DNA from: Nitriliruptorales bacterium
GTDB taxonomy: Bacteria; Actinomycetota; Nitriliruptoria; Euzebyales; JAHELV01
DNA length: 45,395 nt
Reading direction: 5' to 3'
Assembly (NCBI GenBank): GCA_024644015.1
Contig: JAHELV010000009.1
Coordinates: forward strand, 1,831-47,225
Part shown: positions 1 to 45,395 of the stretch, one piece after another
Position numbering within the stretch: the stretch's first letter is position 1
Layout of the letters: each line of letters opens with the position of its first letter
Notes under the pieces: generated by a model
Database searches by the model: none
Seen by the model: the letters and a program-made list of their open reading frames with translations, nothing else
What the model was told of the DNA's origin: nothing
Position numbers and translations under genes: made by a program

Positions 1-431
1 CCGAACGACAGCCGCGACTTCCGCTGCCGCACCCGGACGCTGACGAGTTCCCGGTTGACACCGTCGAGGGCGATGAGCATGCCCGTCGACGGGTCGTACA
101 CGACACCCGTCGGATCGTCGATGCCCAGGTCGACGCTGCCGGAGGCGCGCGTGACACCACTTGGTGTGACGGTGGCGACGGTGGTCCGGCCCCCGCTGCC
201 AGGTTCGAGCACCACCAGGACCTCAGCGTCGCCGTCGTACGTGACCGCGGAGGGCTCGTCGCCGGCCGCACCGTCTGGTTCGAGGACGCGCGTCGGCAGC
301 CCGTCCGACTGCGTTTCGATCGGTTGCGCGTCGGCAGCGGTCGGCACGCCGACCAGCAGACCCAACACCAGGCTTGCGAGCATCAGCCAATGGCCCATAC
401 CCGCGCGTGAATCATGGCGCGCACCGCTCAT
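1..431 (-). CDS. secreted protein of unknown function, 3' end beyond window
   Basis: This frame reads leftward from an ATG at 431 and is open to the window edge, so only about 143 N-terminal residues are present. After a short polar start there is a hydrophobic stretch (LMLASLVLGLLVGVPTA) followed by AADAQ, a typical Sec signal peptide with a likely cleavage site near residue 34. The mature part is rich in Val, Thr, Gly and Asp, with short repeats such as AVTYDGDAEVLVVLEPG and GVVYDPSTGMLIALDG. These resemble blades of a secreted beta-propeller, but a family cannot be fixed from this fragment. Its upstream neighbour is another exported protein on the same strand. The start was chosen because it puts the charged residues just before the hydrophobic core. 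Confidence 0.6.
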   Translation of the reverse strand, partial: MSGARHDSRAGMGHWLMLASLVLGLLVGVPTAADAQPIETQSDGLPTRVLEPDGAAGDEPSAVTYDGDAEVLVVLEPGSGGRTTVATVTPSGVTRASGSVDLGIDDPTGVVYDPSTGMLIALDGVNRELVSVRVRQRKSRLSF

Positions 432-810
432 CTACCGACTCCAACTCCCGCCGAGCGGCGACCGGCCACGGATCCACACTGACCCAACCCGCCGCCGACG
501 CCCGCGTGTCACGTGCGCTACAGCGAGTTATAGATGCTCGACGACTATCGCGCGATACCTATTTCTGATGGTTTTCGCACAATCGGGCGCGCGCCGAACG
601 CCAGGATGCGGTGCGAACGTGCACCAACGGCGGGATCACAGAGCTCAACGAGACGACGACCGGACCCAGACCGGGTGCATACGGTCATATCGGACTATTC
701 AACAAGTGTTCACACTGCACAGTCGGTGGCCCCACCCGTTCGCGACGGCACACGGGGGCTACGCCACACCCGGCACGGCCGGTCCGCACCGGTATCAAGA
801 GCGGGACGTA
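432..810. other. intergenic region between two minus-strand exported-protein genes
   Basis: I see no convincing gene here. Around 525-560 the sequence is clearly less G+C-rich than its surroundings (gagttatagatgctcg and the ataccta patch), which could hold the promoter of the leftward gene starting at 431. No strong terminator hairpin was found after the stop at 811. Confidence 0.4.
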
Positions 811-2433
811 TCAGCCGGCTCGCATCTCGTGGGCGCCGATGTCGTAGGCCGGGCCCTGCGGTCGCGGAACGCCATCGAAGTCATCGACGACGCCGCGCGC
901 GCCCAGGCTTCCGCCTGCGTCCCTGGCCGGGGACCCCGACCGCAGTCGGTAGTCGTCGGCGCTCGGATCGACGAACGTCGGCGAGGAGATCGATTGCGCA
1001 GCGAGGTTGTTCGACACAACCACGTTCGAGTCCCTGTCGATGTTCCGTCCGCCCGAAGCGACCACGATGTTGTTGCGGATCTGGTTGTCCTGGCCGACGT
1101 CGTTGCTCCACCCGATGCCATCACCACGCGCCGACACGACGGTGTTGTTCCACACGTAGATGCTCTCCCTGACGTTCGACCCGTCGTGGATGCTGATCCC
1201 GTCGCCGTCGCCGTCGCCATCGCGCACGGAGCGGCCGGCCCGCACGACGACGTTGTTGTAGATCTCGTTCTCACCGTTGCCCTGGACGTAGATTCCCCAG
1301 CCCGCGGTGTCGGCGACGAAGTTGCTGAAGACGTCGCAGACGGATCCCTTGTTGTTCATCACGCCCGCGCGGTGGGACGACTCGTTGTTGCGTCCCGTGT
1401 CGCGGATGACGTTGTGATGGATCGTGCAGTCGCGCGTGGCCGAGCCGACCTGCAGACCGTCACGGCCGGTCCGCACGACGAGGTTGTGCCCGAGATGGAC
1501 GCCGTGCAGGACGTGGTAGTCACCCGTGGCGTAGTCCGAGCTACCGATGTAGACACCTTCGTCCCTGACATCGTGGATGTAGTTGTGGTCGAGCACGACA
1601 TCGTGCTCCACCCACTCGCCACGTCCCATCGAGTTGTCCTTGATACTGACGGCGGACTGCGTCGTGTCGCCCATCTCGATGTGGTCCACCCGGATGTACT
1701 CGGTCTTCACCTTGCCGGTCAGGCTGCGTGCCGAGCCGAGGATCCGGATCCCACACTGCTGCGAACCGCCCGCAAACTGCGCACCGCAGCGCTGGCTCTC
1801 GCCGGTGCCGGTCACGCGGATGTGGTCGCTGTTCTCGATCTCGATGCCCGCGTAGTCGCCGCCGTCGCCTCGGACGGTGACGGTGCCGCCGTGATTGACG
1901 AACGAGATGGGCCTTCCCGACGCACCGTGGAAGTTCCGCAGATCCAGCGGCCCCCGGGTCCCAGCGGTGATGCACACCGTGTCGCCTGGCGCCACCCCCG
2001 CGTAGTTCGACCTCCCGTCTGCCTTGTCGACGCCTGCAGGGATGACGTGGTCGCAGTCGAGCGACGGCGGCGTGCTGGCCGCCGCGTCGCCAGACGCACC
2101 AGCCACCACGTCGCCAGACTGGTCAGCCACCGCGTCGCCAGACCCACCAGCCGCCGCATCGCCAGACCCACCAGCCGCCGCATCGCCAGACCCACCAGCC
2201 GCCGCATCGCCAGACCCACCAGCCGCCGCATCGCCAGACCCACCAGCCGCCGCATCGCCCGACTGGTCAGGTGCTGTGCGGCCGCGCTCGGCCGAAGCAG
2301 TGGCGGGTTGCTCGACGCTCGTCGACCGCGAGAGTCGCAGCACGTTCTCCATGTCACATGCGCTGAGCAGGAGGCACATGACGAACAATGTCCCGAGCGT
2401 CCGCGTCGGGCGCGATCTGGTCATTCGCTTCAC
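811..2433 (-). CDS. lipoprotein with Gly/Asp repeat linker and right-handed beta-helix domain
   Basis: The 540-residue product begins with a lipoprotein signal (LFVMCLLLSAC; lipobox LSAC with the modified Cys near residue 26), so it should be anchored outside the membrane. A linker of about 60 residues built from GGSGDAAA-type octapeptides follows. From about residue 135 to the end there are parallel beta-helix repeats with Asn/His/Gly ladders (IEIENSDHIRVTG, DHNYIHDV, NNVVVRAG, NNTVVSARG, NNIVVASG) as in pectate-lyase-like proteins and DUF1565 proteins. The end (YRLRSGSPARDAGG, YDIGAHE) is the usual closing motif of secreted Ig/beta-helix polysaccharide-binding proteins. GTG 2433 was preferred over ATG 2424 because AGGGG lies six bases before it. 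The substrate is unknown; a carbohydrate ligand is inferred from the fold. Confidence 0.75.
   Translation of the reverse strand: MKRMTRSRPTRTLGTLFVMCLLLSACDMENVLRLSRSTSVEQPATASAERGRTAPDQSGDAAAGGSGDAAAGGSGDAAAGGSGDAAAGGSGDAAAGGSGDAVADQSGDVVAGASGDAAASTPPSLDCDHVIPAGVDKADGRSNYAGVAPGDTVCITAGTRGPLDLRNFHGASGRPISFVNHGGTVTVRGDGGDYAGIEIENSDHIRVTGTGESQRCGAQFAGGSQQCGIRILGSARSLTGKVKTEYIRVDHIEMGDTTQSAVSIKDNSMGRGEWVEHDVVLDHNYIHDVRDEGVYIGSSDYATGDYHVLHGVHLGHNLVVRTGRDGLQVGSATRDCTIHHNVIRDTGRNNESSHRAGVMNNKGSVCDVFSNFVADTAGWGIYVQGNGENEIYNNVVVRAGRSVRDGDGDGDGISIHDGSNVRESIYVWNNTVVSARGDGIGWSNDVGQDNQIRNNIVVASGGRNIDRDSNVVVSNNLAAQSISSPTFVDPSADDYRLRSGSPARDAGGSLGARGVVDDFDGVPRPQGPAYDIGAHEMRAG
2088..2279. repeat. 24-bp coding minisatellite in lipoprotein linker
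   Basis: Eight consecutive 24-bp units start at 2088, 2112, 2136, 2160, 2184, 2208, 2232 and 2256. The five from 2136 to 2255 are identical; the outer three are diverged. On the minus strand each unit encodes an octapeptide of the GGSGDAAA type. The identical core suggests recent expansion by slippage or unequal crossover. Confidence 0.9.
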
Positions 2434-2806
2434 GGGCAGCCCCTGCTCTCCTCGACCGGACGTCCACCCGCCGATGACATGATCCGATCGACATCGACAG
2501 GATATGTCGACCGTATCGATCCACCGCCGGCGCCCGATTGCCGCCCCCCTGTCCCGACGGGTCGTATCCACCGATCTGCGAACGCAGGCCCTGCCAGGTT
2601 GGCCATGCGGCCCTGGCAGGTTCGCCAATGGCCCGTGTGCCACCATGCTGACGCCGTTCGCGGGCACCCCGACAGGCACGGAGCACCGCTGACGCTGCCA
2701 ACGGCTCCCGTCCGGGACCCCGGCCCCGACGCCAGTGGGACCTTCGCCCCCGTCACCGAGCTCTACAACGGTCATGGTGGCCGCGACCGACAAAAGGACG
2801 GCGGCC
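2434..2806. promoter_or_regulatory. divergent promoter region between lipoprotein gene and ppsA
   Basis: This 373-bp gap separates two divergent genes and holds no credible ORF of its own. It contains a pair of near-identical 14-mers (GGCCCTGCCAGGTT at 2587-2600 and GGCCCTGGCAGGTT at 2609-2622) spaced 22 bp, which also form a CCTGCCAGG/CCTGGCAGG inverted repeat. Two GGGAC-type 14-bp boxes at 2714 and 2737 lie closer to ppsA. A TACAAC at 2764-2769 could be a -10 element, though its spacing is not diagnostic. Confidence 0.5.
2714..2750. promoter_or_regulatory. tandem DosR-like boxes upstream of ppsA
   Basis: Two 14-mers, GGGACCCCGGCCCC (2714-2727) and GGGACCTTCGCCCC (2737-2750), start 23 bp apart and fit GGGnCnnnnGnCCC. 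The second ends 57 bp before the ppsA start. The core resembles the mycobacterial DosR core GGGACTWWAGTCCC. The regulator is inferred, not seen. Confidence 0.5.
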
Positions 2807-5134
2807 GTGACGACGCTCGAACAGCAGGCGACTGACCAGATCCGGTGGCTCACCGACATCGGCAGCGACGACGTCGGTCTCGTCGGCGGCAAGGGTGCCA
2901 ACCTCGGCGAGATGACACAGGCCGGGTTCCCGGTACCAGAGGGCTTCGTGCTCACGGCCGAGGCGTATCTCGCGGCGATGGAGCGTTGCGGCGTGCGCGA
3001 TCAGCTCCGCACGGCCGTGGCCGACGCCGACGTCGGCGACACGGCGGCCCTCGCCGAGGCCTCGGGCGTCCTGCAGGATCTGATCCGCTCCGCGGGTGTG
3101 CCCGATGACCTGCGCCGGACCGTCGTCGGCGCATACCGGCGGCTCGGCGACGACGTCGCCGTCGCCGTCCGGTCGTCGGCGACGAGCGAGGACAGTGCGG
3201 GCACGTCCTTCGCCGGCATGAACGAGACGTTCACCAACGTCGTCGGCGTCGACGCGCTGATGTCCCGGATCGTCGACTGCTGGGCGTCGGTGTACGGCCA
3301 GCGGGTCGTCGCCTATCGCGATCGCCAGGGAGTCGACGAGGAGCCGGCCATCGCCGTCGTCGTCCAGAAGATGGTCCACAGTGACCGGTCAGGGGTGCTG
3401 TTCACGGCCGACCCGGCGTCAGGCGACCGGTCCCGGATCGTGATCGAGGGCGCGTTCGGGCTCGGCGAGGTGGTCGTCAGTGGCGCCGTGCAGCCCGATA
3501 CCTACACCCTCGCCAAAGCCGGCCCCAGGGTGCTGTCGGCCATCGTCGGCGAGCAGACCTTCAAGATCGTCCGCGGTGCGGACGGCGCCGACCACACCGT
3601 AGAGCTGTCGTCCGACGAGGGTGCCACACGGGTCATGTCGGACGACGAGGCCGTGTCGCTCGCTCGACTCGGAGTGCGGATCGAGGAGCACTACGGCGTC
3701 CCGCAGGACATCGAGTGGGCCATCGCGGACAGCGACCTGTTCATCGTGCAGTCACGCCCGATCACGACGCTGCCCGAGACAGCGGGCGAGGATCGGGTGC
3801 TGCTGACCGGCCTCGGGGCGTCGCCGGGCATCGTCGCGGGCCGCGTCCGCATCCTCAAGTCGCCGGACCAGGGGGCGGCGTTCCTCGACCGCGAGGTGCT
3901 CGTCGCGCAGATGACCGCCCCCGACTGGGTACCGACGATGCGACGGGCGGCCGCACTGGTCACCGACGCCGGCGGCATGACATGCCACGCCGCCATCGTC
4001 AGCCGCGAACTCGGCGTGCCCAGCGTCGTCGGCACGCGGCGCGCGACCGAGACCCTGCGTACCGGCGAGCTGGTGACCGTCGACGGCGCCACCGGAACCG
4101 TGCACGAAGGCGACGTCGTCGAGTTGCTGTCCGGTCCCCCGGCGCCGATCGCGGCGGCCGCCGACGTGGCGGCCGCGCTGGAGGCCGTCACCCGTCCGAT
4201 CGAGCCGCTCGCCACGACGCTGTACGTCAACCTCGCCATCCCAGAGCAGGCGGCCAAGGTCGCCGCCCTGCCTGTGGACGGCGTCGGGCTGCTGCGTGCC
4301 GAGTTCATCATGACCGAGGCGCTTGAAGGCGAGCACCCCAAGCGCCTGCTCGCCCGTGGCGAGGCCGACAGGTTCGTCGAGCGGATGCGGGACTCGTTGC
4401 TGCAGATCACCCGGGCGTTCACCCCCCGACCGGTGATCTACCGGACGATGGACTTCCGCTCCAACGAGTTCCGTGGCCTGACCGGCGGCAAGCTGTTCGA
4501 GCCGGCCGAGGAGAACCCGATGATCGGGTACCGGGGCTGCTACCGGTACATCCGCGATCCCGAGCTGTTCGCGCTGGAGCTGCGGACGCTGGCCGAGGTG
4601 CGCGACGAGACGCCGAACCTGCACGTCATGATTCCGTTCGTCCGTACCCGCTGGGAGCTCGAGGCCTGCCTCGAGGCGATCGACGCGAGCCCACTCGGCG
4701 ATCAGCGTGGGCTGCACCGCTGGGTGATGGCCGAGGTCCCGTCGATCATCTACCGGATACCGGAGTACGCGCAGATGGGCATCGACGGCGTGTCAATCGG
4801 CTCCAACGACCTGACCCAGCTGATGCTCGGCGTCGACCGGGACTCCGAGCTGTGCGCCGAGCTGTTCGACGAGGCCGACGAAGCCGTGCTCGACGCGATC
4901 CGGCAGATCGTGACCGCCAGCCACGACGCTGGGATCACGTCGTCGCTATGCGGACAGGCGCCGTCGAACCGTCCGGACATCGCCAGGCGGCTCGTCGAGT
5001 TCGGCATCACGTCGATCTCGGTCAACCCCGACGCGGTCGACGCCGCGCGCCGTGTGATCGCGGCTGCGGAGCGACGTATGCTCCTGGACGCCGCACGAGG
5101 CTTCACCAACGGCCGGCGCGGACGCGACGGCTGA
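2807..5134 (+). CDS. ppsA: phosphoenolpyruvate synthase (pyruvate, water dikinase)
   Basis: This 775-residue cytosolic enzyme converts pyruvate + ATP + water to PEP + AMP + phosphate, the entry to gluconeogenesis from C3 acids. The N-terminal ATP-grasp domain ([13 protein letters not shown] near the start, [20 protein letters not shown]) is followed by the swivelling phosphohistidine domain with the catalytic His394 in [15 protein letters not shown]. The C-terminal TIM barrel carries [25 protein letters not shown] and the catalytic Cys715 in SLCGQAPSN. Length and motif order match PEP synthase rather than pyruvate phosphate dikinase. GTG 2807 was chosen because AAAGG precedes it; an ATG 33 bases upstream in the same frame lacks a good site. 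Beside PFOR later in the window it suggests low-oxygen pyruvate/acetyl-CoA recycling. Confidence 0.93.
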
Positions 5135-5245
5135 CCTGACCTCGTCACTGCCAGCCAGCCACCCGCCACCAGACGTCGGGACGTCGTCGGGTTGCGCACC
5201 GCCGGTCGGCCGAGCGCGGCCAGACGGCCCTGTGCGTGGTGGGCG

Positions 5246-5749
5246 CTACCTCTTGGGTCGGACGACGAGGACCGGGCACACCGCGTGATTCACGCACTGC
5301 TGGCTGACGGAGCCCAGCAGCAGGCCGCCGAAGCCGCCCATGCCACGGGAACCGACGACGAGGAGGTCGGCGTTCTGCGAGAGCCGTACCAGCGCGGCCG
5401 CCGGGTGCTCCTCGCCGATCGCGGACTGTTCCACTTCGAGCCCCTGCAGATCATCGTCGACCCCCGCGACGATCTGCTTCAGACGGCCCTCCGCGTGGCG
5501 TCGGGCCTCGGTACGCCGCTGGTCGCTCTGACGCTGCGCGTCCCGCATGACCGCGCCCGCCGTCTCGGATGGCGTTGACGTGCCGTACGCGGCCACAGCG
5601 GCTGCCGCGTCGACGTCTCTCGTCGAGACCGGTTCGTAGACGTAGACGATGTGCAGGCTGCCCGAACGAGCACGCGCCTCCCCAGCGGCCATGCGCAACG
5701 CGCTGAGGGAATGCTTTGAACCATCGACTCCAACGACGACGTCGGGCAT
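5246..5749 (-). CDS. single-domain universal stress protein
   Basis: The 167-residue product is one UspA domain. It has the N-terminal strand DVVVGVDGSKHS, a central helical insert rich in Ala/Arg, and the ATP-binding signature GSRGMGGFGGLLLGSVSQQ (G-x2-G-x9-G-S) followed by CPVLVV. Such ATP-binding USPs act in the cytosol under starvation or hypoxia, and their partners are usually unknown. A GGAGA site stands before ATG 5749; the much longer open frame upstream has no USP similarity and would run through the divergent promoter. It converges with ppsA and diverges from the hydrogenase-protease-like gene, sharing a region with two DosR-like boxes. Confidence 0.9.
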   Translation of the reverse strand: MPDVVVGVDGSKHSLSALRMAAGEARARSGSLHIVYVYEPVSTRDVDAAAAVAAYGTSTPSETAGAVMRDAQRQSDQRRTEARRHAEGRLKQIVAGVDDDLQGLEVEQSAIGEEHPAAALVRLSQNADLLVVGSRGMGGFGGLLLGSVSQQCVNHAVCPVLVVRPKR

Positions 5750-5815
5750 GGCGGTCTCCGATCCAAGCGAACTGGGGCGTTCGTGAGCATACTCGTCGAT
5801 CGGCGGCGGTTGGAC

Positions 5816-5852
5816 CATCCGAAGGTCCCCCGTCGGTTGGGGACATTGCCCC
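5816..5852. promoter_or_regulatory. tandem DosR-like boxes between divergent USP and protease genes
   Basis: CATCCGAAGGTCCC (5816-5829, a full right half CCGAAGGTCCC) and GGGGACATTGCCCC (5839-5852) start 23 bp apart. They lie 67 bp from the leftward USP start and 61 bp from the rightward start at 5913, so one pair could serve both genes. Confidence 0.5.
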
Positions 5853-5912
5853 TGTTCTGTGCCGCACGGGTCTGGCAGAGTAACTCCCAGCGTTTCCGGG
5901 AGGGGGCGGTCG

Positions 5913-6368
5913 GTGACGAACACCACGACCACTGCAGCCGTAATCGCACTGGGACGGCACGATCGCGGAGACGACGCCGCGGGCCTGTTGGTCGCGGACA
6001 TCCTGAAACGACGGTTGCCCCACGACGTGACGGTCGTCGCGGCACCCGCCGGCCTCGCGGACCTGACCGATGTCTGGTGGCACGACGTGGTGTTCGTGAT
6101 CGACGCACTACGCCCCGGCCACGAGCCCGGCGCCGTGCACCGCTTCGATCCCGCTGCAGGTGACCCACCCGCACCGCGCTGCGGCCTGCACGAACTCAGC
6201 CTGGCCGACGTCGTCACGGGGGCGCGGACGCGCGACGTGCCGCCCCGCAAGGTCGTCGTCATCGGCATCGAAGGCCGGTGGTTCACGGCGCAGGCAGGGA
6301 TGTCTCCGGAAGTCTGCGGAGCCGTCCACGACGTGGCCGACGAGATCGTGGGCGCCGTCGCCCGGTAG
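5913..6368 (+). CDS. HycI/HybD-like hydrogenase maturation endopeptidase family protein
   Basis: The 151-residue product has the layout of the nickel-dependent proteases that trim the C-terminus of NiFe-hydrogenase large subunits. An N-terminal strand and loop (VIALGRHDRGDDAAGLLVA) match the GxGNxxxxDDGxG signature. VVFVIDALRPGHEPGAVHRF matches the DA..xG..PG segment with the second metal-ligand Asp. GLHELSLADVV matches the third ligand His. The usual Asn after the first Gly is replaced, so metal specificity could differ. No hydrogenase structural gene lies in the window, so the substrate is elsewhere or the protein has another role. GTG 5913 has GGAGGG eight bases upstream. Confidence 0.78.
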   Translation: MTNTTTTAAVIALGRHDRGDDAAGLLVADILKRRLPHDVTVVAAPAGLADLTDVWWHDVVFVIDALRPGHEPGAVHRFDPAAGDPPAPRCGLHELSLADVVTGARTRDVPPRKVVVIGIEGRWFTAQAGMSPEVCGAVHDVADEIVGAVAR

Positions 6369-6421
6369 TCCGCAGGCGGCACGCACGAGGCGCGGTGCGC
6401 CGTCCCGCGGCCGGCGGAAAA

Positions 6422-6458
6422 GGGCCGAAGGTCCCTTCCCGACTGGGCGGTCCGACCG
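6422..6458. promoter_or_regulatory. tandem DosR-like boxes upstream of the SQR-like gene
   Basis: GGGCCGAAGGTCCC (6422-6435) is among the best matches in the window. GGGCGGTCCGACCG (6445-6458) starts 23 bp later inside a larger inverted repeat with arms TGGGCGGT/ACCGCCCA. The next start codon is 137 bp downstream, farther than for other boxes, so a longer leader would be needed. Confidence 0.45.
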
Positions 6459-6594
6459 CCCACGCGTACGGCCCGACGTCGCATGATTGCACGGCGGCGC
6501 CGGACGCCGGGGCCACGGGGTTCCCTTGTGCGAACACCGCGCAGGCCGCGAGACTGGCAACGCGCACGGACGCGCAGCGACGAAAGGTGCTTCG

Positions 6595-7797
6595 ATGACC
6601 AACGTGCTCGTGCTCGGCAGCAACTTCGGTGGCTTGACCGCGGCACTCAGCTTGAAGCACGAACTGGAGCGCGACATCGACGTGACCGTCGTCAGCGCGT
6701 CCGACCACTTTCTGTTCAACCCATCGCTGATCTGGCTGCCCTTCGGCGAGCGGACCGCCAACGACATCACCTTCCCGGTCGCACCGACCCTGGAGAGTCA
6801 CGACGTGCACTTCGTCCACGGCGAGGCGACCGCCATAGATCCCGCGACCAAGCGGGTGGAGACCACGGCCGGCCCGTTCACCTACGACTACCTGGTGGTT
6901 GCGACCGGCTATCGCAACGACTTCACGGTCGTGCCGGGCCTCGGTCCCGACGGCAACGCATTCACCATCACGACCCTCGAGGACGCGGAGGCCGCTGGAG
7001 ACGGCTGGCGTCACTTCGTCGACGATCCCGGCCCGGTGGTCATCGCCGCGACGCAGGGTGCCGGGTGCTTCGGGGCGGCCTACGAGTTCCTGTTCAACAT
7101 GAGCTATCAGCTCCGCAAGGCCAAGCTGAAGGACCGCGCGCCGCTGACCTATGTCACTGCCGAGCCGTTCCTGGGACACTTCGGGATCGGTGGGTTGCCG
7201 GGTGGTGAGTCGCTGCTCAAGTTGTTCCTGCGCAAGGAGCACATCACCGCCGCCCTGAGCACGGCGATCGACGAGGTCCAGCCGGGCGAGATGCGCCTCG
7301 CCGACGGGTCCACACTGCCGTTCCGGTACGCGATGGTCATCCCGCCGTTCCTCGGACAGCGGGTGATCAGGGACACACCGGGTCTGGCCGACGACAAAGG
7401 CTACGTGCCGGTCCACGACACCTACCAGTCGAAGGCGTACGACGACATCTACGCCGTCGGCGTGGCCGCTGCAGTGACCACGCCATGGCAGACCGCCGTG
7501 CCGACCGGTGTTCCCAAGACGGGTTTCCCGACCGAGGTGCAGGCGCATGCCGCCGCCGAGAACATCGCCGCGCAGATCAGAGGCGAAGATCCCTCCACGC
7601 ACAAGCAGTTCGGCGACATCCCCGCGGTGTGTGTCATGGATGCCGGCAACAACGGCGTGATGATCCTGGCCGACAAGATGCTGCCACCGCGAAAGGCCGG
7701 CGTCATGATCCCGGGACCGCAGGCCCACGCACTGAAGCTCGGATTCGAGAAGTACTTCCTGTGGAAGGCCCGCAACGGCTACGTCCGGCTGCCCTAG
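6595..7797 (+). CDS. sulfide:quinone oxidoreductase-family FAD protein
   Basis: The 400-residue flavoprotein opens with a Rossmann dinucleotide fold (TNVLVLGSNFGGLTAAL) and contains the second-strand motif YDYLVVATGYRNDF plus a late FAD-binding segment (YDDIYAVGVAAAVTTPWQ). Two Cys, at about 158 (GAGCFGAAYE) and 346 (AVCVMDAGNNG), occupy the positions of the redox-active pair of SQR enzymes. That favours sulfide or polysulfide as substrate with electrons passed to quinone at the membrane surface. A hydrophobic C-terminal region (FEKYFLWKARNGYVRLP) could be the membrane-binding helix. The start has GAAAGG seven bases upstream. Related NADH dehydrogenase type II proteins lack this Cys pair, but the substrate remains inferred. 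Confidence 0.8.
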   Translation: MTNVLVLGSNFGGLTAALSLKHELERDIDVTVVSASDHFLFNPSLIWLPFGERTANDITFPVAPTLESHDVHFVHGEATAIDPATKRVETTAGPFTYDYLVVATGYRNDFTVVPGLGPDGNAFTITTLEDAEAAGDGWRHFVDDPGPVVIAATQGAGCFGAAYEFLFNMSYQLRKAKLKDRAPLTYVTAEPFLGHFGIGGLPGGESLLKLFLRKEHITAALSTAIDEVQPGEMRLADGSTLPFRYAMVIPPFLGQRVIRDTPGLADDKGYVPVHDTYQSKAYDDIYAVGVAAAVTTPWQTAVPTGVPKTGFPTEVQAHAAAENIAAQIRGEDPSTHKQFGDIPAVCVMDAGNNGVMILADKMLPPRKAGVMIPGPQAHALKLGFEKYFLWKARNGYVRLP

Positions 7798-7848
7798 CCC
7801 GACGCCGGCCGCCGGTGGACCACCCCACCTGGGCGATCGGACCTGGTG

Positions 7849-8481
7849 ATGTCAACGTCGCCGACCCCACCGGCCCTCAGCCGGGACCTACTGACCGTCG
7901 CCCACGTGATGTCTGTCGATCCGCTGATGCTGCGCGACGACATGCGGATCGAGGCGGCTGCCAACCTCCTGGCCGACCACGGGTACACGGGCGCGCCGGT
8001 CGTCGACCATCGCGGCGAGCTGTGCGGCGTGCTGCACGCCCTAGACGTTGCGATCATGCATCTGCCGCCACCTGACGTCGTGCCGGCCCGGTTGGTGCTG
8101 GTTCGCCATCTGGTCCGGCCGGCGGTGACGATCGCTCCGATCAGCCCGGTACACGCCGCCGCCGACCGGATGCGCGCGCACCGCACTGACCGGCTGGTCG
8201 TCGTCGAACACGACGTGCACGTGGTCGGGCTGGTGACCGGTCAGGACCTGCTGCGGACCGTCACACTCCAGGGCAACCTGCTGCGCAAGGCGGTCGACGG
8301 TCGCATCGCGGCGCTGGGTTGCACCAAGGTCACCGCGGCCGTCGAGCCACCCGGCGTCGTGTTACTGACGGGAGCAATTGACTCGCTGGACGCCCGCGAC
8401 CGGTTGGTGCAGGCCATCGGTGCGATCGGCGGCGTCACCGAGGTGGACGAGTTCATCACGATCGTTCCGGCGCAGCCGTGA
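7849..8481 (+). CDS. twin CBS-domain protein with C-terminal BON-like domain
   Basis: The 210-residue product has two CBS motifs. The first covers about residues 15-75 (VAHVMSVDPLMLRDDM, GYTGAPVVDHRGELCGVLHALD) and the second about 85-140 (VRPAVTIAPISPVHAAADRM, RLVVVEHDVHVVGLVTGQDLL). A C-terminal segment of about 60 residues resembles a BON domain (GVVLLTGAIDSLDARDRLVQAI, VTEVDEFITI). CBS pairs bind adenosine nucleotides; mycobacterial Hrp1 (Rv2626c) is a hypoxic-response twin-CBS protein, though without BON. GTG 7846 immediately before ATG 7849 is an alternative start. It converges with and overlaps by 26 bp the RafH-like gene, and the neighbouring BON-DUF2267 gene shares a domain with it. 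Confidence 0.85.
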   Translation: MSTSPTPPALSRDLLTVAHVMSVDPLMLRDDMRIEAAANLLADHGYTGAPVVDHRGELCGVLHALDVAIMHLPPPDVVPARLVLVRHLVRPAVTIAPISPVHAAADRMRAHRTDRLVVVEHDVHVVGLVTGQDLLRTVTLQGNLLRKAVDGRIAALGCTKVTAAVEPPGVVLLTGAIDSLDARDRLVQAIGAIGGVTEVDEFITIVPAQP

Positions 8482-9226
8482 CGACACCGTAGTGCCCGTC
8501 GTACCGGCGATACGCGACGGCGCCCCGTCCGGTACCGCGATCACGGAAGAACACCCAGTCCACCCCGACGAGGTCCAGATGATCGGTGGCCTGCTCCACC
8601 GTCAGGGTCGGCACGGGCAGCGCCGGCGGTGGCGTGTGACCGTCGTCGCAGCTGTGTCGGATCGCGATTGTGCCGTCGGTCAGGCGTTCGACGACGGCGT
8701 CACATCCCGTGTCGGCGTCGCAGAACAGGTGGAACTCGTAGTCGAGGAGCGTCATCTGGTCAGCCGCTTCCGCGGCAATCGCCGGTTCGAGCGCGTACGT
8801 CTTGTGCCGCAGGACACGGCGTTCCTCGGGCGGCCGCGGGTGATACGCGGGCCGATCCGTCGGACGGTCGCCGTGGCGCCATTCGTCGGCGGGCGAACGT
8901 GGCGGCCGCCGACGTCGCGCGATGCGCTTCGTGGCGAGATGCTCGAGTTGGTGGCGCAGCCGTTCGTGCATCTGTTCCACGGCGACGTCGAGGGACGAAG
9001 CGGTGGCCACGGCCCGAACGGGCTGGCCGTTGACGTCCAGCGCGGCCTGCGCAATGGCGGGCCGTTCGTTCGCGGGGTTGCCTGACAGCGTCAGCTTCAC
9101 GCGGGCGAAGCGGACGGGCGCGCCGACGTATCGCGTGACCTGCGCCACGGCCTGGCCGGCGTGCTGCTTCTGCTTCTCGCCAACGTCACCCCTGCTCACG
9201 ATCTGGACATCGGACGCACTGATCAT
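8456..9226 (-). CDS. RafH/long HPF-like ribosome hibernation factor with two C-terminal S30AE-type domains
   Basis: The 256-residue protein starts with an HPF/RaiA-like fold (RYVGAPVRFARVKLTLSGNP, ALDVNGQPVRAVATASSLDVAVEQMHERLRHQLEHL). A basic linker follows, then two copies of the S30AE C-terminal fold. Copy 1 is around residues 140-195 (RHKTYALEPAIAAEAADQMTLL, FHLFCDADTG). Copy 2 runs from about 205 (TLTVEQATDHLDLVGVDWVFFRD, GAVAYRRYDGHYGVV). This duplicated arrangement is that of mycobacterial RafH (Rv0079), a DosR-regulon ribosome-stabilising factor, whereas ordinary long HPF has one C-terminal domain. AAGGAG lies six bases before ATG 9226; an adjacent ATG at 9229 is possible. It follows the BON-DUF2267 gene by 65-68 bp and is probably cotranscribed with it. 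Confidence 0.85.
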   Translation of the reverse strand: MISASDVQIVSRGDVGEKQKQHAGQAVAQVTRYVGAPVRFARVKLTLSGNPANERPAIAQAALDVNGQPVRAVATASSLDVAVEQMHERLRHQLEHLATKRIARRRRPPRSPADEWRHGDRPTDRPAYHPRPPEERRVLRHKTYALEPAIAAEAADQMTLLDYEFHLFCDADTGCDAVVERLTDGTIAIRHSCDDGHTPPPALPVPTLTVEQATDHLDLVGVDWVFFRDRGTGRGAVAYRRYDGHYGVVTAAPERS

Positions 9227-9294
9227 CATCGGCTCCTTGCGCGGCGAACCACGCGGCGGCCGCAGATCTGCCGACCGCCGCCTGTGCCCGCACG

Positions 9295-10143
9295 TCAGTC
9301 ATCGGCTGTGGTCGCGTCCAACCACAACTGCTTGAGGTCGGCGGGCAGCACCGCCAGAATGTCAGCGACCTCCTCCGGCACCAGCTCGGCCAGCGCGACC
9401 ATGACGGCCTCGACCGTGCGCCGCGCCCGACGCTCGGACACGCTGGCCGCTCTCGCGACGATCGCGATGAGCGCATCGACATCGCGCACCCGCAGGATGT
9501 CGGGGACGACCGCCACGTCCTCGACCAGTCTGCGGACGTCCGCCCGGAGGTGGTTCGTCACGTGCTCTCGCTCACCCGGCGGCAACCGCAGCAGCACGAC
9601 ATGCAGGGCAACGGCCGCCTGGTCGACCCTGACGTTGGCGGCGTTCGCCGCCTCCTGCAGCCGTTTGTGTTGATACGACGGCCCGGGATGGTCGCGCCCG
9701 GTCGACGGTCGCGTGTCGCCCGGCGTCAGGCCGATGTGCAGATGTGCGTCCACGTCCCGTATTCCAACGACCTGACGGACGGCAGCCACGATCTCGTCAG
9801 CGTGCTCACCGGTGACGACGTCACCGTGCAGCACGGCAACGCCATCGGTGACCATCACATGCAGCCGTGGGAGATCGAGCCGGTGCAGGAGCGGTCCGAG
9901 CCTGGTGCGTACCCGAGCTTCCAGCACGTCGTCAGCCGCGTCCGGCGCCGGCCCGCGGCCACGCAGCTCGTAGTCGAGACCCTGCAGATGGCCTTGGGTA
10001 AACTGCAACCACCGCGACGCCTGCTCGACACCCCTGATCGTCCTATGACGACCGACGACCCTGACGCTGGTTCGCGTCAGGCCGTCCAGCGAACTCGTCC
10101 ACAACCTGCGGGCTGCGCGGGATACGGCATCCACGGCCACCAT
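9295..10143 (-). CDS. BON-domain and DUF2267-domain protein
   Basis: The 282-residue product has an N-terminal basic/helical part, a BON-like domain at about 90-140 (LHVMVTDGVAVLHGDVVTG, VVGIRDVDAHLHIGL) and a C-terminal DUF2267-like helical domain from about 160. Its markers are LQEAANAANVRVDQAAVALHVV, LRLPPGEREHVTNHL and VPEEVADILAVLPADLKQLW. DUF2267 proteins have no assigned reaction; BON domains are thought to bind lipid surfaces or small ligands. ATG 10143 has GGAGGA nine bases upstream, which decides against a slightly longer frame. It probably heads an operon with the RafH-like gene. A single DosR-like box lies 100 bp upstream. Confidence 0.8.
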   Translation of the reverse strand: MVAVDAVSRAARRLWTSSLDGLTRTSVRVVGRHRTIRGVEQASRWLQFTQGHLQGLDYELRGRGPAPDAADDVLEARVRTRLGPLLHRLDLPRLHVMVTDGVAVLHGDVVTGEHADEIVAAVRQVVGIRDVDAHLHIGLTPGDTRPSTGRDHPGPSYQHKRLQEAANAANVRVDQAAVALHVVLLRLPPGEREHVTNHLRADVRRLVEDVAVVPDILRVRDVDALIAIVARAASVSERRARRTVEAVMVALAELVPEEVADILAVLPADLKQLWLDATTADD

Positions 10144-10242
10144 CGTGATCGCTCCTCCAAATCTGACCCGATCCATGCGCCGACAACGTCACGGTAGTTG
10201 GGACGAACCGCCGCAGACACCCGCCAACGTCCTGTGCGTTCA

Positions 10243-10256
10243 GGGACGATCGACCC
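10243..10256. promoter_or_regulatory. single DosR-like box upstream of BON-DUF2267/RafH operon
   Basis: GGGACGATCGACCC fits GGGnCnnnnGnCCC at every fixed position and resembles the box before the selenoprotein gene. It ends 100 bp before the start at 10143. A second box at the usual 23-bp spacing is not clear. Confidence 0.4.
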
Positions 10257-10464
10257 CCCACCGGCACGCGGGCCATGCCGTCGGTGCCACGATCGGCCGG
10301 CGTGCACTCACCTCCACGCCACCACCCTGCGCCCCTCCAGCCAGCACCTCGTGTGACCACCACCTTGTCCACAGGATCCGGACCCGAGGTGGGTGTCGCA
10401 ACGCAAGGGTGGTCGGCTTTCCGCGTCTCAGAGACTCCAAACGACGACCACCCCGCACTTTCGC

Positions 10465-10616
10465 GCCAAGGTGGTCGGTGTGACGCGGGGTGGTTGGGTC
10501 CGATCCGGCCACCCACCAACCAGAGCCAAGGTGGTCGGTTTGACGCGGGGTGGTTGGGTCCGATCCGGCCACCCACCAACCAGAGCCAAGGTGGTCGGTT
10601 TGACGCGGGGTGGTGG
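10465..10616. repeat. 60-bp tandem repeat, about 2.5 copies
   Basis: The unit beginning gccaaggtggtcggt occurs at 10465 and 10525 and again, for about 30 bases, from 10585. The full copies differ at very few positions. A diverged relative (aagggtggtcggctttc) lies further left near 10409. Each unit contains GCGGGGTGGT, whose reverse complement ACCACCCCGC occurs at 10448-10457, so the array can fold. Confidence 0.9.
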
Positions 10617-10636
10617 TCAGGTGGTCAGGTGGTCAG
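10613..10636. repeat. 8-bp tandem repeat GTGGTCAG x3 at the 3' end of the synthetase gene
   Basis: Three perfect GTGGTCAG units start at 10613, 10621 and 10629 directly after the 60-bp array. The last unit supplies the stop codon of the acyl-CoA synthetase gene, so slippage here could change its C-terminus. Confidence 0.85.
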
Positions 10637-13323
10637 GTGGGACGACGGGACGGGTGGGCGCTGAGCAGGTGGATGCGCGCGTCGACGACGGTCACGCCGT
10701 CGGGTCTGGCGAACACCGGGTTCATGTCGAGCTCGGCGATCTCCGGCACGTGCTCCGCGAGCGATGACAGCCTGAACAGCAGGCGCTTGACAGCGGCGAG
10801 ATCGACGGGCTCACTTCCCCGGTATCCGGTCAGCAGCGGGTACCCGCGCAGACCGGTCAGCATCTCGTCGGCGTCGCGGTCGGTCAGCGGATGGATGCGA
10901 ACGCTGACGTCGCCGAGCAGCTCCACCAGAGATCCGCCCAACCCGATCAGGAGCAGGGGGCCGAACGTCGGATCGTGGTCGATGCCGGCGATCAGTTCGA
11001 CACCGCCGGCCACCATCTCCTGCACCACGTAGCCCGCTTCGAGCAACTCGGGATGACCGGCGGCCGCCACGTCGCGCTTCATCTGTTCGACGGCTCGTGC
11101 GGTCTGCCGCGGATCGTCAAGTCCGAGTCGCACGCCGCCAACGTCGCGCTTGTGCGTGGCCGCCGCGAGCTTCACGGCGACCGGCACGCCGAGCTCGGCG
11201 TGGGCGGCCGCCGCCGTTTCGGGGGTGTGGACGTGCCGGTAGCCGGCCGTCTCGATGCCGAACGCCGCGAGCAGACGCGTGGTGGGCTGTGGACCCAGCC
11301 ACGTGTCATCAGACGCCGAGAGTTCCGAGTCGACCACGGCCCGCGCAGCGTCGACGTCGGCGTCGTCGACCTCGACGACCCGGCCCTGCGGGCGGCGTCG
11401 CCACTGCGAGTAGCGTGCCACCCGCCCCAGCGCCGCGACGGCGTCCTCGGGGAACATGAAGGTCGGGATGTCCGCGTCGCGCAGCACGTCGTTGGCTTGC
11501 CCGTCCTCCATGAACACGCTGACGAGCGGAACGCTGTGGGCCGTCGCGGCTTGGGCCTGCACCAGCGCCCGGGCGACGTCGTCGCCGCGCGTCACCACGG
11601 GCGGAACGAAGACGACAATGAGGCTGTCGATGTGCGGATCAGCCATGAGCGCGTCCACCGCCGAACGGTAGTCGTCCGCCGACGCCGACGCGATGAGGTC
11701 CACCGGATTGCCGACGCTGGCCTCGGCGGGCAGGAAGCGGCGCAGCCGGGCCTGCGTCTGCTCGGAGAGCGCGGCGACGTCCAGGCCGTACGACTCGCAC
11801 GCGTCCGCGGCGAGGATGCCCGGCCCGCCGCCGTTGGTCAGTATCGCCACCCGATTGGTGGATGGGACGGGCTGGTTCGCCAGCACGGACGCCACGCCGA
11901 ACAGCTGCTCCAACGTGTCCGTGCGTATGACTCCGGCTTGGCGGAACAGCGCGTCGACCGCGACGTCGCCGGCCGCGAGCGCGCCCGTATGGCCTGACGC
12001 GGCCCGCCTTCCGGCGGGTGTCCTACCGGCCTTGACGACCGCGATCGGTTTGGACCGTGACACCCGCCGGGCGATTCGCCCGAACCTGCGTGGGTTTCCG
12101 AAGGACTCGAGGTACAGCAGGATCACCTCGGTCGCCTCGTCGGCCTCCCAGTACTGCAGGAGGTCGTTGCCGGAGACGTCCACCTTGTTGCCCACCGAGA
12201 CGAAGCTGGACAGACCGAGGCCGAGCTGATGGGCCGCGCTGAGGATGGCCAGGCCGAGCGCACCGGACTGGCTCGAGAAGGCGACGTTCCCGGCAGCCGG
12301 AAACGCCGTCGAGAACGTCGCATTCATCCGGCGATCGCCGGCGGCGTTGAGCACGCCCATGCAGTTCGGGCCGACCACGCGCACGCCGTGGCGCCGTGCC
12401 GTGGCGAGCACCTCGCGCTCGAGACGCTCGCCGTCCCCGCCGGCCTCCCTGAAGCCGGCGGAGATGATCACGACGGCTTTGCATCCGGTGCGGCCGGCGT
12501 CCTCGACGACCGCGCGGACGGCCGCAGCGGGCACGCAGATGATCGCGACGTCAGGCACCGAGGGGCAGGCGGCCAACGCTGGATACGCGACAACCGTCTG
12601 TACGACGTCTGCCGCGGTGTTCACGGGATACACGGCTCCCGCGAACTGTCCGTCGCGCAGGTTGTCGAACACCAGGCCACCAACCGTGGTCGGATCGCGG
12701 CTGGCGCCGACCACAGCGACGACCTCCGGTTCGAGCACCGCACGCAGCGCGGCGATGGCCGAGGCGCGGTCGTGCTCGTCACCGGCCGCCAGGAACTCCT
12801 CGGTGGCGGTCGTGCGGAAGCTGGCGGTCACCACCGGGCCTGCCGACTTGAATGCGGGTGACAGGCCCGCGTCGCGCAGCACCGACAGCATCCGGCGGTT
12901 CTCACTGAGCACCTCCCCGTAGAACTCGGTGACGCCCAGCTCACGGGCCGGTTCGACGAGTGCCCGCAGCAACGACGTGCCGATGCCGTGCCCCTGCTCG
13001 GCGTCCTCGACGACCACCGCGAACTCGGCGCACCCGGGGTCGTCGGGGTCGCGGTCGAAGCGAGCGACGCCCACGATGCGCTCCCCGCGTTCGGCGATCA
13101 GCGCGACGCGCCGATCGAAGTCGAGTTCGGTGAAGTAGCGCACGCGCGCTGCGGTCATCCGCGTCGGAGCGAAGAACCGCAGGCGGATGGTCTCGGGACT
13201 CAGCCGATCCCACAGCTGCAGCATCCGATCACTGTCGCCCGGCTCGATTGGCCGGATGTGGATGGTCCGACCGTCCTTCGTCGTGGCGTCGTAGACGTAC
13301 GCCTCGAGCGTTTCCAGCGGCAT
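10633..13323 (-). CDS. GNAT acetyltransferase fused to ADP-forming acyl-CoA synthetase (alpha+beta)
   Basis: This 896-residue protein has an N-terminal GNAT domain, about residues 15-180 (TIHIRPIEPGDSDRM, GIGTSLLRALVEPARELG). A CoA-binding Rossmann domain follows (VVAVVGASRDPTTVGG), then a ligase-CoA part with the phosphohistidine region SGHTGALAAGD and MGVLNAAGDRR. A C-terminal ATP-grasp beta subunit completes it (GVPVAVKLAAATHKRDVGGV, ELIAGIDHDPTFGPLLLIGLGG, ELDMNPVFARPDG). ADP-forming synthetases interconvert acetyl-CoA + ADP + Pi and acetate + ATP, useful for ATP gain when oxygen is short. The same architecture is known for Pat-type lysine acetyltransferases, where the synthetase part may be inactive, so either role is possible. 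ATG 13323 was chosen for a GGGG six bases upstream; ATG 13329 is close. Confidence 0.85.
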   Translation of the reverse strand: MPLETLEAYVYDATTKDGRTIHIRPIEPGDSDRMLQLWDRLSPETIRLRFFAPTRMTAARVRYFTELDFDRRVALIAERGERIVGVARFDRDPDDPGCAEFAVVVEDAEQGHGIGTSLLRALVEPARELGVTEFYGEVLSENRRMLSVLRDAGLSPAFKSAGPVVTASFRTTATEEFLAAGDEHDRASAIAALRAVLEPEVVAVVGASRDPTTVGGLVFDNLRDGQFAGAVYPVNTAADVVQTVVAYPALAACPSVPDVAIICVPAAAVRAVVEDAGRTGCKAVVIISAGFREAGGDGERLEREVLATARRHGVRVVGPNCMGVLNAAGDRRMNATFSTAFPAAGNVAFSSQSGALGLAILSAAHQLGLGLSSFVSVGNKVDVSGNDLLQYWEADEATEVILLYLESFGNPRRFGRIARRVSRSKPIAVVKAGRTPAGRRAASGHTGALAAGDVAVDALFRQAGVIRTDTLEQLFGVASVLANQPVPSTNRVAILTNGGGPGILAADACESYGLDVAALSEQTQARLRRFLPAEASVGNPVDLIASASADDYRSAVDALMADPHIDSLIVVFVPPVVTRGDDVARALVQAQAATAHSVPLVSVFMEDGQANDVLRDADIPTFMFPEDAVAALGRVARYSQWRRRPQGRVVEVDDADVDAARAVVDSELSASDDTWLGPQPTTRLLAAFGIETAGYRHVHTPETAAAAHAELGVPVAVKLAAATHKRDVGGVRLGLDDPRQTARAVEQMKRDVAAAGHPELLEAGYVVQEMVAGGVELIAGIDHDPTFGPLLLIGLGGSLVELLGDVSVRIHPLTDRDADEMLTGLRGYPLLTGYRGSEPVDLAAVKRLLFRLSSLAEHVPEIAELDMNPVFARPDGVTVVDARIHLLSAHPSRRPT

Positions 13324-13408
13324 GTGCATCCCCGTGTCCCGAGTTGCCCGCACCGTACCGGCATGCTGTCCGGAACGCTCCGAATGCATCGGAACCATAC
13401 GATGTCGC

Positions 13409-13445
13409 GGGTCGTCGGACCCTGCGATGATGGGACCACCGCACT
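13409..13445. promoter_or_regulatory. tandem DosR-like boxes between synthetase and double-USP genes
   Basis: GGGTCGTCGGACCC (13409-13422) is a perfect inverted repeat and fits GGGnCnnnnGnCCC fully. A weaker GGGACCACCGCACT (13432-13445) starts 23 bp on. The pair ends 60 bp before the USP start and lies 86 bp from the leftward synthetase start. Confidence 0.5.
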
Positions 13446-13504
13446 GGCAGGCAATGTTCGTAGTGACCGAGTCTGGCCCGCATCACACGTTGACAGGGGC
13501 AGCC

Positions 13505-14362
13505 ATGCAACAGATCGTCGTCGGAGTGGATGGATCCCCACAGGCCGATCGCGCCCTGCGGTGGGCCGTGCACGAAGCGGAGTTGCGGCTGGCGACGCTC
13601 AACGTCGTGCACTGTTACGTGGTGCACGCGCGTGGCCTGGTGGTCCACGTGCCGGACCACGATCTCGCGGAGGAGCGGCTTGACGAGATCATCGAGCGCA
13701 ACCGCGATGTGCTCGACCTCGTGAAGTGGACCGCCGAGACCATGGGCGTGGTCAGCGCGCCCAGCGCCGGGCTCGTCGACGCCGCTGAGGACGCCGACAT
13801 GATCGTCCTCGGGTCTCGCGGTGCGGGTGGCTTCAAGCATCTGCGGCTCGGGTCGACCGGCTACCGGACCGCGGCCCACGCGACCGCCCCGGTGGTGGTC
13901 GTCCACGACGGGGGCGAGGACGCCGAGGACGCGCGTCGCCCGGTCGTGGTCGGCGTGGACGGCTCACGTGCCGCGACCCGCGCGTTGCGCTGGGCGGCCG
14001 CCGAGGCGGCGCGACGTGATGTGACGCTGACCGTCGCGCACGCCTCCGCCGCCGGCGTCGACGCCGTGCTGGCGCGCAGTCCCTCGGGACAACAGCGACA
14101 GCGGGCGCTGACACGGGCTCGTGACGAGGCCGACGCGGTGGTCAGCGGCATGCTCGACGAAGTCGACGTGCCGGACGGCATCCAGATCGAACGCGTCGTC
14201 GAGCGCGGATCACCCGCCGACGTGCTGCTCACCCACGCGGGACCCGAACATCTCCTCGTCGTCGGCACCCGCGGCCACGGAGCGCTCGGCCGTCTGGTGT
14301 TCGGATCGGTGAGCCATCAGTGCCTGCACCACGCCACGGGCCCGGTCGTGGTGGTGCCCTGA
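13505..14362 (+). CDS. tandem-domain universal stress protein
   Basis: The 285-residue protein holds two UspA folds. Domain 1 begins QIVVGVDGSPQADRALRWAV and ends with the nucleotide loop GSRGAGGFKHLRLGSTGYR and PVVVV. Domain 2 begins PVVVGVDGSRAATRALRWAA and ends GTRGHGALGRLVFGSVSHQ and PVVVVP. Both have G-x2-G-x9-G-(S/T), so ATP binding is likely; domain 1 is shorter and more diverged. Its layout matches the mycobacterial double-USP group that includes DosR-induced Rv2623. AGGGG precedes ATG 13505. The P-type ATPase starts 22 bp after its stop, suggesting one transcript. Confidence 0.9.
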   Translation: MQQIVVGVDGSPQADRALRWAVHEAELRLATLNVVHCYVVHARGLVVHVPDHDLAEERLDEIIERNRDVLDLVKWTAETMGVVSAPSAGLVDAAEDADMIVLGSRGAGGFKHLRLGSTGYRTAAHATAPVVVVHDGGEDAEDARRPVVVGVDGSRAATRALRWAAAEAARRDVTLTVAHASAAGVDAVLARSPSGQQRQRALTRARDEADAVVSGMLDEVDVPDGIQIERVVERGSPADVLLTHAGPEHLLVVGTRGHGALGRLVFGSVSHQCLHHATGPVVVVP

Positions 14363-14384
14363 CGCGCACAGCACACTTGGCGAG

Positions 14385-17033
14385 ATGTCAGATGTGCTCG
14401 ACCACGCCGACCGGTACGCCGTGGCGACGGTCCTCGACGCTGCGCGCGTCGACCCGCTCACGGGCCTGTCGGCACAGGAGGCGCGACAGCGCCTGATTGC
14501 CGACGGGCGCAACGAGCTGCCGCAGCCCCCACCCCAGAAGTTCAGTGCCCAGGTCATCGGGCAGCTGCGCGAACCGATGGCGCTGCTGCTCCTGGGCGCG
14601 GCGTGCGTGTCGGGCATCGTGCTCGGCGAAGTCATCGACGCCGTCGCGATCGGGGTCATCGTGATCCTCAACGCGACGATCGCCATCGTCGAGGAGCGAA
14701 GGGCCGCGGCGGCACTCACAGCGCTGCGTGCACTCGAAGTGCCCAGCGCGCGGGTACGGCGCGACGGGGTGCCGTCGGAGGTGCCTTCGGCCGAGCTCGT
14801 CACCGGAGACATCGTGCTGCTCGACGCCGGTGACCGTGTGCCCGCCGACGTGCGTCTGGTCCAGACCGTCGGGCTCGAGATCGACGAGTCGCTGCTGACG
14901 GGTGAGTCCCTCGCGGTACGCAAGGACGCCGACGGCGTGACGCCGACCGACGCCGGACTGGGCGATCGCACGGGGTTCGCGCACACCGGGACGTTCGTCA
15001 CGAGAGGGACCGCGACCGGCGTCGCGGTGGCGACGGGGCCCGGCACGACGCTGGCGACGATCGCCGGACAGGTCGCGGCGGCTCGACGCCCCACGCCGCT
15101 GCAGATCGATCTGGCGCACGTGACGCGCCAGCTGGCCGTCGTGTCGATCACCGTCGCCGCCGCCGTGCTGGGGCTGTCGCTGGTGCGCACCGGTGTCGGC
15201 GCGGCGTCGTTCGAGCAGGCGTTCCTCGCCGCGGTCGCGCTGGCCGTCGCAGCGGTGCCGGAGGGGCTGGCCACCGTGACGGCCGTCGGCCTGGCGCTGG
15301 GCGTGCGCCGCATGGCCGAACGAGGCGCGATCGTACGTCGGTTGGCGGCCGTCGAGACTCTCGGTTCGGTCACCGTGTTGATGGTCGACAAGACCGGGAC
15401 GCTGACCGAGAACCGGATGCAGGTCGCTGAGCTGTACAACCCGGGCGCGGACCCCGCACGGCCAAGCCAGTGGGATGCGAAGGACCGCGAGGCCGCGGAA
15501 CGCGTGATGGCGTTGTGCAACGACGCGTCGCTGGATCCGCCGGTCGGCGATCCCATGGAGGTCGCCCTGCTCGAGGCCGTCGAGCCCACCACGGTCGCGC
15601 GTCTGCGATCCCGGTGGCCCAGGCTTCACGCCAGCCCGTTCGACGCCGACCGCAGGCGGATGGCGACGGTGCACACCGACGGCGCGTCGCCGTCGCCCCG
15701 CTTCGAGCTGCTGGTGAAGGGCGCGCCGGAGGCGGTCCTCCCCTACTGCGTCTCGGTCGAGCCGGGCCGACCGTTGGATGACGACCGTCGTGCGGCGCTG
15801 ACCCAGCGGATCGAGGCGACGGCGGCGTCGGGAGTCCGCGTGCTCGCTCTCGCGCACCGCACACTTGCGTTCGCGCCCGACGATCCTGACGCGCAGGTCA
15901 GCGATCTCGAACTCGTCGGCCTGGTCGGGCTACGCGATCCCGTTCGCGCCGCCGCCGCGGACTCGGTCGCGCAGGCGCGACGTGCCGGCATCACCCTGCT
16001 GATGGCGACCGGGGACCATCCAGGGACCGCGCAGGCGGTGGCCGGCGAAGTCGGGATGGTCGACGGCCACCTCACGCGGATCGCCACCGGTCCCCAGCTG
16101 CGCGCCGACGGTCTTGCGGATGACCCGGCAGCGACAACGGTGTACGCCCGCGTCGATCCGGATCAGAAGCTGGCCGTGGTCGAGCGGCTCCAGGAGCGGG
16201 GCGAGGTCGTCGGGATGACCGGTGACGGCGTCAACGACGCGCCCGCGCTGCGGCGGGCCGACATCGGCATCGCGCTGGGCCGGCGCGGCAGCGACGTCGC
16301 GCGGGAAGCCGCCGACATGATCATCACCGACGACGATCTGGCGACGATCGTGTCAGCTGTGCGCGAGGGACGCGGCATCTACGACAACCTGCGCAAGGTG
16401 GTCGACTATCTTGTCGCCGGCAACCTCGGAGAGATCTTCGTGGTCGTCGTGGGGCTGCTGCTCGTGCCGGCGATGGGGCTCCCGCTGCTGCCGCTCCAGC
16501 TGCTCTGGATCAACCTGGTGACCGACGGGTTGCCCGCCATCGCACTCGGCGTCGACACCACGGACCCGGCCGTGATGCATCGACCGCCGCGCGACGTCGG
16601 CGCGCGGCTGCTCACGTGGGGTCGGATCGGGCTCCTGGCGCGCATGGCCGCGGTCATCGCCGCGGCCGCCCTCGCCGGCCTCGCCTTCGCCCGCCTCGGG
16701 CTGGACGCGTCGTGGGAGCAGGCGCGGACGGTGCTGTTCTCCGGGCTCGTCGTTGCCCACCTGGGGTACGCGTACATCGTGCGTCGCGGCAGCGGCGGTC
16801 TGCGCAGCAACCCGTGGCTGCTGCTCGCGACGGTCGGCGGGATCGCACTGCAGGCCCTGCTCGTGCTCGTCCCGGCGACACGCCAGCTGTTCGACGTGAC
16901 ACCGCTGAGCCTCGCCGGCTGGGCGACGGTCGCCGTCGTCGGCATCCTTCCGAACGTCGTGTTGTGGATGGCCGGCGTGGGTGGCATCCGGGCGCGGTCG
17001 GAGCAGACCGGGGCGCGGCCCGGCATCCCGTAG
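14385..17033 (+). CDS. P-type Ca2+-family cation-transporting ATPase (CtpF-like)
   Basis: This 882-residue membrane pump has all P2-ATPase marks. They are the actuator loop LLTGESLAV (about 171-179), phosphorylated Asp335 in DKTGTLTEN, the hinge TGDGVNDAPAL, and about ten membrane helices. Helix 4 reads AAVPEGLATVT and helix 6 reads WINLVTDGLPAIALG. The PEGL and NLVTDG residues are the Ca2+-site signature of SERCA/PMR1-type pumps, so Ca2+ or Mn2+ export is likely. Mycobacterial CtpF, of this type, is a DosR-regulon member. The N-terminal cation-ATPase domain (VDPLTGLSAQEARQRL) is intact. It appears to share the promoter of the double-USP gene just upstream. Confidence 0.92.
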   Translation: MSDVLDHADRYAVATVLDAARVDPLTGLSAQEARQRLIADGRNELPQPPPQKFSAQVIGQLREPMALLLLGAACVSGIVLGEVIDAVAIGVIVILNATIAIVEERRAAAALTALRALEVPSARVRRDGVPSEVPSAELVTGDIVLLDAGDRVPADVRLVQTVGLEIDESLLTGESLAVRKDADGVTPTDAGLGDRTGFAHTGTFVTRGTATGVAVATGPGTTLATIAGQVAAARRPTPLQIDLAHVTRQLAVVSITVAAAVLGLSLVRTGVGAASFEQAFLAAVALAVAAVPEGLATVTAVGLALGVRRMAERGAIVRRLAAVETLGSVTVLMVDKTGTLTENRMQVAELYNPGADPARPSQWDAKDREAAERVMALCNDASLDPPVGDPMEVALLEAVEPTTVARLRSRWPRLHASPFDADRRRMATVHTDGASPSPRFELLVKGAPEAVLPYCVSVEPGRPLDDDRRAALTQRIEATAASGVRVLALAHRTLAFAPDDPDAQVSDLELVGLVGLRDPVRAAAADSVAQARRAGITLLMATGDHPGTAQAVAGEVGMVDGHLTRIATGPQLRADGLADDPAATTVYARVDPDQKLAVVERLQERGEVVGMTGDGVNDAPALRRADIGIALGRRGSDVAREAADMIITDDDLATIVSAVREGRGIYDNLRKVVDYLVAGNLGEIFVVVVGLLLVPAMGLPLLPLQLLWINLVTDGLPAIALGVDTTDPAVMHRPPRDVGARLLTWGRIGLLARMAAVIAAAALAGLAFARLGLDASWEQARTVLFSGLVVAHLGYAYIVRRGSGGLRSNPWLLLATVGGIALQALLVLVPATRQLFDVTPLSLAGWATVAVVGILPNVVLWMAGVGGIRARSEQTGARPGIP

Positions 17034-17067
17034 GCACAGTTGACGCCGGCGCCGACAACGTCGGTCG

Positions 17068-17259
17068 TCAGCTGCCCGAGCGGTGGTCGCCGTCGCGCCC
17101 GACTGCGCCGGCCACGAGCAGGGCGAGGCCGAGCACCATCAACAGCAGGGGCCAGACCCACCCCGCGCGTGGCGTCCAGACGCCCAGCTCGATGACCAGC
17201 GCCACCGCGCCGACAGCGATGAAGCACGTCGCCCATGCGATGGCGATGCGGTCGCTCAT
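17068..17259 (-). CDS. small two-helix membrane protein, last gene of PspC operon
   Basis: This 63-residue protein has two hydrophobic helices (IAWATCFIAVGAVALVIELGV and WVWPLLLMVLGLALLVAGAVG) and a short charged tail. It resembles the small LiaI/toast-rack-partner membrane proteins often encoded with PspC, but has no named reaction. Its ATG overlaps the stop of the preceding gene by four bases (ATGA), showing translational coupling. Confidence 0.7.
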   Translation of the reverse strand: MSDRIAIAWATCFIAVGAVALVIELGVWTPRAGWVWPLLLMVLGLALLVAGAVGRDGDHRSGS

Positions 17260-17888
17260 CGTGTCACCTCGATCCGTCCGATGCCCACCGACGGCGTCAG
17301 CCGCAGGGTCGGTGCACCTTCCGAACCAGCCACACGTTGATCGACCGACGGGCCGACGCCGCTACGCTCGCGGCCGAAGACGACGATCTCACCCAACCCG
17401 ACGTCCCCGACGACCTCGACCGTGGCGTCGCGTGGCACGCGCACGGTCATGTCCCCCACCGCCAGCTCCGCCCTGACGGCCGTGAGCCCGGCTGGCAGCG
17501 TGACCGACCGCAGGTCGACGACCATGTCCCCGACACCGTGTGCGTACCGCTCCTGCACCTGCGCCGCGTCGGCCGGGCGGACGTCGAGCTCGCCGATGCC
17601 GCGGCCCACCAGCGTCGGGTTGACGGCCGGGCCGACGACCGTGCTGACCAGCACCGCGACCGTCAACAGCAGCCCGAGCCCGAACACGGCGCCACGGTCG
17701 TCGGGCGGCGCCACGGGCATGGCGAGCCCGACTCCGATCAGCGCGCCCGCCGTCACCGCCGGGTACGACACGCTGATCCCGCCGGCGTCCAACAGCCACG
17801 CGACGCCGAAGACGACGAGCGCCGCGCCCCACACCAGGTGACCCCAGCTCTCGATGCGCCGGCGCGGCGGTGCCGACGCGGCGGTCAT
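17256..17888 (-). CDS. LiaF/toast-rack-like membrane protein
   Basis: The 210-residue protein has about four N-terminal membrane helices (LVWGAALVVFGVAWLLD, AVTAGALIGVGLAM, VFGLGLLLTVAVLVSTVV). A C-terminal beta-rich domain follows (GIGELDVRPADAAQVQERYAH, VGDMVVDLRSVTLP, LAVGDMTVRVPRDATVEVVG). Repeated GxGxLxV patterns are typical of the LiaF C-terminal/DUF2154 fold that senses or shields cell-envelope stress. Four-base overlaps join it to the genes on both sides. No histidine kinase or response regulator is adjacent. Confidence 0.75.
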   Translation of the reverse strand: MTAASAPPRRRIESWGHLVWGAALVVFGVAWLLDAGGISVSYPAVTAGALIGVGLAMPVAPPDDRGAVFGLGLLLTVAVLVSTVVGPAVNPTLVGRGIGELDVRPADAAQVQERYAHGVGDMVVDLRSVTLPAGLTAVRAELAVGDMTVRVPRDATVEVVGDVGLGEIVVFGRERSGVGPSVDQRVAGSEGAPTLRLTPSVGIGRIEVTR

Positions 17889-18376
17889 CGCCGCGCCCCG
17901 ACGACGACGGCCACGCCGAGCCCGATCAGCACCAGGGGCCCGATCAGCGTCGTCAGGTTGGGAATGATCCGGTCGGCCAGCAGCAGGCCGCCGACGATGA
18001 GCAGCACCGTACCGAGCACCATGACCCCGGTGTGCTGGTCACCCGGCGGGGCGTCGTGCGGGATCTCGCCCGGGCGTTCCTCGGGGATCGCGATGACAGC
18101 GATGATGTACAACAGCACGCCAGAGCCGCCGGACACTGCCAGCACGACGAGTGCGATGCGGATGATGACAGGGTCGATGCCGAGGTACCGGCCGAGGCCA
18201 CCCGCGACGCCGGCGATGACCCGGTCGTCCCGGGAACGTCGGAGTGGAGCGCGCCGCGGTGGCGCTTTCGCCGCAGCGGCGGGGTCGTCGGTGGTTGACG
18301 TGGTGGCGTCCGACGGCACTGCGGGCCCGCGGTTGTCCACGGCCTCGTCATGGTCGGACCACGATGGCTGGCTCAT
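17885..18376 (-). CDS. PspC-domain envelope stress protein
   Basis: The 163-residue protein has a charged N-terminal tail, then the PspC domain. Markers are LRRSRDDRVIAGVAGGLGRYLG, split by position as RSRDDRVIAGVAGG and GLGRYLGIDPVIIRIALVVL, with two following membrane helices (GVLLYIIAVIAIPEE). A second hydrophobic block follows (VLGTVLLIVGGLLLADRIIP, LVLIGLGVAVVVGARR). PspC proteins sit in the inner membrane and respond to envelope damage. GGGAGG lies seven bases before ATG 18376. It is the first gene of a three-gene leftward operon and diverges from the glpA-like operon. Confidence 0.85.
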   Translation of the reverse strand: MSQPSWSDHDEAVDNRGPAVPSDATTSTTDDPAAAAKAPPRRAPLRRSRDDRVIAGVAGGLGRYLGIDPVIIRIALVVLAVSGGSGVLLYIIAVIAIPEERPGEIPHDAPPGDQHTGVMVLGTVLLIVGGLLLADRIIPNLTTLIGPLVLIGLGVAVVVGARR

Positions 18377-18481
18377 GTCGCCGCCTCCCGTGGCGCTTGG
18401 GCGCCTGCTCTGCTCAACTGAGTCTTGGGCGCTCGCGGGCGCACAGGTAGGGTCGGACGTCCTGCGATCCGGCCACAAAGG

Positions 18482-18518
18482 ACTCCGAACGTCCGCACCG
18501 GTCCGGGTACTTCGGCCC
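18482..18518. promoter_or_regulatory. tandem DosR-like boxes upstream of the GlpA-Sdh hybrid operon
   Basis: GGGTACTTCGGCCC (18505-18518; opposite strand GGGCCGAAGTACCC) and a weaker ACTCCGAACGTCCG (18482-18495) start 23 bp apart. The first ends 60 bp before the flavoprotein start, and a TACTCT at 18544-18549 could be the -10 element. Confidence 0.5.
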
Positions 18519-18577
18519 TGCTCGCGCGTCCTGCCGGGCGCTGTACTCTCCGGAGGCGCGTCAAGGAGCCGGCGAGC

Positions 18578-19735
18578 ATGAGTCGTGCACGGGTCATCGT
18601 CATCGGTGCGGGGTCCACGGGGGCGGCCACCGCGCACGATCTCGCGCTCCGAGGTGTCGACGTCATCGTCGTCGAACGTGGTGAGGTCGCGTCGGGAACG
18701 ACCGGCAGGAACCACTGCCTGCTGCATTCCGGCGGCCGCTACTGCGTCAACGACGAGGAAGCGGGGATCGAGTGCATCGACGAGAACCTCACCCTCCGCC
18801 GGATCATGCCCGACCTGCTGGAGCTCAACGACGGCCTGTTCGTCGCGACGGACGAGGCTGACCGTGCGTACATGGACACCTTCCTCGAGGCGTGTGCCCG
18901 GTGTCACATCCCGGCCCGGGAGCTCAGCCGGGCCCAGGCGCTCGAGGCCGAGCCGTTCCTGACGCCCGACGTGCTGGCCGCCGTGCAGGTGCCCGACGGG
19001 GTGTTCGAGCCGTTCCGGTTCTGCCTCGCGTTCCTCGCCACGGCCCGCGCGAACGGCGCGCAGGTACGTACCTTCACCGAGGTGACCGACCTCGCCACGT
19101 CCGACGGCTTCGTGTCCGGCGTCGAGGTCGTCGACCGGCGGACCGGACGCAGCGAGACCCTGGGCGCCGATCTCGTGATCAACGCCGGCGGTCCGTGGGC
19201 GGAGCACCTCGCCTCCATGGCCGACGTCGACGTCCCGGTCTCGCCGACGCCCGGCGTGATGGTGACGGTCGGCCGGCGGCTGGCCAACATGGTGATCAAC
19301 CGGTGCAACGTGCCCTCGGACGGCGACATCGTCGTACCGCAGCGCACGACGTCGATCATCGGCACGACGTCGTGGAGCGTGGATGACCCCGACCACATCC
19401 CGATCCCGTCCGACCACGTCGACCGGATGATGACCCGCGGCCGGTCGCTGATCCCCGAGGTCGCATCGACGCCGATCAGAGGCGTCATGGCGGTCGCGCG
19501 CCCGCTGATCAGCAAGCCGGGTGTCGACGCGCGCGACGTCAGCCGCACGTTCGAGTGCTTCGACCACAAGGCCGACGGGATCGAGGGGTTCGTCACGATC
19601 TCCGGCGGCAAGACGACCACCGCGCGGGCCATGGCCGAGAAGGTGAGCGACATCGTCTGCGGCAAGCTCGGCAGCACGGCGGAGTGCCGTACGAGCGAGG
19701 TCCCGCTGGTGTCCTACCGGCGGTTCTACCTGTGA
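18578..19735 (+). CDS. GlpA-like FAD-dependent glycerol-3-phosphate dehydrogenase subunit
   Basis: This 385-residue DAO-fold flavoprotein opens with RVIVIGAGSTGAATAHDLAL (FAD Rossmann motif GAGSTG at 10-15). It carries the GlpA signatures TTGRNHCLLHSGGRY, EAGIECIDENLTLRRI, VINRCNVPSDGDIVVPQ and SIIGTTSW, which I recognise from anaerobic G3P dehydrogenase subunit A. It should oxidise sn-glycerol-3-phosphate to DHAP. It is shorter than E. coli GlpA and ends at VSYRRFYL, lacking that protein's extra C-terminal region. AAGGAG at 18563-18568 sets the start. It is followed eight bases later by an SdhB/FrdB-type gene and two membrane anchors instead of GlpB and GlpC. L-2-hydroxyglutarate oxidase-like activity is the main alternative. 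Confidence 0.85.
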   Translation: MSRARVIVIGAGSTGAATAHDLALRGVDVIVVERGEVASGTTGRNHCLLHSGGRYCVNDEEAGIECIDENLTLRRIMPDLLELNDGLFVATDEADRAYMDTFLEACARCHIPARELSRAQALEAEPFLTPDVLAAVQVPDGVFEPFRFCLAFLATARANGAQVRTFTEVTDLATSDGFVSGVEVVDRRTGRSETLGADLVINAGGPWAEHLASMADVDVPVSPTPGVMVTVGRRLANMVINRCNVPSDGDIVVPQRTTSIIGTTSWSVDDPDHIPIPSDHVDRMMTRGRSLIPEVASTPIRGVMAVARPLISKPGVDARDVSRTFECFDHKADGIEGFVTISGGKTTTARAMAEKVSDIVCGKLGSTAECRTSEVPLVSYRRFYL

Positions 19736-19742
19736 GGGTGCC

Positions 19743-20501
19743 ATGACGATCACGGCGACGCTGGAGGTCTTCCGCTGCGCTCCGGGCGGCGTCGACGGCC
19801 GCTTCGAGTCGTACGACGTCACCGTCCACGACAACGCCACCGTGCTCGACGCGATCGAGGCGGTGTGGGCGAACCACGACCGGTCGTTGGTGTTCCGCCA
19901 CGCGTGTCACCATGCCTCCTGCGGATCCTGCGGTGTGCTCGTCAACGGCAGCGAGGTGCTGCCATGCATCGTTGACCTCGCCGACGCGCTGCGGCAGCGC
20001 AGCCCGGTACGGGTCGAACCGCTGCGCAACCTGCCGTTGGCGGGGGATCTGGTCGTCGACGTCACCGGCTTCTTCGAGCGCATGCTCGCGTCGACGATGT
20101 CGATCACCCGCACCGCCGAGGACGCGTTGCCACTGGACGCCGACGACGACGGCGGCCGCTCGCAGGCGGTCAGCGTCCCGGACGGGCTCGCCCGCTTCAA
20201 CCGCTTCGAGAACTGCGTCGAGTGCGGCATCTGCATCAGCGCGTGCCCGACCATGGCGACCGACGAGCGGTTCCGCGGACCGGCGATGCTCGCCGCGCTC
20301 GGGCGGGCGCGCGCGGAGTCAGCCGATCCGCAGCAGCGCGAGCACCTGCTCGATCTCGCGGACGGCGAGCATGGCGTGTGGCGCTGTCACAGCAGCTGGG
20401 AGTGCACGCAGCGCTGTCCGCAACAGGTGGATCCAGCCGAGTCGATCATGGAGCAGCGCCGGGAGATCCTCCGGCGCCGCTTCCGCAGGCGTGTGAGGTG
20501 A
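19743..20501 (+). CDS. SdhB/FrdB-type iron-sulfur subunit
   Basis: The 252-residue protein has the fumarate reductase/succinate dehydrogenase B layout. An N-terminal plant-type ferredoxin domain has Cys55, 60, 63 and 75 (HACHHASCGSCGVLVNG and LPC) for a 2Fe-2S centre. A helical domain follows with C158VECGICISACP168 and Cys215/221/225 (WRCHSSWECTQRCPQQVDP), expected to bind 4Fe-4S and 3Fe-4S clusters. This differs from GlpC, which has two ferredoxin-like 4Fe-4S motifs and CCG domains. It should pass electrons from the GlpA-like flavoprotein to the membrane anchors. Spacing to neighbours is 7 and 4 bases. Confidence 0.92.
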   Translation: MTITATLEVFRCAPGGVDGRFESYDVTVHDNATVLDAIEAVWANHDRSLVFRHACHHASCGSCGVLVNGSEVLPCIVDLADALRQRSPVRVEPLRNLPLAGDLVVDVTGFFERMLASTMSITRTAEDALPLDADDDGGRSQAVSVPDGLARFNRFENCVECGICISACPTMATDERFRGPAMLAALGRARAESADPQQREHLLDLADGEHGVWRCHSSWECTQRCPQQVDPAESIMEQRREILRRRFRRRVR

Positions 20502-20505
20502 GGCC

Positions 20506-20904
20506 ATGGCCGTGAGCACACCATCCGGACCGTCCCGGGTCCGGTCCGCCGGCCGCTGGTTCGACGTCCGGCACCGCGGCCCCGGCACGTGGGCGTACGC
20601 GCTCAACCGGATCACCGGACTCGCACTGGTGGGATACCTCTACATCCATCTCGCGGTGCTCAGCCTGCTCGCGCGCGGACCCGGGTCCTACGACCGGTTC
20701 GTCGACCTCGTGCGGTCACCGCTGTTCCTGGCCCTCGACCTGGTCCTGATCGCCGGCTGGCTGATCCACGCGCTCAACGGCCTGCGCCTGACCGTCGTGG
20801 GGCTCGGCTTCGGGGTGCGCGCTCAACGGACGATGCTGGTCGTCGCGACCGGCGCCGGACTTCTCGCGCTCGTGGTCTCAGCCGTGCTGCTGTTCGGAGA
20901 CTGA
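20506..20904 (+). CDS. SdhC-like cytochrome b membrane anchor
   Basis: The 132-residue protein has three hydrophobic helices. The N-terminal part (GTWAYALNRITGLALVGYL) and the segment WLIHALNGLRLTVVG match the SdhC/FrdC family. His88 in HALNGLR and His48 in YLYIHLAVL are candidate haem b ligands. It should bind quinone and fix the iron-sulfur subunit to the membrane. The start follows GAGGTGAGG closely. The next gene begins one base after its stop. Confidence 0.85.
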   Translation: MAVSTPSGPSRVRSAGRWFDVRHRGPGTWAYALNRITGLALVGYLYIHLAVLSLLARGPGSYDRFVDLVRSPLFLALDLVLIAGWLIHALNGLRLTVVGLGFGVRAQRTMLVVATGAGLLALVVSAVLLFGD

Positions 20905-20905
20905 C

Positions 20906-21289
20906 GTGATCGACGTCGAAACCGCCCACGCCGAGAGCATGTACACGCGGCGCGAGCGCCCCACCACCGCCTGGGTGTGGCAGGCCGCGACCGGTGTGCT
21001 GCTGCTGATCCTGCTGACCGTGCACATGATCGCCCAGCACTTCATCGTCGAGGGCGGGCTGCGGACCCACGCCGAAGTCGTCGACTATCTGCGATCACCG
21101 GTGATCTTCGTCGTCGAGCACCTGTTCCTGGGTACGGTGACGCTCCACGCGATGCTGGGGATCCGGGCCGTGCTGTTCGACTTCGGCCTGGCGCCCGCGA
21201 CCGAGCGCCGCATCACATCCTGGCTGACCGCGATCGGGGTGCTGACCGTCGCCTACGGCGTGTGGCTGCTGTGGGCCGTCGCGTTCTGA
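20906..21289 (+). CDS. SdhD-like cytochrome b membrane anchor
   Basis: The 127-residue protein has three membrane helices (WVWQAATGVLLLILLTVHMI, VIFVVEHLFLGTVTLHAMLG, WLTAIGVLTVAYGVWLLWAV). His40, His45, His72 and His81 lie in or at helix ends, and the TLHAMLGIRAVLFDFG segment is typical of Sdh membrane subunits. With the preceding anchor it can hold one or two haems and a quinone site. GTG 20906 has CGGAGA five bases upstream. A weak CCCGC/GCGGG hairpin follows the stop at 21291-21305. Confidence 0.85.
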   Translation: MIDVETAHAESMYTRRERPTTAWVWQAATGVLLLILLTVHMIAQHFIVEGGLRTHAEVVDYLRSPVIFVVEHLFLGTVTLHAMLGIRAVLFDFGLAPATERRITSWLTAIGVLTVAYGVWLLWAVAF

Positions 21290-21361
21290 CCCCGCACCAC
21301 GCGGGTGCACCACCAACTGGACACGGCCGCAACCGCGCCCACCCGGACACCCGCCCTGGAC

Positions 21362-21375
21362 GGGACCGTTGGACC
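21362..21375. promoter_or_regulatory. possible single DosR-like box
   Basis: GGGACCGTTGGACC fits seven of eight fixed positions of GGGnCnnnnGnCCC. A TACTCT lies 27 bp downstream at 21402-21407, as for the preceding operon. The start codon is 96 bp away, so this is less secure. Confidence 0.3.
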
Positions 21376-21470
21376 TGTCCACCGGACATGACCGCGCGCC
21401 ATACTCTTCCCAGCGTGCGCGGTGCGCGGGCAGACGTCGCCGCCGTGGGACCAATACCCAGGAGCGGCAC

Positions 21471-23252
21471 ATGGACAACGGGCGCCGGCAACGACAACCC
21501 TCCCCGGGGCGCAGCTCCCGCCGTCGTCGAATGCTGTTCGCCGGGTTCGTCGCGCTGTCCGTCGTGCTGGCGGCGGCGCTGCCGGTGACCGCCGCCACGC
21601 CGTCGGCGGTACCGGCGGCCGAGCGTCGATCGCCCGCCGTCAGCGCATTGGAACCCGGTCGCACGGACCTGTTCTGGCGGACGTCGTCGGGCCGGCTGGC
21701 CCACCGGTACCGGCCCGTCGGTGGGTGGTGGACCCGCCAGCTCGCGCTCGGTGGCGACATCGCCTCCCAACCCGCCGCCGTGTCATGGGCGCCCGGCCGC
21801 ATGGATGTCTTCGCCCGCGGTGCCGACGACACGCTCCAGCACCGCTGGTACCGCAACGGCCGATGGTCTCGGTGGGAGTCGCTCGGCGGGCGCCTGACGT
21901 CCGCACCGGCGGTCGCGTCGTGGGCGGAGGGTCGGCTCGACGTGTTCGCACGCGGAACCGACGGCACCTTGCGGCACCGGTATTACGTGTCGGGCAGCGG
22001 ATGGTCGTCCTGGCGCAGGCGCGGCGGCACGCTGACGTCGTCTCCCGCGGCGACCTCGTGGGGTCCCGGACGCATCGACGTGGTCGCACGGGGACCCCAC
22101 AACCGACTGATCCACCGCTGGTTCGTGCGCGGGACCGGCTGGTCGTCCTGGCGGACGCGCAGGGGCGACCTGCGCTCGCAGCCCGCGATCGCCGCACCCG
22201 GCGAGGGCCTGCTCGACGTCATCGCGCGCGACGCCCGCCGCACGATGCGGGTGAAGCGGTACATCCGAGGCGACGGCTGGACGGGATGGCGGGCCCTGGG
22301 CGGCACGTTCAAGTCTGGGCCGTCGGCCACGGCGCGCGGCAACGACGTCCGGATCGCAGCCAAACGTCCCAGCGGCCGGATCGCGCAGCGTGTCAGGCGC
22401 AGCCCGACCGTCAAATGGCGGCCGTGGCGCGGCATCGACCCGTACCTGCCGTTCCGCGGGCTGAGCACCTGGGTCGACGTGTTCGACTACGCCCTGGAGC
22501 CGGACATCGCGATCGCCGACATGGCGGATCGTGGCGTCCGGACGCTGTTCCTGTCGACCGCGCGGTTCAACAGCGCCAACGACTTCCACGACGCCGCTGA
22601 GGCCGGCGCGTGGCTCGACGCCGGCCGGGCCGCCGGGATCAAGGTGGTCGGCTGGTACCCGCCCGCCTACGGCGACATGGACCGCGACATCCGCCGCACG
22701 GTCGCGATCGCCCAGTTCACCAGTCCAGCGGGGAATCACTTCGATGCCGTCGGCGTCGACATCGAACGCTTCGACGAGGTGACCCGGGCGCAGTTCAACA
22801 CCAGGCTGGTCGAGCACCTCAGCGCAGTCCGCAAGCGCACGGACGCGATGGTCGCGGCGATCGTGCCGTCTCCGTTCGGCACCGACCCCGGCAACAACTG
22901 GGAGGGCTTCCCGTGGGCGGCGGTCGGCGACCGCAGCGAGGTCGTCGTGCCGATGGCGCTGTGGTCGTTCCGTGACAGCTGCGCGGGCCCGAAGGTCTGC
23001 GCGTTCACGCCCGACCAGGTCTACGGCTGGGTCCTGGATCAGGTGCGGCGGACCCGCCAGCTGACCGGGCGCCGCGTCACCGTCGAGGGCGGAGTCAACG
23101 ACCCTGGCCCCGAGAACACCCCTGTCACGCCCGCACGGGTCCGACGGTTCGTCGACGCGGTCATCGACGGCGGCGCCATCGGTGGCAGCCACTACGACTA
23201 CGCCACCACGGACGAGGCGCTGTGGCCCGTGCTCGAACGCCTCAACCGGTAG
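21471..23252 (+). CDS. secreted PLL-like beta-propeller with C-terminal TIM-barrel glycosidase-like domain
   Basis: The 593-residue protein has an Arg-rich start and a signal peptide (MLFAGFVALSVVLAAALPVTAA). About five to six repeats of roughly 46 residues follow, each with the pattern GRxDVxARGxxxxLxHRxxxxxGWSxW and a GGxLxSxPAxxSW joint. This is the bacterial PLL-like/fucose-lectin-like propeller. From about residue 320 a barrel-like domain follows (STWVDVFDYALEPDIAIADM, AAGIKVVGWYPPAYGD, FDAVGVDIERFDE, VVPMALWSFRD, GGSHYDYATTDEALWPVL). The GVDIE and YDYAT strands recall putative glycoside hydrolases of the DUF4015 type. GGAG six bases before ATG 21471 sets the start. Action on extracellular glycans is inferred. 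Confidence 0.78.
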   Translation: MDNGRRQRQPSPGRSSRRRRMLFAGFVALSVVLAAALPVTAATPSAVPAAERRSPAVSALEPGRTDLFWRTSSGRLAHRYRPVGGWWTRQLALGGDIASQPAAVSWAPGRMDVFARGADDTLQHRWYRNGRWSRWESLGGRLTSAPAVASWAEGRLDVFARGTDGTLRHRYYVSGSGWSSWRRRGGTLTSSPAATSWGPGRIDVVARGPHNRLIHRWFVRGTGWSSWRTRRGDLRSQPAIAAPGEGLLDVIARDARRTMRVKRYIRGDGWTGWRALGGTFKSGPSATARGNDVRIAAKRPSGRIAQRVRRSPTVKWRPWRGIDPYLPFRGLSTWVDVFDYALEPDIAIADMADRGVRTLFLSTARFNSANDFHDAAEAGAWLDAGRAAGIKVVGWYPPAYGDMDRDIRRTVAIAQFTSPAGNHFDAVGVDIERFDEVTRAQFNTRLVEHLSAVRKRTDAMVAAIVPSPFGTDPGNNWEGFPWAAVGDRSEVVVPMALWSFRDSCAGPKVCAFTPDQVYGWVLDQVRRTRQLTGRRVTVEGGVNDPGPENTPVTPARVRRFVDAVIDGGAIGGSHYDYATTDEALWPVLERLNR

Positions 23253-23298
23253 CCGCCATCGTGCGTGCGGCGCCTGCCCGGCGTCGCCACGCGTGCGG

Positions 23299-24264
23299 CT
23301 ACGCGGCGTCGGGTGGCACCACCATGATCGGCGAGGTCGCGTGACGCACGCAGTGCTGGCTGACGGATCCCAGCAGCATGCCCGTGAACCCACCGCGTCC
23401 GCGGCGACCCACGACCAGCAGCGTGGCCGACTCGGCCGCGTCGAGCAGTCCCTTGGCGGGGCTGTCGGCCCCGACGACGGTCGTCGTGACGGTTGCGGGA
23501 AGCGTCGCGGGATCCACCTTCGCGAGTTCCTTCTCGATGCGCGCTTCGGCGGCGTGTCGCCAGTGCTCCACGATCACCTCGCGGTGCATCTGCACACTGA
23601 GGGCCGGATCGCTGCTCACCGGTGGCAGCGCACCGGTCCACACGTAGGCGTCGATCGCGGCCTGCGACGGAGACCGATCGTTCGCGGCCGGCGGCGGAGG
23701 CTGCACCATGATCAGCTCGAGCTCACAGCCCCGCAGCGACGCTTCCGTGGCAGCCTGCCGCAACGCGGCGCGTGCGTACTCCGAGCTGTCGACGCCGACG
23801 ATGACCTTGTCCGGGACGTCTCGTTTCCGTTCCGAGCTGGGCACCACCACGACCGCGCCCCGCGCGTGCACCACGACCTGCTGGCTGACCGAGCCGAGCA
23901 GCAGACGCCGGTAGGCGCTGAGCCCACGCGACCCGAGGACGAGCGTGCTGGTGTCGGTCTCACGCTGGATCAGCGCCCGGTACGTCGGCGCATCCCGCAG
24001 GACGTCGGTTGCGATGTCCACGCCGCTGTCGGCGTACCGGGACACGGCCTCCTCGAGCAGCTGATGCGCTCGTCGCATCGTGGTCTGCTCCGCTCGCCGC
24101 TCGGTCCCCTCGTCGATGCCGATCTGGCTGAACAGCAACGCCGGCGGTTGCGCCACTGTCACGACCGTCAGGTCGTCCCCTCGCAGCCGGGCTTCCTCGA
24201 CCGCCCACGCGAGAGCGCTGCGCGAACTGTCCGAGCCGTCGAACCCGACCACCAACTCACCCAT
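23299..24264 (-). CDS. tandem-domain universal stress protein
   Basis: This 321-residue protein carries two UspA folds. Domain 1 starts ELVVGFDGSDSSRSALAWAV and ends GSRGLSAYRRLLLGSVSQQ. Domain 2 starts KVIVGVDSSEYARAALRQAA and ends GRRGRGGFTGMLLGSVSQH with CVRHATSPIMVVP. Both retain the ATP loop. Domain 2 has an insert near 190-215 (PPPPAANDRSPSQAA). GAGGTGG lies just before the ATG. It converges with the lectin-like gene and follows the terpene-cyclase-fold gene on the same strand; the strong palindrome between them suggests separate transcription. Confidence 0.9.
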   Translation of the reverse strand: MGELVVGFDGSDSSRSALAWAVEEARLRGDDLTVVTVAQPPALLFSQIGIDEGTERRAEQTTMRRAHQLLEEAVSRYADSGVDIATDVLRDAPTYRALIQRETDTSTLVLGSRGLSAYRRLLLGSVSQQVVVHARGAVVVVPSSERKRDVPDKVIVGVDSSEYARAALRQAATEASLRGCELELIMVQPPPPAANDRSPSQAAIDAYVWTGALPPVSSDPALSVQMHREVIVEHWRHAAEARIEKELAKVDPATLPATVTTTVVGADSPAKGLLDAAESATLLVVGRRGRGGFTGMLLGSVSQHCVRHATSPIMVVPPDAA

Positions 24265-24329
24265 CGGTCCACCTCATTCGAAGGACGCCGCATGCGCCCG
24301 CGCGGTTGCACGGTGATCTGACTGGGGGC

Positions 24330-24352
24330 TGACACCGGCCCGGCCGGTGTCA
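24330..24352 (-). terminator. perfect 23-bp palindrome over the stop codon of the cyclase-fold gene
   Basis: TGACACCGGCC, one C, then GGCCGGTGTCA make a perfect inverted repeat with 11-base arms. Its right end is the TGA stop of the gene reading leftward. There is no T-run, so this is either a GC-only terminator or a regulator site for the downstream USP gene. Confidence 0.5.
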
Positions 24353-25327
24353 TGCGTGTGGCCGCGTCCCACCCCACCACCGTAGGATACGCAGCGCTCG
24401 AAACGTGGACCATCGGCTGGCGCCGCGCGGCTCGAGTTGGAACCAGTAGCGGCCAGGGTAGGGCCGGTACCGCGGCCAGGTGAGATCGCTGCGCCTTCTG
24501 CGACGCACCTCGCCGATGGCATCCGACAACCGCTCGTCGCGGTCCGCGTCGACAGCCCGGAAGTGTTCGAGGCCGCGAACGACGTCGAAGTGCCATTGCG
24601 GCGGAAACGGAAACCGGCCGAAGGCCTCGTCGACCACCGCGCCGGTGCGGTGGGATCGGTACAGGCGATGGGCCAGGAAGAACCGGCGACCGGCCGCCAT
24701 CGACTGGTCGACCGGTACGACCCCACCGGCGTCGCGGTACGCCAACAGGGCCTCCAACACGGTGATCGAGGTGTGGAACGAACCGTGGACAGAGCCACGG
24801 CGGATCGATTCACAGTTCCAACCTCCGTCCTCGAGTTGCTGTCCCACGAGCCACCGCACCGTGGCATCGATGCGCTGGTCGTCGATCCCGTAGTAGGCGG
24901 CGAGCTTGACGAGCATTCCGGTGATGCAGGTCTCGGGTTCGCGGACGGTCTTGGCCAGGGTGAAGCCGCCGCCGTACGGGCGTGCGGCCTGCCACAGCGC
25001 CCGACACGCCGCACGTCCCTGTGGATCGGACGGCGAGAGACCGAGCCGCTCCAGCAGCAACAGCGTGTAAGTGGTCGACGTCCACTTCGGGCTGTACAGC
25101 GCACCCGCCCACAGCCCGTCCGCGTCCTGCGCGGCGAGCAGGCGCGCACCCCATCCGGTGGTCGCGACCAGCGCACGCTCGGCGGCGACCGCGTCCGCCG
25201 ATGCGCCGAGCAGGTCCTGCATGACCTGCCAGCGCAGCGCCGGGTCGCCCTCCAACAGCCAGGAGCACAGCGACGATCGCTCGCCGTCGATGGCCGCAAC
25301 GGACTGTGTGTCGTGCACGACCCGCAT
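24350..25327 (-). CDS. terpene-cyclase/prenyltransferase alpha-alpha barrel protein
   Basis: The roughly 325-residue product has repeated helical-barrel motifs of the squalene-hopene cyclase/prenyltransferase superfamily. These include LLAAQDADGLWAGALYSPKWTS (QDxDGxW QW-like motif), WLVGQQLEDGGWNCES (QLEDGGW) and HTSITVLEALLAYRDAG. It lacks the DXDD motif expected of a class II cyclase and is half the usual cyclase length, so catalysis is doubtful. No membrane helices are evident. The true start is uncertain: ATG 25327 has no good ribosome site, but longer frames would run through the 25403 box and the divergent promoter. Confidence 0.65.
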   Translation of the reverse strand: MRVVHDTQSVAAIDGERSSLCSWLLEGDPALRWQVMQDLLGASADAVAAERALVATTGWGARLLAAQDADGLWAGALYSPKWTSTTYTLLLLERLGLSPSDPQGRAACRALWQAARPYGGGFTLAKTVREPETCITGMLVKLAAYYGIDDQRIDATVRWLVGQQLEDGGWNCESIRRGSVHGSFHTSITVLEALLAYRDAGGVVPVDQSMAAGRRFFLAHRLYRSHRTGAVVDEAFGRFPFPPQWHFDVVRGLEHFRAVDADRDERLSDAIGEVRRRRRSDLTWPRYRPYPGRYWFQLEPRGASRWSTFRALRILRWWGGTRPHA

Positions 25328-25402
25328 GATGACCGACGCGACGCCGGCATGCCAGAGCCAAACGTCCTGGCCGGCACCGGCCGCCAAGGGGCCCGCGGTG
25401 TG

Positions 25403-25416
25403 GGGACCTTCGCCTC
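25403..25416. promoter_or_regulatory. DosR-like box between cyclase-fold gene and membrane-protein operon
   Basis: GGGACCTTCGCCTC differs at one base from the ppsA box GGGACCTTCGCCCC. It ends 51 bp before ATG 25467 and lies 76 bp from the leftward start. A half-match, CCGCCAAGGGGCCC, starts 22 bp to the left. Confidence 0.5.
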
Positions 25417-25466
25417 TTGCCGCCATCGCGGAGCGCTGGTCCTGTCGGAGCAGTCGAGAAGGGCGA

Positions 25467-25967
25467 ATGATGACGACAGCGGTTGACGCGAGCGCACGCG
25501 CGCGGGAGACATCCGTGCCCGCCAGGCTGCGCCACGCCTGGAAGGTGATCGCCACCGTCGACGTGGGCATCGTCGTCTACGGCCTGATGGCTGCGTGGAA
25601 CCCGTCCGTGCTGACCGCCGGATTCGAGACCTACACCGGAACCGTCTGGGCCGAGTTCGCGGCCAGGGAAGAACTGGCAGCCGACTTCATCGTCCACGGC
25701 TTTCGGTTGCTCGGAATCTTCAACGTTGCGATCGGGCTCACGCTGGTCATCGTCGCCGCCACGGCATTCCGGCACGCCCAGTGGTGGTCGTGGTCGGTGC
25801 TGCTCATCGGCAACACGCTGGCGTTCGGCGGTCCGATCGTCTACGACCAAGTCGTCGGGGCGATCGGCGTGTTCGAGATCCTCGAGTACGTCGGCCTGTT
25901 CGCTGTCTACGCCGCCCTCGCCGCGACCGCGCCACTCCTCCGCGACCAACCAGTCGCACTGCCCTGA
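25467..25967 (+). CDS. four-helix membrane protein of unknown function
   Basis: I do not recognise this 166-residue protein. It has four predicted membrane helices (VIATVDVGIVVYGLMAAW, LLGIFNVAIGLTLVIVAATA, WSVLLIGNTLAFGGPIVYD, FEILEYVGLFAVYAALAAT). Between helices 1 and 2 is an acidic outer segment (TVWAEFAAREELAADFIVHG). GAGAAGGG stands just before the start; two adjacent ATGs are possible. It is followed seven bases after its stop by the acyltransferase gene and so is likely in one operon with it, under a DosR-like box. Confidence 0.7.
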   Translation: MMTTAVDASARARETSVPARLRHAWKVIATVDVGIVVYGLMAAWNPSVLTAGFETYTGTVWAEFAAREELAADFIVHGFRLLGIFNVAIGLTLVIVAATAFRHAQWWSWSVLLIGNTLAFGGPIVYDQVVGAIGVFEILEYVGLFAVYAALAATAPLLRDQPVALP

Positions 25968-25974
25968 CTGCGCG

Positions 25975-26808
25975 ATGGTGACCACGCGCGCGGTGTCGGA
26001 CAACGCGGCCGAGGTCGTGCCCTTTCCTCGATCGCGCCGGCTCATCGTGGACATCGGACGGGCGACGCGCGCCCGCCGCAGCATCCACGGGTTCATCGAG
26101 GCCGACGTCACCGACGTCCGCCGGCTTCTGCGGGAACGTTCGACGGACAGTCGGCAGATGTCGTTGACCGCGTACATCGCACACTGCGTCGGCCACGCGG
26201 TCGCCGCCGATCGACAAGTGCACGCCGTGCGCGACCTGCGCGGCCGTCTGGTGCTGTACGACGACGTCGACATCAACGTGTCGGTCGAAGTGCAGCTCGA
26301 GGGCCGCTCGTTTCCCATGAACCACATCATCAGAGCGGCCGACAAACGGTCGGTGGCCGACGTGTCCGAGGAGCTCCACCGGATCAAGCGGGACCCCGCA
26401 CAGAGCCCGACCCTGCGACTCGCCGGTGCGGCGCGTTGGTTCCTGTTCCTGCCGTCCGCGCTCCGGGTCAGGGCGTTCCGGCTGCTCTACCGCCTTCCCG
26501 ACCGCCAGAAGACGCTCGCGGGGACGGTCGGTCTGACCGCCGTCGGCATGTTCGCCAGCGGTGGCGGCTGGGGCACCGCCTTTCAGGTCCACCCCATCGA
26601 CATCGTCGTGGGCGGCATCAGCGTCAGGCCGGGCTACACCGACACCGGGGTGAGCGCGCGCGAGTACCTGCACCTCACCCTGAGCTTCGACCACGACGTC
26701 GTCGACGGGGCCCCGGCCGCGCGGTTCGCCGCTCGCCTGAGGGAATTCGTCGAGGCATCCGACCAGCGCGTCGCCGATCTCGACGTTCCACAGGACCCGG
26801 CCCCGTAG
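25975..26808 (+). CDS. stand-alone 2-oxoacid dehydrogenase-type acyltransferase catalytic domain
   Basis: The 277-residue protein matches only the C-terminal catalytic domain of E2 acyltransferases. It shows MSLTAYIAHCVGHAVAADRQ, the long loop with FPMNHIIRAADKRS, and near the end LTLSFDHDVVDGAPAARFA, which corresponds to the DHRxxDG active-site motif. No lipoyl domain or E1/E3-binding domain precedes it; the N-terminus is only about 30 residues before the fold. It may therefore act on free acyl-CoA, like chloramphenicol acetyltransferase, which shares this fold. E1 and E3 genes are absent nearby. The substrate is unknown. Confidence 0.75.
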   Translation: MVTTRAVSDNAAEVVPFPRSRRLIVDIGRATRARRSIHGFIEADVTDVRRLLRERSTDSRQMSLTAYIAHCVGHAVAADRQVHAVRDLRGRLVLYDDVDINVSVEVQLEGRSFPMNHIIRAADKRSVADVSEELHRIKRDPAQSPTLRLAGAARWFLFLPSALRVRAFRLLYRLPDRQKTLAGTVGLTAVGMFASGGGWGTAFQVHPIDIVVGGISVRPGYTDTGVSAREYLHLTLSFDHDVVDGAPAARFAARLREFVEASDQRVADLDVPQDPAP

Positions 26809-26823
26809 CGGCGCCGCTGCCGC

Positions 26824-27777
26824 TCACCGACCGGCGGCTGACCGTCCGTCCGGGGTGGGCAGGTCGAACGAATCGATCACGCGACCGTCCGCGCCGATGG
26901 CGCGGACGTCCAGCCGGTCCGGGTAGGCGGCGAGCTCGACGAAGTGGTGGGTCGAGGCCGCGGTGACCGTGAATTCCGCTCTGCCCGTCGGCCGCAGCGT
27001 CGCTGCGCCACCGGACACGACGTAGGTCACGCCGTCCTGCGGATAGGTGCGCTGATAGTCGTGGTCGTGGCCGGAAAGAACAAGGTCGACGCCGCCGGCC
27101 TCGTAGAGCGGCACCAGCAGCTCGCGGGACTCGGGGTGGCTGCCGTGATAGCCCGCCGAGAAGGGTGGGTGGTGCTGCACCACGACCGTCCACGTGGCAT
27201 CGGTCTCCTTGCGCAGTTGCCTGTCGAGCCAGTCGAGCTGCTCGCGGGCGGCGGCGCGCGTTGAGTCCACCACGATCACGCGCACCGGGCCGTACCGTCG
27301 CACGTACCATCGCCGCGGCAGGCCCAGCGCGGCCAGCAGTGGTTCGCCCTCGCCGGTCTCGACGTCGTGGTTGCCGAGAGCGGCAACGAGCTCTGTGGGC
27401 CCGTCGAGCACCGGGCCGAACGGGGCGAACACCTTGGCGTCGACGTCGGCCGGGTCACCTGATGGGTAGACGTTGTCACCGAGCAGCAGCAGCGCGTCGA
27501 ACTCGCGGTCGGCCTCGAGGCGGTCCATCGCCGCGGCCGTCCGGAATGCGAACTCGTCGCCGGTCCCGGCGTCCCCTGCTGCGACGAGGCGGGTCAACGG
27601 TGCACCGATTCCGGTCGGGTACGGCGTGGTCTCGCTGGGCGCCCCGATGTCGAGCCGCCACTGCGACTCGACCCAGTTCCATGACTGGGACCAGCCGGCC
27701 AGCGATCCCACGATGGTGACGACCAGCGCGGCCGCCAGGAGGCCGAGCGGAGCCATGATCCGCGACGGGCGTGTCAT
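26824..27777 (-). CDS. membrane-anchored or exported metallophosphoesterase
   Basis: The 317-residue protein begins with a hydrophobic helix (MAPLGLLAAALVVTIVGSLAG), a signal anchor or signal peptide. The calcineurin-like fold follows, with all metal motifs: LVAAGDAGTGDEF, LLLLGDNVYPSG, ALGNHDVETG, VVVQHHPPFSAG and LVLSGHDHDYQRT. The closing region (GVTYVVSGGAATLRP) matches tartrate-resistant purple acid phosphatases and related exported phosphoesterases. It probably hydrolyses phosphomonoesters outside the membrane. The start at 27777 lacks a strong ribosome site; the longer frame upstream is low-complexity and not credible. It converges with the acyltransferase gene. Confidence 0.82.
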   Translation of the reverse strand: MTRPSRIMAPLGLLAAALVVTIVGSLAGWSQSWNWVESQWRLDIGAPSETTPYPTGIGAPLTRLVAAGDAGTGDEFAFRTAAAMDRLEADREFDALLLLGDNVYPSGDPADVDAKVFAPFGPVLDGPTELVAALGNHDVETGEGEPLLAALGLPRRWYVRRYGPVRVIVVDSTRAAAREQLDWLDRQLRKETDATWTVVVQHHPPFSAGYHGSHPESRELLVPLYEAGGVDLVLSGHDHDYQRTYPQDGVTYVVSGGAATLRPTGRAEFTVTAASTHHFVELAAYPDRLDVRAIGADGRVIDSFDLPTPDGRSAAGR

Positions 27778-28181
27778 CGCCGGTCGACCGGTGGCGGTCG
27801 CCGTCGACCGCGGCGTGCTCGGCGGCGAGCGCAGACGCCCAGTCGGACGCGTCGCCCTCGGGCTGCGCTCCGCGTCGTGGTCACGGTTCTCGTCCTCAGT
27901 CTCTACGAGCTGCGTCGTCGTTGCGAGCCCGCACGATCCGCGGTGCCGTCGACCGCACGCACGGTCGGCCGCGGTCATGGCGTGGCCACGGCCAACGTTG
28001 CCTTCTCATCCTGAATCCAGCCTGAACGGGCCACAAGGGCGAGGGGGCGCCGTACGACAGTGCCGGGGTCGCCTGGTGACCCACCTACTGTGCCTCACGG
28101 GTACAACGGTCCCGCTAGCGGGACATTCGACCCTGGCGAGTGGCCCGTCGCACACCCAGACTGCATCAGAGGCAGTGTCGC
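27778..28181. promoter_or_regulatory. divergent control region between phosphoesterase and selenoprotein genes
   Basis: This 404-bp region has no credible gene. Near the selenoprotein start it contains a 16-bp perfect palindrome, GTCCCGCTAGCGGGAC (28109-28124), overlapping a DosR-like box at 28120-28133. Elsewhere I see no clear signal. Confidence 0.45.
28099..28133. promoter_or_regulatory. DosR-like boxes upstream of the selenoprotein gene
   Basis: GGGACATTCGACCC (28120-28133) fits GGGnCnnnnGnCCC at all fixed positions and ends 49 bp before the start. A weaker GGGTACAACGGTCC lies at 28099-28112, 21 bp upstream. Confidence 0.5.
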
Positions 28182-29051
28182 ATGGACCCGTACCGCTACC
28201 TTCCGTTCCTGTCCCGCAGGGTGATGCAAGCGTGGGCGGCGCGCGAGCAGCCCTCCGACCACATCGCATGGACCCCGTTGGCGCGGCCGCTCGCCGACTG
28301 CCGGGTGGCCCTGATCTCGACCGCCGGCATCGCGCTGCGGACCGACCAACCGTTCGATCAGCAGGGCGAACGTGACGACCCCTGGTGGGGCGATCCCACC
28401 TGCCGGCAGCTGCCCGCAGACGTCACAGAAGCCGACGTGCGCTTCTATCATCTCCACATCGACGCCACGCCGGCCGAGGAGGATCTCGACGTGCAACTGC
28501 CGTTGCGCCGGCTGCGCGAACTGGTCGACGCGGGAGTGGTCGGGCAGATCAGCCCGCGCCACTTCTCCATCATGGGCTACGTACTCGACGCGACCGAGCT
28601 GACCACCATCACCGCACCCGAGCTCGCCAAGGCTCTGACCGCTGACCGCGCCGACCTCGTGCTGCTCGTCCCCGTCTGACCGTTCTGCAACCGGTCCGTG
28701 GGGCTGGTCGCCAACGTCATCGAGGACGCCGGGGTACCGACCGCCTGCCTGTCCATGATCCCACCGCTGACCCGAGCGACCGGAGCTCCACGGGTCATCG
28801 GTCTCGCCCACCCGATGGGAATGGCCTTCGGCAGACCCGGTGACGCCGACGGGCAACGCGACGTCCTGCGAGCTGCGCTCGAGGCCGCCGCGGCGATGAC
28901 CGAGCCCCGCAGCTACACCGAGCTGCCGTTCATCTGGCCGGAACCGCGCTCCGCGGCGATCCGCCACCCCGACCCCCCACCACCGATCGTCCAGCTGCTG
29001 ACGAAGAAGCCGTGGTTGCTGCCCCGACTCGTCTCCGGCGAGCTGCCGTGA
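28182..29051 (+). CDS. short GrdB/PrdB-family reductase with in-frame TGA (candidate selenocysteine 166)
   Basis: Reading through one TGA at 28677-28679 gives a 289-residue protein of the glycine/sarcosine/betaine/D-proline reductase selenoprotein B family. Before it are DCRVALISTAGIALRTDQPF, DVRFYHLHIDATPAEEDLD, VDAGVVGQISPRHFSIMGY and DRADLVLLVPV. After it the same frame continues PFCNRSVGLVANVIEDAGVP and TACLSMIPPLTRATGAPRVI, then GLAHPMGMAFGRPGD to the stop. Family members carry Sec or Cys at exactly this position, so UGA reads as Sec166 in a U-P-F-C redox pair with Cys169. The protein likely reduces a small substrate with a thiol-type donor; glycine or proline reduction is unproven since the other Grd/Prd subunits are not here. 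Its stop overlaps the SulP start. A nonsense mutation is the alternative. Confidence 0.8.
28677..28708 (+). promoter_or_regulatory. TGA plus candidate bacterial SECIS hairpin
   Basis: Ten bases after TGA the RNA can pair ACCGGUCC (28690-28697) with GGGCUGGU (28701-28708) around a GUG loop, eight pairs including two G-U. Bacterial SECIS hairpins start about this far from the UGA. An alternative GACCG/CGGTC stem (28678-28682 with 28692-28696) competes. Pairing was done by eye. Confidence 0.45.
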
Positions 29052-30877
29052 AGTCCGACGCGGACGCCCTGGAATCCGCGCCGGGGTGGCGCAAGTGGCT
29101 GCCGGGCGCACAGACGATCGTCGACTATCGGCGGGACTGGCTGGGCCCCGATGTCGTCGCCGGCCTGGTGCTCACGGCGCTGCTGGTGCCTCAGGGCATG
29201 GCGTACGCCGAGCTTGCCGGCCTGCCGCCGGTGACCGGTCTGTACACGACGGTCATGGCGCTGGCCGCCTACGCCGTGTTCGGCCCGTCACGCATCCTGG
29301 TGCTCGGACCGGACTCGGCGCTGGCGCCGCTGATCGCGGCGGCCGTGGTCCCGCTCGCAGCCGGGGACCCCGCGCGAGCGGTGTCGCTGGGCGCGATCCT
29401 GGCGTTGCTGACCGGGCTGGTCTGCGTCGGCACCGGCCTCGCACGGTTGGGCACCATCACCGAGCTGCTGTCGAAACCGGTGCGCGTCGGCTACATCAAC
29501 GGCATCGCCCTCGTCGTGCTGGTGAGCCAGTTGCCCAAGCTGCTGGGCTTCTCGACTGACGCCGACGGCTGGGTCGCCGAGGTGGGCGCGGTCGCCTCGG
29601 GCGTGGTGGCGGGCGAGGCCGACGCGATCACGATGGCACTCGGTCTCGGTTCGCTGGCGATCATGCTCACCGCCAGGCGACTGTCACCGCGGATACCAGG
29701 CGTGCTGGTCGCCACCGTCGGCGCGACGCTGGCGGTGGCCGCCTTCGACCTCACCGACGTCGTCTCGGTCGTCGGCCCGCTGCCCGCGGGGCTGCCGACC
29801 CCCGCCGTGCCGCGCGTCAGCCCGGCCGACCTTGCGACCCTCAGCCTCGCCGCCGTGGGGGTCGCCCTGGTGGCGTTCGCCGACACCGCGGCGCTGTCGA
29901 CCACGTTCGCGGCCAAGCTCGGGGACCCGGTCGACCCGAACCAGGACATCGCGGCGCTGGGCGCTGCGAACCTGGCCGCCGGCCTGTTCCAGGGATTCCC
30001 CATGAGCGCCAGCTCGTCGCGGACCGCGGTGGCGGATTCGGTGGGATCGAAGAGCCAGCTCACAGGCGTGATCGGGGCGGTCAGCATCGTGGCGCTGCTC
30101 GTGTTCGCCAACGACCTGCTCGCCGACCTGCCGTCGGCGACCCTTGCCGCCATCGTCATCGTCGCGTCGTTCACGCTGTTCGACGTCGACGAGATGCGGT
30201 GGCTGTGGCAGGTGGGGCGCTGGGAGTTCGCGCTGGCGCTCGCCGCCCTGCTCGGTGTCACGCTGGCCGGGGTGCTCGAAGGGCTCGTGATCGCCATCGT
30301 GCTGTCACTCGGCAACTTCGTGCGCCGCGCGTGGCGGCCCTACGACGCCGTGCTCGGCCGGGTCGACGGTCTGCGTGGGTATCACGACATCGAACGCCAT
30401 CCCGAGGGCAGGCAGATCCCGGGACTGGTCATGTTCCGGTTCGACGCCCCGATGTTCTTCGCGAACGCCGAGCACTTCCAACGGCGGATCGCCGACGCCA
30501 TCCGCTCGGCCGAGACACCGGTGCGCTGGGTCGTCGTGGCCGCCGAGCCCGTGGCCGACATCGACACGACGGCCGCGGACACCCTTCGGGAGATCCTCGA
30601 CGAGTTCGACCAGCGCGGCATCCGGCTGGCGTTCGCCGAGCTCAAGGGTCCCGCGAAGGATCAGCTGCGCAGGTACGGGCTGTACGACCGTGTCGGCGAG
30701 GAGCACTTCTATCCCACGCTGGGCCGGGCGACGACCGAGTACGTCAAGGCCACCGGCGTCGACTGGGTCGACTGGAAGGACCGCCGGGACGACCGCAAGG
30801 ACGCCGGTGACGGTCAGGGGCCCGATGACGGCGGGGACGAGGTGCGCCCCGAGTCATCGGACCCCGGATCCGCGTGA
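29048..30877 (+). CDS. SulP-family anion transporter with STAS domain
   Basis: The 609-residue protein begins with the SulP core: WLGPDVVAGLVLTALLVPQGMA, AYAELAGLPPVTGLYTTVM, VLGPDSALAPLIAA and FPMSASSSRTAVADSVGSKS. It has about 10-14 membrane helices. The C-terminal cytosolic STAS domain runs from about residue 450 (GLVMFRFDAPMFFANAEHF, VVVAAEPVADIDTTAADTL, FAELKGPAKDQLRRYGL). SulP proteins move sulfate, bicarbonate or other anions, usually with H+ or Na+. GTG 29048 overlaps the stop of the selenoprotein gene (GTGA), so the two are translated together and a functional link is likely. Which anion is carried is not readable. Confidence 0.9.
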   Translation: MKSDADALESAPGWRKWLPGAQTIVDYRRDWLGPDVVAGLVLTALLVPQGMAYAELAGLPPVTGLYTTVMALAAYAVFGPSRILVLGPDSALAPLIAAAVVPLAAGDPARAVSLGAILALLTGLVCVGTGLARLGTITELLSKPVRVGYINGIALVVLVSQLPKLLGFSTDADGWVAEVGAVASGVVAGEADAITMALGLGSLAIMLTARRLSPRIPGVLVATVGATLAVAAFDLTDVVSVVGPLPAGLPTPAVPRVSPADLATLSLAAVGVALVAFADTAALSTTFAAKLGDPVDPNQDIAALGAANLAAGLFQGFPMSASSSRTAVADSVGSKSQLTGVIGAVSIVALLVFANDLLADLPSATLAAIVIVASFTLFDVDEMRWLWQVGRWEFALALAALLGVTLAGVLEGLVIAIVLSLGNFVRRAWRPYDAVLGRVDGLRGYHDIERHPEGRQIPGLVMFRFDAPMFFANAEHFQRRIADAIRSAETPVRWVVVAAEPVADIDTTAADTLREILDEFDQRGIRLAFAELKGPAKDQLRRYGLYDRVGEEHFYPTLGRATTEYVKATGVDWVDWKDRRDDRKDAGDGQGPDDGGDEVRPESSDPGSA

Positions 30878-30882
30878 CCTCG

Positions 30883-32931
30883 TCAGGCGCCGGGGCCAAC
30901 CTGGAGGACCCGCATCATCTCGTGGTCCTCGTGCGACAGGATGTGGCAGTGCCACACGTAGCGACCGGGCTTGTCAAACGTCGCTTTGATGCGCGTGATC
31001 TGCCCGGGCAGCGCGGTGACGACGTCCTTCGGGGCATTCTCGACGTACTCCGCGGGCTGCGGCACCGCCGGACCGTAGGTCTTGTTCACGATCCGGAACC
31101 CGTTGCCGAGCAGCCCGTTGTGCTGCACGACCGGCTGGGTCACCAGATACGTGCCGTCGCCGTTGGGCGCCGGCGTCGTTTCTTCCTCCGGATCCAGCAC
31201 TCGGTCGTCCTCGTTGGTCGCGGAGTCCCACTTGATCTCCTGGCGTCCGAGGATCTCGTAGCTGACGAGGTGCAGGTGGACCGGGTGCGCGTCGCCGGTG
31301 ACGTTCCAGATCTCCCACTCCTCGGTGCTGTCCAGCGCCGGGTTCTCGGTGGCCGGGCTGTGCCAGGCGACCGTGCCCTCCATCTGCCCGACCAGCCCGG
31401 CGTCGACGTACACCGGCGTGTTCGGCCAGTTGATCGGGTGGCCCAGATGGTCGGTCGCGGGCTCCGCGGTGCCGAGCAGCGGTTGGAGCCGGCCGAACTC
31501 GTCGGTGCCCTCGAACAGCGCCACCTTCCGCGTGTGCGTCGGCGTCGCCACGACCGGACCGAACTCGATGCCCGTCGGGCTGACGTCGGGTACGGCGGTG
31601 TCCAGCGGCAGCGCGACGTCGAAGGCCATGATCCGGTCGGTCTCGCCGAACACCTGCGGACCCGGGATGTCGCCGCCGAACGGCTCGTCGCCGCCGATGT
31701 TCTTCATGATCACCCGGTTGCCGTCACTCACCTGCTTGAAGTCGACGATCACGTCGTAGCGTGACCCCGTCTCGATCAGCAAGGTGCCGATAGTCGTCGG
31801 GCTCGACGCGAGCCCCTGGTCGCTGCCGATCACCGTGAAGTCCAGCGGCCCCTTGACGACAGTCGACAAGTCCGTCGCCCCGGCCGGCACCTCGAAGAAC
31901 TGGACCGCCAGGAAGCGGCTGTCGCAGCCGTTGAGCAGCCGCAGGCGGTACTTGCGCGGCTCGACGTCCATCTTCGGCCAGATCTGGCCGTTGACCAGCA
32001 TGTGGTCGCCGAAGAACTCGGCCAGCGCCGTCGGACCGCCGCCAGAGAACGGGGGGTCCGGCAGAACAACCCCCTCGCCGGTGATGAAGTCGTCGTAGAA
32101 CGGGTCGCCGGGAAACGCAGGGTAGAACAACCGCCCGTCGTCATGGAACATGCGGTCCTGGATCGCCAGCGCCACCTCGTAGGGGAACGCGGGCAGACCG
32201 AGCGGGTTACCGGGCTTGCCCGTGTCGAACCCGTCCCGCAGGATGTAGAACCCCGCCAGCCCCGCATACACGTTGAGCCGGGTGATGCCCAGCGCGTGGT
32301 CGTGGTACCACAGCGTGCCCGCCGGCTGGTCATTCTGGTACACGTATTTCTTGTCGACCCACTGCGGTCCCCGCACCTTGTAGCCGCGCGAGAAGAAGAA
32401 CTCCGGGTTGCCGTCGAACTGGAAGTCGGAGTGCCCACCGTGCAGGTGCGCGACCGCCGGGACGCCGTCCTTCTCGATCGAGTACTGCTCGTAGCCCTGC
32501 AGCGAGTAGGCCCAGTGCAGCGACGTGTCAACCGGCAGCAGATGGCTGCGTGGCAGCTTGTTCTCCCACTTGACCTCGACCGGCTCACCCGAGTACGCGA
32601 CGAGCGTCATGCCCGGCCAGGTGCCGCCCGGACCATTCGGGCCGTAGCCCCACACGGGCGTCGACAGCGGGTTGCCGCCGGCATCGACCAGCCCGGCCAT
32701 CTGGGTCGTCTGCCGCATCGCGATCCTGTATTTGTTGTTGGGCGACTGGAGGATGAAGCTGGGGTCGAGCGCGTTGGGCACCGCGTTGGCGAACTTCGGC
32801 TGCAGCGCAGGGTCGCTCAGCCCGTCCGCCGCCGCCGCGGCCAGTGCCCGGCCGACACCGCCGAACACGTTCATGTACGCCAGCGCGCCCGACGCGGCCG
32901 CACCCTTGAGAAACTGTCTCCGGTCGAGCAT
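30883..32931 (-). CDS. Tat-exported multicopper oxidase (CotA/bilirubin oxidase-like)
   Basis: The 682-residue enzyme begins with a twin-arginine signal (LDRRQFLKGAAASGALAYMN). It has the four copper-binding motifs in order: VAHLHGGHSD, GTLWYHDHALGITR, HPVHLHLVSYE and VWHCHILSHEDHEMMRV. The last includes the HCH and axial Met of the T1 site. Three cupredoxin domains fit its length. It oxidises a reduced substrate or metal (bilirubin, phenols, Mn2+ or Cu+) and reduces oxygen to water outside the membrane. It converges with SulP, leaving five bases, and diverges from PFOR across a region with phased boxes. Substrate unknown. Confidence 0.92.
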   Translation of the reverse strand: MLDRRQFLKGAAASGALAYMNVFGGVGRALAAAAADGLSDPALQPKFANAVPNALDPSFILQSPNNKYRIAMRQTTQMAGLVDAGGNPLSTPVWGYGPNGPGGTWPGMTLVAYSGEPVEVKWENKLPRSHLLPVDTSLHWAYSLQGYEQYSIEKDGVPAVAHLHGGHSDFQFDGNPEFFFSRGYKVRGPQWVDKKYVYQNDQPAGTLWYHDHALGITRLNVYAGLAGFYILRDGFDTGKPGNPLGLPAFPYEVALAIQDRMFHDDGRLFYPAFPGDPFYDDFITGEGVVLPDPPFSGGGPTALAEFFGDHMLVNGQIWPKMDVEPRKYRLRLLNGCDSRFLAVQFFEVPAGATDLSTVVKGPLDFTVIGSDQGLASSPTTIGTLLIETGSRYDVIVDFKQVSDGNRVIMKNIGGDEPFGGDIPGPQVFGETDRIMAFDVALPLDTAVPDVSPTGIEFGPVVATPTHTRKVALFEGTDEFGRLQPLLGTAEPATDHLGHPINWPNTPVYVDAGLVGQMEGTVAWHSPATENPALDSTEEWEIWNVTGDAHPVHLHLVSYEILGRQEIKWDSATNEDDRVLDPEEETTPAPNGDGTYLVTQPVVQHNGLLGNGFRIVNKTYGPAVPQPAEYVENAPKDVVTALPGQITRIKATFDKPGRYVWHCHILSHEDHEMMRVLQVGPGA

Positions 32932-33022
32932 GATCCACCCTTCTCATGTTCGGCCGGCAGGCCCCCACGACCCGCCGATCCAGTCATCGCCCCGACCGCC
33001 GTGCCGAGGCACGGACATGACA

Positions 33023-33080
33023 TGAGATATCGTCCCTTCGGACATGTCCGAACGTCCCTGTCGAATGGCCCGAAAGTCCC
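33023..33080. promoter_or_regulatory. three GTCCC half-sites phased at 22 bp in MCO/PFOR divergent promoter
   Basis: GTCCC occurs at 33032-33036, 33054-33058 and 33076-33080, exactly 22 bp apart. The rightmost two end the 14-mers TGTCCGAACGTCCC (33045-33058) and GGCCCGAAAGTCCC (33067-33080). A perfect 16-bp palindrome TTCGGACATGTCCGAA covers 33037-33052. The set lies 92 bp from the oxidase start and 167 bp from the PFOR start. Confidence 0.55.
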
Positions 33081-33246
33081 TCTGGTGGTCGCCGCGAGCC
33101 GCGACCGTTGCAGCGGCCCCACGGCTCAACCGGCCAGACGACGAGTCGTCAGTCCCAACGCCGCCGGTCCGTTCGGCCTCCCCCGTCGAGCGGGACGTCC
33201 CTACCGTCGTCGGTGTCCCACCCGCCGCCGTGTCCCAGGAGCCCGC

Positions 33247-36200
33247 ATGGCAACCGCCTGCATCGATGGCAACGAGGCGGCGGCCCGCGTCGCACACGCG
33301 TACAGCGAGGTCGTCGCCATCTACCCGATCACCCCGGCGTCGCCGATGGGTGAGCTGGCCGACGCCTGGTCCAGTGCGGGGCGGGCGAACGTGTGGGGAA
33401 CCGTGCCGCGCATCGCCGAGCTGCAGAGCGAGGGCGGCGCGGCCGGTGCGCTGCACGGCGCACTGCAGAAGGGCGCGCTGGCCACGACGTTCACCGCGTC
33501 GCAGGGCCTGCTGCTGATGCTGCCGAACATGTTCAAGATCGCCGGTGAGCTGACCCCGGCCGTGATCCACGTGGCGGCGCGTTCCGTCGCGACCCACGCG
33601 CTGTCGATCTTCGGCGACCACTCCGACGTGATGGCGGCCCGCGCGACAGGTTGGGCGCTGCTCGCCTCGAGCTCGGTGCAGGAGGCGCAGGACCTCGCTG
33701 CGGTCGCGCACGCCGCGACGCTGCGCAGCCGGGTGCCGTTCCTGCACTTCTTCGACGGCTTCCGGACCTCGCACGAACTGAACCGCGTCGACACCCTCGA
33801 CGCCGACGACCTGCGGGCGCTGATCGACGACGATGACGTGCTGGCGCACAGGGCGCGCGGTCTGTCGCCGGACACACCGGTGCTCCGCGGGTCGGCGCAG
33901 AACCCAGACGTGTTCTTCCAGGCACGCGAAGCCGTCAACCCGTTCTACGACGCCGTGCCCGGTGCGGTGCAACGTGCGATGGATGGCCTGGCGGACCGCA
34001 CCGGGCGGCGATACCACCTGGTCGACTACACCGGACACCCGGAGGCGGACCGCGTCGTCGTGCTGATGGGTTCGGGGGTCGGTGCCGTCCGCGAGACGGT
34101 CGCCGAGCTCAACCGGCGCGGCGAACGCGTCGGCGTCCTCGCGGTACGGCTGTTTCGGCCGTTTCCCGGCACCGCGCTGCTGGGCGCACTGCCACCGACC
34201 ACCCGACGTCTGGCGGTCCTCGACCGCACGAAGGAGCCGGGCGCCGTTGGCGAGCCGCTGTTCACCGACGTCGCCGCCACGCTGGCCGAGGCGGCGACGA
34301 CAGGCCTGCTCGACCCGGCGGCACTCCCCCGGCTGACCGGCGGCCGCTTCGGGCTGTCGTCGAAGGAGTTCACCCCGTCGATGATCGCCGGCCTGTTCGA
34401 CGTGCTGCGCGCCGACCCGCCGCGCCGCTGCACCATCGGCATCACCGACGACGTCACCCACCTGTCGATCCCGCCCGACCGAGACTTCGCCGTACCGGTC
34501 ACCGACGGCGACGTCCACGCCGTCTTCTACGGTCTCGGCAGCGACGGCACGGTCGGCGCGAACAAGAACTCGGTCAAGATCGTCGGCGAGCTCACCGACC
34601 TGCACGCGCAGGGCTACTTCGTGTACGACTCGCGCAAGGCGGGTGCGCAGACCGTCTCGCACCTGCGGTTCTCACCCGACCCGATCGAATCGACCTACCT
34701 GATCGACCGCGCTGACTTCGTCGCCTGCCACCAGTTCGGCTTCCTCGGCACCCGCGACGTGCTCGGCTGCGCCAAGCCGGGGGCCACCGTCCTGCTCAAC
34801 GCGCCGCTACCAGCCGATCAGGTGTGGGACGCGTTGCCCGCACCCGTCCAGCAGACGATCGTCGACCGGGACCTGCGGCTGTTCGTCATCGATGCATACC
34901 GGGTGGCGCGCGACGTTGGTCTGGGTGGGCGCATCAACACGGTGATGCAGCCATGCTTCTTCGCCCTGTCGGGAATCCTGCCCCACGACGAGGCGATCGC
35001 GGCGATCAAGCAGGCGGCCGAGCGCACCTACGGTCGGCGGGGGCCGGAGGTCGTCGCACGCAACCTCGCCGCGGTCGACCGTGCCCTCGACGAGCTCGCG
35101 GAGGTCACGGTTGGCGACCGCGTCACCTCGACGTTCGGGCTGCGCCCACCGGTGCCGCCCGACGTGCCGCCGTTCGTCGAGAGGGTCACGGCCCGCATGC
35201 TCGCCGGCGAGGGCGACCTGCTGCCCGTGTCGGCGCTGCCCGTCGACGGCACGTTCCCGACCGGCACGACCCGGTACGAGAAGCGGGCGCTGGCGCGGGA
35301 GATTCCCGTGTGGGACCCGTCGATCTGCATCGACTGCGGCAAGTGCGCCATCGTGTGCCCGCACGACGCCATCCAGATGAAGGTCTTCGAGCCCGAAGCG
35401 CTCAACGGCGCGCCCGAGACGTTCCAGTCGAAGGACTTCCGGTCACGGGATCTGGCGACACCCCACCTGCTGGCGATCCAGGTGGCCCCCGACGACTGCA
35501 CCGGCTGCGGTGTGTGCGTCGAGCAGTGTCCCGCGCACAGCAAGGAAGTGGTCGGCCACAAGTCGATCATGATGGAGCCGGTCGCAGAGCACCGCGACCG
35601 AGAACGCGACAACTTCGCGTTCTTCGAGCAGATCCCGCCGCTCGACCGCACGCTGCTCGCAGCCGACACGATCAAAGGGTCGCAGGTCCGCGAGTCGCTG
35701 TTCTCGTTCTCCAGCGCCTGCGCGGGATGCGGGGAGACCCCGTATCTCAAGCTGCTCACGCAACTGTTCGGCGACCAGATCATCGTCGCCAACGCAACCG
35801 GCTGCTCGTCGATCTACGGCGGCAACCTGCCGACGACCCCATGGGGGGTCAACGGCGATGGACGCGGCCCTGCCTGGGCGAACAGCCTGTTCGAAGACAA
35901 CGCCGAGTTCGGCATGGGGCTCCGCCTGGGCGTCGAACAGCAGGCCGCCGCCGCGCGATCGCTGCTGAGCGCGCTGCGTGACGTGGTCGGCGACGACCTC
36001 GTGGCCGAGCTGCTGCGGGCCGACCAGGCCCAGGCCGACGACGAGCAGCTCGCAGCCCAGCGCGAACGGGTGGCCGAGCTTCGCAGGCGCCTCGCGGCAA
36101 TCGACGGCGACCCACGTGCGCGCCAGCTCGACGGCCTCGCCGACAACCTGGTGCGCACGGACGTGTGGATCGTCGGTGGCGACGGCTGGGCGTACGACAT

Positions 36201-36864
36201 CGGCTACGGCGGGCTGGACCACGTGCTCGCCAGCGGCCTGAACGTCAACGTGCTCGTGCTCGACACCGAGGTCTACTCGAACACGGGCGGACAGGCGTCG
36301 AAGGCGACACCGCGAGCCGCGGTCGCCAAGTTCGCCGCGTCGGGAAAGGAGACACCGAAGAAGGACCTCGGTGCCCTGGCGATGCAGTACGGCACGGTGT
36401 ACGTCGGGCAGGTCGCCATGGGCGCCAACGAAGTACAGACGGTCCGGGCGCTGCGCGAAGCCGCGGCGTGGACTGGACCGTCGCTGGTGCTGGCCTACTC
36501 GACGTGCATCGCGCACGGCTTCGACATGCGGCACTCCATGACCCACCAGCGTGACGCCGTCAAGAGCGGATACTGGCCGTTGTTCCGCTTCCGCCCAGGC
36601 GAATCCGAGCACACGACGCCGTTCCGCCTGGACTCCCGCAAACCGACGATGCCCCTGAGGGACTTCGCCCGGCAGGAGGGCCGCTTCGCGATGCTGGAAC
36701 GTGCCGCGCCCGAGCGCGCCCGCCATCTGCTGACGCTCGCGCAGGCCGACATCGACGAACGCTGGCGCTACTACGAGCAGCTCGCCGGCGTCGAGCGCTC
36801 CGTACCGCACGAGCCCGGTGACGTCGTCGATCCCGGCGGCATCGGAGCCGAGGAGGTTCACTGA
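33247..36864 (+). CDS. nifJ: pyruvate:ferredoxin (flavodoxin) oxidoreductase
   Basis: This 1205-residue fused enzyme oxidises pyruvate + CoA to acetyl-CoA + CO2 and reduces ferredoxin or flavodoxin; the reverse can fix CO2. The N-terminal pyrimidine-binding domain (AYSEVVAIYPITPASPMGELAD, ASQGLLLMLPNMFKIAGEL) leads to the gamma domain (GLGSDGTVGANKNSVKI). Two ferredoxin-type clusters follow (CIDCGKCAIVCPHDAI and CTGCGVCVEQCPAHS). The TPP domain with its own cluster Cys closes it (CAGCGETPYLKLLTQLFG, GDGWAYDIGYGGLDH, LDTEVYSNTGGQASKATP). The full single-chain length is that of NifJ-type PFOR. GGAG six bases before ATG 33247 sets the start. The next gene overlaps its stop by one base. Oxygen sensitivity suggests microaerobic use. 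Confidence 0.95.
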   Translation: MATACIDGNEAAARVAHAYSEVVAIYPITPASPMGELADAWSSAGRANVWGTVPRIAELQSEGGAAGALHGALQKGALATTFTASQGLLLMLPNMFKIAGELTPAVIHVAARSVATHALSIFGDHSDVMAARATGWALLASSSVQEAQDLAAVAHAATLRSRVPFLHFFDGFRTSHELNRVDTLDADDLRALIDDDDVLAHRARGLSPDTPVLRGSAQNPDVFFQAREAVNPFYDAVPGAVQRAMDGLADRTGRRYHLVDYTGHPEADRVVVLMGSGVGAVRETVAELNRRGERVGVLAVRLFRPFPGTALLGALPPTTRRLAVLDRTKEPGAVGEPLFTDVAATLAEAATTGLLDPAALPRLTGGRFGLSSKEFTPSMIAGLFDVLRADPPRRCTIGITDDVTHLSIPPDRDFAVPVTDGDVHAVFYGLGSDGTVGANKNSVKIVGELTDLHAQGYFVYDSRKAGAQTVSHLRFSPDPIESTYLIDRADFVACHQFGFLGTRDVLGCAKPGATVLLNAPLPADQVWDALPAPVQQTIVDRDLRLFVIDAYRVARDVGLGGRINTVMQPCFFALSGILPHDEAIAAIKQAAERTYGRRGPEVVARNLAAVDRALDELAEVTVGDRVTSTFGLRPPVPPDVPPFVERVTARMLAGEGDLLPVSALPVDGTFPTGTTRYEKRALAREIPVWDPSICIDCGKCAIVCPHDAIQMKVFEPEALNGAPETFQSKDFRSRDLATPHLLAIQVAPDDCTGCGVCVEQCPAHSKEVVGHKSIMMEPVAEHRDRERDNFAFFEQIPPLDRTLLAADTIKGSQVRESLFSFSSACAGCGETPYLKLLTQLFGDQIIVANATGCSSIYGGNLPTTPWGVNGDGRGPAWANSLFEDNAEFGMGLRLGVEQQAAAARSLLSALRDVVGDDLVAELLRADQAQADDEQLAAQRERVAELRRRLAAIDGDPRARQLDGLADNLVRTDVWIVGGDGWAYDIGYGGLDHVLASGLNVNVLVLDTEVYSNTGGQASKATPRAAVAKFAASGKETPKKDLGALAMQYGTVYVGQVAMGANEVQTVRALREAAAWTGPSLVLAYSTCIAHGFDMRHSMTHQRDAVKSGYWPLFRFRPGESEHTTPFRLDSRKPTMPLRDFARQEGRFAMLERAAPERARHLLTLAQADIDERWRYYEQLAGVERSVPHEPGDVVDPGGIGAEEVH

Positions 36865-37919
36865 TGACCCAACCCGCCGACGTCACCGCGGCAGTGGACC
36901 TGTCGACGACGTACATGGGCCTGCAGCTACGGACACCGATCGTGGCCTCGCCCGGCCCGCTGACGGGACGGCTGGAGCCGCTGCAGGCGCTCGAGGACAA
37001 CGGTGTATCGGCCGTGGTGCTGCCGTCGCTGTTCGAGGAGCAGGTGGCACACGACGAGCTGCAGGCCGACAGCCTGTTCGAGCTCGGCGCCGACGCCAAC
37101 CCCGAGGCCACCAGCTACTTCCCGGACCTGCTCGGCTACGCCAGCGTCGGCGAGCGCTATCTGCAGCATGTGCGCGACGCCAAGGAGGCGCTGTCGGTCC
37201 CGGTCATCGGTAGCCTCAACGGCGCGACGCCCGGCGGGTGGGTGACGTATGCGCAGAAGATCGCCGACGCCGGCGCCGACGCGCTCGAGCTCAACCTCTA
37301 CGACGTCGCGGCCGACTTCGACGCCACACCCGACCAGATCGAGACGGCGCAGCTCGAGCTCGTCTCGCGCGTCAAGGCGTCGTTGTCGATCCCGCTGGCG
37401 GTCAAGGTCGGGCCGTTCTACACCGCGTTCGCGCACATGGCCAGGCGCCTGGTCGACGCCGGCGCCGATGCGCTGGTGCTGTTCAACCGCTTCTACCAGC
37501 CCGACATCGACCCCGACACCCTCAAGGTGCGTCCGTGGCTCGAGCTGTCGCGGCCATCGGAGATCCGGCTGCCACTGCGCTGGACCGCCATCCTGTCGGG
37601 CCGGCTCGACGCGTCGCTCGCGGTCACGTCCGGGGTCCACCGGGCACGCGACGTGGCGCGCGCGCTGCTGGCCGGCGCGGACGTCGCGATGATGACGTCG
37701 GTGTTGATCGACCAGGGACCGTTGCACATCGGCGTCGTCGAGCGGGACCTCACCGACTGGGTCCGGCAGATGAGCTACACGTCGGTCGCGCAGCTCAAGG
37801 GCAGCATGAGCCATCGCAACGTCAGCGACCCTTCGGCGTTCGAACGCGCCAACTACATCGGCACGCTGACCCAGTACGCGAACACCTTCCACGCAGGGTG
37901 GGGGTTCGGCCCGTCGTGA
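36864..37919 (+). CDS. dihydroorotate dehydrogenase-like FMN protein linked to PFOR
   Basis: The 351-residue protein has the TIM-barrel FMN fold of dihydroorotate dehydrogenases. Markers are LSTTYMGLQLRTPIVASPGPL, VIGSLNGATPGGWVTYAQKI, ALELNLYDVA, LAVKVGPFY, ALVLFNRFYQ and SGVHRARDVARALLAGADVAMM. Its ATG overlaps the nifJ stop (TGATG). Proteins of this sort commonly sit beside PFOR genes, where they probably serve as a flavin partner or a different dehydrogenase rather than in pyrimidine synthesis, though their true substrate is unproven. The catalytic loop of class 1 enzymes is not clearly conserved. Confidence 0.82.
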   Translation: MTQPADVTAAVDLSTTYMGLQLRTPIVASPGPLTGRLEPLQALEDNGVSAVVLPSLFEEQVAHDELQADSLFELGADANPEATSYFPDLLGYASVGERYLQHVRDAKEALSVPVIGSLNGATPGGWVTYAQKIADAGADALELNLYDVAADFDATPDQIETAQLELVSRVKASLSIPLAVKVGPFYTAFAHMARRLVDAGADALVLFNRFYQPDIDPDTLKVRPWLELSRPSEIRLPLRWTAILSGRLDASLAVTSGVHRARDVARALLAGADVAMMTSVLIDQGPLHIGVVERDLTDWVRQMSYTSVAQLKGSMSHRNVSDPSAFERANYIGTLTQYANTFHAGWGFGPS

Positions 37920-37944
37920 CCACATCGAGGCCGCCGGAGGAGCG

Positions 37945-38355
37945 ATGACCGATACGCCGGTCCTGCTGACAGCGCTGTCAGACGACGATTGCTGGAACCT
38001 CGTCGCGGCGCACCGGCCCGCCCTGTGCCGGATCGCCTTCACCGACGGCGGGAGCTCGGTGATCTACCCGATGAACTACGCCGTCGCCGACCGCACGCTG
38101 TACCTGCGCACCGATCCGGCGAGCCGGCTCACGACCGCCGTGCAGTCGCAGGACGTCGCGTTCGAGGTCGACGACGTCGACGCGGCCTGGGAACGTGGCT
38201 GGAGCGTCCTGGCGCAGGGCCGGCTCCGCGAGGTCACCGACCCCGACGAGCTGGAGCGGCACCGCGAACTGCGGTTCCGCTCGTGGGCCCCTGGACAACG
38301 CCTCCACCTGCTCCGCCTCGACGTCACGCGCATCTCGGGCCGGCGCATCGAGTGA
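37945..38355 (+). CDS. pyridoxamine 5'-phosphate oxidase-like flavin split-barrel protein
   Basis: The 136-residue protein is a small split-barrel flavin binder. It reads LSDDDCWNLVAAHRPALCRIAF, SSVIYPMNYAVADRTLYLRTD, SRLTTAVQSQDVAFEVDDVD, RGWSVLAQGRLREV and LLRLDVTRISGRRIE. This is the pattern of actinobacterial PNPOx-like/F420- or FMN-binding stress proteins, several of which are DosR-regulated in mycobacteria. Genuine PNP oxidase function is unlikely at this length. GGAGGAG lies just before the ATG. It is 25 bp after the DHOD-like gene and probably the last gene of the PFOR operon. Confidence 0.82.
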   Translation: MTDTPVLLTALSDDDCWNLVAAHRPALCRIAFTDGGSSVIYPMNYAVADRTLYLRTDPASRLTTAVQSQDVAFEVDDVDAAWERGWSVLAQGRLREVTDPDELERHRELRFRSWAPGQRLHLLRLDVTRISGRRIE

Positions 38356-38372
38356 TGAGGCGCAAGCGGGCC

Positions 38373-38408
38373 CTCCTCCCGTCTGGTGCTGCCGGTCGAC
38401 GGGAGGAG
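38373..38408. terminator. bidirectional terminator-like hairpin
   Basis: CTCCTCCCGTC (38373-38383) and GACGGGAGGAG (38398-38408) form a perfect 11-base stem with a 14-base loop. It lies between the convergent PNPOx-like and DUF4389 genes. No T-run follows. Confidence 0.65.
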
Positions 38409-38422
38409 AACCAGCGATCGCA

Positions 38423-39874
38423 TCAGACCGGGGCGGTGCGGTCACCGGGGACTGCGGCCGCGCCCGGTTCGTCGACCGGTGGTGGCGGCGGTGGCGGAGC
38501 CGGCTCGCTGCCTCCCCCGTCGAGGCGGAACGGCGGATAGTCGTCGGTCATCAGCGCGACGTAGGCGACGACGCGGTAGACCCAGCGGTTGAGCCCCATC
38601 ACGAAGTCGAACAGGCCCATCGGGTAACGGCCGGTGAACAGCAGCGCGATCGCCGCGACGAGGACGAGCACTCCGATGAGCCCGCCGCTGGCGACCTGCA
38701 CGCCGCGGTCGACGGCGCCCTCGGTGAACGTCCACGTGACGCCGTTGCCGACGAGGACGGCGAGCACGATGTAGTGCGGGATCGCCAGCAGCCACCACTT
38801 GATGAGCACCAGGCCGCGCGACAGCTGCCCGGGCTCGGCGATGTCCAGACGCGCCGGGTAATCGACGTCGGCCAGCGTGAACGGTGGGTAGCGGTCGGTG
38901 CCCAGCGCGCTGTACCCGTAGTAGGCGACGCGCCAGGTCCACCGCAGCACCCCGGCGTTGAACGCGAAGATCCCGCGGGGGTAGCGGCCGGTGAACAGGA
39001 TCACGATCCCTGCCACGAAGGTCAGCAGTGCGAAGGCGATCCACAGCAGCGCGAGCACGATGAAGTGCGGGATCAGCAGCAGCCACTTGATCAGCCACAG
39101 CCCGCGGCCGGGCTCGTCCAACCTGCCTTCCACCGCCATCGGGTACGCCCGGTCCGGCAGGCGTGCAGCGTCGCCCACGGCGATCGGCTCGCCGGTACGC
39201 TCGCCGGCTCCGGCGGTCGCGGCGACCAGCAGCGCGATCGCCCCGCCCAGCGCGAGCACTCCGAACACCAGCAGTCCAATGCCCACAGGTGTCAGCAGCG
39301 TCGTGCTGACACCGGCGGTCGCGTCGACGGCCACTCCCGGCGACGCGTCGGCCGCCATGACGACGACCGCCCACTGGCCCGCCTGGACGTCCCAGGTGAT
39401 CGTCTGCTCGCCGGCGCCGGAGCTCGACGCCACCCAGAAGCTCTGGGTGTCGGGGGGCTCGGGCATGCGCTCGCCGGCGATGCGGCTGTATGCGACCTCG
39501 TCCGGCTGGCCGCCGAGACGGCTGATCACGTCATGGCGTACACCACCCAGGTAGCGGTCGACGTTGTCCTTGGTCGCGATACCGATGAAGACCTCGCCGG
39601 TGGCGTCGACCGGTGTCGCCGACACGCGCGTGCTGAGGTTGCCAAAGTCGGGCGCCCATGCCGCTGGGTCGGCCTCGACCCGCAGATCGAGGTCCTCGCC
39701 TGTGATCGCGTACCCGTCGGTGGCCAAGCCGTAGGACGGACTGGTGAAGTAGCCGTCGGCGTCCTGCTGCGACGCCTGGAACACCAACAGACCCAGCCCG
39801 GCCGCCGCGAGCGCCAATCCGATCAGCCCGGCGATCGCGCCCAGTACCACCAGAGTCACTCTTGTTGCCGTCAT
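38423..39874 (-). CDS. DUF4389 membrane protein
   Basis: The 483-residue product has an N-terminal membrane helix ([24 protein letters not shown]) and an extracellular segment of about 140 residues. Next comes another helix ([20 protein letters not shown]), then two DUF4389 units. Each unit reads like [20 protein letters not shown] and [22 protein letters not shown]; the second is [20 protein letters not shown] with [20 protein letters not shown]. The C-terminus is Pro-rich. The family's function is unknown. GGAGGTGG is six bases before ATG 39874. It lies downstream of hsp20 on the same strand but behind a hairpin. Confidence 0.8.
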
Positions 39875-39918
39875 CGGTACCCACCTCCGGGTGGCCCGCA
39901 CGTGTGCGACATGGCTCA

Positions 39919-39940
39919 GCCGACCGGCGGGCCGGTCGGC
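39919..39940 (-). terminator. GC-rich inverted repeat after hsp20
   Basis: GCCGACCGGC, two bases, then GCCGGTCGGC form a perfect inverted repeat 12 bp past the hsp20 stop. It is a plausible GC-type terminator without a T-run. Confidence 0.5.
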
Positions 39941-39951
39941 CTGCGGGGTGG

Positions 39952-40416
39952 TCAGTCGCGGCTGGTGCTGATTGGAACCCGCTTGGTCTCCGCGTCCTTG
40001 CGGTCGATCGGCAGGCGCACCGTGAGGATGCCGTCGGTGTACGACGCCTCGACGTCGCCGGCGGTGATGCCGGCGGGCAGCTTGATCGATCTCGAGAACG
40101 CGCCGTACCGCAGCTCTGACCGGTACATGTCGGGCTCGCTGACCTCACGCTCCTCGCGCCGTTGCGCGCGGATGTGCAGCACGCCGTCGTCGACGGTCAG
40201 AGACACGTCCTTCTCCGGGTCCACGCCGGGCAGTTCGGCGCGCACGACCATTTCGTCGTCGGCAACGTACTCCTCGACGGGGATCGACAGCGTGTCACGT
40301 AGCTCGGCGAGCCGGCGCAACGGGTCGAGTCGCTCGAGCCAGTCGTGCAGTCCGAAGTAGCGCGGGAACGGGTAGGTCGATTCCTCTGTGGGTGGCTCGC
40401 GCATCTCCAGCGCCAT
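39952..40416 (-). CDS. Hsp20/alpha-crystallin small heat-shock protein
   Basis: The 154-residue chaperone has a short N-terminal arm ([21 protein letters not shown]) and a complete alpha-crystallin domain at about 45-140. Markers are [54 protein letters not shown] and [14 protein letters not shown] short C-terminal tail with VPIS serves as an I/V-x-I/V-like oligomer contact. It holds unfolding proteins without ATP. GAGGGA lies before the ATG. Two boxes of the GGGnCnnnnGnCCC type lie upstream, as with mycobacterial hspX, the best-known DosR target. Confidence 0.93.
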
Positions 40417-40507
40417 GGTGGGTCCCTCCTACGATCTCGCGACCCCGGCGGCGCGCGCCGCAGCCGCTGCCTTCACACCATGGTCGGACGGGCGTCGGCG
40501 GGTGTCA

Positions 40508-40544
40508 GGGTCACATGGCCCACAGCGGCCGGTCCGAACGGACC
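40508..40544. promoter_or_regulatory. tandem DosR-like boxes upstream of hsp20
   Basis: GGGTCACATGGCCC (40508-40521) matches all eight fixed positions. GGTCCGAACGGACC (40531-40544) is an inverted repeat with CGAAC core. They start 23 bp apart; the nearer ends 92 bp from the hsp20 start. Confidence 0.5.
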
Positions 40545-40563
40545 GATCGCCGCGCGCGACGCA

Positions 40564-40953
40564 TCACTCGTCGTCGCCGACGCCCGGCACAGGCACCGCG
40601 GGATCCTCTTGGAACAGGCCGATGAGGTTTCCCTCGGTGTCTCGGACGTGAGCCGACCACCCGACGGTCGGGATCGGCATCTTGTCTGTCACGAGCGTCC
40701 CCCCGAGCCGTTCGACTCTGGTCATGGCCTCGTCGATGTTGTCGACGCTGAAGTAGATGAGGACGCCTTCCGGCGCCTCCGATCGCAGCGTCATCGCTCC
40801 CTCGGCTCCGGGTCCCGGCTCCTCGCCCGCGGTGAGCACCCAGTAGTCGACCGGCGCCCAACGCTCGACCTTCCATTCGAGCGCGTCGCGGTAGAACTCC
40901 CCGGCCCGGTCCGGGTCGTCGATCGGGATGTCGAAGTGCACGACTCTGGTCAT
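40564..40953 (-). CDS. VOC-family (glyoxalase/dioxygenase fold) protein
   Basis: The 129-residue protein has the paired beta-alpha-beta-beta-beta units of the vicinal oxygen chelate fold. Unit 1 is VVHFDIPIDDPDRAGEFYRDAL with WKVERWAPVDYWVLTAG. Unit 2 is GVLIYFSVDNIDEAMTRVERLG with GWSAHVRDTEGNLIGLFQED. The His near the start (VHFD) and the Glu in the last strand are possible metal ligands. Members include glyoxalases, resistance proteins and many of unknown substrate. CGGAGGTGG lies before the start; GTG 40956 immediately upstream is an alternative. Confidence 0.85.
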   Translation of the reverse strand: MTRVVHFDIPIDDPDRAGEFYRDALEWKVERWAPVDYWVLTAGEEPGPGAEGAMTLRSEAPEGVLIYFSVDNIDEAMTRVERLGGTLVTDKMPIPTVGWSAHVRDTEGNLIGLFQEDPAVPVPGVGDDE

Positions 40954-41085
40954 CACGCCACCTCCGCACGTCTGTCGCGCAGGCGAATATGCATCGCGCA
41001 CAGCCGCCTGCGCGAGGCCGTTCGGCACTGCGCCCATGGGACCTCGGGGGTCTGTGATGGCGATGGAAGTCCCGAAGGCAGAGGA

Positions 41086-41760
41086 TCACGCGCGGGGCCG
41101 GCCCCCCGCTCGTACACGGTGTCGACGCAGCGCTCGTCCTGCCAGCGTCGTCGCTTCGCCGATCGTCGCGCCGACGAGCGAACCGACGACCACGTCGCCG
41201 GGGTAGTGCACGCCGGTGTGCACGCGTGAGTACGCGACGGCGGCTGCCAGCGCGCGGAGCGGACCGCCGAGCCCCGGGATCGAGCCGGCCACGGCACCCG
41301 CGAACGCGAACCCCGATGCCGAGTGGCCAGACGGGAACGACGACGACGTCGGCATCGGCACCCAGCGCTGCGCCGGCACCCCCGCCGTCTCGCGGTCGGG
41401 CCGCGCGCGACGCCCGGCGAGCTTCAGCGGAAGGTTGACCAGGGCGGAGTTGATGCCCACCGCGACCGAGCCGGTGACTGCCGCACGCCGCCCGGTGCGC
41501 CCACCGAGCGCGAACACCGCGGTCGCCACGCCCAACCACAGTTTCGAGTGGTTGGCCAGGCCCGACAGCCGTCGGAGTGGCTCATCCAGCGTCGGGGTGG
41601 GAGTGCCCGCGATCGCCGCGTACACGGCGCGGTCGACGTCGGCCAGTTCACGCAGCGCGGCGGCTGCGGTCGAGCGTCGCCTGGTCGGACTCGCCGCGAC
41701 GCGGCGGGCGAGGCGTTCTGCGGGCGGTCGAACCGAGGCCGGGTCGGTCGCGTCGCTCAC
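41086..41760 (-). CDS. PAP2-family membrane phosphatase
   Basis: The 224-residue protein has the three PAP2 signature motifs: KLAGRRARPDRE (K-x6-RP), SSSFPSGHSASG (PSGH) and SRVHTGVHYPGDVVVG (SR-x5-H). Its membrane helices are fewer than in typical lipid phosphatases, with WLGVATAVFALGG and AAVTGSVAVGINSALV before the first motif. It should remove phosphate from a lipid or polyprenyl diphosphate at the membrane. GTG 41760 is the first in-frame start with charged residues and Pro after it; the ribosome site is weak. It lies 22 bp after the lipid kinase gene on the same strand, suggesting joint lipid-phosphate metabolism. Confidence 0.87.
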   Translation of the reverse strand: MSDATDPASVRPPAERLARRVAASPTRRRSTAAAALRELADVDRAVYAAIAGTPTPTLDEPLRRLSGLANHSKLWLGVATAVFALGGRTGRRAAVTGSVAVGINSALVNLPLKLAGRRARPDRETAGVPAQRWVPMPTSSSFPSGHSASGFAFAGAVAGSIPGLGGPLRALAAAVAYSRVHTGVHYPGDVVVGSLVGATIGEATTLAGRALRRHRVRAGGRPRA

Positions 41761-41782
41761 GTGCGGATGCCCACGTGGCGTG

Positions 41783-43144
41783 TCAGGTCTCGAACCGGGA
41801 CGGACGGCCGAGGACGACGCCCCAGAGTTCGCGCAGGGCTGCCCGCCACCCGATGGCGCGGGCCGCCGGCGCGTACCCGATCGCGTGCTTCGGCAGCCGT
41901 ACGCGTACCGGAGACGTGCGGATCGAGAAGCGCAGCGGCGGTTTCAGCACCTCGGTCTCGCCGTCGAGCCCGATGTCGATCTGCGCGTCCGACGTCACCT
42001 CGAACGTCTGTGGAGTCCATGACATCAGGCCCTCGAACCGCTCGGGGTGCCCGATCACCACCGCGTCGAGGAGCCGCTCCACGCCACCGGGCTCGTCGAG
42101 CACCAGTGTGACCACGCCGAGCCGGCCGGTGTCCATCCGCGGGCGGCTCCCCAAGCCGGCTACCGTCGTGCCGTACGGGTTGTTGGAGATCTGGATCACA
42201 TGTGCGCCGCGATGCTGCATGCCGTCCGGGCCGGTGAACCGGAGGTCAAAGGGCTCGGTGTCCGGCCCGAGCACCTTCGGCAGCGTGGCCAGCGTCGTGT
42301 CGACCTTCGCGTCCCGGTACTCCGGGGAGCGCACGATCGCCGCGTACACACCGAGCGACACGTTGTTGACGAACACGCGCCCGTTGACGTCGCCCAGGTC
42401 CATCGTGCGCTCGACGGCCTCCCCGTACGCATCCAGTGCGCCGACGACGTCGTCGCGATCCAGGCCGAGGTCCAACGCCAGGTGGTTCCGCGTGCCCGCC
42501 GGCACGACGACCATCGGAAGTCCGAGCTCGGCGGCGACGCTTCCGACCAGCGCCTGGGACCCGTCGCCCCCGGCCATGCCGAGCACGTCCACGCCGCTGC
42601 CGGCAACGTCTCGCACGGTTTTGAGCCAGTCCTCGCCAGGTTGGAGCACGACCGGTTGGATCCCGCGCCGCGTGCATTCATCGTCGAGATGGAACCGCTC
42701 GGCCTTGCCGCCGCCCGACTTGAGATTCATGAACAACACGCCCCGGGCAGCGGCCGGAACCGGCGTGCCACGAGTCTCGCTCAGCTCGAGCGCCCGATTC
42801 GTGGCCCCGAGCGCGTACCTCGCGAGGCCAACCGCGACCGCGAGCGCGCCGATGCGCGCGACGAGCGAGACGCCGCGGTAGCCCTCTGCGCCGACGATGC
42901 TCAAGATCAGCGAGACGAGCGCGGCCGCCGACGCGATGGCGGCGGCAACGCGCCGCCCCCCGGTCCGGGTCACCGAGACCCATGCGCCCCCCACGAACAC
43001 GCCGAGCAGCAGCAACTCCACCACGACGCGCAGCGGGTCAGAGGCGACCCGCACGAGCGTGCCGACCCCGACGACGCCGACCGTCAGGATCGCTGCGATC
43101 GCCGCGAGTCGGCGTGGGCCAGCAGGCTGCGCCACCGAGTTCAC
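41783..43144 (-). CDS. diacylglycerol/lipid kinase with N-terminal membrane helices
   Basis: The 453-residue protein starts with about four membrane helices (LAAIAAILTVGVVGVGTLV, VVVELLLLGVFVGGAWV, AAAIASAAALVSLILSIVG, LVARIGALAVAVGLARYAL). The DAGK/YegS catalytic domain follows: VLFMNLKSGGGKAERFHL, the nucleotide motif MAGGDGSQALVGSVAAEL, PAGTRNHLALDLGL and VNGRVFVNNVSLGVYA. It should phosphorylate a membrane lipid. GTG 43144 overlaps the stop of the small cupredoxin-like gene (GTGA). A longer frame starts upstream but has only Arg-rich antisense-like sequence. The PAP2 phosphatase downstream could reverse its reaction. Confidence 0.85.
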   Translation of the reverse strand: MNSVAQPAGPRRLAAIAAILTVGVVGVGTLVRVASDPLRVVVELLLLGVFVGGAWVSVTRTGGRRVAAAIASAAALVSLILSIVGAEGYRGVSLVARIGALAVAVGLARYALGATNRALELSETRGTPVPAAARGVLFMNLKSGGGKAERFHLDDECTRRGIQPVVLQPGEDWLKTVRDVAGSGVDVLGMAGGDGSQALVGSVAAELGLPMVVVPAGTRNHLALDLGLDRDDVVGALDAYGEAVERTMDLGDVNGRVFVNNVSLGVYAAIVRSPEYRDAKVDTTLATLPKVLGPDTEPFDLRFTGPDGMQHRGAHVIQISNNPYGTTVAGLGSRPRMDTGRLGVVTLVLDEPGGVERLLDAVVIGHPERFEGLMSWTPQTFEVTSDAQIDIGLDGETEVLKPPLRFSIRTSPVRVRLPKHAIGYAPAARAIGWRAALRELWGVVLGRPSRFET

Positions 43145-43407
43145 TCGACAGTGAACGTGGTCGCCATGCCTTTGGCGAAGTGCGACTCGATCGTGCCGTC
43201 GGCTTCGGTCTCGGTGATGTTGCAGAACAGCACGTAGGTGCCGGCATCCAACTCGAAGGTCGCGGTGCGCTGCTCGCCGCTGGGGAACTCCTCGATCTCT
43301 CCGATGAGATCCTCCTCGGGTATCTGCGACTCGTCGACCCCGCCGTCGTCGTCGGTGGCCGACACGATCGCGGCGGGCCATCTCAGAAGTCGTCTGTTCG
43401 AGCGCAT
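43141..43407 (-). pseudogene. cupredoxin C-terminal fragment, probably 5'-truncated or frameshifted
   Basis: The 88-residue frame contains the second half of a small blue-copper protein. It reads GGVDESQIPEEDLIGEIEEF, SGEQRTATFELDAGTYVLFC and then NITETEADGTIESHFAKGMATTFTVE. The Cys, a His ten or more residues later and a Met in the KGM motif are the usual second, third and fourth T1-copper ligands, with an insert between Cys and His. The first-ligand His and its strand should lie about 20 residues before VDES but are absent; the start region (MRSNRRLLRWPAAIVS) looks like out-of-frame sequence, and no signal peptide is present. A frameshift near 43380 is possible. It overlaps the lipid kinase start by four bases. 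Confidence 0.5.
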
Positions 43408-43497
43408 GCTCACACCTGGAATCGTGGTTGGCGCGTGGTGAACCAACCGTCAAGCTCGAGTTGAACGACGGCCAGGGGCGATCAGCCCTGCGTCACA

Positions 43498-43596
43498 GAG
43501 GCGTTCGGCCCTTTGCGCCCGCCGCGCGAGTTGTGCCGGCGCCCTCGTGCGGGCGCGGCGGGCGCTTCGGTCCGCTCCCGACGGGCCCTCCGACCC
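43498..43596. promoter_or_regulatory. DosR-like boxes upstream of the ABC exporter
   Basis: GGGCCCTCCGACCC (43583-43596) matches all fixed positions and ends 60 bp before ATG 43656. GGGCGCTTCGGTCC (43560-43573) starts 23 bp upstream of it. A further match, GAGGCGTTCGGCCC, is at 43498-43511. Confidence 0.45.
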
Positions 43597-43655
43597 TGCG
43601 GTCAGAGCAAACGACCGGTTGACTGGTGGTCGCTGCCGGCAGTTGGAGTCCGACC

Positions 43656-44597
43656 ATGGCGACCGTGTCCGAACCCACGGTGGCGGACAAGCGCGCCACG
43701 GTCGCACCAGCGATCCGGGCCCGCGATCTGACGAAGCACTACGGCACGACGGTGGGCATAGAGGCCCTGGATCTCGATGTACCTCACGGGGTCGTGTTCG
43801 GTTTCCTCGGGCCGAACGGCGCCGGCAAGACCACGACGATCCGGCTGCTGCTCGGATTGCTGCGTCCCACGCGGGGTGGCGCGCAGATCGCCGGCTACGA
43901 CGTGTGGTCAGACCGGCGGGCCGTCCATGCGCTCGTCGGGTACCTGCCCGGGGACTTCGCCGCCTACCCCGACGTGACCGGAAGGCAGTACCTCGAGTAT
44001 CTCGGCCGGCTGCGCGGCGGCGTCGAGCGCGTCAGGGTCGACGAATTGGCCGAGCGCCTCGACCTGGACCTGGGCCGGCGGATCGGTGACCTGTCGAGTG
44101 GCAACCGGCAGAAGGTCGGGCTGGTGCAGGCGTTCATGCACGACCCACAGGTGCTGGTGCTCGACGAACCCACCAGCGGCCTGGACCCGCTCATGCAGCG
44201 CACCTTCCTGCAGCTGGCGCGAGAGGCCCGCGGCGCCGGGCGCACGGTGTTCCTGTCGTCGCACGTGCTGTCGGAGGTCGAGCAGATCGCGGACACCGTC
44301 GGCATCGTCCGCGACGGGCGGCTGGTCGTCGTCGAGCAGGTCGCGGCGCTCAAGGCACGGGCGGTGCGGCGGCTCGATCTGACGTTCGTCGGCGAGCCTC
44401 CGTTGGCGGCGATCGGCGCCCAGCGTGGCATTCGCGACGTGCGCTGCGAGGGCCACCGCGTGCATGCGGTCGTCGAGGGGTCGCTGGAGGGCCTGATGCG
44501 CGTCGCCGGCGCCGCCGGACTGGACGACGTTGTGACCCACGAAGCCGATCTCGAGCAGATCTTCCTCGACTACTACACCGCGGAGGCACGGGCATGA
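43656..44597 (+). CDS. ABC-2 type exporter ATP-binding protein
   Basis: The 313-residue ATPase has Walker A GPNGAGKTTTI, Q-loop region LVGYLPGDFAAYPDVTG, signature DLSSGNRQKVGLVQAF, Walker B VLVLDEPTSGLDP and H-loop SSHVLSEVEQ. A C-terminal extension of about 90 residues (LTFVGEPPLAAIGAQRGI, ADLEQIFLDYYTAEARA) is typical of DrrA/CcmA-like exporters. It powers the permease encoded next, with which it overlaps by four bases. GGAG eight bases before ATG 43656 sets the start. The exported substrate is not readable; antibiotics, lipids or heavy-metal conjugates are possible. Confidence 0.92.
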   Translation: MATVSEPTVADKRATVAPAIRARDLTKHYGTTVGIEALDLDVPHGVVFGFLGPNGAGKTTTIRLLLGLLRPTRGGAQIAGYDVWSDRRAVHALVGYLPGDFAAYPDVTGRQYLEYLGRLRGGVERVRVDELAERLDLDLGRRIGDLSSGNRQKVGLVQAFMHDPQVLVLDEPTSGLDPLMQRTFLQLAREARGAGRTVFLSSHVLSEVEQIADTVGIVRDGRLVVVEQVAALKARAVRRLDLTFVGEPPLAAIGAQRGIRDVRCEGHRVHAVVEGSLEGLMRVAGAAGLDDVVTHEADLEQIFLDYYTAEARA

Positions 44598-45391
44598 CGC
44601 CGCGCACGATCTTCGCCAAGGCGCTGTACGACCAGCGCCGCGGCCTGCTGGGGTGGAGCATCGGCATCGCGGCGACCACGGCGCTGTTCATCCTCCTCTT
44701 CCCGATGGTCCGTGACATGCCCGACCTCGAGGTGTTCCTCGACCAGTACCCGGACGTGTTCGGCCAGCTGTTCAACATCGAGGCGATCACCACCGGCGCG
44801 GGCTTTCTCAACGCCGAGCTGTTCAGCCTGCTCGGACCGGCGCTGTTCCTGATCTACGGCATCGGTCGCGGCGCGCGCGCCGTGGCCGGTGAGGAGGAGA
44901 ACGGCACGCTCGAGGTCCTGCTGGCCACGCCTGTCTCGCGGGCGCGGGTCATGGCCGAGAAGGCGCTCGCGCTGCTGACCGGTGTCGCCGTGCTCGGTGT
45001 CGTGCTGTTCACGACGATGATCACGTTCGGGCCGTTGGTCGATCTCGGCCTCGGCGTCCGGTACGCCGCAGCGGCCTCGACGTCGCTGGTGCTGCTGGGC
45101 GCCGAGTTCGGGCTGCTGTCGATGGCGGTGGGGGCGGTCACCGGTCGACGCGGCGTGGCCATCGGCGTGGCCGGCGTAGCCGCGGTCGCCTCCTACCTGC
45201 TGTATGCACTCGGCGCGCTCGTCGAGCAGCTCGAGCCGTGGCGATTCCTGTCGCCGTACCAGCACGCGATGGGCACCGACCCGATCCTCAACGGCATGAG
45301 TGGCGGCTACGCGGTCGCTATGATCGCGGTCACGCTGGCCATGATCGCGCTGGCCACCCCGCTGCTCGAACGCCGCGACATCGCCGTGTAG
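44594..45391 (+). CDS. ABC-2 type exporter permease
   Basis: The 265-residue membrane protein has about six helices (LLGWSIGIAATTALFILLFPM, LFSLLGPALFLIYGIGRGA, ALALLTGVAVLGVVLFTTMI, TSLVLLGAEFGLLSMAVGA, GVAGVAAVASYLLYALGALV, AVAMIAVTLAMIALATPLL). Between helices 2 and 3 is the cytosolic coupling segment AVAGEEENGTLEVLLATPVS, the ABC-2 hallmark EExxGTLExLLATPV. It ends DIAV with stop TAG at 45389-45391, so it is complete at the window edge. ATG 44594 overlaps the ATPase stop (ATGA), showing coupled translation. Confidence 0.92.
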   Translation: MTPRTIFAKALYDQRRGLLGWSIGIAATTALFILLFPMVRDMPDLEVFLDQYPDVFGQLFNIEAITTGAGFLNAELFSLLGPALFLIYGIGRGARAVAGEEENGTLEVLLATPVSRARVMAEKALALLTGVAVLGVVLFTTMITFGPLVDLGLGVRYAAAASTSLVLLGAEFGLLSMAVGAVTGRRGVAIGVAGVAAVASYLLYALGALVEQLEPWRFLSPYQHAMGTDPILNGMSGGYAVAMIAVTLAMIALATPLLERRDIAV

Positions 45392-45395
45392 GCGG

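Follow-up and report, generated by a model that had tools for sequence, protein, structure and literature searches.

Reading frame and the in-frame TGA

The window, which is the whole stretch of 45,395 nucleotides analysed here from a Nitriliruptorales bacterium, contains a gene that is interrupted by a TGA at codon 166, and this raises the question of whether the codon is read as selenocysteine (Sec) and, if so, what kind of enzyme the gene encodes. The combined results make it very likely that the product is a genuine selenoprotein carrying Sec166 by means of a SECIS hairpin; its likeliest role is that of a stand-alone UxxC reductase instead of a D-proline reductase. The features on which the analysis was based are as follows.

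28182 to 29051, + strand: PrdB-like selenoprotein gene (289 codons), ATG start, stop TGA at 29049-29051
28677 to 28679, + strand: UGA, very probably read as Sec166 in a U-P-x-C motif; 66 of 70 homologous loci carry TGA here
28686 to 28688, + strand: codon of Cys169, the resolving-type Cys in UxxC, which does not vary within the family
28690 to 28708, + strand: bacterial SECIS hairpin, 8-bp stem (28690-28697 with 28701-28708), apical loop GUG (28698-28700)

A ribosome-binding-like AGAGG was found approximately 10 bases 5' of the ATG, and the TGA lies in frame within the gene. With the TGA taken as U, the translation reads ...LLVPV-U-PFC-NRSVGLVANVIE..., which includes Cys169 and confirms the U-x-x-C pair given in a preliminary description of this DNA. 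The third-position GC content was 0.87 before the TGA and 0.86 after it, that is, coding-like on either side. Under the standard code the internal TGA cuts the gene into two fragments, and the window comes from a draft assembly of 161 contigs; both points would suit a pseudogene or a sequencing or assembly error, in which the TGA would be a nonsense mutation of recent origin or a misread TGC or TGT.

The closest homologue in a scan of named genomes was a locus from an Acidimicrobiia MAG (L070), with 69% identity over all 289 residues. Ka/Ks between the window gene and this locus was 0.25 for the part 5' of the TGA and 0.31 for the 3' part, which in the two other frames gave 1.3 and 2.7. Selection thus acts at the protein level on the sequence after the TGA, and in the frame that is also read before it. 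The in-frame TGA is not a chance occurrence, because homologues run through it and purifying selection acts on the codons that follow. No decay was found on either side of the TGA, and the frame is open in both directions as had been described.

Homologous loci and the residue at codon 166

The first search set comprised 101 genomes, namely that of the window and 100 relatives. Because the initial alignment (A1) lacked any segment of sufficient conservation for a genome-wide scan, a closer set took its place. The 25 homologous loci translated from the 101 genomes showed TGA at exactly codon 166 in 22 cases and Cys in 3 (L013, L015, and L031). Among the 45 loci from the scan of named genomes, codon 166 was TGA in 44 and Ser in one; these loci came from Acidimicrobiia, Rubrobacter, Anaerolineales/Ardenticatenaceae, Acidobacteria, relatives of Geobacter, Myxococcota, Gammaproteobacteria, and others. 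Taken together, TGA was present in 66 of the 70 loci, with Cys in 3 and Ser in 1, and the TGA loci were distributed over at least five phyla. The residues U/C166, P167, and C169 were invariant in an alignment of 18 sequences. The earlier statement that the family sequence continues past the TGA, with Sec or Cys at the site, was thus upheld, with the single Ser as an addition. No relatives were found on viral contigs.

The presence of the same TGA in 65 other loci of different genomes and phyla, the purifying selection after it and the covarying hairpin on its 3' side (see below) leave a nonsense mutation or a miscalled base hardly credible, and a pseudogene or assembly error was refuted by the comparative data.

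The Ser locus (L108, Nitrospinota, positions about 2735-2745) has the codon TCA, one base from TGA, and has lost the hairpin; this may reflect a changed active site or a sequencing error.

SECIS hairpin

The hairpin of the window lies 18 nt 3' of the UGA and has a folding energy of -10.4 kcal/mol on its own. The bacterial SECIS (bSECIS) model allows a loop of 3-9 nt and a stem of 4-16 bp with a G at loop position 1 or 2, at 16-37 nt from the UGA and with an energy of at most -7.5 kcal/mol (PMC13188914). The window's hairpin was within every one of these limits. The 60 nt after the TGA of the window alone folded no better than dinucleotide shuffles (z +0.9). Folding of a single sequence was not significant and a codon-preserving test over many genes was therefore needed, so that the support for the hairpin comes from the comparison across genes. 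In these tests two loci that are probably the same gene, L012 and L092 (the Rubrobacter taiwanensis locus), were counted once.

Of 64 TGA genes, 62 had a SECIS-like hairpin at this position, compared with 26.9 predicted by synonymous resampling. All seven outer pairs were formed in 49 of the 64 genes, against 3.6 +/- 1.7 expected (1000 synonymous resamplings of the codons, maximum 13). In a gapless alignment of 36 columns, covariation was 0.559 compared with 0.176 after shuffling, and 61 compensatory double-change cells were counted compared with 11.2 after shuffling. Both sides varied in six of the eight stem pairs, and the signal was lost when the partner was slid by one to three columns. 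The stem was broken in each of the three Cys relatives and in the Ser relative. The gene set shows, for a single family, a bSECIS with clear covariation over several phyla, and would be useful to train finders of Sec genes.

Selenocysteine machinery

The genome that holds the window is a draft assembly of 4.0 Mb (97% complete). The preliminary description had predicted selA, selB, selC, and selD, and profile and tRNA searches found all four in this genome; the absence of Sec machinery, which had been named as the result that would speak against Sec, is not the case, as the machinery is complete. The tRNA-Sec gene (C86:3176-3267) scored 70.1 bits, over the Rfam cut-off, and ARAGORN gave the anticodon TCA. 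SelA (C86:72434-73750, 471 bits), SelB (C86:75939-77780, 321 bits), and SelD (on C23, 359 bits) were all over their curated cut-offs. SelD itself has an in-frame TGA at the canonical Sec site (HGAGUACK), and a formate dehydrogenase of the same genome has TGA at its canonical site (CNRTUH). As tRNA-Sec, SelA, SelB, SelD, and other TGA-containing selenoprotein genes are all encoded in the genome, the organism appears to use Sec decoding.

A second PrdB-like selenoprotein gene is found in the same genome (L032, C132:463-984), with TGA at the same codon, a SECIS-like hairpin of its own and a longer C-terminal part.

The TGA homologue was present in 20 of the 101 searched genomes. A tRNA-Sec scoring 62 bits or more was found in 19 of these 20 genomes compared with 50 of the 81 others (Fisher p = 0.002, a value that is only indicative because the genomes are related). 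No strong tRNA-Sec was found in the remaining TGA-bearing relative (G048), which is about 80% complete. In two genomes, G042 and G047, no more than about 50 bases separate the tRNA-Sec gene from the matched stretch of the homologue. In these the PrdB-like selenoprotein gene (L058 on G042:C126 and L059 on G047:C88) and the tRNA-Sec gene are arranged tail to tail. A survey from 2006 listed 12 selenoprotein families in Actinobacteria (PMC1794560); with this and the 20 genomes found here, the suggestion that selenoproteins other than formate dehydrogenase are uncommon in Actinomycetota is doubtful.

The residue itself cannot be read from sequence data, which leaves room for an ordinary amino acid inserted by readthrough, or for a TGA reassigned in this lineage. 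Such a decoding is highly improbable, as the selenoprotein gene's own terminator is a TGA, the Sec apparatus is complete in the genome, and the hairpin fits the bSECIS model and is disrupted in the relatives with Cys or Ser. Four independent lines, namely the machinery, the TGA in 66 of the 70 loci, the purifying selection after it and the covarying SECIS hairpin, point to a TGA that is read as selenocysteine, in agreement with the initial proposal that Sec166 is real. In the mechanism proposed for Sec insertion, SelA would charge tRNA-Sec with selenophosphate supplied by SelD, and SelB, docked on the SECIS hairpin 18 nt 3' of the UGA, would bring the Sec-tRNA to codon 166. Translation would then run on to the TGA at 29049, a step that is well supported by the sequence evidence. 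The data justify annotation of the gene as one 289-residue selenoprotein and not as two fragments.

Family identity and relation to D-proline reductase

PrdB (TIGR04483) is the selenoprotein subunit of the clostridial D-proline reductase, and GrdB, GrdF, and GrdH (TIGR01918, PF07355) are the substrate-specific selenoprotein B of the glycine, sarcosine, and betaine reductases. The window gene had been placed in this GrdB/PrdB family. The best NCBIfam match of the protein was PrdB, with 142.7 bits over residues 29-250, far below the equivalog cut-off of 300, while the Pfam GRDB family (PF07355) was matched with 26.6 bits, over its gathering cut-off of 22.

The protein is homologous to PrdB over the matched residues and has the Sec of its UxxC motif at the same place. 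However, it is longer by about 40 C-terminal residues, its PrdB score is under half the cut-off, it occurs as a single gene in non-clostridial bacteria, and PrdA/GrdE was not found in the genome of the window. It matches the C-terminal half of the GrdB/GrdF/GrdH profile, the Sec region included, but with scores of 42-50 bits against cut-offs of 65-800, and neither the N-terminal half (about 210 profile positions) nor the partner subunits are present. The part of the family assignment that stands is therefore the homology with Sec at the same site; the protein is a PrdB-like orphan and not PrdB or GrdB proper.

The matches to PrdB and GRDB and the presence of the UxxC motif would also be expected of a functional D-proline reductase PrdB or a GrdB-type subunit of a Stickland-type complex. 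A search of the 101 genomes for PrdA/GrdE (PF09338) matched in G009, G016, and G040 but found nothing in the other 98, among them that of the window, and no conserved operon or neighbour genes were seen among the loci inspected. Together with the low PrdB score, these results make a subunit of such a complex very unlikely; it is the missing pyruvoyl partner subunit PrdA/GrdE that argues against a D-proline reductase.

Selenoproteins of this kind have been catalogued in environmental data. PrdB-type UxxC selenoproteins ranked third in abundance among the known families of the Sargasso Sea set, with 42 genes (PMC1088965), 235 such genes were reported from the GOS metagenome (PMC2398784), and a 'proline reductase' selenoprotein was listed for a Geobacter in the 2006 survey (PMC1794560). 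The marine proteins named 'Proline reductase PrdB' resemble the window protein in being pfam07355-type UxxC selenoproteins that are abundant in environmental bacteria and, compared by description, very probably belong to the same orphan family (PMC1088965, PMC2398784). As these were catalogued in marine metagenomes between 2005 and 2008, the window gene adds one more member to a family already known. Since PrdA is missing, the usual name 'D-proline reductase' or 'PrdB' appears misleading when applied to these environmental selenoproteins.

Predicted structure and likely role

The predicted model was confident (mean pLDDT 96.8). In it, Sec166-Pro-x-Cys169 follows a strand (159-163) and lies where a helix (167-182) begins, so that Sec166 and Cys169 are predicted to sit at the N-terminal end of a helix, behind a beta strand of a Rossmann-like domain. 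No solved structure was clearly related by sequence, the few matches under E = 1 spanning 25-40 positions and being chance-like, and a Foldseek search with the predicted model returned nothing under E = 0.001. The best VIA-align Z was 7.7, which may reflect merely the common Rossmann-like arrangement.

From the homology and the UxxC motif, the likeliest role would be that of a stand-alone UxxC reductase with a selenol/thiol pair. In such a soluble enzyme Sec166 and Cys169 would most likely form a redox pair of the selenenylsulfide/dithiol type. There is about an even chance that the protein represents an uncharacterised family of stand-alone selenoenzymes, distinct from D-proline and glycine reductase, with N- and C-terminal extensions of its own and almost always with Sec, that carries out an undescribed reduction. 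A family of this description would span Acidimicrobiia, Chloroflexota, Acidobacteriota, Gammaproteobacteria, and Myxococcota.

Gene neighbourhood

The gene that follows in the window overlaps the selenoprotein stop.

29048 to 30877, + strand: sulfate permease of the SulP type, with a STAS domain; GTG start overlapping the stop of the selenoprotein gene at 29049-29051

The two genes are probably co-translated in the window by translational coupling. The overlap from GTG 29048 could also suggest that the selenoprotein works with the transporter in the uptake and reduction of sulfate, selenate or another anion. This partnership is unlikely, since SulP was not seen beside the gene in the nearest relatives (G002 and L070) or at the other loci inspected.

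A perfect 16-bp palindrome, GTCCCGCTAGCGGGAC, is located at 28109-28124 between the divergent metallophosphoesterase and selenoprotein genes. It occurs once in the window, is absent upstream of the gene in L070, and is possibly an operator. It is overlapped by GGGACATTCGACCC (28120-28133), which resembles a DosR box; DosR-box-like patterns near the selenoprotein gene were not enriched in the window. Elsewhere in the window are a P-type cation ATPase (14385-17033), a universal stress protein (23299-24264), a pyruvate:ferredoxin-oxidoreductase-like frame (32002-36864), and a pyridoxamine-oxidase-like gene (37945-38355), a set that, within one region, is reminiscent of a hypoxia or stress regulon.
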